Source of the DNA: Geobacteraceae bacterium
Lineage (GTDB): Bacteria > Desulfobacterota > Desulfuromonadia > Geobacterales > Geobacteraceae
Assembly (NCBI GenBank): GCA_023701365.1
Contig: JAMPXD010000008.1
Coordinates: forward strand, 1 to 41,699
Length of the DNA: 41,699 bases
Direction of reading: 5' to 3'
The position numbers and the translations under genes were made by a program. The notes under the pieces are model-generated. The model was not told the DNA's origin, did no database searches, and was given only the letters and a program-made list of their open reading frames with translations. This document shows, in pieces, positions 1 through 41,699 of the stretch. Numbering within the stretch: position 1 is the first letter of the stretch; every line of letters begins with the position of its first letter.

Positions 1-25
1 CGATTTACTTTTTGCATTTCTATAA

Positions 26-145
26 GTGCAAAGGGGAAAAGTGAAAAGCACGCAACCAAAATCAAATAAGTCAATTTTACATTTTGCATTTTGCACTTTG
101 CACTTTGCACGGTTCATCCCGCACTTTGCACTTTGCATTGCCTTT
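26..145. repeat. Heptamer GTGCAAA/TTTGCAC element, copy 1
   Basis: A left arm of GTGCAAA/GTGAAAA units (26-50) and a right arm of TTTGCAT/TTTGCAC units (77-110 and 129-141). The right arm encodes the hydrophobic core of the pentaheme lipoprotein signal peptide. A further unit (TTTGCAT, 11-17) lies at the window edge. Confidence 0.85.
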
Positions 146-679
146 CTCACCGGCTGCGACCCCCTGACCCGCCACAAGGCCCTCACCACCATCTTTGACG
201 GCGTCCCGAGCATGCCTTCCGCCGAAGAGTACTGCCAGGACTACCATGAGCGGGCCAAGGCGGCTGAGCTGGTTGCGGCGGCCCGGAAGGAAGGGGACAA
301 GAAGGCCGACGGACAGGGTTCGACCCGGCATCTACCGTACGAGGAAAAGCGGTGCAACGATTGTCACGACCAGCAAAAGGGGGGAGCCGGGGGGCTCATT
401 CTGCCGGCGCGGGAACTCTGCTTCTCCTGCCATACCGACTTCATCAAGGGGCCCTATGTCCATGGGCCGGTCGCCGTGGGTGACTGTCTCGCCTGCCATC
501 TGCCCCACACCTCTTCCTTCGGCTATCTGCTGGCGAGGAACAAGGGCGAGATCTGCGCCAGGTGCCACCAGGAAAAGCGGCTCGCCGCCGAGATGCACGA
601 CCAGTTCGCCGCAAAAATGATGGCATGCGCGGACTGCCACAATCCTCACTTCGGCAACGCCCGCTACTTTTTCAAATAG
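41..679 (+). CDS. Pentaheme c-type cytochrome lipoprotein of an outer-membrane conduit
   Basis: Seen: five CXXCH heme sites (CNDCH, CFSCH, CLACH, CARCH, CADCH), several followed by a residue and a second His as in doubled-CXXCH/cytochrome c3-like domains. The N-terminus has a basic stretch, a hydrophobic core and a lipobox FLTGC with the modified Cys at about residue 39, so it should be a lipoprotein. The hydrophobic core (HFAFCTLHFA...HFALCIAF) is written by TTTGCAC/TTTGCAT heptamer DNA repeats. I chose GTG 41 because GGGG at 33-36 can serve as ribosome binding site; GTG 26 is in frame but lacks one. Placed 120 bp before a beta-barrel gene, it is likely the periplasm-side or surface heme wire of a porin-cytochrome complex, by analogy with pentaheme lipoproteins of Geobacter Ext conduits (analogy from memory). 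The promoter lies outside the window. Confidence 0.85.
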   Translation: MKSTQPKSNKSILHFAFCTLHFARFIPHFALCIAFLTGCDPLTRHKALTTIFDGVPSMPSAEEYCQDYHERAKAAELVAAARKEGDKKADGQGSTRHLPYEEKRCNDCHDQQKGGAGGLILPARELCFSCHTDFIKGPYVHGPVAVGDCLACHLPHTSSFGYLLARNKGEICARCHQEKRLAAEMHDQFAAKMMACADCHNPHFGNARYFFK

Positions 680-792
680 CTGCTTGACCCCTCCCCCGCC
701 CCAAAGTTGTACGGCGGGCAGGGAGCTTGAGTCTCCACTGACAAGGCGGGAGCAAGGGGGGTTGCGAACTTTCGCCACCATGAATCCGGCCA

Positions 793-846
793 GTGTGCAA
801 AATGAAGCGTGCAATGCAAAAACTACAATGCCTTTATTGTGCACTC
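793..846. repeat. Degenerate heptamer element at the porin start
   Basis: GTGCAAA, GTGCAA and ATGCAAA units are followed by ATGCCTTTATTGTGCAC. This is a decayed copy of the same left arm/right arm layout and it covers the possible start codons of the beta-barrel gene. Confidence 0.55.
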
Positions 847-2853
847 TCGATCGGAAAATATTTTCCGGCCCGGTTTCTCATTTTCACCACCCTGCTTCTG
901 ACCCTGCATGCCGGGGAATCCTCCGCCAAGCAAAGAACGTTACTGCAACTGGGCGGGTTGCGGCAACAAATCTCCCTCGACTACACGTACGACGGTGCCG
1001 TCTCCGAGAGTAACGAGGTAACTACTTCAGCCAGCCAGCAGAGATTCGACGAGAATTACGCCATGGGTTTGCGGTATGCCATTTATGATCCCCGCCTTCT
1101 CACTGGCAGCTTCTCCGGAACCGCCGGCCTTACCCAGTCTCAGGAATTGGAGGGCCAGGCCCTGGGGGGGACCGACTCCGGACAGAACTTTCAGTACCGT
1201 CTCACCGGCATGCTGCTGCAACGGGAATCGACACCGGTCACATTTTACAGTTATTCCCAGCTCAACCGGGTCCAGCGGCCGTTCTCTTCCAGTTACGACC
1301 TGACCACCGACGGTTTCGGGGTCGCGATGTCGATACACAACGCGCAGGTCCCCTCGACCATAAGCTACAGCCGGAGCAGCGCGGCCACCAGTGGGCAGGG
1401 GATCGACACCAACTCCACCGGTGATTCCCTTTCCCTGTCCGCCTCCCACAGCTACCGGAACCTGGTTTCAACCTCGGCAAGCTTTTCACGGAGCAGCTCC
1501 GAAACCGATTCCGGCGGGAATGCGGAGGCGACATCCAGCGATGCATACCAGGTGGGCCTTACCAACAACCTGAACATCGACAACGCACGAGGCAGGGCAC
1601 TCCTCACCAAATATCAGTTGCGGAATACAGCAGGCACAAGGTCGACACGGTCTTCCGAATGGACCGAAAACCTGTCATGGGGGTTCGGTAAGGCACTCTA
1701 TGGCGGCCTGAACTATGTGAACAGCTACGAAAACAGCGGCGACCAGAAGGCGACGGCCAACAGCGGCGGGGCCTTTCTGCAGCATCGCCTCTTCGCAAGC
1801 CTGTCGACAAGCCTGAATGGCCATGTCAGCCATTCCGATTTTTCCTCCGGCAGTGTCAGCTCCGTTGGCGGGGGGATCTCCCTCGACTACCAGAAGACAC
1901 TCCCCCGTGAGAGCCTGCTGCAGCTCACCGCCAGCCAATCCTTGTCGGTATCCGAAAACGAGTTGCGTGAAGATGTGCTGTTCGTGACCAACGAACGCCA
2001 TACCGTACCCGATCTTGTCACCGTATTTGAATTCGAACTGGTGAAATCGGACATCATTCATGACGTCCCGGGAGACATCGTCGTGATGAACCGGGACCGG
2101 ACCTTCACCTATACCGAGGGGACCGATTATACGATACGCCAGGATGGGCGGCTGACCTTTGTCGTCTTCCCTCTCACCCCTGCGCCGGGGCCGTTTCCGA
2201 TTACCGCCGGCGTGGAGCTCACCATTGATTACCGCTATCGGGTTGACCCGTCCATAAAATATTCCACCTCAAGCCGCGCCGTTTCGGCCAACCTGTCGCT
2301 CTTTTCCAGCCGCCACAGAATCTATGCCAGCTATGCCGACTCCGACCAGGAGGCCATCTCCCAGCAACAGGATGCCTCCCGTCTCAACGAGAGCCGCCTT
2401 TACACCGTCGGCTATACCGCCAGGCTGGAGTACAGCTCCTTTGCGGTGGCATATCGCCGGCAGGAGTCCACCACTTCCGACAGCGATAACCTGAGTGCAT
2501 CCTGGAGGTTTGCCCGGAATTTCGGCAATAACTACCTGTCCGTGTCCCTGCGGGACAATTACTCCCTGTATGGGAAAAGCGGCGTTGACGGAAACGGGGA
2601 TTTCTCAAACGCCTTCAGCCTGGACAGCGTGTACCAGAAGGTGCTCTACGGACGAATCAACATGCGGCTGAACGGCCAGTATGTTAACATCATGGGACGC
2701 ACGGAAAGCGACACGGTGGCGCTCGGGCTCGACCTCAGCACATGGTTCGGCAGGAGCGAGCTGGTGCTCCAGTCGTCAGTAGACTGGCGCTTCAGCGGGA
2801 CAACCGCAGAGCGGCACGACAATGTCAAGCTGACTTACAGGCGGCACTTTTGA
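802..2853 (+). CDS. Outer-membrane beta-barrel (porin) of the cytochrome conduit
   Basis: About 683 residues with a signal peptide (basic start, core FLIFTTLLLTL, cleavage near ESSA-KQ), then a long series of alternating polar/hydrophobic segments rich in Ser, Thr, Tyr and Asn, ending in Arg-Arg-His-Phe. A C-terminal Phe after alternating residues is the usual outer-membrane beta-barrel signature. There is no heme site. Its position between multiheme cytochromes fits the large porin that sheathes cytochromes in Geobacter porin-cytochrome complexes; strand number cannot be counted reliably by eye. Start is uncertain: GTG 793, ATG 802 and ATG 814 are in frame with no good ribosome binding site. 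The start region (793-846) is itself a degenerate GTGCAAA...TTTGTGCAC heptamer element, so the signal peptide n-region is repeat-derived, as in its neighbours. Confidence 0.8.
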   Translation: MKRAMQKLQCLYCALSIGKYFPARFLIFTTLLLTLHAGESSAKQRTLLQLGGLRQQISLDYTYDGAVSESNEVTTSASQQRFDENYAMGLRYAIYDPRLLTGSFSGTAGLTQSQELEGQALGGTDSGQNFQYRLTGMLLQRESTPVTFYSYSQLNRVQRPFSSSYDLTTDGFGVAMSIHNAQVPSTISYSRSSAATSGQGIDTNSTGDSLSLSASHSYRNLVSTSASFSRSSSETDSGGNAEATSSDAYQVGLTNNLNIDNARGRALLTKYQLRNTAGTRSTRSSEWTENLSWGFGKALYGGLNYVNSYENSGDQKATANSGGAFLQHRLFASLSTSLNGHVSHSDFSSGSVSSVGGGISLDYQKTLPRESLLQLTASQSLSVSENELREDVLFVTNERHTVPDLVTVFEFELVKSDIIHDVPGDIVVMNRDRTFTYTEGTDYTIRQDGRLTFVVFPLTPAPGPFPITAGVELTIDYRYRVDPSIKYSTSSRAVSANLSLFSSRHRIYASYADSDQEAISQQQDASRLNESRLYTVGYTARLEYSSFAVAYRRQESTTSDSDNLSASWRFARNFGNNYLSVSLRDNYSLYGKSGVDGNGDFSNAFSLDSVYQKVLYGRINMRLNGQYVNIMGRTESDTVALGLDLSTWFGRSELVLQSSVDWRFSGTTAERHDNVKLTYRRHF

Positions 2854-3001
2854 GTGCAAATTGCAAAATGCAAAATGCAAAGTGCAAAATGAAAAAACTG
2901 GAAAGCGAAAAATGAAAAACCGGCAAGAAACTAAAATAAATTTGCACCTTGCACTGTCTTTTCGATTTGCACTTTGCATTTTGCACTTTGCACTTTGCAC
3001 T
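2854..3001. repeat. Heptamer element between porin and NHL gene
   Basis: GTGCAAA/ATGCAAA units (2854-2890) face TTTGCAC/TTTGCAT units (2939-3000) around a roughly 50-bp A-rich core. The arms are mutually complementary, so the unit could form a long hairpin. The right arm is translated as the h-region of the NHL lipoprotein. Confidence 0.88.
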
Positions 3002-4000
3002 GCCTTAATGTCCGGCTGCGCCCGGCCACAGCTGGTGGCAACGCCTGCACCCGTGATAGCGCCGGTCTGGCCCTCGCCCCCCCTGGAGCCGCGGATCGAA
3101 TGGGTCAAGGAGATCCGCGATTACCGGGGTGCCGGAGTGGACCGGGGATTCTGGAAACGGGCCTGGGACTTCATCGCCGGGGAGGAGGAGGCGCGCATCA
3201 TCAAGCCCCACGGCGTTTACTTTGATGACATGCAACGGCTCTTCATAGTCGACGCCGGGGGAGCGCAGCTCCACCTCATGGACATGAGGAAGGGGCGTTA
3301 TACCCTCATCCGTCACGAAAACGGCAACGGTTTCCTTTCCCCCGTGGGGATATCCGGGGATGACGGCGGGAATGTCTATGTGACCGACTCGGGAACGGCC
3401 GTTATCTTTCGCTACAGCCTGCAGGACGATTCGCTGACCCAGTTCACCTCTGTCAAGTTCGCCCGACCGACCGGGATCGCCTTCAACAGGGCGAACCGGC
3501 TCCTTTACGTGGTTGATACCGCCGCTCACCAGGTGGTGGCGCTCGACATGACAGGGACGGAGCGGATCAGGTTCGGCTCCCGGGGGCACGGGCCGGGGCA
3601 GTTCAACTACCCAACCGACATCTGCATTGACGGGACGGGTCAGGTGATAGTGACCGACGCCCTGAACTCCCGCATCCAGATCTTTTCTTCCAGCGGCAAA
3701 CCACTCACCGCCTTCGGACAGGCCGGGGACGAGATAGGTCATTTCAACAAGCCGAAGGGGGTTGCGGTCGACAGCGACGGCCATATCTACATCTGCGATG
3801 CCCTGCATGACGCGGTCCAGATCTTCGACCCCCAGGGACAGCTGCTCCTCAGTTTCGGAGAAAGCGGCCAGGAGCCAGGACAGTTCTGGATGCCATCCGG
3901 CATCCATATCGATGCGAATGACTTCATTTACGTGGCCGACTCCTTCAATCAGCGGATTCAGGTATTTAAGTACCTGAAAGAAGTGCAAAGTGAAAAGTGA
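2912..4000 (+). CDS. NHL-repeat beta-propeller lipoprotein
   Basis: A 362-residue protein with NHL blades. Characteristic motifs are G-x-GPGQFNYPTDICID, VIVTDALNSRIQIF, HFNKPKGVAVD, IYICDALHDAVQIF and FIYVADSFNQRIQVF, consistent with a six-bladed propeller. The N-terminus ends in the lipobox ALMSGC (Cys at about 36), so it is probably a lipoprotein. Its h-region (FALCILHFALC) is encoded by TTTGCAC/TTTGCAT repeats and the preceding basic region by GTGCAAA/ATGCAAA repeats. ATG 2912 is chosen because GGAAAG at 2900-2905 sits at good spacing; the frame is open back to 2861. NHL proteins often accompany multiheme cytochromes in Geobacter clusters, and a structural or docking role in the conduit is inference. 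It follows the barrel gene after a heptamer element and precedes the S23-type gene by 3 bp. Confidence 0.82.
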   Translation: MKNRQETKINLHLALSFRFALCILHFALCTALMSGCARPQLVATPAPVIAPVWPSPPLEPRIEWVKEIRDYRGAGVDRGFWKRAWDFIAGEEEARIIKPHGVYFDDMQRLFIVDAGGAQLHLMDMRKGRYTLIRHENGNGFLSPVGISGDDGGNVYVTDSGTAVIFRYSLQDDSLTQFTSVKFARPTGIAFNRANRLLYVVDTAAHQVVALDMTGTERIRFGSRGHGPGQFNYPTDICIDGTGQVIVTDALNSRIQIFSSSGKPLTAFGQAGDEIGHFNKPKGVAVDSDGHIYICDALHDAVQIFDPQGQLLLSFGESGQEPGQFWMPSGIHIDANDFIYVADSFNQRIQVFKYLKEVQSEK

Positions 4001-4015
4001 AAAGTGCAAAATGAA
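3983..4015. repeat. Heptamer left arm before the S23-type gene
   Basis: GTGCAAA and GTGAAAA units; the last unit supplies the GTG start codon of the four-helix-bundle gene. It pairs in orientation with the TTTGCAC arm at 4408-4508. Confidence 0.8.
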
Positions 4016-4378
4016 ACCAGTGAAAATCCGAATAGAAATAACCAGCTTTCTGAGCGCTTGCTGGACTTTGCCGCAAGCATTATCAAAACTACAACCATGC
4101 TTACCAAAGGAGAAGCCAGCTGTCATATTTTCAAACAATTAATGCGTTCTTCCACCTCTGCAGGGGCCAATTACGAAGAAGCACGTGCGGCTGAAAGTCG
4201 TGCCGATTTTATTCACAAGCTCCAAATTGTCTTGAAAGAATTACGCGAATCTATTTATTGGCTACGCTTAACCCAAAAGACAGATCTTATGAAAGTTGAT
4301 CAGCTTGTCCAGGAAGCCAGGGAATTGACCAACATTATTGCAAAGTCAGTAGTAACAGCGAGGAAAAGAGCAAAATGA
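4004..4378 (+). CDS. S23-type four-helix-bundle protein
   Basis: A 124-residue, highly helical protein matching the S23/IVS four-helix-bundle family: FAASIIKTT, a Ser-Ser-Ser/Ala-Gly-Ala-Asn-Tyr-Glu-Glu-Ala-Arg-Ala segment, a Lys-Leu-x-Ile-Val-Leu-Lys-Glu helix and E-S-x-Y-W-L-R-L. The family was first known from insertions in 23S rRNA of some bacteria and is often free-standing; it shares its fold with the Avd protein of diversity-generating retroelements (established knowledge). Function here is unknown. The GTG start lies inside a GTGCAAA array and its TGA stop overlaps the ATG of the next gene (ATGA at 4375-4378), allowing coupling. Heptamer arrays in opposite orientation frame the gene (3983-4015 and 4408-4508), so it may be the passenger of a repeat element rather than an original member of the conduit operon. 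Confidence 0.8.
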   Translation: MQNETSENPNRNNQLSERLLDFAASIIKTTTMLTKGEASCHIFKQLMRSSTSAGANYEEARAAESRADFIHKLQIVLKELRESIYWLRLTQKTDLMKVDQLVQEARELTNIIAKSVVTARKRAK

Positions 4379-6222
4379 CCGTAAATCGCAAAACACGAGT
4401 CTCCAAAACTTTGCACTTTGCACTTTGCACTTTGCACTTTGCAGTTTCTCCCGCACTTTGCACTTTCAACTTTGCACTTTGCATTTTGCACTTTGCACTT
4501 TGCACTTCTTTCGCCCTTGAGCCGTCGATGAGCATCTCCGATCCTCACAACCGCCACAACCTTTCGACCACCGGCCCCGGTCTCCCCGGGGTAACAAAGG
4601 ACACCCAGCAGAGGCAGATCTGCATCTTCTGCCACACTCCCCATCATGCCACATCCGTCACCCCGCTCTGGAGCCGGGACCTTTCCGAGGAAACCTACAT
4701 CCCCTACGTATCCACGACGCTGCGGGCCACTTCGCGCCCGGGCCAGCCGAGCGGCGCATCGCGGCTCTGCCTCAGCTGCCACGACGGCACCATAGCTCTC
4801 GGCATGCTCGCGGGGGAGCGGCAGATCGCCACCCTGCCGCAGCTCCCGGCGGAGCGCGCTTCCAACCTGACCAGCGACCTTTCCGACGACCATCCGATCT
4901 CCTTTTCCTATGCCTCCGCTGTCACCTCCAACAGCGGGCTGCGGCAACCCCAGGAACTCCCTGTGCAGATACAACTGGAAGACGGCAACCTGGAATGCAC
5001 CTCCTGCCACGACCCCCACCGGGACCTCTACCCGCCGCCCGCCAAACCGACCGAGAGCGGAAAATTCCTGGTCCTGGACAACAACGCCAGTTCAGCGCTC
5101 TGCACGGCATGCCATTCCAGGGCGGGACTGACTGACGGCGCCCACTATCTGTCGGACGATGCCTGCGGCAAATGTCACGCCCCGCACAAGGCCCAGCAGC
5201 TCCAGCGGCTGCTGAAGGGACAGACCCTCCAGGATACCTGCCTGCAGAGCTGCCACAACGGCAGCGGCCCGGTCAGCACCACCGGGAGCAACATCCAGGC
5301 CATGCTGAGCCAGCCAAAGGCCCACCGGAGCAGCAGCGGACTGTTGAGCGGCAGCCACGACGCCGCCGAGAACCCCCTTGATTTCACCTCGGCCAACAGT
5401 CATGTGGAATGCGTCGACTGCCACAACCCCTGCCTGACCAGACACGAAACCACCCCCCTGTCCAATCCGCCCTGGATCAACGGCCGCCTGATCGAGGTAA
5501 CCCTGACGAGGGCGGCCGACGGCACCCGGACCATGGCCACTCGTGAATACGAGATCTGCTTCAAGTGCCACGACTCCGTACCCTTTACGCTGGCCGCCTC
5601 CGTCACCGTCAGCCGCAAGATCCCGACGCTGGACGAGTCGGCCCGTTTTTCTCCGGACAACCCCTCCTATCACCCGGTCATGGCGGCAGTGAGAGGCGCG
5701 GACGTTGCCCCCGTTCCCAGCCTCAGGGCGGAGATCCTGGGCACTTCCCGGCAACTGACGGTCGGCGGCATGATCTACTGCTCGGACTGTCACAACCCCC
5801 ACGGCGCTCCGCCTCCGATCACCCACCTGCTGGTCGCCGAGTACCAGCACACCTCCCAGCCATACAGCTACAGCAATTTCGAACTCTGCTACCGCTGCCA
5901 CCGGGAGGAGATCATCATGAGCCCGGCCCAATCGTCGTTCCCGAACCACAAATCCCACGTGGACCCCGACCCGGTTGTCGACCCGCTGGGGAGACATACC
6001 GGCAAGGAGGTTCCCTGCTCTGCCTGCCACGACCCGCACGGGGTGCCGGTAACGCTGGGGGGGACCACCACGGCCAATGCCCACCTGATCAACTTCGACA
6101 CGAACATCGTCAGCCCGGCGACCCCCGTGCCGGTCTACACGGCCACCTCCCCCGGCCACGGGTCGTGCACCGTCAGCTGCCACACCACGGGGAGCCCCGA
6201 CCCGCAGACGCATGCCTATTAA
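4375..6222 (+). CDS. Dodecaheme-type secreted c-type cytochrome
   Basis: A 615-residue protein with ten CXXCH sites (CIFCH, CLSCH, CTSCH, CTACH, CGKCH, CVDCH, CFKCH, CSDCH, CYRCH, CSACH) and two CX3CH sites (CLQSCH, CTVSCH), so up to twelve hemes. Many sites continue as CHxPH or CHDPH, the doubled-CXXCH pattern. Residues 1 to about 50 form an export signal made almost wholly of heptamer-repeat translation (LHFALCTLHFA and FALCILHFALC) ending near SFA-LEPS, a plausible signal peptidase I site; there is no lipobox. Start ATG 4375 overlaps the stop of the S23-type gene. As the last gene after pentaheme lipoprotein, barrel and NHL protein, it is the likely extracellular cytochrome of the conduit, receiving electrons through the barrel for minerals or electrodes. 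Family assignment is firm; the exact acceptor is unknown. Confidence 0.88.
   Translation: MTVNRKTRVSKTLHFALCTLHFAVSPALCTFNFALCILHFALCTSFALEPSMSISDPHNRHNLSTTGPGLPGVTKDTQQRQICIFCHTPHHATSVTPLWSRDLSEETYIPYVSTTLRATSRPGQPSGASRLCLSCHDGTIALGMLAGERQIATLPQLPAERASNLTSDLSDDHPISFSYASAVTSNSGLRQPQELPVQIQLEDGNLECTSCHDPHRDLYPPPAKPTESGKFLVLDNNASSALCTACHSRAGLTDGAHYLSDDACGKCHAPHKAQQLQRLLKGQTLQDTCLQSCHNGSGPVSTTGSNIQAMLSQPKAHRSSSGLLSGSHDAAENPLDFTSANSHVECVDCHNPCLTRHETTPLSNPPWINGRLIEVTLTRAADGTRTMATREYEICFKCHDSVPFTLAASVTVSRKIPTLDESARFSPDNPSYHPVMAAVRGADVAPVPSLRAEILGTSRQLTVGGMIYCSDCHNPHGAPPPITHLLVAEYQHTSQPYSYSNFELCYRCHREEIIMSPAQSSFPNHKSHVDPDPVVDPLGRHTGKEVPCSACHDPHGVPVTLGGTTTANAHLINFDTNIVSPATPVPVYTATSPGHGSCTVSCHTTGSPDPQTHAY
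4408..4508. repeat. Heptamer right arm after the S23-type gene
   Basis: At least eight TTTGCAC/TTTGCAT units with two short interruptions. Fully translated as the signal peptide core of the dodecaheme-type cytochrome. Confidence 0.88.
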
Positions 6223-6228
6223 AGGCAA

Positions 6229-6318
6229 TTCAAAGTGCAAATTGCAAAGTGCAAAGTTGAAAAGCTTTTCATGCCTTTAATTTTGCACTTTGCAATTTTC
6301 ACTTTGCACTTTGCACTG
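6229..6318. repeat. Heptamer element downstream of the conduit operon
   Basis: GTGCAAA/TTGCAAA units (6232-6260) and TTTGCAC/TTTGCAA units (6283-6317) around a short core that contains a GAAAAGCTTTTC palindrome. This copy is intergenic and could fold as a hairpin after the cytochrome gene. Confidence 0.85.
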
Positions 6319-6337
6319 CTCTTCTTACTGGGTTAAA

Positions 6338-6356
6338 TACCCCAGTCACCTGGGGT
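6338..6356. promoter_or_regulatory. Palindromic candidate activator site, selenocytochrome 1
   Basis: TACCCCAGTCACCTGGGGT, with a 7-bp perfect inverted repeat around TCAC, lies 139 bp upstream of the sigma-54-type promoter. A related palindrome, TACCCCAGCGACATGGGTA, lies upstream of the second selenocytochrome. The distance suits an enhancer-binding protein site (inference). Confidence 0.55.
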
Positions 6357-6495
6357 GATGGGTGATAAGCCGCACCCCATCTCCTCTCCTTCCCCTGAAA
6401 AAACATCTCTCCCGAATTACTTTAAGTTTTTTTCATCCCGCCATTCCCGGCGTTTCCGGCTTCCGTCGCCGGACGTCCCGCGGCAGCCTGCCTTA

Positions 6496-6511
6496 TGGCA
6501 CTATCCCTGCA
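6496..6511 (+). promoter_or_regulatory. Sigma-54 (RpoN) promoter of selenocytochrome 1
   Basis: TGGCACTATCCCTGCA fits the -24/-12 consensus TGGCACG-N4-TTGCA with correct GG-to-GC spacing and two mismatches. The predicted start is near 6522, giving a leader of about 235 nt. The same promoter class is found before the paralogue. Confidence 0.68.
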
Positions 6512-6571
6512 TCGAACATGCTCAGTCAGCCCGGCTCTCACCGGCTACGCATGAACCATGGCCACTCACCT

Positions 6572-6595
6572 CACCATGTACCCCAATACAGGGTG
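6572..6595 (+). promoter_or_regulatory. Leader hairpin with conserved GTACCCCAATAC, copy 1
   Basis: CACCAT and AGGGTG (one A/G mismatch) flank GTACCCCAATAC; GUA and UAC can pair, leaving a CCCCAA loop. The same 12-mer stands on an unrelated stem in the leader of the second selenocytochrome, at almost the same distance from the predicted transcription start (about 56 versus 60 nt). It is followed at 6614-6627 by CAAGAAAGGAGGAT, a Shine-Dalgarno-like stretch without a start codon after it. Rest of 6223-6756: no gene seen. Confidence 0.5.
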
Positions 6596-6756
6596 AAAAA
6601 CGTGGAAGGCCCACAAGAAAGGAGGATTTCGATCAAACGTTGTAACGACCATTGTTTTCAGGAACCAGGTTCTTATCGACGTGAAACCCCTTTATGTAAG
6701 GGCCTTTCACACCTTGCGTGAACACATTTTTCTTACGGAACAGGAGACTATACAGT

Positions 6757-9700
6757 ATGACGGGAAAATCACTAAGAAAAGCCGCAGCACGGTCGGCTTT
6801 GCTTCCCGCCGCAGCCCTGCTGGTTGGGCTGGCAGGAGGCACGGCGCTGGCCTACAATGCGGCGCACGACAATATCGTGCTCAAGGACGCGGGTGGCAAT
6901 AACATCACGATGAGCGGCGCCGGCAACGCCTACAGCGTACAGACCACCTGCTTCACCGCCAGCTGCCACGGCACCGGCAGCGGCTCTCTGGCGTTCACCT
7001 ACGACCAGATGGAGAAGCACAACTACCACGCCATGAACGGCTCCAACGAGGTTCGTGGCTTCAACGCCTGGAACCCCGACGGGGTGCTACCGAATGGCGA
7101 CGCCGACCCGCTGCGCCGCGGCGTCGCCACCCAAGGGAAAAACTGGGTACAGAGCCCCGGCCACGTGGGGAACTGGTGACCGCCGTCCGCTCGCCAGTTG
7201 GCGAGAATGTTCAAAGACGGTGCAGGCACCACCTATGATTCGGCAATTGCCAAGTACATCTCCGTTCCCTTCGGGATGACGGCCGCTCCCACGACTGCTA
7301 ACCCGACCGGCACCGCCAACGTTCCGGCAATCGGAGCTACCGCGGCGTATGAGCCCTTCAACTTCACCGACGCGGCAGGCCTGGAGAAGAAGGCCGACAA
7401 CACCTTGGTCGGCAACATGATGGACTGCGGCGAGTGCCACGTCGGCGGCGGCGCCATGCAGTACATCCCCAACTACGCCGCAGCCAGCCCGATGGCCGGC
7501 ACCTCCAACCCCGGTGCCCGCATCCCGCTCCGCACCGCAGGCACGACCGGCGGTATCCTCGCCGGTTTCTGGACTACCTTCAACTCCTTCATCGACATCT
7601 TCGGCCCGGCAGGCGACGGCGCCAGCCCCTCCTACCAGGCCAAGCAAATCGACTACGCCGACTCGGGCGTCCTCGAGATGGACTGCCTCGTCTGCCACCT
7701 GAAGGACTACAGCTGGGAGAATCGCAGGGACGCGGTCCGCATGGCCAAGTTCGACGCATCCCGCGCCTACGGTGCCGGCATCGCCACCCTCGCGACCGCC
7801 ACTACCGACATGAGCGGCGCGACGATCGTGACCAACGGCCGGAACGTCATTTACGACCCGGCCAAGGTGGCCTTCGTGAACGGCTCCACCGCCTCCAACG
7901 GCATCAAGCTCGTCTCCGCCGTGGCCCAGAAGATCACCGCGGTGCCCGACGCCAACAACTGCGCCTCCTGCCACTTCGCCACCGTCAAAGAGAAGTACCA
8001 GGTCGAGTGGAAGAAGCGCGGCGAGTTCTGGGGCGGCAGCGAGGCCCACACCGGCATCGGCTGCATGGGCTGCCACCAGCGCAAGGACCGGACCGTCAAC
8101 GGCGACATCGACACCGCCAACGTCGGCACCTCCGGCATCGCCAACTCCAACAACAAGAAGCTCGGCCTGTGCGACCCGGCCAAGGGCGCCGACTGCGACT
8201 ACGACGCCCAGTGGGGCGCGGTCGACAAGGTTGCCTTCAAGGCCTGCAACGACTGCCACCAGGATACCGCAGCGGCCACCGCGACCTATCCTATCGATCT
8301 CGCCAACGGCGAAGACTACGGCGCACCCAAACCGGCCGACATCCACAAGGCGTTCGGCCTCGCCGACATGATTGCCTACAATGCTGACGGCACTGCCGCC
8401 AACCACCTGCAGATCATCGACTGCACCACCTGCCACGCCAGGAAGCTCGATGCAAGCGTCGCCCTGTACGACGCGGACGGCGCCTTCAGGAACTACACCA
8501 CCTTCCCGATCACCGGCGGCGCCATGGTCGACGGCACCGGCACGGATGAGCAGGGCCGCCTGGCGGTCCATGACGAAATTGCTGTCGAGCGCGAGATGAA
8601 GGACAACATCGCCCTCTACTGGAAAAACGGCAAGCTGTTCGTCGGCAACCTCCTCTCCTCCTTCCTCATCCGCGACGCGAACGGCCTGTTCGACGCCAAC
8701 AACGACGGCCGCGGCCCGGGCCTCGACCCGGCCCTCCCGACCCACACCGCACGGCTGAACGAGGCCGCCGGCCTCCACGCCCTGACCCACGACGGCGTGG
8801 TGGACGGTACCGAGGTCGCGACGATGTTCACCAACATCCAGACCAACCTGAAGCCGATGATCGGCTCCGGCAGCCTCGAGACCATCGTGCCGAAGATCTC
8901 CATCATGGGCGTGCCGTTCAAGGTAAGCCACAACATCGCTCCGAAGATCAGCGCCTGGGGCGTCAAAGGCTGCAAAGAGTGCCACAGCTCAACCAGCAAG
9001 TTCATGAGCAGCTTCATCGACATCTCGCCGAAGACCGACTTCAGCTGGAACGCCGGCCAGTTCGCCAACATCCAAAAGGTCAACGGCTCGACCCAGCCGA
9101 GCGACATCCACGCCCAGGTCGTCGAGAAGAAGGGTGTGCGTTCGGTAGCGGTCAACTACGCCAACAACAGCAATACCGACCTGTCCACCGGCTTCCGTGA
9201 CGTGCAGAAGGCCGAGCTGCTCTACGAAGCGACCTTCACGAAGCGCGACTCCACCTACAAGTCCACCATCACCGGCACTTCCCGCCCGGTCCCCGGCGCG
9301 GCCAACAGCCCGTGGTACAACGCCGGCGCCTCCGTACCCGGCACCACCGTCACCGCCGGCTGGACCATGAAGATCGAGGCGGCGCCAGAAGGTTCCGCAG
9401 CCACCGTAAGCCCGACCGCCGTCCGTACCTTCTCGGTCACCAGCGGCACCCTGACCAGCGTCGACGCCCTCATCACCCACATGGGCGCTGCCTTCACCAC
9501 CGACCTGCCCGAGTTCACCATCGCCGGCATCGACACCAACGCCGACTTGGTCAACGACGCAATCGAAATCACCGCCAAGGCAGGCTTCCAGGTTCGTCTC
9601 TCCAACCAGACCGACGTCGGTCCGTTCGGCCTGACGGGCGCCCTCTGGATTGCCGACCCGATCACCCGCAACAACGCTTACACCGGCGACGCGGACCTTG

Positions 9701-10740
9701 TTCTCACCGGCCGCAGCGACTACTTGAACTACTTCCATGGCATCGGCGCAGCGCCTGCAGCCGGCTTCACCATCAACGGCGCCGCCACCGACGCCTGCGG
9801 AACGCTCGCCACCCCCTGCGCGGCGCCTACAGCGGCCCTGATCACCTTCGCCGCACCTGCCGGCGCGGCGACCACCACCTACTCCTGGACCTTCTCCGAC
9901 GACACGTCGAAGAACACCACCGGCGCCACCGCCACCAGGACCATCAACACGGTCAAATCCTTCACGGTCACTCTCCTGGCGAAGAACACCACGACCGGCG
10001 ATGTAACGACCACCAAGAAGATCGTCAAGACCGCCGCTATTGCATCGGCAGCTCTTACCGGCGTCGACACCACAGCCACCGGCGATACCACCGTATCGCT
10101 TACCGGCCTGCCGACCCACTCCAAGCTGTATGTGAAGTGGGGCGACGGAACCGAGCAGTACGTCACTTCTTCGGCTGCCGCGATCGATCTGACCCACAAG
10201 TATCTCAAGACCGGCACCATGAACGTGGCGATCAACATCATCAACGGCACCACCCTGGTAGCCAAGAAGACCTGCGCTATCACCGTCAAGCCGGTCATCA
10301 CGGCCAGCGCGGTGGTCAACGGGACACTCACCCCTGAAGATGTAACTCAGATCCTGAGCGGTGCCAACCAGACCTACACCATCACCCCCACCGCCGCCCC
10401 CTACGCCGGTTACGCCATCGCCAATGTCCTGGTGAACGGCGCCTCCGTGGGACCGGTGGCCAGCTACACCTTCACCGGCCTGACGGCGCCGAGCAGCACC
10501 ATCTCGGCAACCTTCAAGCCGACCATCAACGCCGTGCAGACCGCCAACGGGAGCATTGCACCCGCCGGCGTAACCCCGGTAACCAGCGGCGGGAGCCAGT
10601 ACTACACCATCACCCCCGCCAACGGCTACCACGTGGAAAGTGTCACGGTTAACGGACAACCCGCCGCGGTGGCCACTTCCTACAACTTCACCAACGTGAC
10701 GGAGCCGCAGCAGATCACGGCGATCTTTGCAGCGAACTAG
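6757..10740 (+). CDS. Giant multiheme c-type cytochrome with in-frame UGA (predicted selenocysteine 141)
   Basis: Start ATG 6757 follows AGGAG at 6742-6746 and opens a clear Sec signal peptide (MTGKSLRKAAARSALL..., cleavage near ALA-YN). The frame meets TGA at 7177-7179 and stays open to TAG 10740; nothing resembling a start or signal peptide follows the UGA. With readthrough the protein has 1327 residues: CX4CH at 65, the motif WVQSPGHVGNW-U-PPS at Sec141, then seven CXXCH sites at about 224, 310, 402, 436, 497, 556 and 739. From about 1030 there is a PKD-like beta-sandwich, a second beta domain and two bacterial-repeat (InlB-like) units, suggesting a surface location. A hairpin of SECIS type follows the UGA, and the paralogue at 18980 has the same arrangement. 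Role: probable extracellular or outer-membrane electron transfer or an enzyme using a heme/selenol site; substrate unknown. Automatic annotation would split it at 7179/7198. Confidence 0.85.
7177..7220 (+). promoter_or_regulatory. UGA selenocysteine codon and SECIS hairpin 1
   Basis: TGA at 7177-7179 is followed by stem CTCGCC (7190-7195), loop AGTT and stem GGCGAG (7200-7205). An outer helix CCGTC (7183-7187)/GACGG (7216-7220) can extend it. Known bacterial SECIS elements have a 4-16 bp stem, a G within the first two loop bases and 16-37 nt between UGA and loop; here the G is loop base 2 and 16 nt separate UGA from the loop. SelB recognition is inferred. Confidence 0.75.
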
Positions 10741-10803
10741 TCAGACTGCTGCCTTGCTTCAATGACGTACCTTGGCCCGGGGAGCAATCCCCGGGTTTTT
10801 TTT
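9873..10803 (+). repeat. Near-identical 3' module shared with selenocytochrome 2, copy 1
   Basis: From the PKD-like domain through the stop codon and into the terminator this DNA matches 22855-23786 almost base for base, including third codon positions, apart from short divergent stretches. The cytochrome portions of the two genes are far more diverged, so the C-terminal cassette has been copied or homogenised recently. Confidence 0.9.
10776..10803 (+). terminator. Rho-independent terminator of selenocytochrome 1
   Basis: Stem CCCGGGGA/TCCCCGGG with GCAA tetraloop followed by eight T. Identical in the paralogue. Confidence 0.92.
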
Positions 10804-10865
10804 CAGCTCAGCCTGGCAAGGGCCGGATGGTTGATTCGACAGCCGGCGGAGTGATGTGAACAAGA

Positions 10866-10885
10866 CAGCCGCCGGCCGGCGGCTG
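10866..10885. promoter_or_regulatory. Perfect 20-bp palindrome before the cohesin-like gene
   Basis: A perfect self-complementary 20-mer made of CAGCCGCCGG and its reverse complement ends 12 bp before the -35 box. A near copy of one half (CAGCCGGCGG) is at 10840-10849. It could be an operator; the regulator is unknown. Confidence 0.45.
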
Positions 10886-10897
10886 AAGCAAAAAGCG

Positions 10898-10926
10898 TTG
10901 ACATGCATTAGTCCATTTATTAGTAT
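10898..10926 (+). promoter_or_regulatory. Sigma-70 type promoter of the cohesin-like gene
   Basis: TTGACA, 17 bp spacer, TAGTAT. Together with the terminator at 10776 this separates the gene from the selenocytochrome upstream. Confidence 0.65.
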
Positions 10927-10992
10927 ATCCTGCGCTTGGCCAGGTACGCCTCGTAAATCGCATGGGCGCTCACCATAAGAGGAGGTTCATTC

Positions 10993-12321
10993 ATGAAATA
11001 CGCAAGACTGTTGGTCAGTTGCACCCTCGCCCTGCTACTGCTGCTGGCGGCTCTCCCCGATGCCCCCGCCGCAGCCGCCAATCTCAGCATCTCCCCCGGC
11101 GGAGACGGCATCTACGTGCTGGAGTGCAGCGCCGTCAACGAGGTGGAAACCATGGACGTCACCTTCCGCTACGACAACAGTGCCATGACTATCGTGTCGG
11201 TGCGGGAGGGAAGTCTCGTCTCCGGCAGGGGAACCCTCTCCTCCTCCGGCATCGGCACCGGAGAAGTCAGGGTATATGTGAAATACACCCCACCCGTTTC
11301 CGGCAACGGCCCCATCGCCATCATCTCCTACACCCCGAAACCGGGGAGCGCGGGGAACGTCAGTTCCCTGCGGGGAACCATGATCAACTCGGACAAGGAG
11401 TCCATTCCTGTCGCGGTGTCGGTGCGTAACCCGAGCCAACCTGACCAGCAGCTGGCAGCTGACAAGGCGGCAGCTGACAAGGCGGCAGCTGACAAGGCGG
11501 CAGCTGACAAGGCGGCAGCTGACAAGGCGGCAGCTGACAAGGCGGCAGCTGACAAGGCGGCAGCCGGCCAGGCTGCGGCCGGCCAAGCAGCAGCCGAGCA
11601 ACCGGCGACCAGGACGCCGCAGGTGACTCAAACGACGGTCATTCCATCGACCCCAACGGGATTGCCTGCGTCCATCAGCGTCGGCATGCCCAAGGACGAA
11701 ACCAGTAAGGCAAGCCCCGAGTCGCCCGTCGCTCCGGAAGCTTCCCAGGGTCTGGCGTCTGCCGAAAAATCGGCAGCCGCTGAAGCCGCTACCAGGGCTG
11801 AGGCGGCAACTGACGACAAATCACCGGAAGTTCTGGAGCGTTTCAGGAATTACCGCGGGGAGCGAAGCCTCCAGGCGTTCGCCGCGCTTTTCAAGACCAC
11901 TGCCAATTCAAGCATTACCCAGGAGCCCAGGATCGTCCTTTCCGACGGCTCGGCCAAGGCCACACTGCTGATCAAGGGACACAGCACCCTCAAATACTCC
12001 CTGCAAAAAGCCAAGCGCAGCTCTCTGAAGAAGACGGCGGACAACAGCTGGCAACTGGAGGTGGTCCCGGACAAGGGCACCCACACGGCCGCTATCATGA
12101 TCAGGCAGGGGAGCTCTACTGTTACGTTCCCCCTCACCGTGGCTCCTCCTGCCAAGGTTACGGATAAGGATTTTCCCGCCTATCTCAGCGAGCGCGCCAA
12201 GGGGTCCACACGTTTCGACCTGAACAAGGACGGGGTCACCAACTACATCGACGACTACATCTTCACGGCCAACTGCCTGGCGGCGCGGCAGCATGGCGCG
12301 AAGGGGCCAGGTACGAAGTAG
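10993..12321 (+). CDS. Secreted cohesin-like / dockerin-like protein with ADKAA repeats
   Basis: A 442-residue protein. ATG 10993 follows GAGGAGG. The signal peptide (MKYARLLVSCTLALLLLLAAL, A-rich cleavage region near 34) leads to a beta-rich domain at about 35-150 resembling cohesin/carbohydrate-binding folds (NLSISPGGDG...VTFRYDNSAMTI...). Then come seven ADKAA pentapeptides, an Ala-rich linker, a second beta-rich region, and near the C-terminus RFDLNKDGVTNYIDDYIF, a calcium-loop motif (DxNxDGxxNxxD) typical of half a dockerin. Cohesin and dockerin partner modules assemble cell-surface complexes in other bacteria; here they may scaffold or self-assemble surface cytochromes (inference from its place between two giant surface cytochromes). 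It has its own promoter and terminator. No enzymatic motif is seen. Confidence 0.72.
   Translation: MKYARLLVSCTLALLLLLAALPDAPAAAANLSISPGGDGIYVLECSAVNEVETMDVTFRYDNSAMTIVSVREGSLVSGRGTLSSSGIGTGEVRVYVKYTPPVSGNGPIAIISYTPKPGSAGNVSSLRGTMINSDKESIPVAVSVRNPSQPDQQLAADKAAADKAAADKAAADKAAADKAAADKAAADKAAAGQAAAGQAAAEQPATRTPQVTQTTVIPSTPTGLPASISVGMPKDETSKASPESPVAPEASQGLASAEKSAAAEAATRAEAATDDKSPEVLERFRNYRGERSLQAFAALFKTTANSSITQEPRIVLSDGSAKATLLIKGHSTLKYSLQKAKRSSLKKTADNSWQLEVVPDKGTHTAAIMIRQGSSTVTFPLTVAPPAKVTDKDFPAYLSERAKGSTRFDLNKDGVTNYIDDYIFTANCLAARQHGAKGPGTK
11456..11565 (+). repeat. 15-bp tandem repeat, seven units
   Basis: Seven head-to-tail units of GCAGCTGACAAGGCG, virtually identical, in frame and encoding ADKAA. 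The near-perfect identity suggests recent expansion and possible length variation between strains. Confidence 0.93.
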
Positions 12322-12350
12322 GAAGGCAACCAACCGTTCACCTGACGGAG

Positions 12351-12385
12351 AAAGGCCCGCTGCCGGTAAGCAGCGGGCCTTTTTT
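12351..12385 (+). terminator. Terminator of the cohesin-like gene
   Basis: AAAGGCCCGCTGC, loop CGGTAA, GCAGCGGGCCTTTTTT: a 10-bp-plus GC stem with T-tract. Confidence 0.92.
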
Positions 12386-12424
12386 ATCACCTATAAGCAA
12401 AACTTCTTGGGGTATTAGAACTAT

Positions 12425-12453
12425 TTGCTTTATTTAGCCACCGCAAATATATT
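12425..12453 (+). promoter_or_regulatory. Possible sigma-70 promoter of the propeller gene
   Basis: TTGCTT, 17 bp, TATATT in an AT-rich stretch 110 bp before the start codon. Confidence 0.4.
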
Positions 12454-12562
12454 ATTATGCGATTAATATGAATCTGAGCTGGGGCACTACTCCCGGAAAG
12501 CATTACCCGCCGCAAGTATTACCCGATAATCGAAATTCATTCAGGACAGGGGGAATTGGGAC

Positions 12563-15121
12563 ATGCGCATCCAAAGGCTTGCCAGGGCAGTGCTGGCACC
12601 GTTTCTTTTCATCATTTTCACGGCCGTCACGGCATACGCCGGCGCTCTCGATCCCTGGCACTGGCGCAACCCTCTGCCCCAGGGGAACACCATGCGCGCT
12701 GCCGCCTACGCCAAGGGCTTGATCGTAGCGGTGGGTGAAGGGGGCACCATTCTCACCTCGCCGGACGGCCTCACCTGGACTCCGGCCAATTCGGGCACGA
12801 CACTGCGGCTTAACGGGATCGCATTCGGCACTCCAGGAGGCGGTTCCTCGACCTTTGTCGCGGTAGGCGAGTCCGGCACCATTCTTACCTCACCGGACGG
12901 CCTCACCTGGACGGCAAGAACTTCCGGGACAACGGCCAACCTCGGCGCAGCGGCGTGCAGCACGGAAGGCGACGACTCTGACAACTTTATCGTGGCGGGC
13001 GACGGCGGAACCATTCTCGTTTCCAACAACGGCACTTCCTGGGGGGGGGCAACCTCGGGGACCACCAACAATCTCCGCGGGATCGTCTATTTCCCCTCTT
13101 CTTTCGCGGTTGTCGGGGACAACGGCACCATCCTCACTTCTTCCAATGGCGGCTATTGGAGCAAGCAGATCGCCAACTCGTCCAAGAACCTCTATGGCAT
13201 CAGCTACAACGGCAACCGGTCAGACACGAGATTCATCGCGGTGGGGGAAGATGACACCGCCCTCACCTCCAACAACGGTTTCAGCTGGCTGCCGGGCACT
13301 ACCGGCGCCGGCTGGGGGCTCAGGGGGGTGACCTTCAGCAACGGCGCCTTCGTGGCAGTTGGGGAGTTAGGCACCATTCGCACCTCTTCCGATAGCGGCG
13401 CCACCTGGCAGGCGGTTGCTTCGGCCACCGAAAACAGCCTGAACGGCATTACCGCCGGCAACGGCGTGCTAGCAGCCGTCGGACTCGCCGGCACCATCAC
13501 CGTTTCCTCCGGAGGAAGCAGCTGGGACACGGCCAGTTCAGGCCCGACCGACTGGCTTACCGGCATTGCCAGCAACGGGGCGCTCCTGGCAGCCTCCGGC
13601 CAGAACGGCCTGCTGATGAGCTCGGCAGACGGGATCTCCTGGAACCTGGCGACAACCGGCACTACCGCGCCGCTGAACGGCATTGGCTATGGCAACGGGA
13701 CTTTCGTGGCAGTCGGCGGCGGTGGCACGCTCCTTGTGTCTTCAGGCGCCGGCCCGTGGAGCAATCCAGCCTCTCCAACGACAAACGCATTGAACGGCAT
13801 TACCTATGGCGGGAACAAATTCGTGGCCGTGGGAGACTACGGCACGGTGCTCACCTCGAATTCCACCGGCTCCAGCTGGGTTTCCGGCAGTTCGGGGGTC
13901 ACCAGCAAGCTGAACGGCGTGGCCTATAATGGCAGCGGCACCTACGTCGCGGTTGGCGCGGACGGGGTCATCCGCACCTCGACCGATGGCTCCGGCTGGG
14001 TAAGCGGCGGCGCCAGCGGAACTACGAACGCCCTGAACGCCGTGGCCTTCGGCAACGGCACGTTCGTTGCCGTGGGAGACGTCGGCATAATCCTCACTTC
14101 TTCGACCGGCGACAGCTGGACCGGGACGACCGTGTCAAACATATCGCTCATCGGGATAACTTACGCAAACAGCCTCTTCATCGCAGTGGGGGCCGGCGGC
14201 GTTGTCTATACCTCGCCAACCGGTTCGGCATGGACCCAGGAAAGCTCAATAACGGTCAACAACCTCCGTGGGATTGCCTATCTGTCAGGCTCATACGTAG
14301 CGGTGGGAGACAACGGCACCATCCTCCAGACAGCCGAAGGCGTCCTTCCCACCGGCTCGATCAGCATCGAGAACGGCGCGGCAACCACCGCCACGACCTC
14401 AGTTACCCTCTACCTCAGCGCCACCGACAACAGCGGCACGGTCAGCTCGATGAAGTTCAGCAACGACAACGTTTCCTGGACGGCGCCCCAGGCCTTTGCC
14501 GCAACGGCGCCCTGGACCCTTGCCCCGGGTGACGGCGTGAAGACCGTCTTCGTACGCTTCATGGACGAGAACGGCAACTGGTCTGATTCCTACAGCGATG
14601 CCATTACCCTGAACGGCCCGAAGGCGCTGACGGTAAACGTGACCGGCAACGGCACGGTTACCGCCACCCAGCCGACGGGAGTTGTCTGTACCGCCAATGA
14701 AAGCTGCACATCGTCATATGCCACCGGCACCCAGGTGACCCTGGCGGCCACCCAGTGGGCCGAATATATCTTCAGCGGCTGGTCCGGCGCCTGCACCGGC
14801 ACCGGCAATTGCACCGTGACCATGAATGACAATGCCACGGTGAACGCAACGTTCAGCTACGTACAGCCGGCCAGGATCATGGAAACCGCCAACTATCACT
14901 CAACCCTCCAGGGGGCCTACAATGCCGCCCAGAACGGCCAGACCATCCAGGCAAGGGAATTTACCTTCAGCGAGAACGTTCTGCTCAACAGGGGCATTTC
15001 CGTGACCCTGCAGGGGGGATACGATACCAGCTACAATACCAACGGCTGGCTTACCTCCATCCAGGGAGGGCTGACCATCGGAACCGGCTCGGTGGTCGTC
15101 GATAAGGTGGTGATCCAGTAG
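12563..15121 (+). CDS. Secreted double beta-propeller protein (Ycf48/BNR-like) with C-terminal bacterial repeat
   Basis: An 852-residue protein; ATG 12563 is preceded by AGGGGGA. Signal peptide MRIQRLARAVLAPFLFIIF, cleavage near AYA-GA. Residues about 50-590 consist of some fourteen copies of a unit of the form VAVGxxGTIxTSxDGxxW...LxGIxYGNGxF, enough for two seven-bladed propellers of the Ycf48/sialidase-BNR type. After that come a bacterial Ig-like segment, a bacterial-repeat domain with paired Cys (CTANESC, CTGTGNC) related in kind to the tails of the giant cytochromes, and a final beta-helix-like end (TLQGAYNAAQNGQTI...). No heme site and no catalytic motif. A surface structural or binding role beside the cytochromes is inferred. 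It has its own terminator and faces the minus-strand regulator operon convergently. Confidence 0.75.
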   Translation: MRIQRLARAVLAPFLFIIFTAVTAYAGALDPWHWRNPLPQGNTMRAAAYAKGLIVAVGEGGTILTSPDGLTWTPANSGTTLRLNGIAFGTPGGGSSTFVAVGESGTILTSPDGLTWTARTSGTTANLGAAACSTEGDDSDNFIVAGDGGTILVSNNGTSWGGATSGTTNNLRGIVYFPSSFAVVGDNGTILTSSNGGYWSKQIANSSKNLYGISYNGNRSDTRFIAVGEDDTALTSNNGFSWLPGTTGAGWGLRGVTFSNGAFVAVGELGTIRTSSDSGATWQAVASATENSLNGITAGNGVLAAVGLAGTITVSSGGSSWDTASSGPTDWLTGIASNGALLAASGQNGLLMSSADGISWNLATTGTTAPLNGIGYGNGTFVAVGGGGTLLVSSGAGPWSNPASPTTNALNGITYGGNKFVAVGDYGTVLTSNSTGSSWVSGSSGVTSKLNGVAYNGSGTYVAVGADGVIRTSTDGSGWVSGGASGTTNALNAVAFGNGTFVAVGDVGIILTSSTGDSWTGTTVSNISLIGITYANSLFIAVGAGGVVYTSPTGSAWTQESSITVNNLRGIAYLSGSYVAVGDNGTILQTAEGVLPTGSISIENGAATTATTSVTLYLSATDNSGTVSSMKFSNDNVSWTAPQAFAATAPWTLAPGDGVKTVFVRFMDENGNWSDSYSDAITLNGPKALTVNVTGNGTVTATQPTGVVCTANESCTSSYATGTQVTLAATQWAEYIFSGWSGACTGTGNCTVTMNDNATVNATFSYVQPARIMETANYHSTLQGAYNAAQNGQTIQAREFTFSENVLLNRGISVTLQGGYDTSYNTNGWLTSIQGGLTIGTGSVVVDKVVIQ

Positions 15122-15141
15122 CCTATTCCCCGCTTCACGCG

Positions 15142-15178
15142 AAAAAAAGCCCCTTACCGAACTGGCGAGGGGCTTTTT
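15142..15178 (+). terminator. Terminator of the propeller gene
   Basis: AAAAAGCCCCT ... AGGGGCTTTTT stem around TACCGAACTGGCG, with A-tract and T-tract on the two sides, so it may work in both directions. Confidence 0.88.
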
Positions 15179-15186
15179 GTTGGAAC

Positions 15187-15217
15187 CATTGCAAAATGCA
15201 AAGTGCAAAGTGCAAAA
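15187..15217. repeat. Heptamer left arm in the intergenic region
   Basis: TTGCAAAATGCAAAGTGCAAA-type units. Matches in orientation the TTTGCAC arm at 15446-15484; between the two arms lies a different palindromic repeat (15281-15444). Confidence 0.82.
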
Positions 15218-15280
15218 TTAAAGTCTTAAGTGCGAAGACTTTCCCCCTGATAAGAGGGGATGCCTTTTCGCTTTTCATTT

Positions 15281-15444
15281 CCTGATTATCGCTGATCTTC
15301 AGCCACACCCAAAAACTCCCTCCCCTTCAAGGGGAGGGGCGGGGTGGGGATGGGTACTGGCAGCCTCGAAGCCCCCCATCCCCCTCCTAACCTCCCCCTT
15401 GAAGGGGGAGGAAGCTGAATAGCTGAAGATCAGCGATAATCAGG
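15281..15444. repeat. 165-bp imperfect palindrome (GGGGAGG element)
   Basis: The outer 23 bp (15281-15303 and 15422-15444) are perfect inverted repeats; inner blocks are CCTCCCCTTCAAGGGGAGG and CCTCCCCCTTGAAGGGGGAGG. It could form a long hairpin. It is nested between two heptamer arms, as if inserted in the core of such an element. A decayed relative sits at 23793-23846. Confidence 0.8.
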
Positions 15445-15445
15445 T

Positions 15446-15484
15446 TTCATTTTGCGATTTGCACTTTGCACTTTGCAATTTGCC
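15446..15484. repeat. Heptamer right arm next to the regulator gene
   Basis: TTTGCGA, TTTGCAC and TTTGCAA units immediately 3' of the minus-strand response regulator. The whole intergenic stretch 15179-15489 is repeats; no gene seen. Confidence 0.82.
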
Positions 15485-15489
15485 TATTC

Positions 15490-16164
15490 CTACCGCCAGC
15501 TTTCCACGTCAATCAGCCCGAGGCGGGCAGCGTACCGCAGCAGCTCCATCTTGCTGTGGACGCCGAGCTTCTTCATCAGATTGGCACGATGATTTTCCAC
15601 GGTTTTTGCGCTCAGGTCGAGGCGGGCAGCGATCTCTCTCGAGGGGACCCCCTCCGCCACCAGCCGCATCACTTGCTGCTCCCGGGGTGAAAGAAGGCCG
15701 TAACGCTCATCCTGAATGGCGGTCTCCTTCCCCGCCCCGGCCACCAGTTTGGCGACGATGTCCTGGGACACCTGGCCGTCCAGGAAGTATTCGTCCCGGC
15801 AAAGGGCATCCATCGCCTGGACCAGCCGGGCGCTGGTCGTCTCCTTCACTACATACCCCTTGGCGCCGGCCTTGAACGCCTCGGCCACGTAATCGAACTT
15901 CGGATACATGCTGAGCATCAGTATCCGCACGCTCGGGACAACCCTGATGATCTCCCGGACCGCATCGATGCCGCTCATATCCGGGAGCGACACATCCATG
16001 GTGATCAGGTCGGGCTGCAACTCCCGGGCCAGGCTCAGGGCCTCCGCGCCGCTCCCTGCCTCGCCCACCGTCTCGTACCCGGCGCTCCTCTCCACCAGCC
16101 CCTTCAACCCATCCCGGAACAATGGATGATCGTCGACGATCAGTACCCGTTTCTTTTCAGGCAT
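15490..16164 (-). CDS. NarL/FixJ-family response regulator
   Basis: A 224-residue protein. The receiver domain (about 1-120) has the acidic pair in VLIVDDHP, phosphoacceptor Asp in LITMDVSLPDMSG, and the conserved Lys in YVVKE. A LuxR-type helix-turn-helix follows (LSPREQQVMRLVAEGVPSRE, AKTVENHRANLMKKLGV). ATG at 16164 is chosen because GGGAGA lies just upstream; a frame extension to 16197 exists. It lies downstream of and on the same strand as a histidine kinase gene, with a repeat element between, and is the likely partner. Target genes are unknown; the sigma-54 promoters nearby would need a different, AAA+ type activator, so this regulator is not expected to act there directly. Confidence 0.92.
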   Translation of the reverse strand: MPEKKRVLIVDDHPLFRDGLKGLVERSAGYETVGEAGSGAEALSLARELQPDLITMDVSLPDMSGIDAVREIIRVVPSVRILMLSMYPKFDYVAEAFKAGAKGYVVKETTSARLVQAMDALCRDEYFLDGQVSQDIVAKLVAGAGKETAIQDERYGLLSPREQQVMRLVAEGVPSREIAARLDLSAKTVENHRANLMKKLGVHSKMELLRYAARLGLIDVESWR

Positions 16165-16180
16165 AAATAAATCTCCCACC

Positions 16181-16296
16181 GTCTCTCGCCCGCTCACTCC
16201 GTCCGCTAGAGCACACAGAGATCGCAGAGAAACCCCTTGTATTCTTTTGTTTTTTAGATTTGCTCTGCGAGCTCTGCGAGAGACATGTTTTCAGAA
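16181..16296. repeat. 110-bp palindromic repeat, copy A
   Basis: Begins with CTCTCGCCCGCTCAC and ends with CTCTGCGAGAGA; same order of blocks as 34605-34712. It separates the kinase from the regulator gene. Arms are imperfectly complementary here (AGAGCACACAGAG versus CTCTGCGAGCTCT). Confidence 0.78.
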
Positions 16297-16323
16297 TTAT
16301 TGTTTTGATCATCAGCATATTCA

Positions 16324-17820
16324 TCAAGCTAACTCACACATGGACATAACGCCACTGAGAAATACGAAAAATCCCTTTTTCAGTTTAATACCTAAACCTT
16401 GAGACTGGTCCTTTTGCGGAACCGGACTGATGGGAACCTCAACGACGATCCGGGTCCCTCCACCGGGGCGCGACACCACCTCGAAGGTGCCGCTCAAAAG
16501 GTCCACCCGCTCCGCCATGCCGACCAGGCCGAGCCCCCCCCCGCTCTTCACCGCCGGGCCTTCCATGTCGAACCCCCTGCCGTTGTCCTCGATCCGCATC
16601 CTTATGATGGGATGGGATGCTATCAGGCGGACGCCGACTGCGGTTGCCCTGGCATGCTTGATGACGTTATTGAGGGCCTCCTGGAAAACCCGGTAGAGGT
16701 TGATCTCCGCTTCATTATCCAGCTTTATCCCCTTCATGCCGGCGGTCTTGAAGTCTATCCTGAGGCCATGGGCGGCGACCAGTTTCGCGCTGTCATTGCG
16801 GATCGCCCCGACCAGCCCCAGTCTCTCCAGGGAATCGGGGCGAAGTCCGGCGGAGAGGTGGCGGACTGACTGAATGGAATCCTGGAGGACCCTGGAGAGG
16901 TATTGGACCCGCGCCAGGAGGTCTCCTGAACTGTCCGCCAAGTCTTCGGCCAATGTATCGATGCCGATCTTGACGGCGTTCAACCTCTGGCCCAGATCGT
17001 CATGCAGCTCCCGGGAGAGGTGCTTCCTTTCATTTTCCTGGGCGGTCAACAGACGGTGCGACAGTGCCCTTACCTTCTTTTCCGCTTCCTTCTTTCTGGT
17101 GATGTCGCGGGCGACAGCCAGTTTGGTTGGCTGGTCGATGCCCGGCATCCGGATGGCGAGCTCGATTACCGAGTACCAGGACTTGGTCCGTTCGTTGAAG
17201 AACTCCTTGTGAATCGGCTGGTCGGAGGCAAAGACCTTGTCGGTCGAACAGTCTTCGCATCGCTCTTCGAGCCCCCGGCAGACCTTGTAGCAGGGATCGA
17301 CCGTCAGGTCGCCGCAAACCCCCGCCAGCATCTTCCGGTTGGCGTAGACTATCCGGTAATCGTCGGTCACCACGTAGACCCGGTCCTCCATGGCGTCGAG
17401 CAGAAGACGAAGCGTCTCCTGGGTGGCATGCATCGCCTCGCCGATCAGCTTGCAGTCGGTGCGGTCGTGAAACGTCCCGAAGATGGCCGGCCTGCCGCCG
17501 ACCTCGATGCGCCGCGCCTCCACCTCGATCCAGAACGGCGTGCCGTCCAGCTTTGCGGACGGCTGCCCCCAGGCAATCCGGGGAGGGTTGCCGGCCAGCA
17601 CCTGGTCGTGGATCTTGCGGAACAGATCGACGCTCTGCCGGTCGGGATAGACCGTGGCGAACATGTCCCGGTCGAGCAGACCCTCGATGGACGAATAGCC
17701 GAAGATCTCCCCGCACCGTTCGTTGAGGAAGATCGTCCGGTTGTCCTGCAGTACGTAAACGCCGTCGGACAGGTTGGCGACAATGGCTTCAAAGAGTTGC
17801 GGGTATGCTGGTGTGGGCAT
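16324..17820 (-). CDS. Cytosolic PAS-PAS histidine kinase (HisKA_3 type)
   Basis: A 498-residue protein with no membrane segment. PAS domain 1 spans about 10-125, PAS domain 2 about 135-245, then a coiled linker, the dimerisation/phosphoacceptor motif ENERKHLSRELHDDLGQRL (His at the ELHDD box) and a HATPase domain with FQEALNNVIKHA, DNGRGFD and GGLGLVGMAERV boxes. This is the NarX/DegS class that pairs with LuxR-type regulators such as the one downstream. PAS 2 carries a dense Cys set (VCGDLTVDPCYKVCRG, then RCEDC), which could hold a metal or heme cofactor or respond to redox. ATG 17820 follows GGGAGC. The C-terminal tail past the ATPase domain (about 30 residues) is hydrophobic and unlike the family. 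It is 15 bp behind the lipoprotein gene, probably co-transcribed. Confidence 0.9.
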   Translation of the reverse strand: MPTPAYPQLFEAIVANLSDGVYVLQDNRTIFLNERCGEIFGYSSIEGLLDRDMFATVYPDRQSVDLFRKIHDQVLAGNPPRIAWGQPSAKLDGTPFWIEVEARRIEVGGRPAIFGTFHDRTDCKLIGEAMHATQETLRLLLDAMEDRVYVVTDDYRIVYANRKMLAGVCGDLTVDPCYKVCRGLEERCEDCSTDKVFASDQPIHKEFFNERTKSWYSVIELAIRMPGIDQPTKLAVARDITRKKEAEKKVRALSHRLLTAQENERKHLSRELHDDLGQRLNAVKIGIDTLAEDLADSSGDLLARVQYLSRVLQDSIQSVRHLSAGLRPDSLERLGLVGAIRNDSAKLVAAHGLRIDFKTAGMKGIKLDNEAEINLYRVFQEALNNVIKHARATAVGVRLIASHPIIRMRIEDNGRGFDMEGPAVKSGGGLGLVGMAERVDLLSGTFEVVSRPGGGTRIVVEVPISPVPQKDQSQGLGIKLKKGFFVFLSGVMSMCELA

Positions 17821-17835
17821 GGTAAAGCTCCCTGG

Positions 17836-18303
17836 TTACGGAATATCGACCGTGCTCTCCCCTGCCTGATAATCCAGCGCCACACCATTATCGTCAAAAC
17901 AGACCGTCAACCGGAAGATCTTGATGGGGCCGCTTATCTTCAGCGCCTCCATCGGCGGCGCCGTCCAGTAGTTCCAGAATTCCGCGGTCCGGTCGTTGAG
18001 AGAAGGCTCGGCGTTCGTTGACATTTCTTCCTTGGAAGGCCGGCGAAAGTTGACGCTCACCCCGTTCGGCGGCCCGAGCTTTTCGACGATTTCCTGTTTG
18101 GTGGTTTTACCCTTGATGATCGTCTTCTCCACCAGCGCTGCCGAGATCTCCTGCTTTTTTACCTTCCGCACATAGGGACCCGGCTTCTCCTGCTGTTTCT
18201 GTTCCCCGGCGACAGGTAAAGGCTCCTTCTTCATCTCCACGGTCGCGGGATGGGCGCAGCCGCTCATGACGGCACAGCATGCAAGCAGACAAACTCTTTT
18301 CAT
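17836..18303 (-). CDS. Small lipoprotein with a BamE/SmpA-like segment
   Basis: A 155-residue lipoprotein: MKRVCLLACCAVMSGC gives a lipobox with Cys16. ATG 18303 is chosen because GGAGGT lies at correct spacing; the frame opens 8 codons further upstream. The mature part has a charged linker and then IIKGKTTKQEIVEKLGPPN, which resembles the helix-turn segment of SmpA/OmlA/BamE-like outer-membrane lipoproteins, followed by a beta-rich end (IFRLTVCFDDNGVALDYQ). A role as periplasmic sensor partner for the kinase is conceivable but only suggested by the 15-bp spacing. It is first gene of the minus-strand operon behind the promoter at 18339-18367. Confidence 0.72.
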   Translation of the reverse strand: MKRVCLLACCAVMSGCAHPATVEMKKEPLPVAGEQKQQEKPGPYVRKVKKQEISAALVEKTIIKGKTTKQEIVEKLGPPNGVSVNFRRPSKEEMSTNAEPSLNDRTAEFWNYWTAPPMEALKISGPIKIFRLTVCFDDNGVALDYQAGESTVDIP

Positions 18304-18338
18304 CGTGCTACCTCCGATAGTGATCAAGCTTCAGCAAT

Positions 18339-18367
18339 TTTATAGCTTTTTTTGCAAAATCAGTCAA
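18339..18367 (-). promoter_or_regulatory. Sigma-70 type promoter of the lipoprotein-kinase-regulator operon
   Basis: On the minus strand TTGACT, 17 bp spacer, TATAAA, about 40 bp before the lipoprotein start codon. Confidence 0.65.
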
Positions 18368-18423
18368 TTCATATAAAGCAAATTCCCTGCCGGGAAAGTC
18401 AAACCGCAAGCCGATGAGCACCA

Positions 18424-18461
18424 TCTTGCACTTTGTATTTTGCATTTTGCATTTTGCACTC
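18424..18461. repeat. Heptamer right-arm array
   Basis: TTGCAC, TTTGTAT, TTTGCAT, TTTGCAT and TTTGCAC units. Only a trace of a left arm (TTTGCAAAAT at 18351-18360) is seen. Confidence 0.78.
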
Positions 18462-18498
18462 TCCACAGTGCGTCATATCCTCCACAGTGCGTCATATC
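18461..18498. repeat. 19-bp tandem direct repeat
   Basis: CTCCACAGTGCGTCATATC occurs twice back to back, about 270 bp upstream of the sigma-54-type promoter. It may be a binding site or a simple duplication. Confidence 0.8.
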
Positions 18499-18547
18499 AC
18501 CCAAACGCAATATTTAGTTTTTCACATGAACCAACCCATAAAGCACG

Positions 18548-18576
18548 ATAACTACCCCAGCGACATGGGTAGTTAT
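18548..18576. promoter_or_regulatory. Palindromic candidate activator site, selenocytochrome 2
   Basis: ATAACTACCC and GGGTAGTTAT form a perfect 10-bp inverted repeat with a 9-bp centre. Its core TACCCCAGCGACATGGG matches the palindrome upstream of selenocytochrome 1. It lies about 190 bp before the -24 element. No credible gene is seen in 18304-18979. Confidence 0.55.
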
Positions 18577-18766
18577 ACTCAGATGGCGACAGCAGAGCCG
18601 GCGACATGCTCTCTAGCCAGCATCATTGGCGATATCCCTCTCCGCACAAAATGCTCTTGTAATTGCAATGTTAGCAAATCATGCCAAAACGTCGCCTCAC
18701 TTGTCACAGCATATAACTGAGAATTCATATACATCAATAAAATATCCAGTTCTCGCCATCACTTCA

Positions 18767-18782
18767 TGGTATGGGGATTGCT
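18767..18782 (+). promoter_or_regulatory. Sigma-54 (RpoN) promoter of selenocytochrome 2
   Basis: TGGTATGGGGATTGCT fits TGGCACG-N4-TTGCW with two mismatches and exact spacing. Predicted start near 18793. Confidence 0.6.
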
Positions 18783-18844
18783 AGTTTCAAAATTGGCTCT
18801 CTTCTACCCACATCTGGTGGGTGGCATTACCAGGTCCCGCCGTT

Positions 18845-18871
18845 CCGTTGCCGTACCCCAATACGCAACGG
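18845..18871 (+). promoter_or_regulatory. Leader hairpin with conserved GTACCCCAATAC, copy 2
   Basis: A perfect 7-bp stem CCGTTGC/GCAACGG encloses C plus GTACCCCAATAC. The loop 12-mer equals that of copy 1 while the stem bases differ, which looks like covariation. CAAGGAGGAGGAT follows at 18899-18911, again without a start codon. Confidence 0.55.
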
Positions 18872-18979
18872 TCATCCAGTCGGACCGAACACCACGGACA
18901 AGGAGGAGGATCAGGTAAAGCGCAGTCCATCCATTTCCAGATGTAAATGATTACCAATTTAATGAGAAAGGAACAGAAT

Positions 18980-21900
18980 ATGAAGAAGTCACGCATAAAA
19001 ACTTCTTTACTGGTGAGTGCAGCTTCGGTCACCGGTCTGGCCCTGGGCGCGGGAATAGCCCTGGCAGCCCACCCGCCGATTCAGCTCTACACTTATGAGG
19101 AAGTAGCTCAGCAAATGGGCTTCCCTGCCGCGCCGGTCATCGTAGACAAGACCACCAAGCAGGGCCTCCCTTACTCCCCGAAGCAGACCTGCTTCGGCTC
19201 CAAAGATGGCGGCGCTACAAAGTGCCACGGCGATGATCCGGCAAATCCGAAGCTCAAGGCGAACTACAACGACCTCGCCGAGCACGCCTTCCACGCCGAG
19301 CTCGGCTTTGGGCAGTGGATGGACAACTCCGCCAGCGGCAGGTTAGTGAACGCTGGCGTGCAGACCGGCCTGGCTTTGAACAAGCCCTGGGTACAGTCGC
19401 ACGGCCATAACGGCAAGTGGTGACCCCCCTCTCTCCGCCAGGTGGCGGACTACCAGCTTGATTCAAACGGCCAGTACATCGATTACCCCAATACCGCAGC
19501 CTTCCTCAACGGCGCCAGCCCTACAACCACACCCGCCTCACCGGACGGCACCTACTATCCCAAGGTCGACATGTCCCTGTGGGACCAGGCAACCATGTGC
19601 GGGACCTGCCACGTCGGCGGCGTCTTCTATGAGCGCGACCGTCAGGGCAAGCGCCTCCCCCAGAGAGCCTGGGATGACATGATGGCAGGCAAGATCAATC
19701 CCATCACCAGCACCGTCTGGGAAAACTATGACCCGGTTACCGGCGCGGACGCCTCCTTCGTCACCTCCTCCCCGTGGCTCATGCCGGCGTACGAAGGCAA
19801 CGATCCGACAAAACCCGCGATGACCATGCCGTTTGGCTGGGTTCCCGGGCCCATGCCAATGGCCAACAAGAACGGCGTCGACCCGACCAACCCTATGGCG
19901 GCCGACGCGTATCAGCTTGTGGCCAAGCAGTTGATGATCCCGAACGTCAAGGAGATGGACTGCCTCTTCTGCCATTACAACGGGTACGACAACATCCCCG
20001 CCTCGGTCATGACCCAGGCCGGTTCCCTGTACGCCGCCCCCACGGCCGGCGCGGGCCTGTTCGACATGACCCCGGTCAGCCCGAGCTACATGGGGTACAA
20101 CCCGTACAACGGCAAGGTGGCCTTCACCACGGTCAAGACGACGCCGTTGTATGCGAACATGACCACCGCCGCCAACATGATGAACTGGCCGGCGTTCAAG
20201 GCCTACTCCACCCATGAGCTGGTCAGCCTCACCTCCGTCGTGACCAACAACATCGTACCGAAGCCCTCCACCAACAACTGCCTGGCATGCCACGCAACCA
20301 AGACCCTGAAGGACCTCCCCGAGATGTTCGGCGCCACCGGGACGAGCTCCGGCTTCCTCTCCTCCGCGCCGATGATCTACGACCCGGCCAACCCCAACGG
20401 GCCGCTGGGCAAGCGGATGGTCGCCTACGACGTCAAGGCGTTGTTCGCTCTCTTCGGCATGGGCCCCGACCCTGCGCTCACCTCTGCCATGCTCATGGGA
20501 CCCAACGCCGCGGACTACATGATGGGCTCTCTCCCCTGGCCGAACGCCATGGGCAAGACACCCTTCAACTTCGCTTCCTGGAATGACCCCGACGGCTTCA
20601 TCGGCGGCGGCAACGCGGCAGGCGCAACCCCGGCTACCGGACTTGCTGCCGGCGGCCCGCTCTACTACTACAACGTCGACCCGACGACTGGCGCTGCCGT
20701 TGTGGACCAGAACATCCTGAAACGCTCCACCATGCCGTTCCCCCGCGCCGAGTGGTTCAAGCGCGGCGACGCCTGGCAGGACGGCCAGGACGTCCATGGC
20801 AACCTCGGCTGCGCCGGCTGCCACTATACCGGTGACACGGTGGGCGCCAACAAGAACCAGTGCGACCCGGGCCGCGGGTTCGACACGGCGAGCGGCGTCA
20901 TGGACAGCGTACCTCCCCTGGGGCCTGGCGGCATCGTTTATGATCACTACTCCTCCAACGGGAAAGGTGTAGAAGCCGTCGGTGCTGCTGCGATACTCGC
21001 AGCCACCAGGAAAAACGACACCAGGAACACCGTCAAGCGGTGCGAGTTCTGCCACATCACCGGCAAGGACTACTTCGGCAACACCATCAACACCTTCGGC
21101 GCCCCGAACCCGACCGCCAAGCACCAGGCGTACGGCCTGGCCGGCAGCAACGACGACGGCAGCGGCCCTGGGCCTGCAAACGCCAAGGTCCAGATGGTCG
21201 ACCATTACAATCTCCATGGCAGGTATGGCGGCAAAGGGGTCCCCAGGGAAACCAGGTTCGACACCGATGATACCGACGTCGTCAACCTGAGCGGCCCCTC
21301 GGCGGGCACACCGGGCGGGACGATCCTGAACCCGAACGGCAACCACCTCGACGTCATCGACTGCACCGTCTGCCACGTCCATAAGACCTCCATGGCGGTC
21401 CGCTCCCTCGAAGCCCTCAGCGGCATGCGCTTCCCGGCCGTCATCGGCACCGACCCGTCCAAAGGGATGTTCGGCCTGTTCGAAGACCCCACCGGCATGG
21501 GCGCAGCCAACACCGGCATGGGCGGCGCACTCGGTGAGTGGAAACCGCTCGTCATGTGGCAGGCGCAGGGCAACAAGATACTCCCGCTTGACCTTACCAA
21601 CGACAGCAGCGAACTGCCATTCCGTCGCAAGCTCCACCTCAGCAACTCGATCACGGCGATCCTCTGGAACAACGAGGGCTCCACCATCGACGCGAACGGC
21701 GACGGCGCCCCCGGCGGCGACCTGCTTCCCTCTAAACCCTCGCTGGCAGGCCGCAAGGACATCTTCTCCGGCGACGACCCAGACGAGAACAACACCCAGG
21801 GCTATGGCGTGCCGATCTTCGACCCGTGGATCCAGAAGGATCTCAAGGCGGGCTTCAACTTCGGACCGTCCCCGCTCTCCGTCATCTCGGTCGGCTTCGG

Positions 21901-23722
21901 CGCCGACCAGACCGCAACCGGCTACGCAAGCATTTACGACGCCGCCGGCAATTTCAGCACCACCAGAACGCAGTACGCCAGCATCTGGAGCGGCGCGTTC
22001 GTCTTCACCGAGGCCGACCAGATCAAGGCCTACAAAGACCACCGCGGCACTGACTGGGCCGACACCACGATCACCATGGTCGGCGCCCCCTTCATGATCA
22101 CCCACGGCGTCAAACCGGTCAGCCAGCATGTACTCGGCAAGTCGTGCTCGGACTGCCATGCCCCGCAAAAGGGCTTCTTCAAAGGCAGCTTCGACATGAT
22201 CGGCTCCGCCATCCCTGCCAGCACGACCTATAACCCGAGCCAGGCGATCGTGCCGGACTACTACGGCAACATCCAGATCGATCCTGCCACCGGCGATCCC
22301 ATACGCCTTGCCGGCATGCCGGGCATGACTTTCAATGACGCGCTTGCTGGCAGCCCGTTTGCCGGGATGGGGAACAGCATGCTCGTCCGCCCGCTCGAAC
22401 CGATCCGCATCAAGGCCAACAAGGGCGATCTTCGCGGCTACCTGGAAGCCACCAACAAACTGGGCCAGTTCCGCGAAGTCAGCTTCGTGCATGACACTAC
22501 CGACCTTAACCCTGCAACTAGCGAACCGTGGAGCTACGCCTCCACCATCGACCGTTACCAGGCCCTGTATCCGCCCACCGACGGCCACGACACCGCCATC
22601 TACTACAAGATTGGCGACGTCCGCGCCGACGGTACTCCCAAAGCGATAGCCAAGGGAGATACCTATAACGCACTACCGATAACCGGCGCAGAGTACGCGG
22701 CATACCTCGAAACCATCGGCGCAGCGCCCACGGCCAGCTTCAGGATCAACGACCTCGCTCCCGCTCCGGACGGCTGCGGAGCCGTCGCCACCCCGTGCAC
22801 GGCCAACACCGGGGCAATCGCCTTCGCGGCGAATACCTCTACGGTTGAGCCCAACACCACCTACTCCTGGACCTTCTCCGACGATACGTCGAAGAACACC
22901 ACCGGCGCCACTGCCACCAGGACCATCAACACGGTCAAATCCTTCACGGTCACCCTCATCGCCAAGAACAGCATTACCGGCGCAACCGCGACCACGAAGA
23001 AGATCGTCAAGACCCAGGCCCCTGCTGCCGTCGCCCTTACCGGCGTCGACACCACAGCCACCGGCGATACCACCGTATCGCTTACCGGCCTGCCGACCCA
23101 CTCCAAGCTGTATGTGAAGTGGGGCGACGGAACCGAGCAGTACGTCACATCCTCGGCTGCCGCGATCGACCTGACCCACAAGTACCTCAAGACCGGCACC
23201 ATGAACGTGGCGATCAACATCATCAACGGCACCACCCTGGTAGCCAAGAAGACCTGTGCTATCACCGTCAAGCCGGTCATCACGGCCAGCGCGGTGGTCA
23301 ACGGGACACTCACACCGGTCGGTGTAACTCAGATTCTGAGCGGTGCCAGCCAGACCTACACCATCGCCCCGACCGCCACCCTCTACGCCGGTTACGCCAT
23401 CGCCAATGTCCTGGTGAACGGCGCCTCCGTGGGCCCGGTGGCAAGCTACACCTTCACCGGCCTGACGGCTCCGAGCAGCACCATCTCGGCAACCTTCAAG
23501 CCGACCATCAACGCCGTGCAGACCGCCAACGGGAGCATTGCACCCGCCGGCGTAACCCCGGTAACCAGCGGCGGGAGCCAGTACTACACCATCACTCCCG
23601 CCAACGGCTACCACGTGGCAACTGTCACGGTTAACGGAGTCCCCGCCGCGGTGGCTACTTCCTACAACTTCACCAACGTGACGGAGCCGATGGAGATCAC
23701 GGCGACCTATGCAGCGAACTAG
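18980..23722 (+). CDS. Giant multiheme c-type cytochrome with in-frame UGA (predicted selenocysteine 148)
   Basis: ATG 18980 follows GAAAGGA and opens a Sec signal peptide (MKKSRIKTSLLVSAASVTGL..., cleavage near ALA-AH). TGA at 19421-19423 is in frame and the frame then continues to TAG 23722, 1580 residues in all. Order: an unusual C-X10-CH at 71-83 where the paralogue has CX4CH; WVQSHGHNGKW-U-PPS with Sec148; CXXCH at about 207, 328, 434, 611, 688, 795 and 1056; then a PKD-like domain and bacterial-repeat units nearly identical to those of the 6757 gene. The two proteins share segments such as CGxCHVGG after the Sec and MDCLxCH, so they are paralogues of one family. The separate downstream part has no start or signal peptide of its own. 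Likely exported or surface redox protein; substrate unknown. It would be mis-split at 19423/19442 by routine annotation. Confidence 0.85.
19421..19449 (+). promoter_or_regulatory. UGA selenocysteine codon and SECIS hairpin 2
   Basis: TGA 19421-19423; stem TCCGCC (19434-19439), loop AGGT, stem GGCGGA (19444-19449). Loop G is at position 2 and 16 nt separate UGA from loop, exactly as in copy 1, although stem bases differ and the coded peptide (PPSxRQxA) is conserved. Confidence 0.75.
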
Positions 23723-23786
23723 TCAGACTGCCGCTTTGCTTCAATGACGTACCTTGGCCCGGGGAGCAATCCCCGGGTTTTTTTTT
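22855..23786 (+). repeat. Near-identical 3' module shared with selenocytochrome 1, copy 2
   Basis: Counterpart of 9873-10803; covers the PKD-like and bacterial-repeat region, stop codon, 3' untranslated region and terminator. Confidence 0.9.
23758..23786 (+). terminator. Rho-independent terminator of selenocytochrome 2
   Basis: Same stem, CCCGGGGA/TCCCCGGG with GCAA loop, followed by nine T. Confidence 0.92.
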
Positions 23787-23792
23787 AGATCT

Positions 23793-23846
23793 TCAGCCAT
23801 CCTTTTCCTCCCGTTGAAGAGGAGAGAGTTTTTCGGGAGTGGCTGA
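23793..23846. repeat. Decayed copy of the GGGGAGG palindrome
   Basis: TCAGCCA (23793-23799) and TGGCTGA (23840-23846) flank CCTCCCGTTGAAGAGGAG-like sequence; the left edge GATCTTCAGCCA matches the element at 15281. Confidence 0.5.
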
Positions 23847-23872
23847 CCAGGAATTGACCCGCTTTTATCTAT

Positions 23873-23901
23873 TTGACATTCCTTCAGGCATCCATTAAAT
23901 T
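23873..23901 (+). promoter_or_regulatory. Possible sigma-70 promoter
   Basis: TTGACA, 17 bp, TAAATT, about 95 bp before the lipoprotein start at 23997. Confidence 0.45.
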
Positions 23902-23996
23902 CCATCTACACTCCCGTGCAGCACGGGAAGCGGAACAACCCGCGCCTGCAGGAGACCAAAGCTGGGTCCTCAGAGGACAATGACCGGAGGTTTACC

Positions 23997-24494
23997 GTGA
24001 ACAAATTCATGAGGTTGGTCTTGCTGTTTGGCGTATGTATCTCTTTGTCGTGCGGCTGCAGCAAGACCGGGAAACCGATGCCTCTTACAAAAGACAATAT
24101 TTCTAATTATCAGCGGCAAATGGCATCGGCAATGAAAAGCACCGACCCCAAAGAGTATGAGGCGGCCAGGGGGGACGCAAACAAGCTGAAGCAGCTGTTC
24201 TACAAAACCTACGTCGAGCCGATGGAAAAGATGGGCTACAGCTACGACAAGACAATCAGCGATATAGCAAGCAATGTCCTCGCTAAGACTCTGCGCACTG
24301 CCGACACTGCCATGACTGTAATGCTCAGCGATCTGCTTACCTTCGCGAAGGACACAAGAGGGGCCGCCTATGAGTATGGTTTCATCTCAATAGAGACGAA
24401 GGAGCTGCTTGATCAGGTCAGTCTGATCCTTCCCCGCACCATTATCCCCGCCGCCGACGCCACGCCGGGGACACCCACAGCAAAAGACAACTGA
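23997..24494 (+). CDS. Small lipoprotein of unknown function
   Basis: A 165-residue protein starting at GTG 23997, 6 bp after CGGAGG. The N-terminus (MNKFMRLVLLFGVCISLSCGC) is a lipoprotein signal with a rather atypical lipobox, SCGC. The mature part is helical and charged (NISNYQRQMASAMKS, EYEAARGDANKLKQLFYKTY, MGYSYDKTISDIASNVLAK) and ends in a Pro/Thr-rich tail. I do not recognise the family. It lies alone between the selenocytochrome 2 terminator and the promoter of the DUF948 gene, so it is probably a single-gene unit. Confidence 0.72.
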   Translation: MNKFMRLVLLFGVCISLSCGCSKTGKPMPLTKDNISNYQRQMASAMKSTDPKEYEAARGDANKLKQLFYKTYVEPMEKMGYSYDKTISDIASNVLAKTLRTADTAMTVMLSDLLTFAKDTRGAAYEYGFISIETKELLDQVSLILPRTIIPAADATPGTPTAKDN

Positions 24495-24565
24495 AACGCA
24501 CACTCTCTTACAAGGGGCGCGCGCAACTCGTGCAAAAGCCAGTTAATAAGCCGGCAAACATTAAG

Positions 24566-24593
24566 TTGAAATGTTTTACTTTTCGTCTATAAT
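24566..24593 (+). promoter_or_regulatory. Sigma-70 type promoter of the DUF948-YtxH pair
   Basis: TTGAAA, 16 bp spacer, TATAAT; 35 bp before the start codon. Confidence 0.62.
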
Positions 24594-24628
24594 TCATTCA
24601 CCGTAAGCAATCACGGAGGGAGTGTTTG

Positions 24629-25021
24629 ATGGTCGTCATCAGCATAGCAGTCTCAGTCGTCGCAATCACCTTTGTCGTCCTCGCCTTTTTTGCGATCCCC
24701 GCCTTCATCGAGGCGAGGAGGACCGCCGTGGCAGCCCGGGAGTTCCTCTCCCGCACCGACATGGAGCTCCAGCCGGCCCTGAAGGACCTGCGGCTGCTGA
24801 TCGATGACCTGAAGCTGATGGCCGCGGACGCCGCCGAAAAAACCGGCGAAGTGCAGCTCTTCATGGAGGCGCTCGGCGATACCGGGCGCAATCTCAGAAT
24901 AATCAACTCTGTTGTGGGAGCGGTGGCCGGGGCGCTGTCCACCTCCTCCCTCTGGCTGACCGGGGCAAAGGTCGCCGGCAAATTCATTATGGACAGGGTA
25001 ACCAAGAAAGGAGGGAAATAG
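24629..25021 (+). CDS. DUF948-type membrane-anchored protein
   Basis: A 130-residue protein with one N-terminal membrane helix (VVISIAVSVVAITFVVLAFF), then amphipathic helices (ELQPALKDLRLLIDDLKLMAAD) and a hydrophobic glycine/alanine-rich region near the end. The layout is that of DUF948 proteins, often neighbours of YtxH genes and linked to stress. ATG 24629 has CGGAGGG 8 bp upstream; TTG 24626 is an alternative. It is followed after 2 bp by the YtxH gene and shares its promoter and terminator. Biochemical role unknown. Confidence 0.8.
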   Translation: MVVISIAVSVVAITFVVLAFFAIPAFIEARRTAVAAREFLSRTDMELQPALKDLRLLIDDLKLMAADAAEKTGEVQLFMEALGDTGRNLRIINSVVGAVAGALSTSSLWLTGAKVAGKFIMDRVTKKGGK

Positions 25022-25023
25022 AC

Positions 25024-25338
25024 ATGGCAAATGAAGACAGAGGGATCGGCGCAAGCACGGTGTTCCTCTCTTTCCTGGCGGGAGCGGCCGTAGGGGGTGG
25101 GTTGGCACTGCTGGTCGCCCCCAAGACCGGCAAGGAGCTGCGGGAAAAGATCGCCGATCTGACCGATGACGCGGTCACCAAGATCAAGGACTACGCCAGC
25201 GAGGCCCAGAGCAAGATAACCGCCACCATCGAGGACGGCAAGGAGCTGATCCAGGAGAAGAAGTCGATCATCACCTCCGCCATCGAAGCGGGCAAAGAGG
25301 CGATGGAGCGGGAGAAGGAAAAACAGAAGGAAGCCTGA
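25024..25338 (+). CDS. YtxH-domain protein
   Basis: A 104-residue protein with a glycine-rich membrane helix (FLSFLAGAAVGGGLALLVAPKTGKELREK), the hallmark of YtxH/gas-vesicle-like proteins, followed by a long charged amphipathic helix (SEAQSKITATIEDGKELIQ...). A stress-related envelope role is known only loosely for the family. Start ATG has AAAGGAGG 8-10 bp upstream. Second gene of a two-gene operon closed by the terminator at 25342. Confidence 0.85.
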   Translation: MANEDRGIGASTVFLSFLAGAAVGGGLALLVAPKTGKELREKIADLTDDAVTKIKDYASEAQSKITATIEDGKELIQEKKSIITSAIEAGKEAMEREKEKQKEA

Positions 25339-25341
25339 GCC

Positions 25342-25367
25342 AAAAGCCCACCTAGCGTGGGCTTTTT
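25342..25367 (+). terminator. Terminator after the YtxH gene
   Basis: AAAAGCCCAC, loop CTAGC, GTGGGCTTTTT. Confidence 0.92.
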
Positions 25368-25368
25368 C

Positions 25369-25464
25369 AATGCAAAATGCAAAGTGCAAACTTTAAAATG
25401 CAAAATGTTAATGCCTTTGCATTTCCATTTTTCACTTTGTATTTTGCATTTTTCACTTTGCAGT
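25369..25464. repeat. Heptamer element before the YihY gene
   Basis: ATGCAAA/GTGCAAA units (25370-25409) and TTTGCAT/TTTTCAC/TTTGTAT/TTTGCAG units (25418-25461). The stretch is open in frame with the downstream gene and would add a 32-residue basic-then-hydrophobic leader. Confidence 0.85.
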
Positions 25465-25472
25465 ACCCCCAT

Positions 25473-26831
25473 ATGGAAAACGCAAACCCACATAAAGCAG
25501 GGATGAGAGCCTTCTTCACCACCACCCTCTGGGAGCTCGACCCTGATGCCTACCGCGGGGCGAAGCGCTACGCGATCAAGTATCTCCAGATCATGGCGCT
25601 GGTGGTCAGGGACTTCTGGGACGACCAATGCCTGCTCCATGCCTCCGCCCTCTCCTTCACCACCCTGCTGTCGATCGTCCCCTTTTTCGCCCTGACCTTT
25701 GCCGTTCTGAAGGGATTCGGGGTGCAGAACAGGCTGGAGCCGTTCATCCTGGAACAGGTAGCGGCCGGCTCCGAGGAAGTTGTCGATCGGATCATCACCT
25801 ATATCAGCAACACCAACATGACCTCGATGGGGGCCATCGGCCTCCTCGCCCTGGTCGTAACGGCGATCACCCTGCTCGCCAATATCGAGGAGGCCTTCAA
25901 TATCATCTGGGGGGTCAGGGAGACCCGCTCTCTCTACCGCAAGTTCAGCGATTACCTGAGCGTCCTGATGAGCGCCCCGCTCCTGATGCTGGCCGCCATG
26001 AGCGTTGCCACCACCCTGGAGAGCCAGACGTTCGTGCAATGGATCATCGCCAACACCTACCTTGGTGACATGCTCCTCTACGGGATCAGGTTCCTCCAGC
26101 ATCTCAGCGTCTGGGCCGCCCTGACTTTTCTCTACATCTTCATCCCCAACACCCGGGTCCGCTTCAGATCCGCCCTGCTCGGCGGCATCCTGGCAGGCAC
26201 CCTGTGGCAGGTCGCCCAGTGGGGGTACATCCATTTCCAGGTCGGCGTCGCCAGATATAACGCCGTTTACGGGACAGTGGCCGTGCTCCCCATCTTCATG
26301 GTCTGGATCTTCACCAGCTGGCTGATCGTGCTGCTGGGGGTGGAACTGGTCTGCGCCCACCAGAACATCAGGACCTTCCGGCGCGAGCTCCGCATCTCCG
26401 TGAGCTACGGGCTCAAGGAGCTGCTGGCCCTCGCCCTGCTCCAGAGCATAGCCGGGGCGTTTTACACAGGCCGCCCCCCTCTGGCCGTGGAGGCCCTGGC
26501 CGAAAAGCTGGACATACCGGTCAGGATCGGCAGGGAGCTGCTCGATATCCTGCTGGAGGCGGGCTACCTCGCGGAAACGGCCGGGGAAACCCCGGCCTAC
26601 CAGCCGGCCCGGGATATCGAACGAATTCCGGTCAAGGAGGTGCTGGATACCCTGAGGAATTTCGGCGGCGCCTACAATATCTCCAGAATCACCAGGGGAG
26701 AGGAGCTGCTGATGGGGGTCCTGGCAAAGGCCGATGCCGGCGCCGCCGCGGCACTTGCCGGCATCACCCTGAAGGAGCTGATCGATGGGACGGAGCAGGG
26801 CGACAGCGATAACGGCGGCGAAACGAAGTAG
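25473..26831 (+). CDS. YihY/UPF0761 family inner-membrane protein
   Basis: A polytopic membrane protein (about 452 residues from ATG 25473) of the YihY/BrkB family: LHASALSFTTLLSIVPFFAL near residue 50, then TM helices with LLALVVTAITLLANIEEAFN, FLYIFIPNTRVRFRSALLGG and FMVWIFTSWLIVLLGVEL, all typical of the family. It was once called RNase BN in error; the true role is unclear. The C-terminal 150 residues form a soluble winged-helix-like domain (LAVEALAEKLDIPVRIGRELLDILLEAGYL) and an acidic tail, common in delta-proteobacterial members. Start is uncertain: ATG 25473 and ATG 25503 lack strong ribosome binding sites, and the frame continues upstream through the heptamer element to 25377. Confidence 0.85.
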   Translation: MENANPHKAGMRAFFTTTLWELDPDAYRGAKRYAIKYLQIMALVVRDFWDDQCLLHASALSFTTLLSIVPFFALTFAVLKGFGVQNRLEPFILEQVAAGSEEVVDRIITYISNTNMTSMGAIGLLALVVTAITLLANIEEAFNIIWGVRETRSLYRKFSDYLSVLMSAPLLMLAAMSVATTLESQTFVQWIIANTYLGDMLLYGIRFLQHLSVWAALTFLYIFIPNTRVRFRSALLGGILAGTLWQVAQWGYIHFQVGVARYNAVYGTVAVLPIFMVWIFTSWLIVLLGVELVCAHQNIRTFRRELRISVSYGLKELLALALLQSIAGAFYTGRPPLAVEALAEKLDIPVRIGRELLDILLEAGYLAETAGETPAYQPARDIERIPVKEVLDTLRNFGGAYNISRITRGEELLMGVLAKADAGAAAALAGITLKELIDGTEQGDSDNGGETK

Positions 26832-26945
26832 TTCCCGGCCCCGCCGTTGACAAAGGGGGACGTTTGACATATAGTGGCCTCAATTTCCGGTAAGGCCGAC
26901 CGGGGCCGCCGGCGTAATCCCATCTGAGAGCAACAGTGCCGAGCC

Positions 26946-28289
26946 ATGCGGGATATTAAGAACATAACATCCGACAAAAAAGGCTGGCGCCTGAGGTTTA
27001 CCCGCCGGCGCAACACCTCACCCCAGAACTCATACCGGCACCTGCTCGAGGGGAAACCGGCCAGGCGGCGGTTTCGTCTCTTGCTGCCCATTGCCGCCAT
27101 CCTCCTGGCCGCTTACCCGATTGCCTCGCTGCTTCTCTCCACGAAGATCGCGATCTCCGGCGTCCGGAAGGACCCTCCCCGGAAAGTGAAACCGTTCAGC
27201 CCGCTCGACCCCTTTCAATCATTGCAGCTGGCGGCCGATTCGCTCCCCGCTGTCCGGCTCGCCGGCGAACAGTTCCTCGCCCCCCTGCCGGACGGCGGCA
27301 CCATCGTCTACGCAATCAATCAGGAGCTCCAGGAGCGGGTAGAAAAGGTCATGGAGAGTTACCGGCTCCCGTACGGGGTGTTCGTCGCGATCGAGCCGAA
27401 AACCGGCAGGATACTTGCGCTAGCGGGTCACTCCTCGCTCGATCCTGGCTGGGAGCGGCGCTCCTGGTCCGGGCTCTATCCGATGGCGTCCCTCTTCAAG
27501 ATCATCACCGCGGCTGCCGCCCTGGAGGAGAAAAAGGTCTCTCCTGACACCGTGTTCGCCTTCAATGGCGGTCTGACCTCCGAGAACCCCAAGTACTGGC
27601 AGATCAAGGCCGGCCGCCGCAATCAGGAGATGTCCCTGACCACGGCCATGGGGAAATCGGTCAATCCGGTTTTCGGCAGGCTGGCCAGCGACGTGGTCGG
27701 GCGGGACTCGATCATGTCGTATGTCGAGCGGTTCGGGTTCAACCAGTCTCTTCTCCCCGGCACCAGCGTCCAGCCGAGCAGGGCGGAGGCCCCCCGAAGC
27801 GACGCGGAGCTGATGCTGATGGGGGCGGGACTCGGCAGGGAGGTGAAAGTTTCCCCCTTGCACGCGGCGCTTATGATGGCCGCCATCGCCAATGACGGCA
27901 TGATGATGACGCCCGCCCTGGCCCAGGAGATAAAGAACGGCAGAGGGGAGACGATCTTCACCCTGGCCCCCCGGACGGTCAGGCGGATGGTCACCCCGGA
28001 AACCGCCGGCCAGCTGGCGAAGATGCTCTCCACCACCGTCAGCAGCGGCACCTCCAGGAAGGTCTTCCATGACCGGCGCGGCCGGCCCAAGCTGGCCTCA
28101 TTAGACATCGCCGCCAAGACCGGCAGCATCGACGGCAAGGAGCCGGCGGGCCACTACAGCTGGTTCGCTGCCTATGCCCCGATCAGCGACCCGCAGATCG
28201 CGATCGTGGCGCTGGTCGTCAACCAGGACAAATGGCGGATAAAGGCGTCGTATCTGGGGGAGCAGGCACTGGAGGCGTTCTTCAAGTGA
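26946..28289 (+). CDS. Penicillin-binding protein, transpeptidase domain
   Basis: A 447-residue protein with one N-terminal membrane anchor (LLLPIAAILLAAYPIASLLL at about 40-60) and a periplasmic transpeptidase domain with all three active-site motifs: SLFK (nucleophile Ser near 182), SVN in GKSVNP, and KTGS near 395. It therefore should cross-link peptidoglycan. It lacks a transglycosylase domain and a recognisable PBP2/PBP3 dimerisation module, so it is shorter than FtsI or MrdA and resembles the small PBP-like transpeptidases. ATG 26946 has only a weak upstream GAGAG. It starts 114 bp after the YihY gene, which leaves room for its own promoter. Confidence 0.85.
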   Translation: MRDIKNITSDKKGWRLRFTRRRNTSPQNSYRHLLEGKPARRRFRLLLPIAAILLAAYPIASLLLSTKIAISGVRKDPPRKVKPFSPLDPFQSLQLAADSLPAVRLAGEQFLAPLPDGGTIVYAINQELQERVEKVMESYRLPYGVFVAIEPKTGRILALAGHSSLDPGWERRSWSGLYPMASLFKIITAAAALEEKKVSPDTVFAFNGGLTSENPKYWQIKAGRRNQEMSLTTAMGKSVNPVFGRLASDVVGRDSIMSYVERFGFNQSLLPGTSVQPSRAEAPRSDAELMLMGAGLGREVKVSPLHAALMMAAIANDGMMMTPALAQEIKNGRGETIFTLAPRTVRRMVTPETAGQLAKMLSTTVSSGTSRKVFHDRRGRPKLASLDIAAKTGSIDGKEPAGHYSWFAAYAPISDPQIAIVALVVNQDKWRIKASYLGEQALEAFFK

Positions 28290-28300
28290 AGCAGGGGCGA

Positions 28301-28346
28301 GGCGCTAGGCCCTGGGCTCCAGGAAACGTACCTCGTGCCTAGCGCC
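28301..28346. repeat. Inverted repeat GGCGCTAGGC / GCCTAGCGCC
   Basis: Perfect 10-bp arms 26 bp apart, between the PBP and YkgJ-like genes. No T-tract, so not a clear terminator. Confidence 0.6.
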
Positions 28347-28355
28347 CGATTTATT

Positions 28356-28583
28356 ATGGACTGCCTGAAGTGCGGGACATGCTGCACGGCGCCGGACATA
28401 GCGGCACTTGGCAAGCAGCTCGGGGAAAGATGCGTCCACCTGGACGATGCCGGGCTCTGCGGCATTTATGAGGTGAGGCCCGCGGTCTGCCGCGGTTACC
28501 GGCCCGACGATCTCTGCCTGCGGATCGCGGCCCCGACCCTGGCGGAGCGGGTGAGCAACTATCTGGCGTTATTCGGGCTGTAG
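28356..28583 (+). CDS. YkgJ-family cysteine-cluster protein
   Basis: A 75-residue protein with MDCLKCGTCCTAPDI at the N-terminus, then RCVHLD, LCGIYEVRPAVCRGY and DDLCLRI: the Cys pattern of the YkgJ (UPF0153) family, thought to bind a metal or iron-sulfur cluster. ATG 28356 starts at the family's conserved beginning; an in-frame GTG 28335 would add seven residues that look non-conserved. The 3' end overlaps that of lpxH on the other strand by 15 bp. No catalytic role is known to me. Confidence 0.82.
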   Translation: MDCLKCGTCCTAPDIAALGKQLGERCVHLDDAGLCGIYEVRPAVCRGYRPDDLCLRIAAPTLAERVSNYLALFGL

Positions 28584-29339
28584 GGGCACCCCGATTCCGG
28601 GCCCTGCCCCCTGCGTTTCCCGGTAGGTTTTCAAGGAAATCTCGCCATCCTTCCATTCGCCGTAAGAAAAATGGGTGAGCCAGTCCCCCAGTGACAGGAG
28701 CGTCCGTTTCCGGCGGTCTGATGACTTTTCCAGGAGCGGTGTATGGAAATGGCCGGTGATCACGGCATCGCAACCCTCCCGGAAACGGGCGGCGGCGAAT
28801 TCCCGCAGGATGGCCATATAATCCCATTTAACCCGGCGCCGCTGGTGCCCCTGCCTGCTTATGCGGCCCATCCGGTCTGCAATGCGGGTGACGAGTCCGA
28901 CCGGCACGACGGGTACCATCGCCCCGGTCAGGGAATTATGGAGCAGGAACCGGAGAACATGATAACCGATGTCCCCCCTGTTGATCTGGTCGCCATGACA
29001 GAGATAGACCCTCTTCCCGTCCAGGTCTAACGTCGCCGGCCCCCTGTACACCCGGGCCTTGAGGGTCTCCTTGAAGAAGGGGCCCATGTGAAAGTCATGG
29101 TTTCCCTCGAAATAGACCAGTTCGGTGCCGCTCTCCGTAAGTTGTCGCAGCTGTTCCAGGACCGGATGATACTGGGTGAAGGGGACCCGGCGATAACCTA
29201 TCCAGAACTCGAACAGATCGCCGAGAATGAACAGGGTGTCCGTATTCCCCCGCAATCCGGCGAGGAAACCGAGCAGCTTCCGGTAGTTTTCGTCCCCTGC
29301 GTTTCTCAGGTGGGCATCGGCTATGAAGATCTTGCGCAT
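28569..29339 (-). CDS. lpxH: UDP-2,3-diacylglucosamine hydrolase
   Basis: A 256-residue metallophosphoesterase of the LpxH type, which splits UDP-2,3-diacylglucosamine to lipid X and UMP in lipid A synthesis at the inner membrane. Motifs: IFIADAHL (D-x-H), LFILGDLFEFW (GD), YFEGNHDFHMG (GNHD), CHGDQIN and ITGHFHTP (GHxH). Start ATG 29339 gives the normal family N-terminus (MRKIFIADAHL). The frame stays open 39 codons further upstream, through a heptamer element that would encode a basic then hydrophobic leader; a cytosolic-face enzyme should not need it, so I treat it as outside the gene. No strong ribosome binding site is visible. Confidence 0.88.
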   Translation of the reverse strand: MRKIFIADAHLRNAGDENYRKLLGFLAGLRGNTDTLFILGDLFEFWIGYRRVPFTQYHPVLEQLRQLTESGTELVYFEGNHDFHMGPFFKETLKARVYRGPATLDLDGKRVYLCHGDQINRGDIGYHVLRFLLHNSLTGAMVPVVPVGLVTRIADRMGRISRQGHQRRRVKWDYMAILREFAAARFREGCDAVITGHFHTPLLEKSSDRRKRTLLSLGDWLTHFSYGEWKDGEISLKTYRETQGAGPGIGVPLQPE

Positions 29340-29359
29340 GCCGGCACTATAACTAAAAT

Positions 29360-29457
29360 ATGTGCAAAGTGCAAAATGCAAAATGCAAAGTTGAAATCGA
29401 AAAACCGTTCTCAATTTTGCACTTTTCACTTTGCACTTTAAACTTTGCACTTTCAAA
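29360..29457. repeat. Heptamer element between lpxH and the UPF0158 gene
   Basis: GTGCAAA/ATGCAAA arm (29361-29393) and TTTGCAC/TTTTCAC arm (29417-29453) around an AAACCG core. It is near-symmetric and open in both directions, in frame with both divergent genes: on each strand it reads as a basic stretch followed by a LHFALCT-like hydrophobic stretch. Confidence 0.87.
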
Positions 29458-29464
29458 GGGTACC

Positions 29465-29902
29465 ATGGCTGTCATGCATGAAGTGGAAATCGTCTGGGAT
29501 GACCTCCTGGACGGCTTTGAAAATACCGACCCGGAAATCGTCTACTTCCTGGACCGGGACACGGGAGAGGTCTTCTCCGTGCCGGTCGATTATGAGGACG
29601 ATGCCTTCTGGGAAGAGGTGGAGAATAACGCCGACCAGCTGCTGCCGATTCCTGGCTTTGACTATGAGCAGGAGAGGCTTCTCCTCCATGAGTTCATCAA
29701 GGGAGTGACCAACGAAAAGCTGAAGATGATCCTGGAAAGGACTTTTGTCGGCAAGCTGCCGTATGGGAGGCTGGACGAGATTCTCTCCTTCTACCCCGAG
29801 GAGATGGAGCGACTTTCGGCCCTGAAGGAAGAGCTCGTTTCCGACAGGGTCCGGCACTGGCTGGAAGAGCACGATATCTACCCCTCGGGGTTACAATTGT
29901 AG
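29465..29902 (+). CDS. UPF0158 family protein
   Basis: A 145-residue acidic protein: VEIVWDDLLDGFENTDPEIVYFLDRDTGEV, then a helical region (LLHEFIKGVTNEKLKMILERTFVGKLPYGRLDEIL) and ERLSALKEELVSDRVRHWLEEHDIYP. It matches the UPF0158 pattern, whose function is unknown to me. ATG 29465 follows AAAGGG; the frame is open back to 29360 through the heptamer element. It ends 14 bp before the AI-2E-type permease gene, so the two are probably one operon. Confidence 0.8.
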   Translation: MAVMHEVEIVWDDLLDGFENTDPEIVYFLDRDTGEVFSVPVDYEDDAFWEEVENNADQLLPIPGFDYEQERLLLHEFIKGVTNEKLKMILERTFVGKLPYGRLDEILSFYPEEMERLSALKEELVSDRVRHWLEEHDIYPSGLQL

Positions 29903-29916
29903 AGTGAAAGGCCCCC

Positions 29917-30960
29917 ATGTCAGAGAAACAGCCGGCCCTGAACATTCTGGTCGCCCTCCTCGTCGCCGCCGCGCTCGTGACCGCCGGTTACGCCCTGCGC
30001 CACACGGTCTCCAGCTTCCTCCTCTCCTTTGTGCTCGCCTATCTACTCGACCCCTTCGTGGTCATGCTGGAGCGGAGGAAGGTCGGACGGGTCTACGGGA
30101 TCGCCCTCCTCTATGCCGCACTCGGCGTGATCGGCCTGTTCTGCTTCGCCTACCTGGTCCCCTTTCTCAACATCAACTGGGAGAAGCTGCTCACCGATCT
30201 GCCGCGGTATGTCCAGAAGGGAAAGGAGCTCATGCTGGGGACAGTGGGGAATTTCCAGCCCGCCTACGCCACCGAGGAGTGGAGCTGGCTCCTGGGAAAG
30301 ATCACCGGGAGCATGGACAGCATGCTGAACAAACTCGGCTCCGGTATCTATGCGGCCGCCGGCAGAGTCGCCTTCAACCTGCTCAACCTGCTGCTGGCGC
30401 CGATCCTGATCTTTTTCATGCTCTACTACAAGGAGGAGATCTGCGCGGGGATCACCGCCTGGCTCCCCCCCGGCCGGCGCGAGACCATCCTGGAGCTGGG
30501 GCGCGAAATAAACGCCAGCGTCGGCGGCTTCATCAGGGGGCAGATGGTCGTCTCGCTGATCGTCGCGGTCCTCTCCACCCTGGCCCTGTTCTACCTCGAC
30601 ATCGACTACCCGGTGCTGAACGGCATCTTTGCCGGGCTCGCCTCCATTCTCCCCTTCATCGGAGTCATTCTCGCCACCATCCCCCCCCTGTTCTTCGCCT
30701 ATGTGAAATTCCAGAGCGGGATCGCCCTGTTCCAGGTGGTGGCGGCCTTCGCCGTCATCTATTTCCTGGAAGGGTACCTGGTCAAGCCGCTCGTCTTCAA
30801 GAAGTCGATGAACCTGAACCCGCTGGTAACCATCATCGTGGTCATGGCCTTCGGCGAACTGATGGGGTTCTGGGGGATACTGCTGGCCATCCCGATCGCC
30901 GCAGCGATCAAGATAGTCTCGGCCCACTTCCGCCGCGGCGATTTCAACAGCCCAGCGTGA
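29917..30960 (+). CDS. AI-2E/PerM-family membrane transporter
   Basis: A 347-residue polytopic protein: two N-terminal helices (LVALLVAAALVTAGYALRH and SSFLLSFVLAYLLDPFVVML), a soluble segment (about 90-140), then the family core with ILIFFMLYYKEEI, GGFIRGQMVVSLIVAVLSTLALF, NGIFAGLASILPFIGVILATIPPLFFA and a terminal helix pair (AFGELMGFWGILLAIPIAA). It belongs to the AI-2E transporter (PerM/YdiK) superfamily; substrates vary (autoinducer-2, Na+/H+ or unknown), so none is assigned. GAAAGG precedes ATG 29917. A heptad-free 333-bp stretch follows that holds only a repeat element. Confidence 0.88.
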   Translation: MSEKQPALNILVALLVAAALVTAGYALRHTVSSFLLSFVLAYLLDPFVVMLERRKVGRVYGIALLYAALGVIGLFCFAYLVPFLNINWEKLLTDLPRYVQKGKELMLGTVGNFQPAYATEEWSWLLGKITGSMDSMLNKLGSGIYAAAGRVAFNLLNLLLAPILIFFMLYYKEEICAGITAWLPPGRRETILELGREINASVGGFIRGQMVVSLIVAVLSTLALFYLDIDYPVLNGIFAGLASILPFIGVILATIPPLFFAYVKFQSGIALFQVVAAFAVIYFLEGYLVKPLVFKKSMNLNPLVTIIVVMAFGELMGFWGILLAIPIAAAIKIVSAHFRRGDFNSPA

Positions 30961-31037
30961 GCCATGCCGTGGAGGAGGTTGAAGCAGAGACCTTCATCAT
31001 CCTGGAATAACCCGACAGGTGAATGTTATTCTATAAA

Positions 31038-31213
31038 CCTAGAAAAAGCATTTGGACACGGATAAAATCTGATTTGTACGGATTTTCACGGATTTAAACC
31101 TTTGTGACCATTAACCCAAAAGGTTGTGGTATCAGAACAGAGTATGTCTTTGATTTATCGGTGTCAATCCGCCTTTTCCGTGTTAATCCGTGTCCAATTG
31201 CCGTTTTTAGGAT
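31038..31213. repeat. CACGGAT dispersed element, copy 1
   Basis: About 175 bp, with GGACACGGAT near the left and ATCCGTGTCC near the right end, and internal CACGGATTT / AATCCG copies. Matches 39805-39980 and 41467-41650. It is all that is seen in the gap between the permease and copA genes. Confidence 0.85.
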
Positions 31214-31293
31214 AAATTGTTGTGTTTTTATCCGCAGTTATCCGCATTTATCTGTGGCTAACGTTTTCAGGATTATTTTTGTAAGGGATCACC

Positions 31294-33681
31294 ATGCAAA
31301 AAGCTGCCTACCGCATCACCGGCATGTCGTGCGTCAACTGCGCGGCCCGGATCGAGAAGGGCCTCAGCGGGGTTGCCGGGATTGGAAATGCCGTGGTCAA
31401 CTTCGCCACCGAGGAGCTCACCGTGGAGTACGACCCGGCGCTGACCGGCCCGGAGCAGATCGAGGCGCGGGTCAGGGAGCTCGGCTACGGGATCAGGGGG
31501 GTCGCCCGGAGCGGCGAGCTCCGCTTCGGCGTGAAGGGGCTCCACTGCGCCTCGTGCGTGGCGACCCTGGAAAGCCGGCTTCTGTCCCATCCGGCCGTGA
31601 CCGTGGCGGTGGTCAACCTGGCCCAGGAAGAGGCGCTGGTCAAGTACGACCCGGCCCGCCTCACCGCGGGGGAGATCTTCGCCATGGTGGCCGATGCCGG
31701 CTACCAGCCGGTGGAGGAGGGGGCCGGCGCGGACAGGGACAAGGAGTTTCGCAGCCAGCGCAACTGGTTCATCTTCAGCCTGGCAGCCTCCCTGCCGATC
31801 ATGCTCACCATGCCGCTGCACCAGAGCCCGCTGGTGGGGTGGCTGAACCTTTCCCTTGCCAGCGCGGTGCAGTTCAGCGCCGGCCTCACCTTCTATGCCG
31901 GTGCCTTCCATGCCCTGAAAAACCGGAGCGCCAACATGGACGTGCTGGTGGCGCTCGGCACCTCCGCAGCCTACTTTTACTCCCTGTTCGCCTTCTTCGG
32001 CGCGTTCGGCGAAAACGGCGAGATCTTCTTCGAAACCTCCGCCATGCTGATCGCCTTCATCCGCCTCGGCAAATACCTGGAGGCGCGGGCCCGGGGGAAA
32101 GCGGGGGAGGCGCTGCGCAAGCTGCTGAAGCTCCAGGCCGACAAGGCCCGGCTGGTTACGGACGGTGAGGAACGGGAGATCCCCGCCTCGGCGGTCCGGG
32201 TGGGGGACCAGGTGCTGGTCAGGCCGGGCGAGATCATCCCGGTGGACGGGGTGGTGCTGGAGGGGAGCTCCAGCGTCGACGAGTCGATGGTGACCGGTGA
32301 ATCGCTGCCGGTGGAGAAGGGGGCGGGTGCTCCGGTCACCGGCGCCACCGTCAACCGGACCGGGGTGCTGCGGATCAGGGCGAGCCGGGTCGGCGAGGAG
32401 ACCCTGCTGGCGCAGATCGTCAGGATGGTGCAGGAGGCCCAGGCGGACAAGGCGCCGATCCAGCGCTTCGCCGACCGGGTCTCGGGGGTGTTCGTGCCGG
32501 TGGTGCTGCTGCTCGCCGCCGTCACCTTCGTCGCCTGGCGTTTCGGCCTCAACCAGGAGTTCCTGTTCGCCTTCAAGCTCGCCATCGCCGTGGTGGTGAT
32601 CGCCTGCCCTTGCGCCATGGGGCTGGCGACCCCGACCGCCATCATGGTCGGGAGCGGCATCGGCCTGAACCGGGGGATCCTGATCAAGCGCGGTTCCGTC
32701 CTGGAGAATATCTCCAGGGTCCAGGCGATCCTCCTCGACAAGACCGGCACCCTGACCCGGGGCCAGCCCGCCCTGACCGACCTGGTCCCCGCTCCGGGAG
32801 TCCACGAGGAGCGGCTCCTGGAATATCTCGCCGCCGCCGAGTCCCATTCGGGCCACCCCCTGGCCGAGGCGGTGGTTCACGCCGCAACCGCCCGCGGCAT
32901 CAGGCCCGGGCCGGTCACCGGTTACCTGGAAAGGGGGGGGTTCGGGGTCTCCTGCAGCTACCAAGGGGCAGCGGTGCTGGCCGGCAGCGCCCGGCTCCTG
33001 GAGGAAGCCGGGATTGCCGTGGCAGCGCTGGCCGAACCGGCGGCCCGGCTCGCCGACGAGGGGAAATCGCTCATCTATCTGGCGGTCAACGGCCGGCTGA
33101 CCGGCCTCGCCGCCCTGGCCGACCTCCTCAAGGAGGGCTCCGCCCTGGCCGTTGCCGAGCTGAGGAAACTCGGGATCGCCACCTTCATGATCACCGGCGA
33201 TCATGCGGCAGTTGCGGCCGCGGTGGCGAAACAGGCTGGTGTGGACGGCTTCGAGGCCGGGGTCCTCCCCGACCGGAAACGACAGGTGGTCAAGGAGTAC
33301 CAGGAGAAGGGGCTCTACGTGGCGATGGCGGGGGACGGGATCAACGACGCCCCGGCCCTGGCCCAGGCCGACATCGGCATCGCCATCGGCGGCGGCACCG
33401 ACGTGGCCAAGGAGACCGGCGACGTGATCCTGGTGCGGGACGACCTGATGGACGTGGTGAGGGCCATCAGACTCGGCAAGGCGACCCTCGCCAAGGTCAA
33501 GCAGAACCTGTTCTGGGCGCTGTTCTACAACATTCTCGGGATCCCGATCGCCGCCGGCCTCCTCTACTATCCTCTCGGAATCACCCTCAAGCCCGAATTC
33601 GCCGGTCTCGCCATGGCCTTCTCCTCGGTATCGGTGGTGACCAATTCAATCCTGCTGAAGAGGATAGGACAAAAGCTGTGA
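31294..33681 (+). CDS. copA: Copper-exporting P1B-type ATPase
   Basis: A 795-residue P-type ATPase. Two N-terminal heavy-metal-associated domains carry GMSCVNC (about 9-15) and GLHCASC (about 82-88). Membrane site: [13 protein letters not shown] (CPC), with YN in the next-to-last region ([10 protein letters not shown]) and [12 protein letters not shown] near the end, the P1B-1 signature for Cu(I). Cytosolic motifs: [13 protein letters not shown] (phosphorylated Asp), SGHPLAEA (HP locus) and [14 protein letters not shown]. It pumps Cu(I) out of the cytoplasm. ATG 31294 follows AAGGGA. It is first of a three-gene cluster in which each next start codon overlaps the previous stop (GTGA). Confidence 0.93.
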
Positions 33682-34178
33682 ACCTTCCGGACAGACGTCT
33701 GATAATTGAAATGGCATGTATCTTCCTCATGGCCGTTGTCCTGGGGATTACCTGGAACCAGCGGCTATTATATACCGTCTGGCAGGGAGGGGCGATCTCC
33801 GCCGCGCCGGCTCAGGTGCCCGGGACCGCCCCGGCCGACACCCCCCTCCCCCTCGGTCTCCTGCAGGTGAAGGAGCTGTATGACCGGCGCGAGGCGGTCT
33901 TTGTCGATGCCCGGGACGGGGCGGCTTTCGCCGCGGGACACATGAAGGGGGCGCTCTCCCTCCCCGTCGGCGAGGCGCAGGGGGAAGGCGCCCGGTTCAG
34001 GGAGCGGGTCCCCCTTTCCATGCCAGTCGTGGTCTACTGCAACGGCTACGACTGCCACGACAGCATGGAACTGGGGATGATTCTGCGCAGTTGGGGCTAC
34101 GGGACGGTCTACGTCTTTGAAGGGGGTTACCCGGAATGGCGCGACGCCGGCTATCAGACCGCTGGGGGGGTAGAGTGA
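33678..34178 (+). CDS. Membrane-anchored rhodanese-domain protein
   Basis: A 166-residue protein starting at GTG 33678, which overlaps the copA stop. One N-terminal membrane helix ([17 protein letters not shown] at about 12-28), a Pro/Ala-rich linker, then a rhodanese domain: [32 protein letters not shown], the active-site loop CNGYDC and [20 protein letters not shown]. The first loop Cys is the expected sulfur carrier. Likely exposed to the periplasm. Coupling to copA and a MauE-type gene suggests thiol/sulfur handling linked to copper stress or protein maturation (inference). Confidence 0.88.
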
Positions 34179-34603
34179 CGGACCGTTGGAAATACCCGCC
34201 GGCCCTTCTTCGCCTCGCCCTGGGGGGGGTCTTTCTCTATGCGGGAGCGGTAAAGATCGGCGACCTGTCCGGATTTGCCGGGGACATAGCCGCCTACCGG
34301 CTCCTCCCCCATTTCGGCAATTACCTGGCTGCGGCAGTCATCCCCTGGCTGGAGGCGCTCTGCGGAGTGCTGCTGATCACAGGATGGCGGGTCAGGGGAG
34401 CCGCCTCGCTCATCATGGCGCTCACCTTGGTCTTCATGGCGGCCCTGGCTTCGGTGCTGGTCCGGGGGCTCGACATCGACTGCGGCTGTTTCCGCCACGG
34501 CGGAGCGAAGACCTCCGCCTGGACCGCCTTGGGGAGGGATTCCCTGCTTCTCGCCGCGACTATCGTGCTGCTGCGGAAAACGACAAATCAACAAAAAACC
34601 TGA
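34175..34603 (+). CDS. MauE/DoxX-family membrane protein
   Basis: A 142-residue protein with four membrane helices (LLRLALGGVFLYAGAVKIGD; NYLAAAVIPWLEALCGVLLITG; AASLIMALTLVFMAALASVL; SLLLAATIVLL) and DIDCGCFRHGG between helices three and four, the conserved Cys pair of the MauE/DoxX group. MauE takes part in disulfide formation for methylamine dehydrogenase; here the partner is unknown but an upstream rhodanese gene points to thiol redox chemistry. GTG 34175 overlaps the preceding TGA and has a G-rich run just before it. Last gene of the copA cluster. Confidence 0.85.
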   Translation: MTDRWKYPPALLRLALGGVFLYAGAVKIGDLSGFAGDIAAYRLLPHFGNYLAAAVIPWLEALCGVLLITGWRVRGAASLIMALTLVFMAALASVLVRGLDIDCGCFRHGGAKTSAWTALGRDSLLLAATIVLLRKTTNQQKT

Positions 34604-34604
34604 C

Positions 34605-34712
34605 TCTCGCCCGCTCACTTCGTTCGCTAGAGCCCGCAGAGATCCCATAGAATAAGTCTTGCTTGCACTTTTGAATTTACTCTGCGGGCTCTGTGAGAGA
34701 TCGGTTTTGAGG
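34605..34712. repeat. 110-bp palindromic repeat, copy B
   Basis: Same blocks as copy A at 16181-16296. Here AGAGCCCGCAGAG (34629-34641) and CTCTGCGGGCTCT (34680-34692) are perfect 13-bp inverted repeats, so the element can form a stable hairpin. Confidence 0.82.
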
Positions 34713-34780
34713 AAGATTGTAGTTTTCAGGGAAATGATGTAGGATACCGGCCGCTGGAACTTCAAAACGTGGAGTGGTCT

Positions 34781-35365
34781 GTGCTGAAAGAGATACTGCT
34801 TGTCATCGCCGCCTACCTGCTCGGCTCGGTCCCGACCGGACTTCTGCTGGGGCGGGCCTTCGGGGTGGATGTCCGGAGCGCCGGCAGCGGCAATATCGGG
34901 GCGACCAATGTCTACCGGACCCTCGGGCGGAAGTTCGGCATCATGACCCTGGCGGGCGACTGCCTGAAGGGGCTGGTGCCGGTCCTGGCGGCGCAACAGC
35001 TCGGGCTCTCCAGCGGCTGGATCGCCCTGACCGGCCTGGCCGCCTTCCTCGGCCACGTCTACACGGTTTTCCTCGGCTTCAAGGGGGGGAAAGGGGTGGC
35101 CACGGCCCTCGGGGTCTTTATCGGCGTCTCCCCCGTGGCGGTGCCGGCTGCGCTGGCGATCTTCTCCCTGGTCCTCTGGAAATGGCGCTATGTCTCCCTC
35201 GCCTCGATCACCGCCGCGGCCGCCATCCCCGTAATCGTCACCCTTGCCGAGCATGACGCCTTCATCACCCTGATGTCCCTGGCGATAGCGGCGATAGTCA
35301 TCCACAAGCACCGGGAAAACATCGAGCGGCTCAGGGCCGGCACAGAGAGCAAGTTCAAGGCGTAA
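34781..35365 (+). CDS. plsY: Glycerol-3-phosphate acyltransferase PlsY
   Basis: A 194-residue polytopic enzyme that transfers an acyl group from acyl-phosphate to glycerol-3-phosphate, the first step in phospholipid synthesis. Family motifs: YLLGSVPTGLLLGR, VRSAGSGNIGATNVYRTLG (motif 1), GLAAFLGHVYTVFLGFKGGKGVATALGVFIG (motif 2, GHxxxxFxxFKGGKGVAT) and a late KHRENIERLRAGTE. GTG 34781 is preferred because GGAG lies 6 bp upstream; GTG 34769 is an in-frame alternative. Its 3' end overlaps the minus-strand SEL1 gene by 11 bp. Confidence 0.92.
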   Translation: MLKEILLVIAAYLLGSVPTGLLLGRAFGVDVRSAGSGNIGATNVYRTLGRKFGIMTLAGDCLKGLVPVLAAQQLGLSSGWIALTGLAAFLGHVYTVFLGFKGGKGVATALGVFIGVSPVAVPAALAIFSLVLWKWRYVSLASITAAAAIPVIVTLAEHDAFITLMSLAIAAIVIHKHRENIERLRAGTESKFKA

Positions 35366-36647
35366 CGCCCCGCGGCGCCCCCTTTGTCACCTCCGGGGGT
35401 CTCGGCCTTCGCCAGTGCACCTGTTCGGCGGCCTTTCGGTACCATTTGGCCGCCTCCATCCTGTCCTGCTGCACCCCCTCCCCCTTGTCGTACATCAGGC
35501 CGATTTTCAGCTGTGCCCTGGGGTGTCCCTGCTCCGCCGCCTTCAGGAACCATTTGGCCGCCTCGGTCTGGTCCTTTTCGACCCCCTCTCCCCCGAAATA
35601 GAGGGAGCCGAGGCTGAACTGGGCTTCGGCATCCCCCTGCTCGGCGGCCTTGCGGTACCATCTGGCCGACTCCCGGTCGTCCTGGGCCACCCCCTGGCCC
35701 CTGCCGTACATCAGGCCAAGATTGTACTGGGCCGGCGCCACCCCCTTGTCAGCGGCCCGGCGGTACCACTTGGCGGCCTCCTTCCAATCCTGCTTCACCC
35801 CTTCCCCCTTTTCGTGGAGAAGGCCGAGATTGTACTGGGCCGCCGCATGACCCTTGTCGGCCGCCTTGCGGTACCAGACGGCCGCGTCCTTCTTGTCCTG
35901 CTTCCCCCCTGCCCCCTTATCGTAGAGCAGGCCGAGATTGAACAGGGCCGGCAGATAACCCTGGCCGGCCGCCTTGCGGTACCATTTCAGCGCCTCTTTC
36001 CTGTCCTGGTTGACCCCCTCCCCCCGGTCGTACAACAGGGCCAGGTTGTACTGCGCCGCCGTATACCCTTTCTCGGCGGCCTTGCGGTACCACTTCAGGG
36101 CCTCCTGCCGGTCCTGCTCGATCCCCTCTCCCCGGTCGTACACCAGGGCCAGGTTGTACTGGGCCGTCACCATCCCCTGCTCGGCGGCCTTGCGGTACCA
36201 TTTGGCCGCTTCCTTCCTCTCCTGCGCAACCCCCTCCCCCCGGTCGTACAGGACGCCGAGGTTGAACTGGGCAACGGCATGACCCTGCTCGGCGGCCTTG
36301 CGGTACCACCTGGCAGACTCCCGCCGGTCGTATTCAACCCCCTCCCCCTTGGAGTACATCAGGCCGAGATTGTACTGGGCCGGGGGGTATCCCTGCTCGG
36401 CAGCCCTGCGGTACCAGTTGGCCGCCTCCCGGGTATCCAGCTTGACCCCGGTGCCGACATAGTACATCAGGCCGAGGTTGAACTGGGCCTCGGCACTGCC
36501 GTCGTTCTTGAACTCGCGGAAAGCCGTGGCGTAGTCCCCCTCGTCGTACGCCCGCATCCCCGCATCGAAGTCGGCCAGGGCCGGCAGCGCCGACCCGGCG
36601 TACATGGCAACACCCAGAAAAAGTCCTGCCACGGCACGTTTCATCAT
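35355..36647 (-). CDS. Exported SEL1-repeat (TPR-like) protein, ten repeats
   Basis: A 430-residue protein with signal peptide (MMKRAVAGLFLGVAMYAGSA, cleavage near ALA-DF), a TPR-like start (FDAGMRAYDEGDYATAFREF) and ten tandem 36-residue SEL1 units of the form AQYNLGLLYDxGEGVxQDxxEAxKWYRKAAEQG. Such alpha-solenoids bind other proteins; partner unknown. ATG 36647 (a second ATG at 36644) follows AAGGAGC. The C-terminus is a short Arg/Pro-rich tail overlapping the end of plsY. The repeats are very alike at DNA level (108-bp units), which invites copy-number change. Confidence 0.9.
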   Translation of the reverse strand: MMKRAVAGLFLGVAMYAGSALPALADFDAGMRAYDEGDYATAFREFKNDGSAEAQFNLGLMYYVGTGVKLDTREAANWYRRAAEQGYPPAQYNLGLMYSKGEGVEYDRRESARWYRKAAEQGHAVAQFNLGVLYDRGEGVAQERKEAAKWYRKAAEQGMVTAQYNLALVYDRGEGIEQDRQEALKWYRKAAEKGYTAAQYNLALLYDRGEGVNQDRKEALKWYRKAAGQGYLPALFNLGLLYDKGAGGKQDKKDAAVWYRKAADKGHAAAQYNLGLLHEKGEGVKQDWKEAAKWYRRAADKGVAPAQYNLGLMYGRGQGVAQDDRESARWYRKAAEQGDAEAQFSLGSLYFGGEGVEKDQTEAAKWFLKAAEQGHPRAQLKIGLMYDKGEGVQQDRMEAAKWYRKAAEQVHWRRPRPPEVTKGAPRGVTP

Positions 36648-36751
36648 GGCATGCTCCTTGACTTGAATTAACACCCTGCTGCGGCTCATTTCAAAAGCCG
36701 CAATCTTTTGTAGCAGTATACATAATCCTTGTCAAGAAAGGGGATTTGACC

Positions 36752-36780
36752 TTGACATGACATTTATTGTATCCTAGAGA
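36752..36780 (+). promoter_or_regulatory. Possible promoter of mltG
   Basis: TTGACA at 36752-36757 with an AT-rich region TAGAGATATT beginning 17 bp later. Weak -10 match. Confidence 0.35.
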
Positions 36781-36831
36781 TATTCTATTATCCTATGCAA
36801 CCTGCCACCTGGCGGTTGCCGATTCCAGAGC

Positions 36832-37836
36832 ATGATCATCATCCCGAAAAACAGGAAACTGCTTCTTTCCATAATCGCGGCAGCCTGCATTCTGCTTCTC
36901 CTCCCGGCCGGCTTCGGCCTGTTCGTCGCCACCCCGGCCGGCGACGGCAGGAACGTCCGGCTGTTCGACTTTGCCGAAGGTGCTTCGTTGAGAAGGCTGG
37001 CGGGAGAACTGGAGAACGGCGGCATCATCTCCAGCGCCAGGCTGTTCGTTCTCTATGCCAGGCTCCGGGGTGCCGACGCCGTGGTAAAGGCAGGGACCTA
37101 TCAGTTCGACGACGGCCTCGCCCCCGCCGAGATACTGCGGCGGATGGTGGCCGGGGAAATCTTCGCCTCCAGGTTTGCCGTACCGGAAGGTTATTCCGTC
37201 TATCAGGTCGCCGAGCTCCTGGAAAGCCGGGGCCTCTTCAAGAAGGAGGCGTTCCTGAAGCACTGTTTCAACCGGACACTCCTGAAGGAGCTGGGAATCG
37301 GCGGCAAGAGCGTTGAGGGGTATCTCTATCCCTCCACCTACACCATCCCGCCGACAATGGATGAAGCGGAGCTGATCCGGATGATGGTGGCGCAGTTCGA
37401 CAAGGTTTACGGCCAGAGGTTCGCCGAACGGGCCAAGTCGCTCGGCGCCTCCACCAGAGAGGTCGTCACCCTCGCCTCCATGATCGAGAAGGAGGCGGTC
37501 GTGCCGGCCGAGCGGCCGCTGATCGCCTCGGTTTTCAGAAACCGCCTGAACAGGGGGATGCCGCTCCAGAGCGACCCGACCGCCGTCTACGGGGTGCGGG
37601 CCTTTGCCGGCAAGGTGTCGAAGCAGGACATCATGCGCAGCACCCCCTACAACACCTATCTGATCAAGGGGCTCCCCCCCGGTCCCGTCGGCAGCCCGGG
37701 AAGCGAGGCCATGGAAGCGGTCATTACCCCTGCGGCGACCGGCTACCTCTACTTCGTGGCCAGACAGGACGGCACCCATCACTTCTCCGCCACCCTTGAG
37801 GAGCACAACCGGGCCGTCCGCAAGTACCTGAGATAG
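36832..37836 (+). CDS. mltG: Endolytic murein transglycosylase MltG
   Basis: A 334-residue protein with an N-terminal anchor (LLLSIIAAACILLLLPAGFGLFV), a LysM-like domain (EGASLRRLAGELENGGIISSARLFV, VKAGTYQF) and the YceG catalytic domain: VPEGYSVYQVAELL, EGYLYPSTYTIP, the catalytic Glu in LASMIEKEAVVPAERP, LQSDPTAVYG, PYNTYLIKGLPPGPVGSPG and YFVARQDGTHHFSATLEEHN. It cuts nascent glycan strands and helps set their length. ATG 36832 has only a weak ribosome binding site. It lies 23 bp upstream of the next gene. Confidence 0.93.
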   Translation: MIIIPKNRKLLLSIIAAACILLLLPAGFGLFVATPAGDGRNVRLFDFAEGASLRRLAGELENGGIISSARLFVLYARLRGADAVVKAGTYQFDDGLAPAEILRRMVAGEIFASRFAVPEGYSVYQVAELLESRGLFKKEAFLKHCFNRTLLKELGIGGKSVEGYLYPSTYTIPPTMDEAELIRMMVAQFDKVYGQRFAERAKSLGASTREVVTLASMIEKEAVVPAERPLIASVFRNRLNRGMPLQSDPTAVYGVRAFAGKVSKQDIMRSTPYNTYLIKGLPPGPVGSPGSEAMEAVITPAATGYLYFVARQDGTHHFSATLEEHNRAVRKYLR

Positions 37837-37859
37837 TTTCCAAGAGAACGGGGGAGACC

Positions 37860-39800
37860 GTGGCCGGTATTTTGCTGGCAGAAGACAACGAATCGCTGGC
37901 CCTCGTCCTCCGGAATTTTCTCATCGGCCAGGGGCACCACGTGGTCCTGGCCAAAACCGGCGCAGAGGCATGGGAGGCCCTGGCGGCAGGGGGCCTGGAC
38001 CTGCTGCTGCTCGATTTGAAGCTCCCGGTCCTGAGCGGCGTGGAACTCCTCCGGAAACTGCGCGAATCGGAGCGCTTCGCCACCCTCCCGGTCATCATCA
38101 TGAGCGGTGTCTACAAGGGGGAGAAGTACGCCGAGGCGGCCCGCCGGCTCGGGGTGAGCCACTACCTGGAAAAGCCGTTCACCCAAAAGGCCTTCCTGGA
38201 TGCCGTCCGGCTGGCCCTTGCCGGGCAGGCCGCTCAGGAGGGGCCGGTCAGCCTCCTCACCCTGTTGACCGGTCTCTACAACGGCCGCAAAAGCGGCCTG
38301 CTCACCAGCGCCGGCGCCCCCCCGATCTCCTTCATCAATGGGGAACCCTTCTCTTTCCTCTCCCAAGGGAGGGAGGATTTCCCCTCCTTTCTGGTGGCCC
38401 GCGGGAAAATAGGCCTCGACGACCTGCGCCAGTTTGTCGCAAGCGGCGAGGAACGACTCTTCTTCACCCGGGCCGGCCTGCTGAGCCATGACGAGCTGGT
38501 CGAGGAGTCCCGCCTGTTCCTGGCAAAGAAGCTGACGGAAGCGCTGGCGGCCGGCAGCGCCGCCGAGTTCGCCGCTGCCCCGCCGGCCGCCGAATCCCCG
38601 CTGGTCCCCCTCTCCCTGCCGCGCCTCATCTATGAGGCGGCCAGAAGCCAGCTCCGGCGCTTCGACAGCGACGGCTTCCTGGCCCGCTTCGGCTGCCACT
38701 ATCCCGCCCGTACCCCCCTGTTCTTCCGGCACGCCAACCTGATTGCGCTGCGCCGGGAAGACATTGCCCTGCTGGAGTTGGTGAACGGCGCCAGGCCGCT
38801 CCATGAAATCGTTGCCAGACCGGGCTCCCCAGGAGAGGGGGCAACCTTTTTCCATTTCCTCCTCTCCCTCGGCATGATCGCGTTCCACCCTGCCCCCGCC
38901 GCCGAGGCGCGGCCCGACTTCCCCCTGAAGAACCTGTTCAACCGCCCCCTGGAAGACCTGAAGGACGGGGCTGACGAGCCGGTGGGATTCGCCGACCTGA
39001 TGGACGAGGTTTCCGGCACCGTGGCGCTGGTGGTTGGCGAAGAGGGAATGGCCGCCCCCCTCTCCAGTGACGAGATCGGCTTCGAGCAGGGGGTCCAGCG
39101 CGATTCCGCCTTCATCAAGGACAAGAACTACTACGAGCTGTTCGGTCTCACCCCGCGTACCTTCAGCTTCCAGGCCCTGAAGGAGGCCTATTTCGAGAAG
39201 GCCCGCCAGTACTCCCCGGACAAGTTCATGGAGCTGTCCGGGGCGACCCTGGCAATCGCCCAGGAGGTCCTCTCCCACTATGCCGGCGCCTACAGCACCC
39301 TCTCCAACGTGGTGGCCAAGGAGCGCTACGACGAGATGCTCAACGCCGGCATGACCCTCGGTCTCGACGGCAGGCAGGACGACCGGCTGCAGGCCCGGAT
39401 CCAGTTCCAGTCCGGCAGCGTCTTCCTGGAGATGGGGGAGCACGAGAATGCGGAAAAGGCCCTCCAGGAGGCGTATAACCTGGAGCCGGACAATGCCATG
39501 CACTCCGCCTGGCTGGCCTGGGCGATCTACCGCAACCCCGTCAACAAGAACTCCCGGGGAGCACAGGAAAAGGCGCGGACGCTCCTCGGCAAATCCCTCC
39601 AGAGCGGCAGGAGCGCCGAGGCCTTTGCCTTCCGCGGCTGGATGCTCCTCGAAGAGGGGCGCGACGGCCTGGCGGAGGGGGAATTCCAGAAGGGCCTGAA
39701 GCTCAACCCCCGCGAACCTTTCTCCCGCAAGGGGATGAAGGCGATCGAGGAAAAGCGCGAGGCGGAGAAAAAGGGGCTGTTCCAGAGGATCTTCGGATAA
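37860..39800 (+). CDS. Receiver - DUF4388-like - J-like - TPR fusion protein
   Basis: A 646-residue cytosolic protein. Residues 1-120 form a response-regulator receiver (ILLAEDNES, phosphoacceptor Asp in LLLLDLKLPVLSG, KPF near 109). About 130-400 comprises regions like PatA/DUF4388-type domains seen in social-motility regulators (SLLTLLTGLYNGRKSGLL). About 420-500 resembles a DnaJ J domain (YYELFGLTPRTFSFQALKEAY), but the HPD triad reads SPD, so Hsp70 stimulation is doubtful. The C-terminus has TPR units (FQSGSVFLEMGEHENAEKALQEAYNLEP). GTG 37860 follows GGGGGAGA. It probably relays a phosphorylation signal through protein contacts, as there is no DNA-binding domain. Co-transcription with mltG is likely. 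Confidence 0.82.
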   Translation: MAGILLAEDNESLALVLRNFLIGQGHHVVLAKTGAEAWEALAAGGLDLLLLDLKLPVLSGVELLRKLRESERFATLPVIIMSGVYKGEKYAEAARRLGVSHYLEKPFTQKAFLDAVRLALAGQAAQEGPVSLLTLLTGLYNGRKSGLLTSAGAPPISFINGEPFSFLSQGREDFPSFLVARGKIGLDDLRQFVASGEERLFFTRAGLLSHDELVEESRLFLAKKLTEALAAGSAAEFAAAPPAAESPLVPLSLPRLIYEAARSQLRRFDSDGFLARFGCHYPARTPLFFRHANLIALRREDIALLELVNGARPLHEIVARPGSPGEGATFFHFLLSLGMIAFHPAPAAEARPDFPLKNLFNRPLEDLKDGADEPVGFADLMDEVSGTVALVVGEEGMAAPLSSDEIGFEQGVQRDSAFIKDKNYYELFGLTPRTFSFQALKEAYFEKARQYSPDKFMELSGATLAIAQEVLSHYAGAYSTLSNVVAKERYDEMLNAGMTLGLDGRQDDRLQARIQFQSGSVFLEMGEHENAEKALQEAYNLEPDNAMHSAWLAWAIYRNPVNKNSRGAQEKARTLLGKSLQSGRSAEAFAFRGWMLLEEGRDGLAEGEFQKGLKLNPREPFSRKGMKAIEEKREAEKKGLFQRIFG

Positions 39801-39804
39801 TTAT

Positions 39805-39980
39805 CCTTGGAAAAGCATTTGAACACGGATCAAATCTGATTTATACGGATTTTCACGGATTTAAACCATTAAAGGCATTAACCCAAAGAATGGTGATGTT
39901 AAACCTGGGTATGCATTTGAATTATCGGTGTTAATCCGCTTTTTCCGTGTAAATCCGTGTCCAATTGCCATTTTTAGGAT
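39805..39980. repeat. CACGGAT dispersed element, copy 2
   Basis: Same structure as 31038-31213 (AACACGGAT ... AAATCCGTGTCC), ending with TTTTTAGGAT. Confidence 0.87.
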
Positions 39981-40012
39981 CATGAATGCACCGCACTGGC
40001 AAGGTCCGCCTG

Positions 40013-40051
40013 AAAAAAGAAAGCCCCGGGAATTACTCCCCGGGGCTTTCT
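40013..40051 (-). terminator. Strong hairpin, minus-strand terminator
   Basis: AGAAAGCCCCGGG / CCCCGGGGCTTTCT stem with A6 on its left side, i.e. a T-tract when read on the minus strand. No convincing minus-strand gene lies to its right, which suggests an unrecognised minus-strand transcript or a remnant. Confidence 0.7.
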
Positions 40052-40557
40052 CATTGATTGGCGCTGACTTGGAGAAGCTTTATACCAATTCGTCGGTGGC
40101 AGCCTAATCAGTTCCGAATGAAACGCTCATCACTGGCCATGTCATTCGGTTTCCCCTTTCGGTTACCCCTTTTTCCAGCGGTTTGTCACGCGCATGACGA
40201 ATAGTAACAACGCTTTCGTGTTATCTCCGCAGCGCCAAAGCCTCAAGCCTTGCCTCGTCACTGCTCCAGGGTACCGTATACTGGCTCATTGAGTAACCGT
40301 CCTCTGTCTCGCCAGCATGTCACGGGAAGACGTTTCAGGCGTCCTTCTCTTCCTGCGAAGAGGGCTTGCACACCACGTCGAGGCCCGAAACCCATTTCTT
40401 TAGTTATCGACAGGTTGCTCCACTGCGTTCTACCTGTACCCCAGAGCATTTGTCAGAGAACATCCCTTCCTCTGATTTTATTGTACCCCCATGGGGTCAT
40501 GAAGTCAACTTCGGGACTCCTGGTTGCTTTCCGCCTGCCGTGCGCTAAGCTAAGGTC
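40052..40557 (-). other. Unexplained 0.5-kb region, possible structured RNA or mobile-element remnant
   Basis: No plausible gene on either strand; a 63-codon minus-strand frame (40258-40449) has no family I recognise. Base composition is less GC-rich and less codon-like than its neighbours. Small palindromes are seen (GAAGTTGACTTC type at 40502-40513, CCCCATGGGG at 40487-40496) and a direct near-repeat, GGGGTAACCGAA / GGGGAAACCGAA, on the minus strand at about 40144-40173. It ends on the minus strand in the terminator at 40013. Confidence 0.4.
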
Positions 40558-41421
40558 ATGGAGATCGAGGGAGTTGGGAGGGCGCCGATACAAGCTGCGA
40601 GAAGAAATCCGTTCATATCGTTCTTCCTCTCCTTCATCACCCCCGGCCTGGGCCAGCTCTACAACGGCCAGCCGAAAAAGGGGATGCTCTGCCTGCTCGC
40701 CGGCTATGCCCTGACAGTGGGGGTGGCCCGCATCTGCTCCGGCCCGGCCCGCACCTTTCCCGGCCTTGCGGCCCTTATCCTGGTCACCCTCGCTCTCTCC
40801 CTCGCCATATCCGGCGAGGCCTTTGTTACCGCGGCCAGGGGGAAAGGGGGAGAGCCCACCCGGTTCAACCGCTGGTATGTCTACCTGACGGCGGTCCTGT
40901 TCGGCGCCTTTGTCGCGGGACCGGTCATCCTCCTCCCGCTGAAGGTCGCCGGGATCCGACTCTACCGGATCGCCTCGGCCACCATGGAGCCGACTCTGCT
41001 GGCTGGGGAATGGGTGGCCGGGGAGATAGCGCCCTACCGGGAGAGAAAGCCGGTCCGGGGGGATGTGGTGATCTTCCCGTACCGGGGAGACCCTTCCCGG
41101 GAGTTCATCAAGAGGGTGGTCGTCCTGGAGGGGGAGACGGTCGCCATCGCGGGGGGGAAGGTGACCGTCAATGGCCTCCCCCTCGCCGAATCATGGGCAA
41201 TCGAGCGGAGCAGGCCCGCCATCCCCGCCGGCGGGGCCGCCCCCGACAGCATGGCGGCGACGACGGTCCCTCCCGGATCTGTCTTCGTGCTGGGGGACAG
41301 CCGGGACATCAGCTTCGATTCCCGCTTCTACGGCCCGATCGAGACGGGGCGGATCAGGGCGCGGGCGCTGTACGTCGTCTGGTCGAAGGCGCCCGGCAGG
41401 ATGGGGGGAGCCATATTTTGA
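40558..41421 (+). CDS. lepB: Signal peptidase I-like protein with Thr at the nucleophile position
   Basis: A 287-residue protein. About 1-95 holds hydrophobic helices of a type not usual for LepB (FISFFLSFITPGLGQLYNGQ, GMLCLLAGYALTVGVA, LAALILVTLALSLAI), resembling TM2/DUF5683-like segments. A further helix (YLTAVLFGAFVAGPVILLPL) leads to the peptidase domain: RIASATMEPTLLAGE, where the family has SGSMxPT, RGDVVIFPY, EFIKRVVVLEGE (general-base Lys) and VFVLGDSRDISFDSRFYGPI. The Ser before Met is replaced by Thr. It may still cleave with Thr as nucleophile, or be inactive. ATG 40558 has AAGGT very close upstream, a weak site. It probably acts in the inner membrane on exported preproteins, perhaps a subset. 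Confidence 0.85.
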   Translation: MEIEGVGRAPIQAARRNPFISFFLSFITPGLGQLYNGQPKKGMLCLLAGYALTVGVARICSGPARTFPGLAALILVTLALSLAISGEAFVTAARGKGGEPTRFNRWYVYLTAVLFGAFVAGPVILLPLKVAGIRLYRIASATMEPTLLAGEWVAGEIAPYRERKPVRGDVVIFPYRGDPSREFIKRVVVLEGETVAIAGGKVTVNGLPLAESWAIERSRPAIPAGGAAPDSMAATTVPPGSVFVLGDSRDISFDSRFYGPIETGRIRARALYVVWSKAPGRMGGAIF

Positions 41422-41466
41422 CAGGCGGTCCGGAGCGGGTAGAATTACAGAGGTAAAAAGAATAAT

Positions 41467-41650
41467 CCTTGAAAAGGCATTTGTACACGCTTGCGCGCCG
41501 AAGCGCTACAGCGCGCAGGCACGGATAAAATCTGATTTACACGGATTTTCACGGATTTAACCCATTGAAGGCATTAACCCAAAGGGTGGTGATGTTAAGC
41601 CGTGGTATGTGTATTTGAATTATCGGCGTTAATCCGTTTTTTAGGGTCAC
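41467..41650. repeat. CACGGAT dispersed element, copy 3, with nested insertion
   Basis: Same element as copies 1 and 2 but with 30 extra bases at 41490-41519 and a diverged right end. No gene is seen from 41422 to the end of the window. Confidence 0.83.
41490..41519. repeat. 30-bp palindromic insertion inside the CACGGAT element
   Basis: Contains GCGCGC arms around CGAAGCGCTACA and is flanked by CACG on both sides (41486-41489 and 41520-41523), where the other two copies have a single CACG, as expected of a 4-bp target duplication. Confidence 0.6.
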
Positions 41651-41699
41651 CTTATTGGTGGAATGGTTTAATTCTGTAACTGCCTGGATTTTCTCTGAG

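Follow-up and report, generated by a model that had tools for sequence, protein, structure and literature searches.

How does a tandem DNA repeat come to stand where an exported protein should carry its signal peptide? The question is raised by the start of a 41,699-nucleotide stretch of DNA (here, the window), one of 283 contigs in the 3.79 Mb draft genome of a Geobacteraceae bacterium that looks Geobacter-like from its multiheme genes, where an array of TTTGCAC heptamers runs into a cytochrome gene. A sequence-only reading took the array to form the lipoprotein signal of this pentaheme cytochrome, and at 26-157 a predicted lipobox and a conserved cleavage boundary bear this out:

26..679, + strand: pentaheme c-type cytochrome lipoprotein, with five CXXCH motifs and a match to the Paired_CXXCH_1 profile
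26..138, + strand: heptamer element, whose TTTGCAY arm at 83-138 is predicted to encode the cytochrome signal's hydrophobic core; possible starts are the GTG codons at 26 and 41
146..157, + strand: predicted lipobox LTGC, with Cys+1 at 155-157; mature start C|DPLTRH, compared with C|DPVTRH in orthologues
793..820, + strand: degenerate heptamer remnant, in the n-region of the porin-like ORF that follows (793-2853)

The GTGCAAA unit occupies 26-32, and TTTGCAY units fill 83-110 and 125-138; alignment of the mature start gives C|DPLTRHK in the host and C|DPVTTHK and C|NPVTRHE in orthologues. GTG 41 appears to be a better start than GTG 26, because it is preceded by GGGG. Translating the units also confirms that TTTGCAC arrays read FALCTLH and TTTGCAT arrays FAFCILH in all three frames without a stop, and that the reverse-complement strand reads VQSAKCK or MQNAKCK. 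Since a unit of seven is not a multiple of three, each array gives the same cyclic peptide in every frame. TTTGCAC is unusually suited to signal-peptide coding, in that an uncharged hydrophobic peptide on one strand combined with a net charge of at least +2 on the other is found for 213 of 16380 heptamers (1.3%).

The array belongs to a dispersed family. The dimer TTTGCAYTTTGCAY has 65 copies in the host genome, far above chance, as its reversed control has 0. Among 58 genomes searched, the host included, only six others hold it, with 1-2 copies each; this scarcity in the 57 other genomes indicates an expansion specific to the host lineage. Yet as a triple, the heptamer is present in more than 100 genomes of many phyla among the matches listed, which rules out an origin within one genus. 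Counting own-genome loci and the window together, we find about 27 TTTGCAC arrays in the host, in the order GTGCAAA arm, loop, TTTGCAC arm. Two further families, TTTAGCC/TTTGCCC and CAAAACT, have an identical layout and mostly the same placement, and GCATTCC is likely another, seen as HSALRIPHSAL in an ORF at locus L385 (129-905). The heptamer elements are short, dispersed and bounded by terminal inverted repeats, features that they share with MITEs, or non-autonomous transposons.

Most copies lie outside genes. Of the 27 TTTGCAC arrays, 23 encode no signal and are mostly intergenic, usually 0-12 nt behind a stop codon. Among the 48 arrays that have a stop codon within 400 nt, 38 start no more than 12 nt behind it, and where there is room, arrays lie nearer the stop than expected if they were placed uniformly (KS p 0.0007, n = 17), in an approximate analysis that picked gene starts by a simple ribosome-site score. 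Further copies in the window are as follows:

6228..6316, + strand: short palindromic copy in intergenic DNA, 5 nt after a stop codon
15189..15485, unstranded: GTGCAAA arm separated by about 235 bp from a TTTGCAC arm, with other repeats in the gap, flanked by convergent genes
18425..18466, + strand: lone TTTGCAY arm, intergenic
25370..25463, unstranded: short palindromic copy, intergenic; the flanking genes' starts lie outside it
29362..29457, unstranded: short palindromic copy flanked by divergent genes; ORFs through it are stop-free by construction

At two other loci, heptamer arrays overlap gene 3' ends (L044 527-561, L033 2807-2935), where they apparently contribute C-terminal codons or the stop codon. 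At L381 (1402-2235), the N-terminus MTDNKTDSNSKLKTQNSKLA of the cytoplasmic protein FolE2 is read from a CAAAACT array, so that here a hydrophilic unit has entered a non-exported protein in frame. The window also holds coding repeats of other kinds: about ten tandem copies of a 108-bp repeat at 35420-36495, and, inside ORF 10993-12321, 7.4 copies of the perfect 15-bp tandem repeat GGCAGCTGACAAGGC (11454-11596), followed by a related 15-bp repeat.

What, then, is the array a part of? In describing it as a portable signal, the sequence-only reading missed that arrays elsewhere also form the arms of elements enclosing a gene of the S23/IVP family; the array thus appears to be one arm of a wider class of elements. 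The window holds a full-length example:

3976..4512, + strand: full-length element, with a GTGCAAA-type arm at 3976-4017, an S23/IVP gene, and a TTTGCAC arm at 4410-4512
4004..4378, + strand: predicted S23 / 23S_rRNA_IVP four-helix-bundle protein, matching PF05635 and TIGR02436

The termini of this element pair perfectly over 17 nt (GAAAGAAGTGCAAAGTG / CACTTTGCACTTCTTTC), and RNA folding brings them together. The ORF scores 56.9 bits against PF05635 (cut-off 33.8) and 79.7 bits against TIGR02436 (cut-off 24), and its solved structural relatives are 2rld and 2gsc. The element lies between the NHL and cytochrome genes, its S23 gene within a cytochrome operon, and no Rfam match was found in the window, so that it is not a 23S rRNA intervening sequence. 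The host has three S23 genes (one a partial match), with arms of TTTGCAC, CAAAACT and GGCTAAA, one for each dispersed family.

This association extends well beyond the host. An S23 homologue is present at 5 of 117 loci among the triple-heptamer matches listed and lies between such arms at four of them; at the fifth (L114) the gene reaches the end of the stretch and no clear arm pair is seen. PF05635 matches occur in 44 of 48 genomes of the host's family, compared with 0 of 14 control genomes. For 86 S23 genes of this family, which include orthologous sites in related genomes and therefore represent fewer than 86 independent cases, the mean inversion score of the flanks is 23.6, compared with 9.8 for swapped flanks and 9.1 for control genes. 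A score of at least 18 is reached by 77% of the 86, by 4% with swapped flanks, and by 0 of 97 control genes; the swapped control is conservative, because any bias from orthologous sites is common to both. The strongly inverted flanks are mostly heptameric, and period-7 arrays accompany 40 of the 86 S23 genes versus 1 of the 97 control genes. Two adjacent S23 genes in one genome (L278, L305) have different arm units. In four other phyla, plasmid-borne four-helix-bundle genes have inverted short-repeat arms in all 12 cases examined (mean score 25.0, compared with 11.4 for swapped flanks; lowest single score 15), drawn from Nostoc, Anabaena, Pseudanabaena, Dolichospermum, Planktothrix, Gloeocapsa, Euhalothece, Chlorohelix, Bernardetia and Treponema. 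A four-helix-bundle gene is flanked by cas2 and cas1 on plasmids of Nostoc and Anabaena (L386, L389), and by DUF1156 and Swt1-HEPN genes in both Gloeocapsa and Chlorohelix (L394, L397). At two S23 sites compared across one genus, where the flanks are highly diverged, we found no clean empty site or target duplication.

The arrays might instead be products of replication slippage or some other process of the host, with S23 genes as passengers in hairpins that already existed. We know of no enzymatic activity for S23, nor is it to our knowledge a transposase; S23 genes are vastly outnumbered by arrays, and wide arm pairs that lack an S23 gene also occur, which rules out an S23 gene in every such pair. 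Against passengers, the arm units vary among S23 genes yet match across each single gene, and each host heptamer family has an S23 gene of its own. We therefore regard this alternative as unlikely, while giving it real weight, and prefer a dispersed element whose longer form carries an S23 gene.

Returning to the signal peptides, the cytochrome at the window start is not alone. Its claim to an array-made signal extends to three further genes, two of them in the window:

2854..3000, + strand: heptamer element directly after the stop at 2853, with a GTGCAAA arm at 2854-2895 and a TTTGCAC arm at 2941-3000
2861..4000, + strand: NHL-repeat lipoprotein, with the TTTGCAC arm at 2941-3000 as predicted signal core; ATG at 2912, Cys+1 at 3017-3019
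4375..6222, + strand: decaheme cytochrome (10 CXXCH), whose predicted signal, to about 4515 (SFA|LEPS), is supplied by the S23 element's right arm

The ATG of the decaheme cytochrome overlaps the stop of the S23 gene (4375 versus 4378). The fourth case, elsewhere in the host genome, is a TolC-type outer membrane protein (L039 4035-5414, Pfam OEP), in which both arms are in frame and the complement arm reads as a basic n-region (QSAKCKVQSAK). All four genes use a TTTGCAC arm as their predicted signal-peptide core, and the proteins would be exported through these signals. The two predicted lipoproteins (26-679 and 2861-4000) combine a basic n-region (+4 and +3), a hydrophobic core and a lipobox with its Cys (LTGC and MSGC), as expected of Sec/SPII substrates. 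Across the array-made signals, core hydrophobicity is 2.2-2.3, toward the bottom of the 2.2-3.3 span seen in orthologues, and n-region charge, at +3 to +8, is above that of the orthologues. For all four genes, orthologues have ordinary signals and align with the host protein from the same cleavage boundary onward, which suggests that the array replaced a signal that was already there.

Array-made signals account for 4 of 27 TTTGCAC arrays and 0 of 47 arrays in the other two families (Fisher p 0.015), a difference that we do not read as enrichment for exported genes, since it comes mainly from stop codons in the TTTAGCC and TTTGAGT units (the latter from the complement of CAAAACT). Among host-genome arrays of the TTTAGCC family, none was found in a signal peptide.

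Three other accounts of these signals can be weighed. The arrays could be contingency loci in which gain or loss of units shifts the frame and switches an exported protein on or off, as a 7-nt unit would do. The repeat also lies in signal-peptide codons, as the CTCTT repeat does in Neisseria opa (PMC5354566). We consider this improbable, given that short, imperfect arrays limit slippage and that start codons are available in every frame of the GTGCAAA arm; opa repeats are specific to one gene family and phase variable, whereas the host arrays are dispersed elements, the likeness being that a short non-triplet repeat encodes part of a signal peptide in both (PMC5354566). Alternatively, the arrays could be untranslated and intergenic, crossed by ORFs only because the repeats are stop-free, or the genes could be pseudogenes or assembly errors. 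We accept such read-through for most other arrays, for example those at 25370 and 29362. For the four genes it is very improbable and, as a pure artefact, ruled out: no start codon or alternative hydrophobic core lies between array and conserved cleavage site in any of them, GGAGG precedes the TolC start, the frames are open, and the cytochromes retain 5 and 10 CXXCH motifs. Least probable of all is that the repeat makes new proteins exported wherever it lands, a view favored by the rarity of heptamers that are hydrophobic with a basic complement and by whole elements that read as n-region plus core, and contradicted by the replacement of existing signals in the four host cases, by arrays that remain outside the coding region before cytoplasmic genes, and by the lack of any newly exported protein among host arrays.

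Two parts of the sequence-only reading therefore do not stand. That the repeat creates export signals wherever it lands conflicts with the placement of most arrays in intergenic DNA upstream of the true starts, the very outcome that reading had named as refuting it; overlap with signals holds for four genes and fails for the other 23 arrays. Nor is this a new route to protein secretion: all four orthologue sets were already exported, which rules out secretion arising de novo. The layout of basic n-region and hydrophobic core is supported. In the 26-138 copy the GTGCAAA arm is weak, with one good unit; a signal appears to be made from a whole element in the host TolC (L039) and, in other bacterial groups, in a Thermoanaerobaculia lipoprotein (L076, MQNAECKMQNAKRVLPRAFFAFCILHFAFVFLTSC) and a Deltaproteobacteria M48 peptidase (L090, MKKIENCKLKIANFKIILFAFCILHSALCNIVLA|S).

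Signal-coding DNA has received other repeats as well. TolC orthologues L195-L198 and L201 have other repeats in the signal region, with CACAGAG/CTCTGTG-type repeats at the corresponding place in L201 and L198 and yet others in L196 and L197. In L200 and L202, the octamer inverted repeat ACGCAGAG sits in frame, with the start before it and the mature end after it both conserved; L199, which belongs to the genus of L200-L202, shares the start and end of the signal region and lacks the insert almost wholly, with CTCTGCG left. CTCTGTG/CTCTGCG-type octamers are dispersed in the genomes of these orthologues. Inverted repeats of other kinds at this position suggest that such repeats land in signal-coding DNA again and again and are tolerated there.

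Parts of this architecture resemble known systems. The 23S rRNA intervening sequences of Coxiella and Leptospira likewise hold an S23-family ORF within an inverted-repeat loop, and that of Coxiella has tandem GACAGAT heptamers before the S23p ORF, differing in copy number between strains (PMC4990558). The present elements differ in lying between protein genes, in having heptamer arms on both sides with a different unit at each locus, and in having many short copies. Intergenic tandem heptamers, many per genome like the host arrays, are described in Xanthomonas, where they form inverted pairs (PMC4692102), in Beggiatoaceae (PMC4679880) and in cyanobacteria; in the available portions of the Xanthomonas, Beggiatoaceae and cyanobacterial (Nostoc) reports, they are not linked to S23 genes or signal peptides (PMC4692102, PMC4679880). 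We found no general statement of the heptamer-S23 link in the literature searched, which covered few subscription journals, so that earlier reports may exist. Rickettsia palindromic elements and other MITEs are also dispersed palindromes tolerated within coding sequence; the host elements differ from them in their variable heptamer arms, their site behind stop codons and their landing in signal peptides.

We propose, with a probability of a little over three in four, that a dispersed (GTGCAAA)n - loop - (TTTGCAC)n inverted-repeat element, of which the array forms one arm, carries an S23 gene in its longer form, settles behind stop codons and replaces existing signals. The longer form would hold the S23/IVP gene in its loop, as at 3976-4512, and the short palindromes are probably derived copies that lack it. 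Copies would settle almost exclusively where one gene gives way to the next, usually no more than 12 nt past a stop; in a tight operon the next gene starts there, and the insertion would fall in its first codons. Where the product of that gene is exported and the unit has no stops and is hydrophobic, the insertion could survive as a new signal peptide. Tolerance would follow from the many basic-then-hydrophobic sequences that can serve as signal peptides, and from the heptamer reading as FALCTLH in all frames with VQSAKCK as its complement. With the cleavage site and mature protein kept, the element would replace a signal and invent none. More tentatively, and leaning slightly against it ourselves, we suggest that S23/IVP proteins drive heptamer inverted-repeat elements across phyla, the cyanobacterial heptamers included, which are placed behind stops and repeatedly rewrite signals as a by-product; this role for S23, like the mobility of the elements, is our reading of their arrangement.

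The four genes provide clear sequence cases in which a dispersed non-coding repeat has been taken over as a signal peptide, with orthologues showing the prior state. The architecture of heptamer arrays around an S23 gene is the more important result. S23/four-helix-bundle proteins are a poorly understood family, and repeats flank their genes in several bacterial phyla; this simple and testable architecture joins two long-standing questions, namely what S23/IVP proteins are for and how heptamer arrays arise in bacteria.

Follow-up and report, generated by a model that had tools for sequence, protein, structure and literature searches.

What does an S23-type gene do inside a cytochrome operon, between tandem heptamers that point toward each other, and is the whole arrangement a mobile element? 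The question is raised by a 41,699-nucleotide stretch of a Geobacteraceae genome (contig JAMPXD010000008.1), the whole of which is called here the window. It contains an intact gene (4004-4378, + strand) encoding a four-helix-bundle protein of 124 aa of the S23 / 23S_rRNA_IVP family, which matches PF05635 (E=2.7e-15, 56.9 bits against a curated cut-off of 33.8) and TIGR02436 (E=1.7e-22, 79.7 against a cut-off of 24). The left arm is made of tandem GTGCAAA/GTGAAAA heptamers (3978-4017, + strand), the right arm of about 14 TTTGCAC units in the inverse orientation (4405-4510, - strand), and gene and arms together cover about 530 bp. The first-pass annotation had described a complete S23 gene framed by inverted heptamer arms, with its start codon in the left arm. 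Both points hold: the gene lies between the GTGCAAA and TTTGCAC arms, and it starts with a GTG at 4004, within the left one. The pattern TTTGCACTTTGCA, with at most 2 mismatches, has 64 matches in the window for 0.65 expected, and the arms of the S23 element pair in the predicted RNA.

The element is intertwined with the coding sequences on both sides. Upstream, the gene of an NHL-repeat protein with a lipoprotein-like N-terminus (2861-4000, + strand) obtains its last codons and its TGA stop (3998-4000) from the left arm. Downstream, the TGA of S23 overlaps the ATG of a multiheme cytochrome c gene (4375-6222, + strand) in the sequence ATGA (4375-4378). The hydrophobic N-terminus of this cytochrome (LHFALCTLHFA...) is the right arm read in frame, and the comparison with orthologues shows that the arm has replaced the native start region. 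Heptamer arrays encode signal-peptide-like N-termini in the proteins of 26-679, 2861-4000 and 4375-6222 (respectively, LHFAFCTLHFA..LTGC, LHFALCTALMSGC, and LHFALCTLHFA); here repeats seem to have been co-opted as coding sequence. Elsewhere in the window, a 108-bp unit repeated in tandem about ten times (35420-36495) probably encodes a repeat protein.

Looking for empty-site orthologues of the operon had been proposed in the first-pass annotation, and we found 15 orthologous NHL-cytochrome junctions in relatives. All of them lack both S23 and the heptamers, so that the copy of the window is an insertion in the cytochrome operon; several have a stop codon that directly overlaps the next start codon. 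Among the sites compared, none was a clean empty site near enough to judge target duplication, and no transposition event was found. A search of 400 kb in three sister Xanthomonas genomes for target-site duplications and empty sites likewise gave none that was clean. As for carriage by phages, a tblastn search of a phage collection with one S23 query returned no match, and this vehicle was rejected.

The window also contains S23-less elements, consisting of a left arm, a short core, and a right arm. Five are found in the window (22-141, 2851-3004, 6226-6321, 25368-25465, and 29358-29457), with further ones elsewhere in the genome; the one at 2851-3004 gives the NHL gene its signal-peptide-like N-terminus. 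Inverted arms also surround a longer S23-less core at 15187-15485, and a solitary arm lies at 18421-18467 (- strand). The RNAs of the six empty elements that were folded are long predicted hairpins (z from -4.7 to -7.0). The empty copies had been proposed to be derivatives of the S23 element, and such a derivation was seen directly at one intergenic site followed in seven congeners: two of the seven have an S23 element with AGGGGCT arms, and a third species has an internally deleted copy in which the same arms are kept around a 5' remnant of S23. In the other four, 105-159 bp of unrelated sequence occupies this position, and the homology of the flanks stops at the arms. Hence, loss of S23 by internal deletion can leave arms around a remnant, and S23-less copies can derive from an S23 element. 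At this orthologous site, three loci show a different inverted hairpin with a periodicity of about 9 bp (AACGCAAAGGCGCAAAG type).

Inverted arms are not peculiar to this locus. Three stand-alone S23 genes are present in the genome, of which one is short and degenerate, and their inverted heptamer arms all differ (GTGCAAA, GAGTTTT, and GGCTAAA types). When 93 S23 loci were taken from this genome and 57 related ones, arrays of period 7 were found upstream in 50 of 91 and downstream in 62 of 92, against 14 of 84 and 5 of 89 in control regions located 900 bp further out. In this set, other periods were close to zero, except for the harmonic at 14 and periods of 8 or 9 at a handful of loci. The result was the same for 80 loci drawn from about 25 phyla. 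Upstream flanks aligned to their own reverse-complemented downstream flank with a median score of 39, compared with 18 for mispaired flanks. We then scanned the 163 S23 loci (those of relatives plus those of the ~25 phyla) jointly for both arms with periods 5 to 12, using mispaired flanks as the control. Inverted tandem arms were detected in 110 loci (67%), versus 9% in the control, and the armed loci have mostly period 7 (96), with seven at period 8 and three at period 9. In about a third of the 163 loci no arms were detectable in the scan, including those of the subfamily of the YRSFKDMPVWQ type (three loci). The first-pass annotation would have been refuted by unarmed S23 genes elsewhere and by conservation of the gene at this place in species without the heptamers; instead, most other S23 genes are armed, and gene and heptamers are missing together from the 15 orthologous junctions. 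These results identify the S23 gene and its arms as one unit that recurs across Bacteria.

Could the arrays be a chance product of composition, that is, simple repeats that happen to lie in intergenic DNA? Many bacterial genomes are over-rich in heptameric simple repeats, according to one study (PMC4692102), which would favor such an artefact. Shuffled sequences, mispaired flanks, far-flank controls, and the specificity for period 7 rule it out, and we regard it as almost certainly wrong.

Some loci extend or depart from the common layout. Ten named plasmid loci (of cyanobacteria, Azospirillum, and Gemmatirosa, the latter with octamers) mostly fit the S23-plus-inverted-arms organization. Several plasmid S23 genes lie within gene clusters, as in two cyanobacterial plasmid CRISPR loci where S23 stands between cas6 and cas4. 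Eight loci represent S23 subfamilies with arrays of period 8 or 9. Two S23-like proteins are longer (~250 aa) and have no obvious arms, one having a cysteine-rich C-terminal region; they were set aside as a different form of S23.

The heptamer varies between loci but follows the relatedness of the S23 proteins. Heptamers lie within 1 nt of each other in 74% of the S23 pairs above 65% identity, and in 1-2% of the pairs below 45%. With 52 matches in this genome, the GTGCAAA array pattern is missing from 56 of the 57 relatives, and the last of them has a single match with one mismatch. Dispersed copies of a heptamer occur where the matching S23 is present. The correlation between heptamer and S23 across relatives can reflect the co-inheritance of one unit rather than recognition of the heptamer by the protein.

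In Xanthomonas, 31 of 35 genomes have an S23 element, intact or decayed, between accB and accC. Genomes with an intact S23 at this site have 39-202 matches to arrays of the GGGAATC/GGGATTC types, versus 0-24 in those where S23 is missing or degraded (p=5e-4), a correlation that is not fully phylogenetically controlled. Four genomes without S23 at the site have there an arms-only element of the GGGACCC type. The S23 genes form two classes, A with GGGAATC arms and B with GGGATTC arms, and the share of GGGATTC among genome-wide arrays is 0.13 for class A and 0.39 for class B (p=8e-4). The class of S23 predicts the predominant array type, in a comparison that approaches a phylogenetically controlled test without being one: on the tree, which was built from the accB-accC flanks, the class switches nine times, which is near the number given by shuffled labels, and of five sister contrasts one runs the opposite way. 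A dispersed repeat of ~150 bp (~9089-9260 of locus L291) has around 100 or more matches per genome in five Xanthomonas genomes.

At accB-accC, sequence identity drops on reaching the arms and is restored a short way outside them; what lies between the arms is replaced as a block while the site stays the same. At dispersed Xanthomonas sites, replacement of whole elements was seen at single sites. Turnover there (8 of 31) is no commoner than in a crude intergenic control (9 of 47, p=0.58), and we therefore do not claim it as a rate. Ordinary recombination would also produce block exchange between arms. S23 might then be a passenger, with arrays growing by slippage or through another agent, and recombination between arrays picking up and exchanging the gene. 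That some arrays persist in Xanthomonas genomes without S23 agrees with such a role, as does the lack of any recognised catalytic domain in the cassette, whose ORF has PF05635 as its sole Pfam match. We nevertheless find a passenger role improbable: the association is specific to one gene family and spans phyla, the heptamer follows S23 relatedness, and the dispersed array type is predicted by the S23 class.

In Xanthomonas, dN/dS computed within the S23 classes is 0.06-0.09: the protein is maintained, under strong purifying selection. The closest solved structure is PDB 2RLD for the S23 of the window and PDB 2GSC (XCC0516 of Xanthomonas campestris) for the S23 of accB-accC. The latter is a homopentamer of four-helix bundles to which no function has been assigned (PMC4990558). 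Purifying selection would also be expected if S23 served the host as an RNA- or DNA-binding regulator or an RNA chaperone, the arrays being its binding sites and its own flanks autoregulatory, with nothing mobile. Arrays do occur near gene starts and within operons, and a study of Geobacter metallireducens reads its heptanucleotide sets as binding sites of a global regulator (PMC2700814). Against this, the arms are the boundaries of a cassette, as seen both in the insertion relative to the 15 orthologues and in block exchange; S23 is patchy and found at differing locations; one genome can hold different heptamers; and arrays encode the termini of proteins. We consider such a regulator unlikely, and return to S23 with its arms as a mobile cassette.

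Which known systems resemble such a cassette? The intervening sequences (IVSs) of the 23S rRNA of Coxiella, Leptospira, and Brucella enclose an S23 ORF in a loop closed by complementary ends, and the element of the window shares this S23 ORF between complementary termini. In contrast to them, it lies between the NHL-repeat and cytochrome genes rather than in a 23S rRNA gene, and it has many S23-less relatives in the genome; the S23 family is also widespread outside rRNA. The analogy with IVSs, already drawn in the first-pass annotation, is strengthened by the Coxiella element: upstream of its S23 ORF are tandem heptamers (GACAGAT) that differ from strain to strain, its terminal stem is 28 bp long, and it is excised by RNase III (PMC4990558). 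The same study cites an earlier suggestion that IVSs had been mobile elements and that their ORF had a role in mobility. It also concludes, which speaks against an active S23 there, that the S23 protein of Coxiella is probably not made in vivo (PMC4990558). In the open-access literature surveyed, no paper tied S23 to genomic heptamer arrays, and this remark on Coxiella was all that came near such a link.

Insertion sequences and MITEs are marked by a transposase and a target-site duplication; Pfam searches found no transposase in the cassette, and none of the sites compared was a clean empty one on which a duplication could be judged. In REPtrons, a RAYT (TnpA-REP) gene lies between inverted short repeats and cognate gene-less REP copies are dispersed in the genome, much like the S23 element. 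Yet RAYT is a Y1 HUH transposase, whereas Pfam gives only PF05635 for the cassette and the four-helix bundle of S23 contains no recognised catalytic domain; the arms of the S23 element are also tandem heptamers, unlike those of REPtrons. Avd, of the diversity-generating retroelements, is a four-helix-bundle protein of the same superfamily as S23. It acts with a reverse transcriptase and TR/VR repeats, features of these retroelements. PF05635 itself is named in PMC10053308.

Taken together, we think it probable that S23 and its inverted arms are a mobile cassette, of which the rRNA IVSs are the ribosomal members, and that S23 acts on its cognate heptamers. Such a selfish cassette would insert into transcribed regions, often within operons and between their genes, and the S23 protein that it encodes would recognise the cognate heptamer. 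The pentamer may bind the arms, either in DNA or in the RNA stem that they form; binding could help the cassette to spread, maintain the arrays, or exchange cassettes from one armed site to another. Paired in RNA, the arms would make a stem like that of an IVS, which RNase III might cleave. Because S23 has no recognised catalytic domain, the chemistry would come in trans from host enzymes or a reverse transcriptase. S23 may drive the movement of the cassette. On this view, copies that came to rest in 23S rRNA genes would have given the rRNA IVSs of Coxiella and Leptospira.

Arrays of tandem heptamers are described in Xanthomonas (GGGAATC) and Nostoc (GGGGA(C/T)T) (PMC4692102), in Beggiatoaceae (TAACTGA; PMC4679880), and, as heptanucleotide sets, in Geobacter metallireducens (PMC2700814). 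They are the same kind of array, and the GGGAATC type of Xanthomonas flanks S23 there. In the passages of the three papers that were consulted, neither S23 nor a gene-bearing element with paired inverted arms is mentioned. The likely source of the unexplained 7-base repeats in many bacterial genomes is a mobile element of cassette type that is still poorly known. More tentatively, with a chance that we put slightly below even, there may be a single pan-bacterial, transposase-less mobile element with tandem heptamer ends, whose sole gene encodes the S23 pentamer that recognises them, and from which both the rRNA IVSs and the orphan heptamers of Xanthomonas, Geobacter, and cyanobacteria originate. 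The cassette as such brings together three loose ends, namely the function of the S23 family, the over-representation of heptameric repeats, and the origin of rRNA intervening sequences. It also gives a rule that predicts the pairing of heptamer and gene, and makes the function of S23 directly testable through binding of the cognate heptamer. It is also a case of arrays of repeats becoming coding sequence, in the window as signal-peptide-like N-termini and stop codons of neighboring genes.

Follow-up and report, generated by a model that had tools for sequence, protein, structure and literature searches.

Does the UGA codon that interrupts a long cytochrome frame in the genome of a Geobacteraceae bacterium terminate translation, or is it read as selenocysteine (Sec), and if so, what kind of protein carries the residue? 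The frame lies in a window (here always the whole stretch of DNA analysed, 41,699 nucleotides) in which not one but two such genes were found. We label them SecA and SecB purely for convenience; no relation to the Sec translocase is meant.

Two interrupted cytochrome genes and the selenocysteine machinery

SecA (6757..10740, forward strand) encodes a predicted exported octaheme c-type cytochrome of 1327 residues including Sec141. Its frame, re-read directly from the sequence, opens with an ATG at 6757, starts with a signal peptide and closes with a stop codon at 10738-10740; it contains a single in-frame TGA (7177-7179, forward strand), which is codon 141, followed by 1186 open codons with seven CXXCH sites, just as an earlier note made from the sequence alone had described. 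The heme site which that note had placed upstream of the TGA is present as well, but its form is CX4CH (CFTASCH) and not CXXCH, giving eight sites altogether. The protein is therefore laid out as signal peptide, CX4CH, Sec, seven CXXCH and a C-terminal region, the latter with a near-threshold PKD match. An AlphaFold2 model of the heme core, built from four alignment rows, reached a pLDDT of only 27 and was not used for fold searches.

The earlier note described SecA alone, and SecB is absent from it. This second paralogue (18980..23722, forward strand) is recovered when the open reading frame at 19442-23722 is extended in 5' direction through a TGA (19421-19423, forward strand) to an ATG at 18980, which yields another octaheme Sec cytochrome, of 1580 residues with Sec148. 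When the two proteins are aligned (GHVGNW-U-PPSARQLA in SecA, GHNGKW-U-PPSLRQVA in SecB), both TGAs fall on one and the same residue, and both genes meet the selenoprotein criterion of a single in-frame UGA at a conserved residue. Over their last 347 residues (9697-10737 in SecA, 22673-23719 in SecB) the two proteins share 85% identity, and their heme cores are far more divergent, a pattern suggesting that a recent domain exchange or gene conversion may have taken place between the C-termini in this genome.

Any decoding of UGA as Sec needs the corresponding machinery, and the earlier note had proposed looking for selA, selB, selC and selD. All are present in the genome: selA scores 621 bits and selB, which includes the SelB winged-helix domains, 371 bits; selC is a tRNA-Sec with the anticodon TCA, and selD has one in-frame TGA of its own. 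It should be noted, however, that among 80 genomes selA occurs in 45 of the 46 with a Sec copy and likewise in 31 of the 34 with only non-Sec copies. Being nearly universal in this set, its presence is consistent with Sec without discriminating, and the idea that Sec and non-Sec copies track selA was rejected for the same reason.

The hairpin downstream of the UGA

A hairpin with a 6-bp stem and the loop AGUU (CTCGCC-AGTT-GGCGAG, 7190..7205, forward strand) starts 10 nt after the UGA of SecA; its loop lies 16 nt after the codon and the MFE of the hairpin alone is -9.5 kcal/mol. Published rules for bacterial SECIS elements (bSECIS) demand a loop of 3-9 nt, a stem of 4-16 bp, a G in the first two loop positions, a spacing of 16-37 nt to the UGA and an MFE no higher than -7.5 (PMC13188914). 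All of them are met, which bears out the earlier note where it had judged this AGTT hairpin, 10 nt past the UGA, to fit the SECIS rules. The counterpart in SecB (TCCGCC-AGGT-GGCGGA, 19434..19449, forward strand) has the loop AGGU and the same 16-nt spacing. Scanning the window against Rfam with gathering thresholds gave no match, so that the case for a SECIS element depends on agreement with the bSECIS rules together with covariation.

For the latter, 90 distinct stretches downstream of the codon in family members yielded 32 distinct hairpins, with a spacing of 16 nt in 80 stretches and of 22 nt in the other 10; a codon insertion displaces the hairpin by 6 nt and leaves its form intact. The loops are AGUU, AGGU, AGUC or AGAU, and 93.8% of the cells pair across the 32 hairpins. 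Their covariation score is 0.460; shuffling gives a mean of 0.104, and slid structures do not exceed 0.140. The shuffle control ignores the relatedness of the sequences, the slid control retains it. Compensatory changes occur even where they alter the protein: CTCGCC/GGCGAG to CTCGAC/GTCGAG also turns Ala to Ser, and TTCGCC/GGCGAA to TTCGGC/GCCGAA also turns Ala to Pro. Shifted stems (CGAGCC/GGCTCG) are found among the variants, too. In addition, the codons themselves appear frozen: at conserved residues of SecA-type genes (17 sequences), codon diversity is 0.018 within the hairpin versus 0.333 outside, a value so low that it was not reached in any of 20,000 random sets, and in SecB-type genes the values are 0.096 and 0.349 (P 0.00065). 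Selection at the RNA level accounts for this pattern, and selection at the protein level alone does not.

A family across the phylum and the residues at its Sec site

The earlier note had also suggested a homologue search with TGA allowed and a look for homologues carrying Cys in place of Sec, and both turned out in its favour. A protein search covering 97 relatives returned full-length homologues that run through the same TGA, each with the codon at the site (two also show a TAA). Profile searches recovered the domain from 45 of the 277 genomes searched within the class and, in a sample of 395 genomes from the whole phylum, from 86. Where the DNA of distinct domain copies with a stop at the site was examined, TGA was found in all 101, TAA and TAG in none, and the residue preceding the TGA invariably is W, F or Y. 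Among 30 homologues without a stop at the site, 13 have Cys (for example, YGGNW-C-SPAPLYRQLA, FGNW-C-PTYQRQL and YGGKW-C-PTAP), offset by about one residue in two of them (L097, L154), and 17 have other residues (Ser, Asp, Gln, Leu and others). In one genome (L153), a Cys copy adjoins two Sec copies. That both the TGA and a covarying hairpin recur in SecB and in 101 copies from across the phylum puts those of SecA far beyond chance; we apparently are dealing with an undescribed selenoprotein family spanning the whole phylum.

On a tree of the family, the Cys label takes three changes and the Sec label eight, both far below shuffled labels. This tree was made quickly and has unresolved forks as well as long branches, so that it leaves the direction of change unsettled. 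Sec is near-universal in types A and B and has been kept together with its SECIS element over deep divergence; on the other hand, some homologues have Ser, Asp or another residue instead, so that not every member requires it. In five Geobacteraceae (L040, L041, L043, L044, L047), SecB and SecA are separated by a third paralogue of the octaheme type, in which Ser takes the place of Sec (e.g. GKWSPFYNRQL); none was seen in the window. Another genome (G171; L089 and L090) contains a tandem array of family members, one copy of which has Asp for Sec (GNWDPPSVRQLA).

Could the UGA be a true stop nevertheless? The gene would then give a monoheme protein of 140 residues, and the remainder would be either what is left of a pseudogene or a protein with a start of its own. 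By translation table 11 the codon is indeed a stop, and the list of open reading frames splits the gene there. Such a remainder would, however, hardly be conserved across the phylum and always in the same frame, nor would one expect every one of the 101 stops to be TGA, a covarying hairpin behind it, or Cys homologues which run as single open frames; we therefore give termination next to no credence. The same holds for UGA being read without SelB as some other amino acid, such as Trp or Cys by near-cognate suppression. This would likewise keep the downstream frame open, yet it leaves unaccounted for the full Sec system of the genome, a hairpin which obeys the bSECIS rules and covaries, and the Cys found in 13 of the 30 homologues lacking the TGA. 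Decoding as Sec, supported by the homologues reading through the TGA, the aligned Cys homologues, the machinery and the covarying hairpin, is in our opinion nearly certain, albeit not shown by experiment. With only slightly more reserve, and in the absence of any experiment or peptide, we hold that the Sec is inserted into an octaheme cytochrome, a statement which leaves aside what the protein does.

For annotation, the consequences are immediate: pipelines which terminate at UGA break each such gene in two, a short piece and a cytochrome lacking its beginning, and can thus overlook large electron-transfer proteins of a family that is widespread in Geobacter-like and related bacteria.

Known systems, the locus and a possible role

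The earlier note could not place in any described family the selenol next to a heme chain that a Sec residue in an octaheme-type surface cytochrome would give. This needs qualifying, since Sec in a multiheme cytochrome has a precedent: Sec in ExtKL was predicted in 2007 (PMC1914089), and ExtKL is the established case of a predicted Sec in a multiheme cytochrome (PMC1914089, PMC5877670). The octaheme family itself passes no NCBIfam cut-off and appears to be undescribed. ExtKL (NF040886; GSU2937-2936 of Geobacter sulfurreducens) is a predicted Sec pentaheme cytochrome encoded in a porin-associated gene cluster (PMC1914089, PMC5877670, PMC6148476), and like SecA and SecB it is a Geobacter-type multiheme c-type cytochrome with an in-frame UGA predicted as Sec. 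Its Sec, however, follows the last of five hemes (TPDG-U-L in the copy of this genome), whereas that of SecA and SecB lies between sites 1 and 2 of eight. Sequence comparison of ExtKL with SecA and SecB found no relation, and NF040886 (cut-off 250 bits) gave no match to either at E up to 1, a Geomonas homologue scoring 10 bits; on both grounds, the curated cut-off and the comparison, an assignment as ExtKL was rejected. The genome has an ExtKL of its own (L180:1501-2574, 340 bits, one in-frame TGA), and is one with at least two unrelated kinds of Sec cytochrome.

Eight hemes, as in SecA and SecB, are also found in octaheme tetrathionate reductase (OTR, TIGR04315; Shewanella structure 1sp3), a family in which a Sec-bearing protein, WP_331457571.1, is listed in a 2026 catalogue (PMC13188914). 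Distant members of our family show partial similarity to the central heme block of TIGR04315 and of TIGR04314 (methano7heme), but all members tested stay far below the cut-offs of 375 and 250 bits, with about 55 as the best score (single-module proteins). TIGR04315 did not match SecA or SecB at E up to 1 either, and identification as OTR was rejected on the curated cut-offs. One member, L171:826-5250, has 16 hemes and carries the Sec octaheme module at its N-terminus; its C-terminal half, without Sec, resembles 1sp3, which it matches over the central heme block only. The catalytic heme of 1sp3 reportedly has a lysine ligand and a nearby cysteine, but no residue of this structure has been shown to align with the Sec region of the octaheme family, and a sequence search of the PDB with the family profile returned generic cytochrome and PKD-like matches only. 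Sec in an electron-transfer context is further known from the GSU2204 family (NF041027), an MtrB/PioB-like selenoprotein of the outer-membrane beta-barrel type (PMC13188914); at E up to 1, neither SecA nor SecB matched NF041027. With no relation found to ExtKL and the scores for TIGR04315 and TIGR04314 far below their cut-offs, we regard the octaheme Sec cytochromes as a selenoprotein family that is new, although the kind of system is known, and not as members of ExtKL, TIGR04315 or TIGR04314. No paper on this family was found in a literature search, which missed most subscription journals.

The neighbourhood of the two genes offers some hints on their role. Four genes on the forward strand are syntenic with Sec genes, in several genomes in the case of the first: a multiheme cytochrome with doubled CXXCH motifs (26..679), a strand-rich exported protein ending in Phe (793..2853), an NHL-repeat beta-propeller protein (2861..4000) and, directly upstream of SecA, another multiheme cytochrome with doubled CXXCH motifs (4375..6222). 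Between SecA and SecB, the reverse strand encodes a response regulator (15490..16197), assigned by inspection of the sequence without a family scan and found in this position elsewhere too, and a PAS sensor histidine kinase of the HisKA_3 type (16324..17820), whose place between the two is conserved. The strand-rich protein has no family match in Pfam or NCBIfam, and its model, built from two alignment rows, is all-beta with a pLDDT of 31 and was not used for fold searches; that it probably is an outer-membrane beta barrel is our inference. Gene order is partly shared around Sec copies in Geomonas diazotrophica (L005) and in more distant genomes (L100, L101, L102 and L105). We read the whole as a conduit-like electron-transfer locus with an inferred barrel. 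In common with the porin-cytochrome conduits extABCD, extHIJKL and oetABI it has cytochromes and a strand-rich candidate porin side by side; it differs from them in the additional NHL propeller, the two-component pair and the two Sec octaheme proteins, and its barrel is unproven.

Taken together, the following course of events can be proposed. SelB with Sec-tRNA(Sec) would bind the hairpin that starts 10 nt past each UGA and place Sec at residue 141 of SecA or 148 of SecB, within the motif W-U-x-P-S-x-R-Q between heme sites 1 and 2, and translation would run on into the octaheme c-type cytochrome, whose eight hemes would be attached after export. The mature protein most likely would act as the terminal reductase, or as a redox partner, of a porin-cytochrome-type conduit formed by the neighbouring cytochromes, the strand-rich protein and the NHL propeller and controlled by the adjacent two-component system, with a selenol near a heme where a substrate or ligand would sit; we are unable to name a substrate. 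The readthrough, the SECIS element, the machinery and the synteny are supported, to the extent that sequence and comparative evidence allow, and heme attachment, the location of the protein (including the cell surface) and its part in a conduit are inferred.

The occurrence of Cys in some lineages, and the fact that Sec has been kept over deep divergence, suggest that the residue is reactive; without a structure, a catalytic function cannot be told apart from heme ligation or redox buffering. A catalytic selenol beside the hemes seems to us slightly less likely than not, the inference being weakened by the unknown distance of Sec to any heme. More tentative still is the full proposal, in which SecA and SecB are duplicates from an undescribed, phylum-wide family of Sec octaheme proteins at a conduit-like two-component locus, and the heme-adjacent selenol is where an extracellular or periplasmic reductase, representing a novel class of selenoenzyme, has its active site. 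Sec might instead be inserted without taking part in catalysis, as a heme ligand, a structural residue or a redox buffer in a purely electron-conducting protein. The conduit-like neighbours would fit this, as would the Ser in the third paralogues of several Geobacteraceae and the Asp, Gln or Leu elsewhere, which indicate that the fold tolerates its loss; the near-universal Sec of types A and B, kept with its SECIS element, and the three changes that the Cys label takes on the tree argue against it, and we regard a non-catalytic Sec as a serious but somewhat doubtful option. In bacteria, termination at UGA competes with SelB-dependent insertion of Sec, and the codon could thus also work as a selenium-dependent switch, giving a secreted monoheme fragment when selenium is low and the full octaheme protein when it is available. 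The signal peptide and the heme site upstream of the UGA would allow export of such a fragment; no conserved feature pointing to a function of it was seen, however, and a dual output appears unlikely. Should the selenol beside a heme chain, which we set out above, prove true, its chemistry would be unusual and would link electron transfer outside the cell or in the periplasm to the supply of selenium, a question that cultured relatives such as Geomonas diazotrophica make directly testable.

Finally, the octaheme domain is not confined to free-standing cytochromes: in two proteins (L169:897-3491 and L178:728-3382) the Sec-containing domain is fused to a formate-dehydrogenase gamma-type cytochrome b, which suggests that quinone-linked versions of the family exist.
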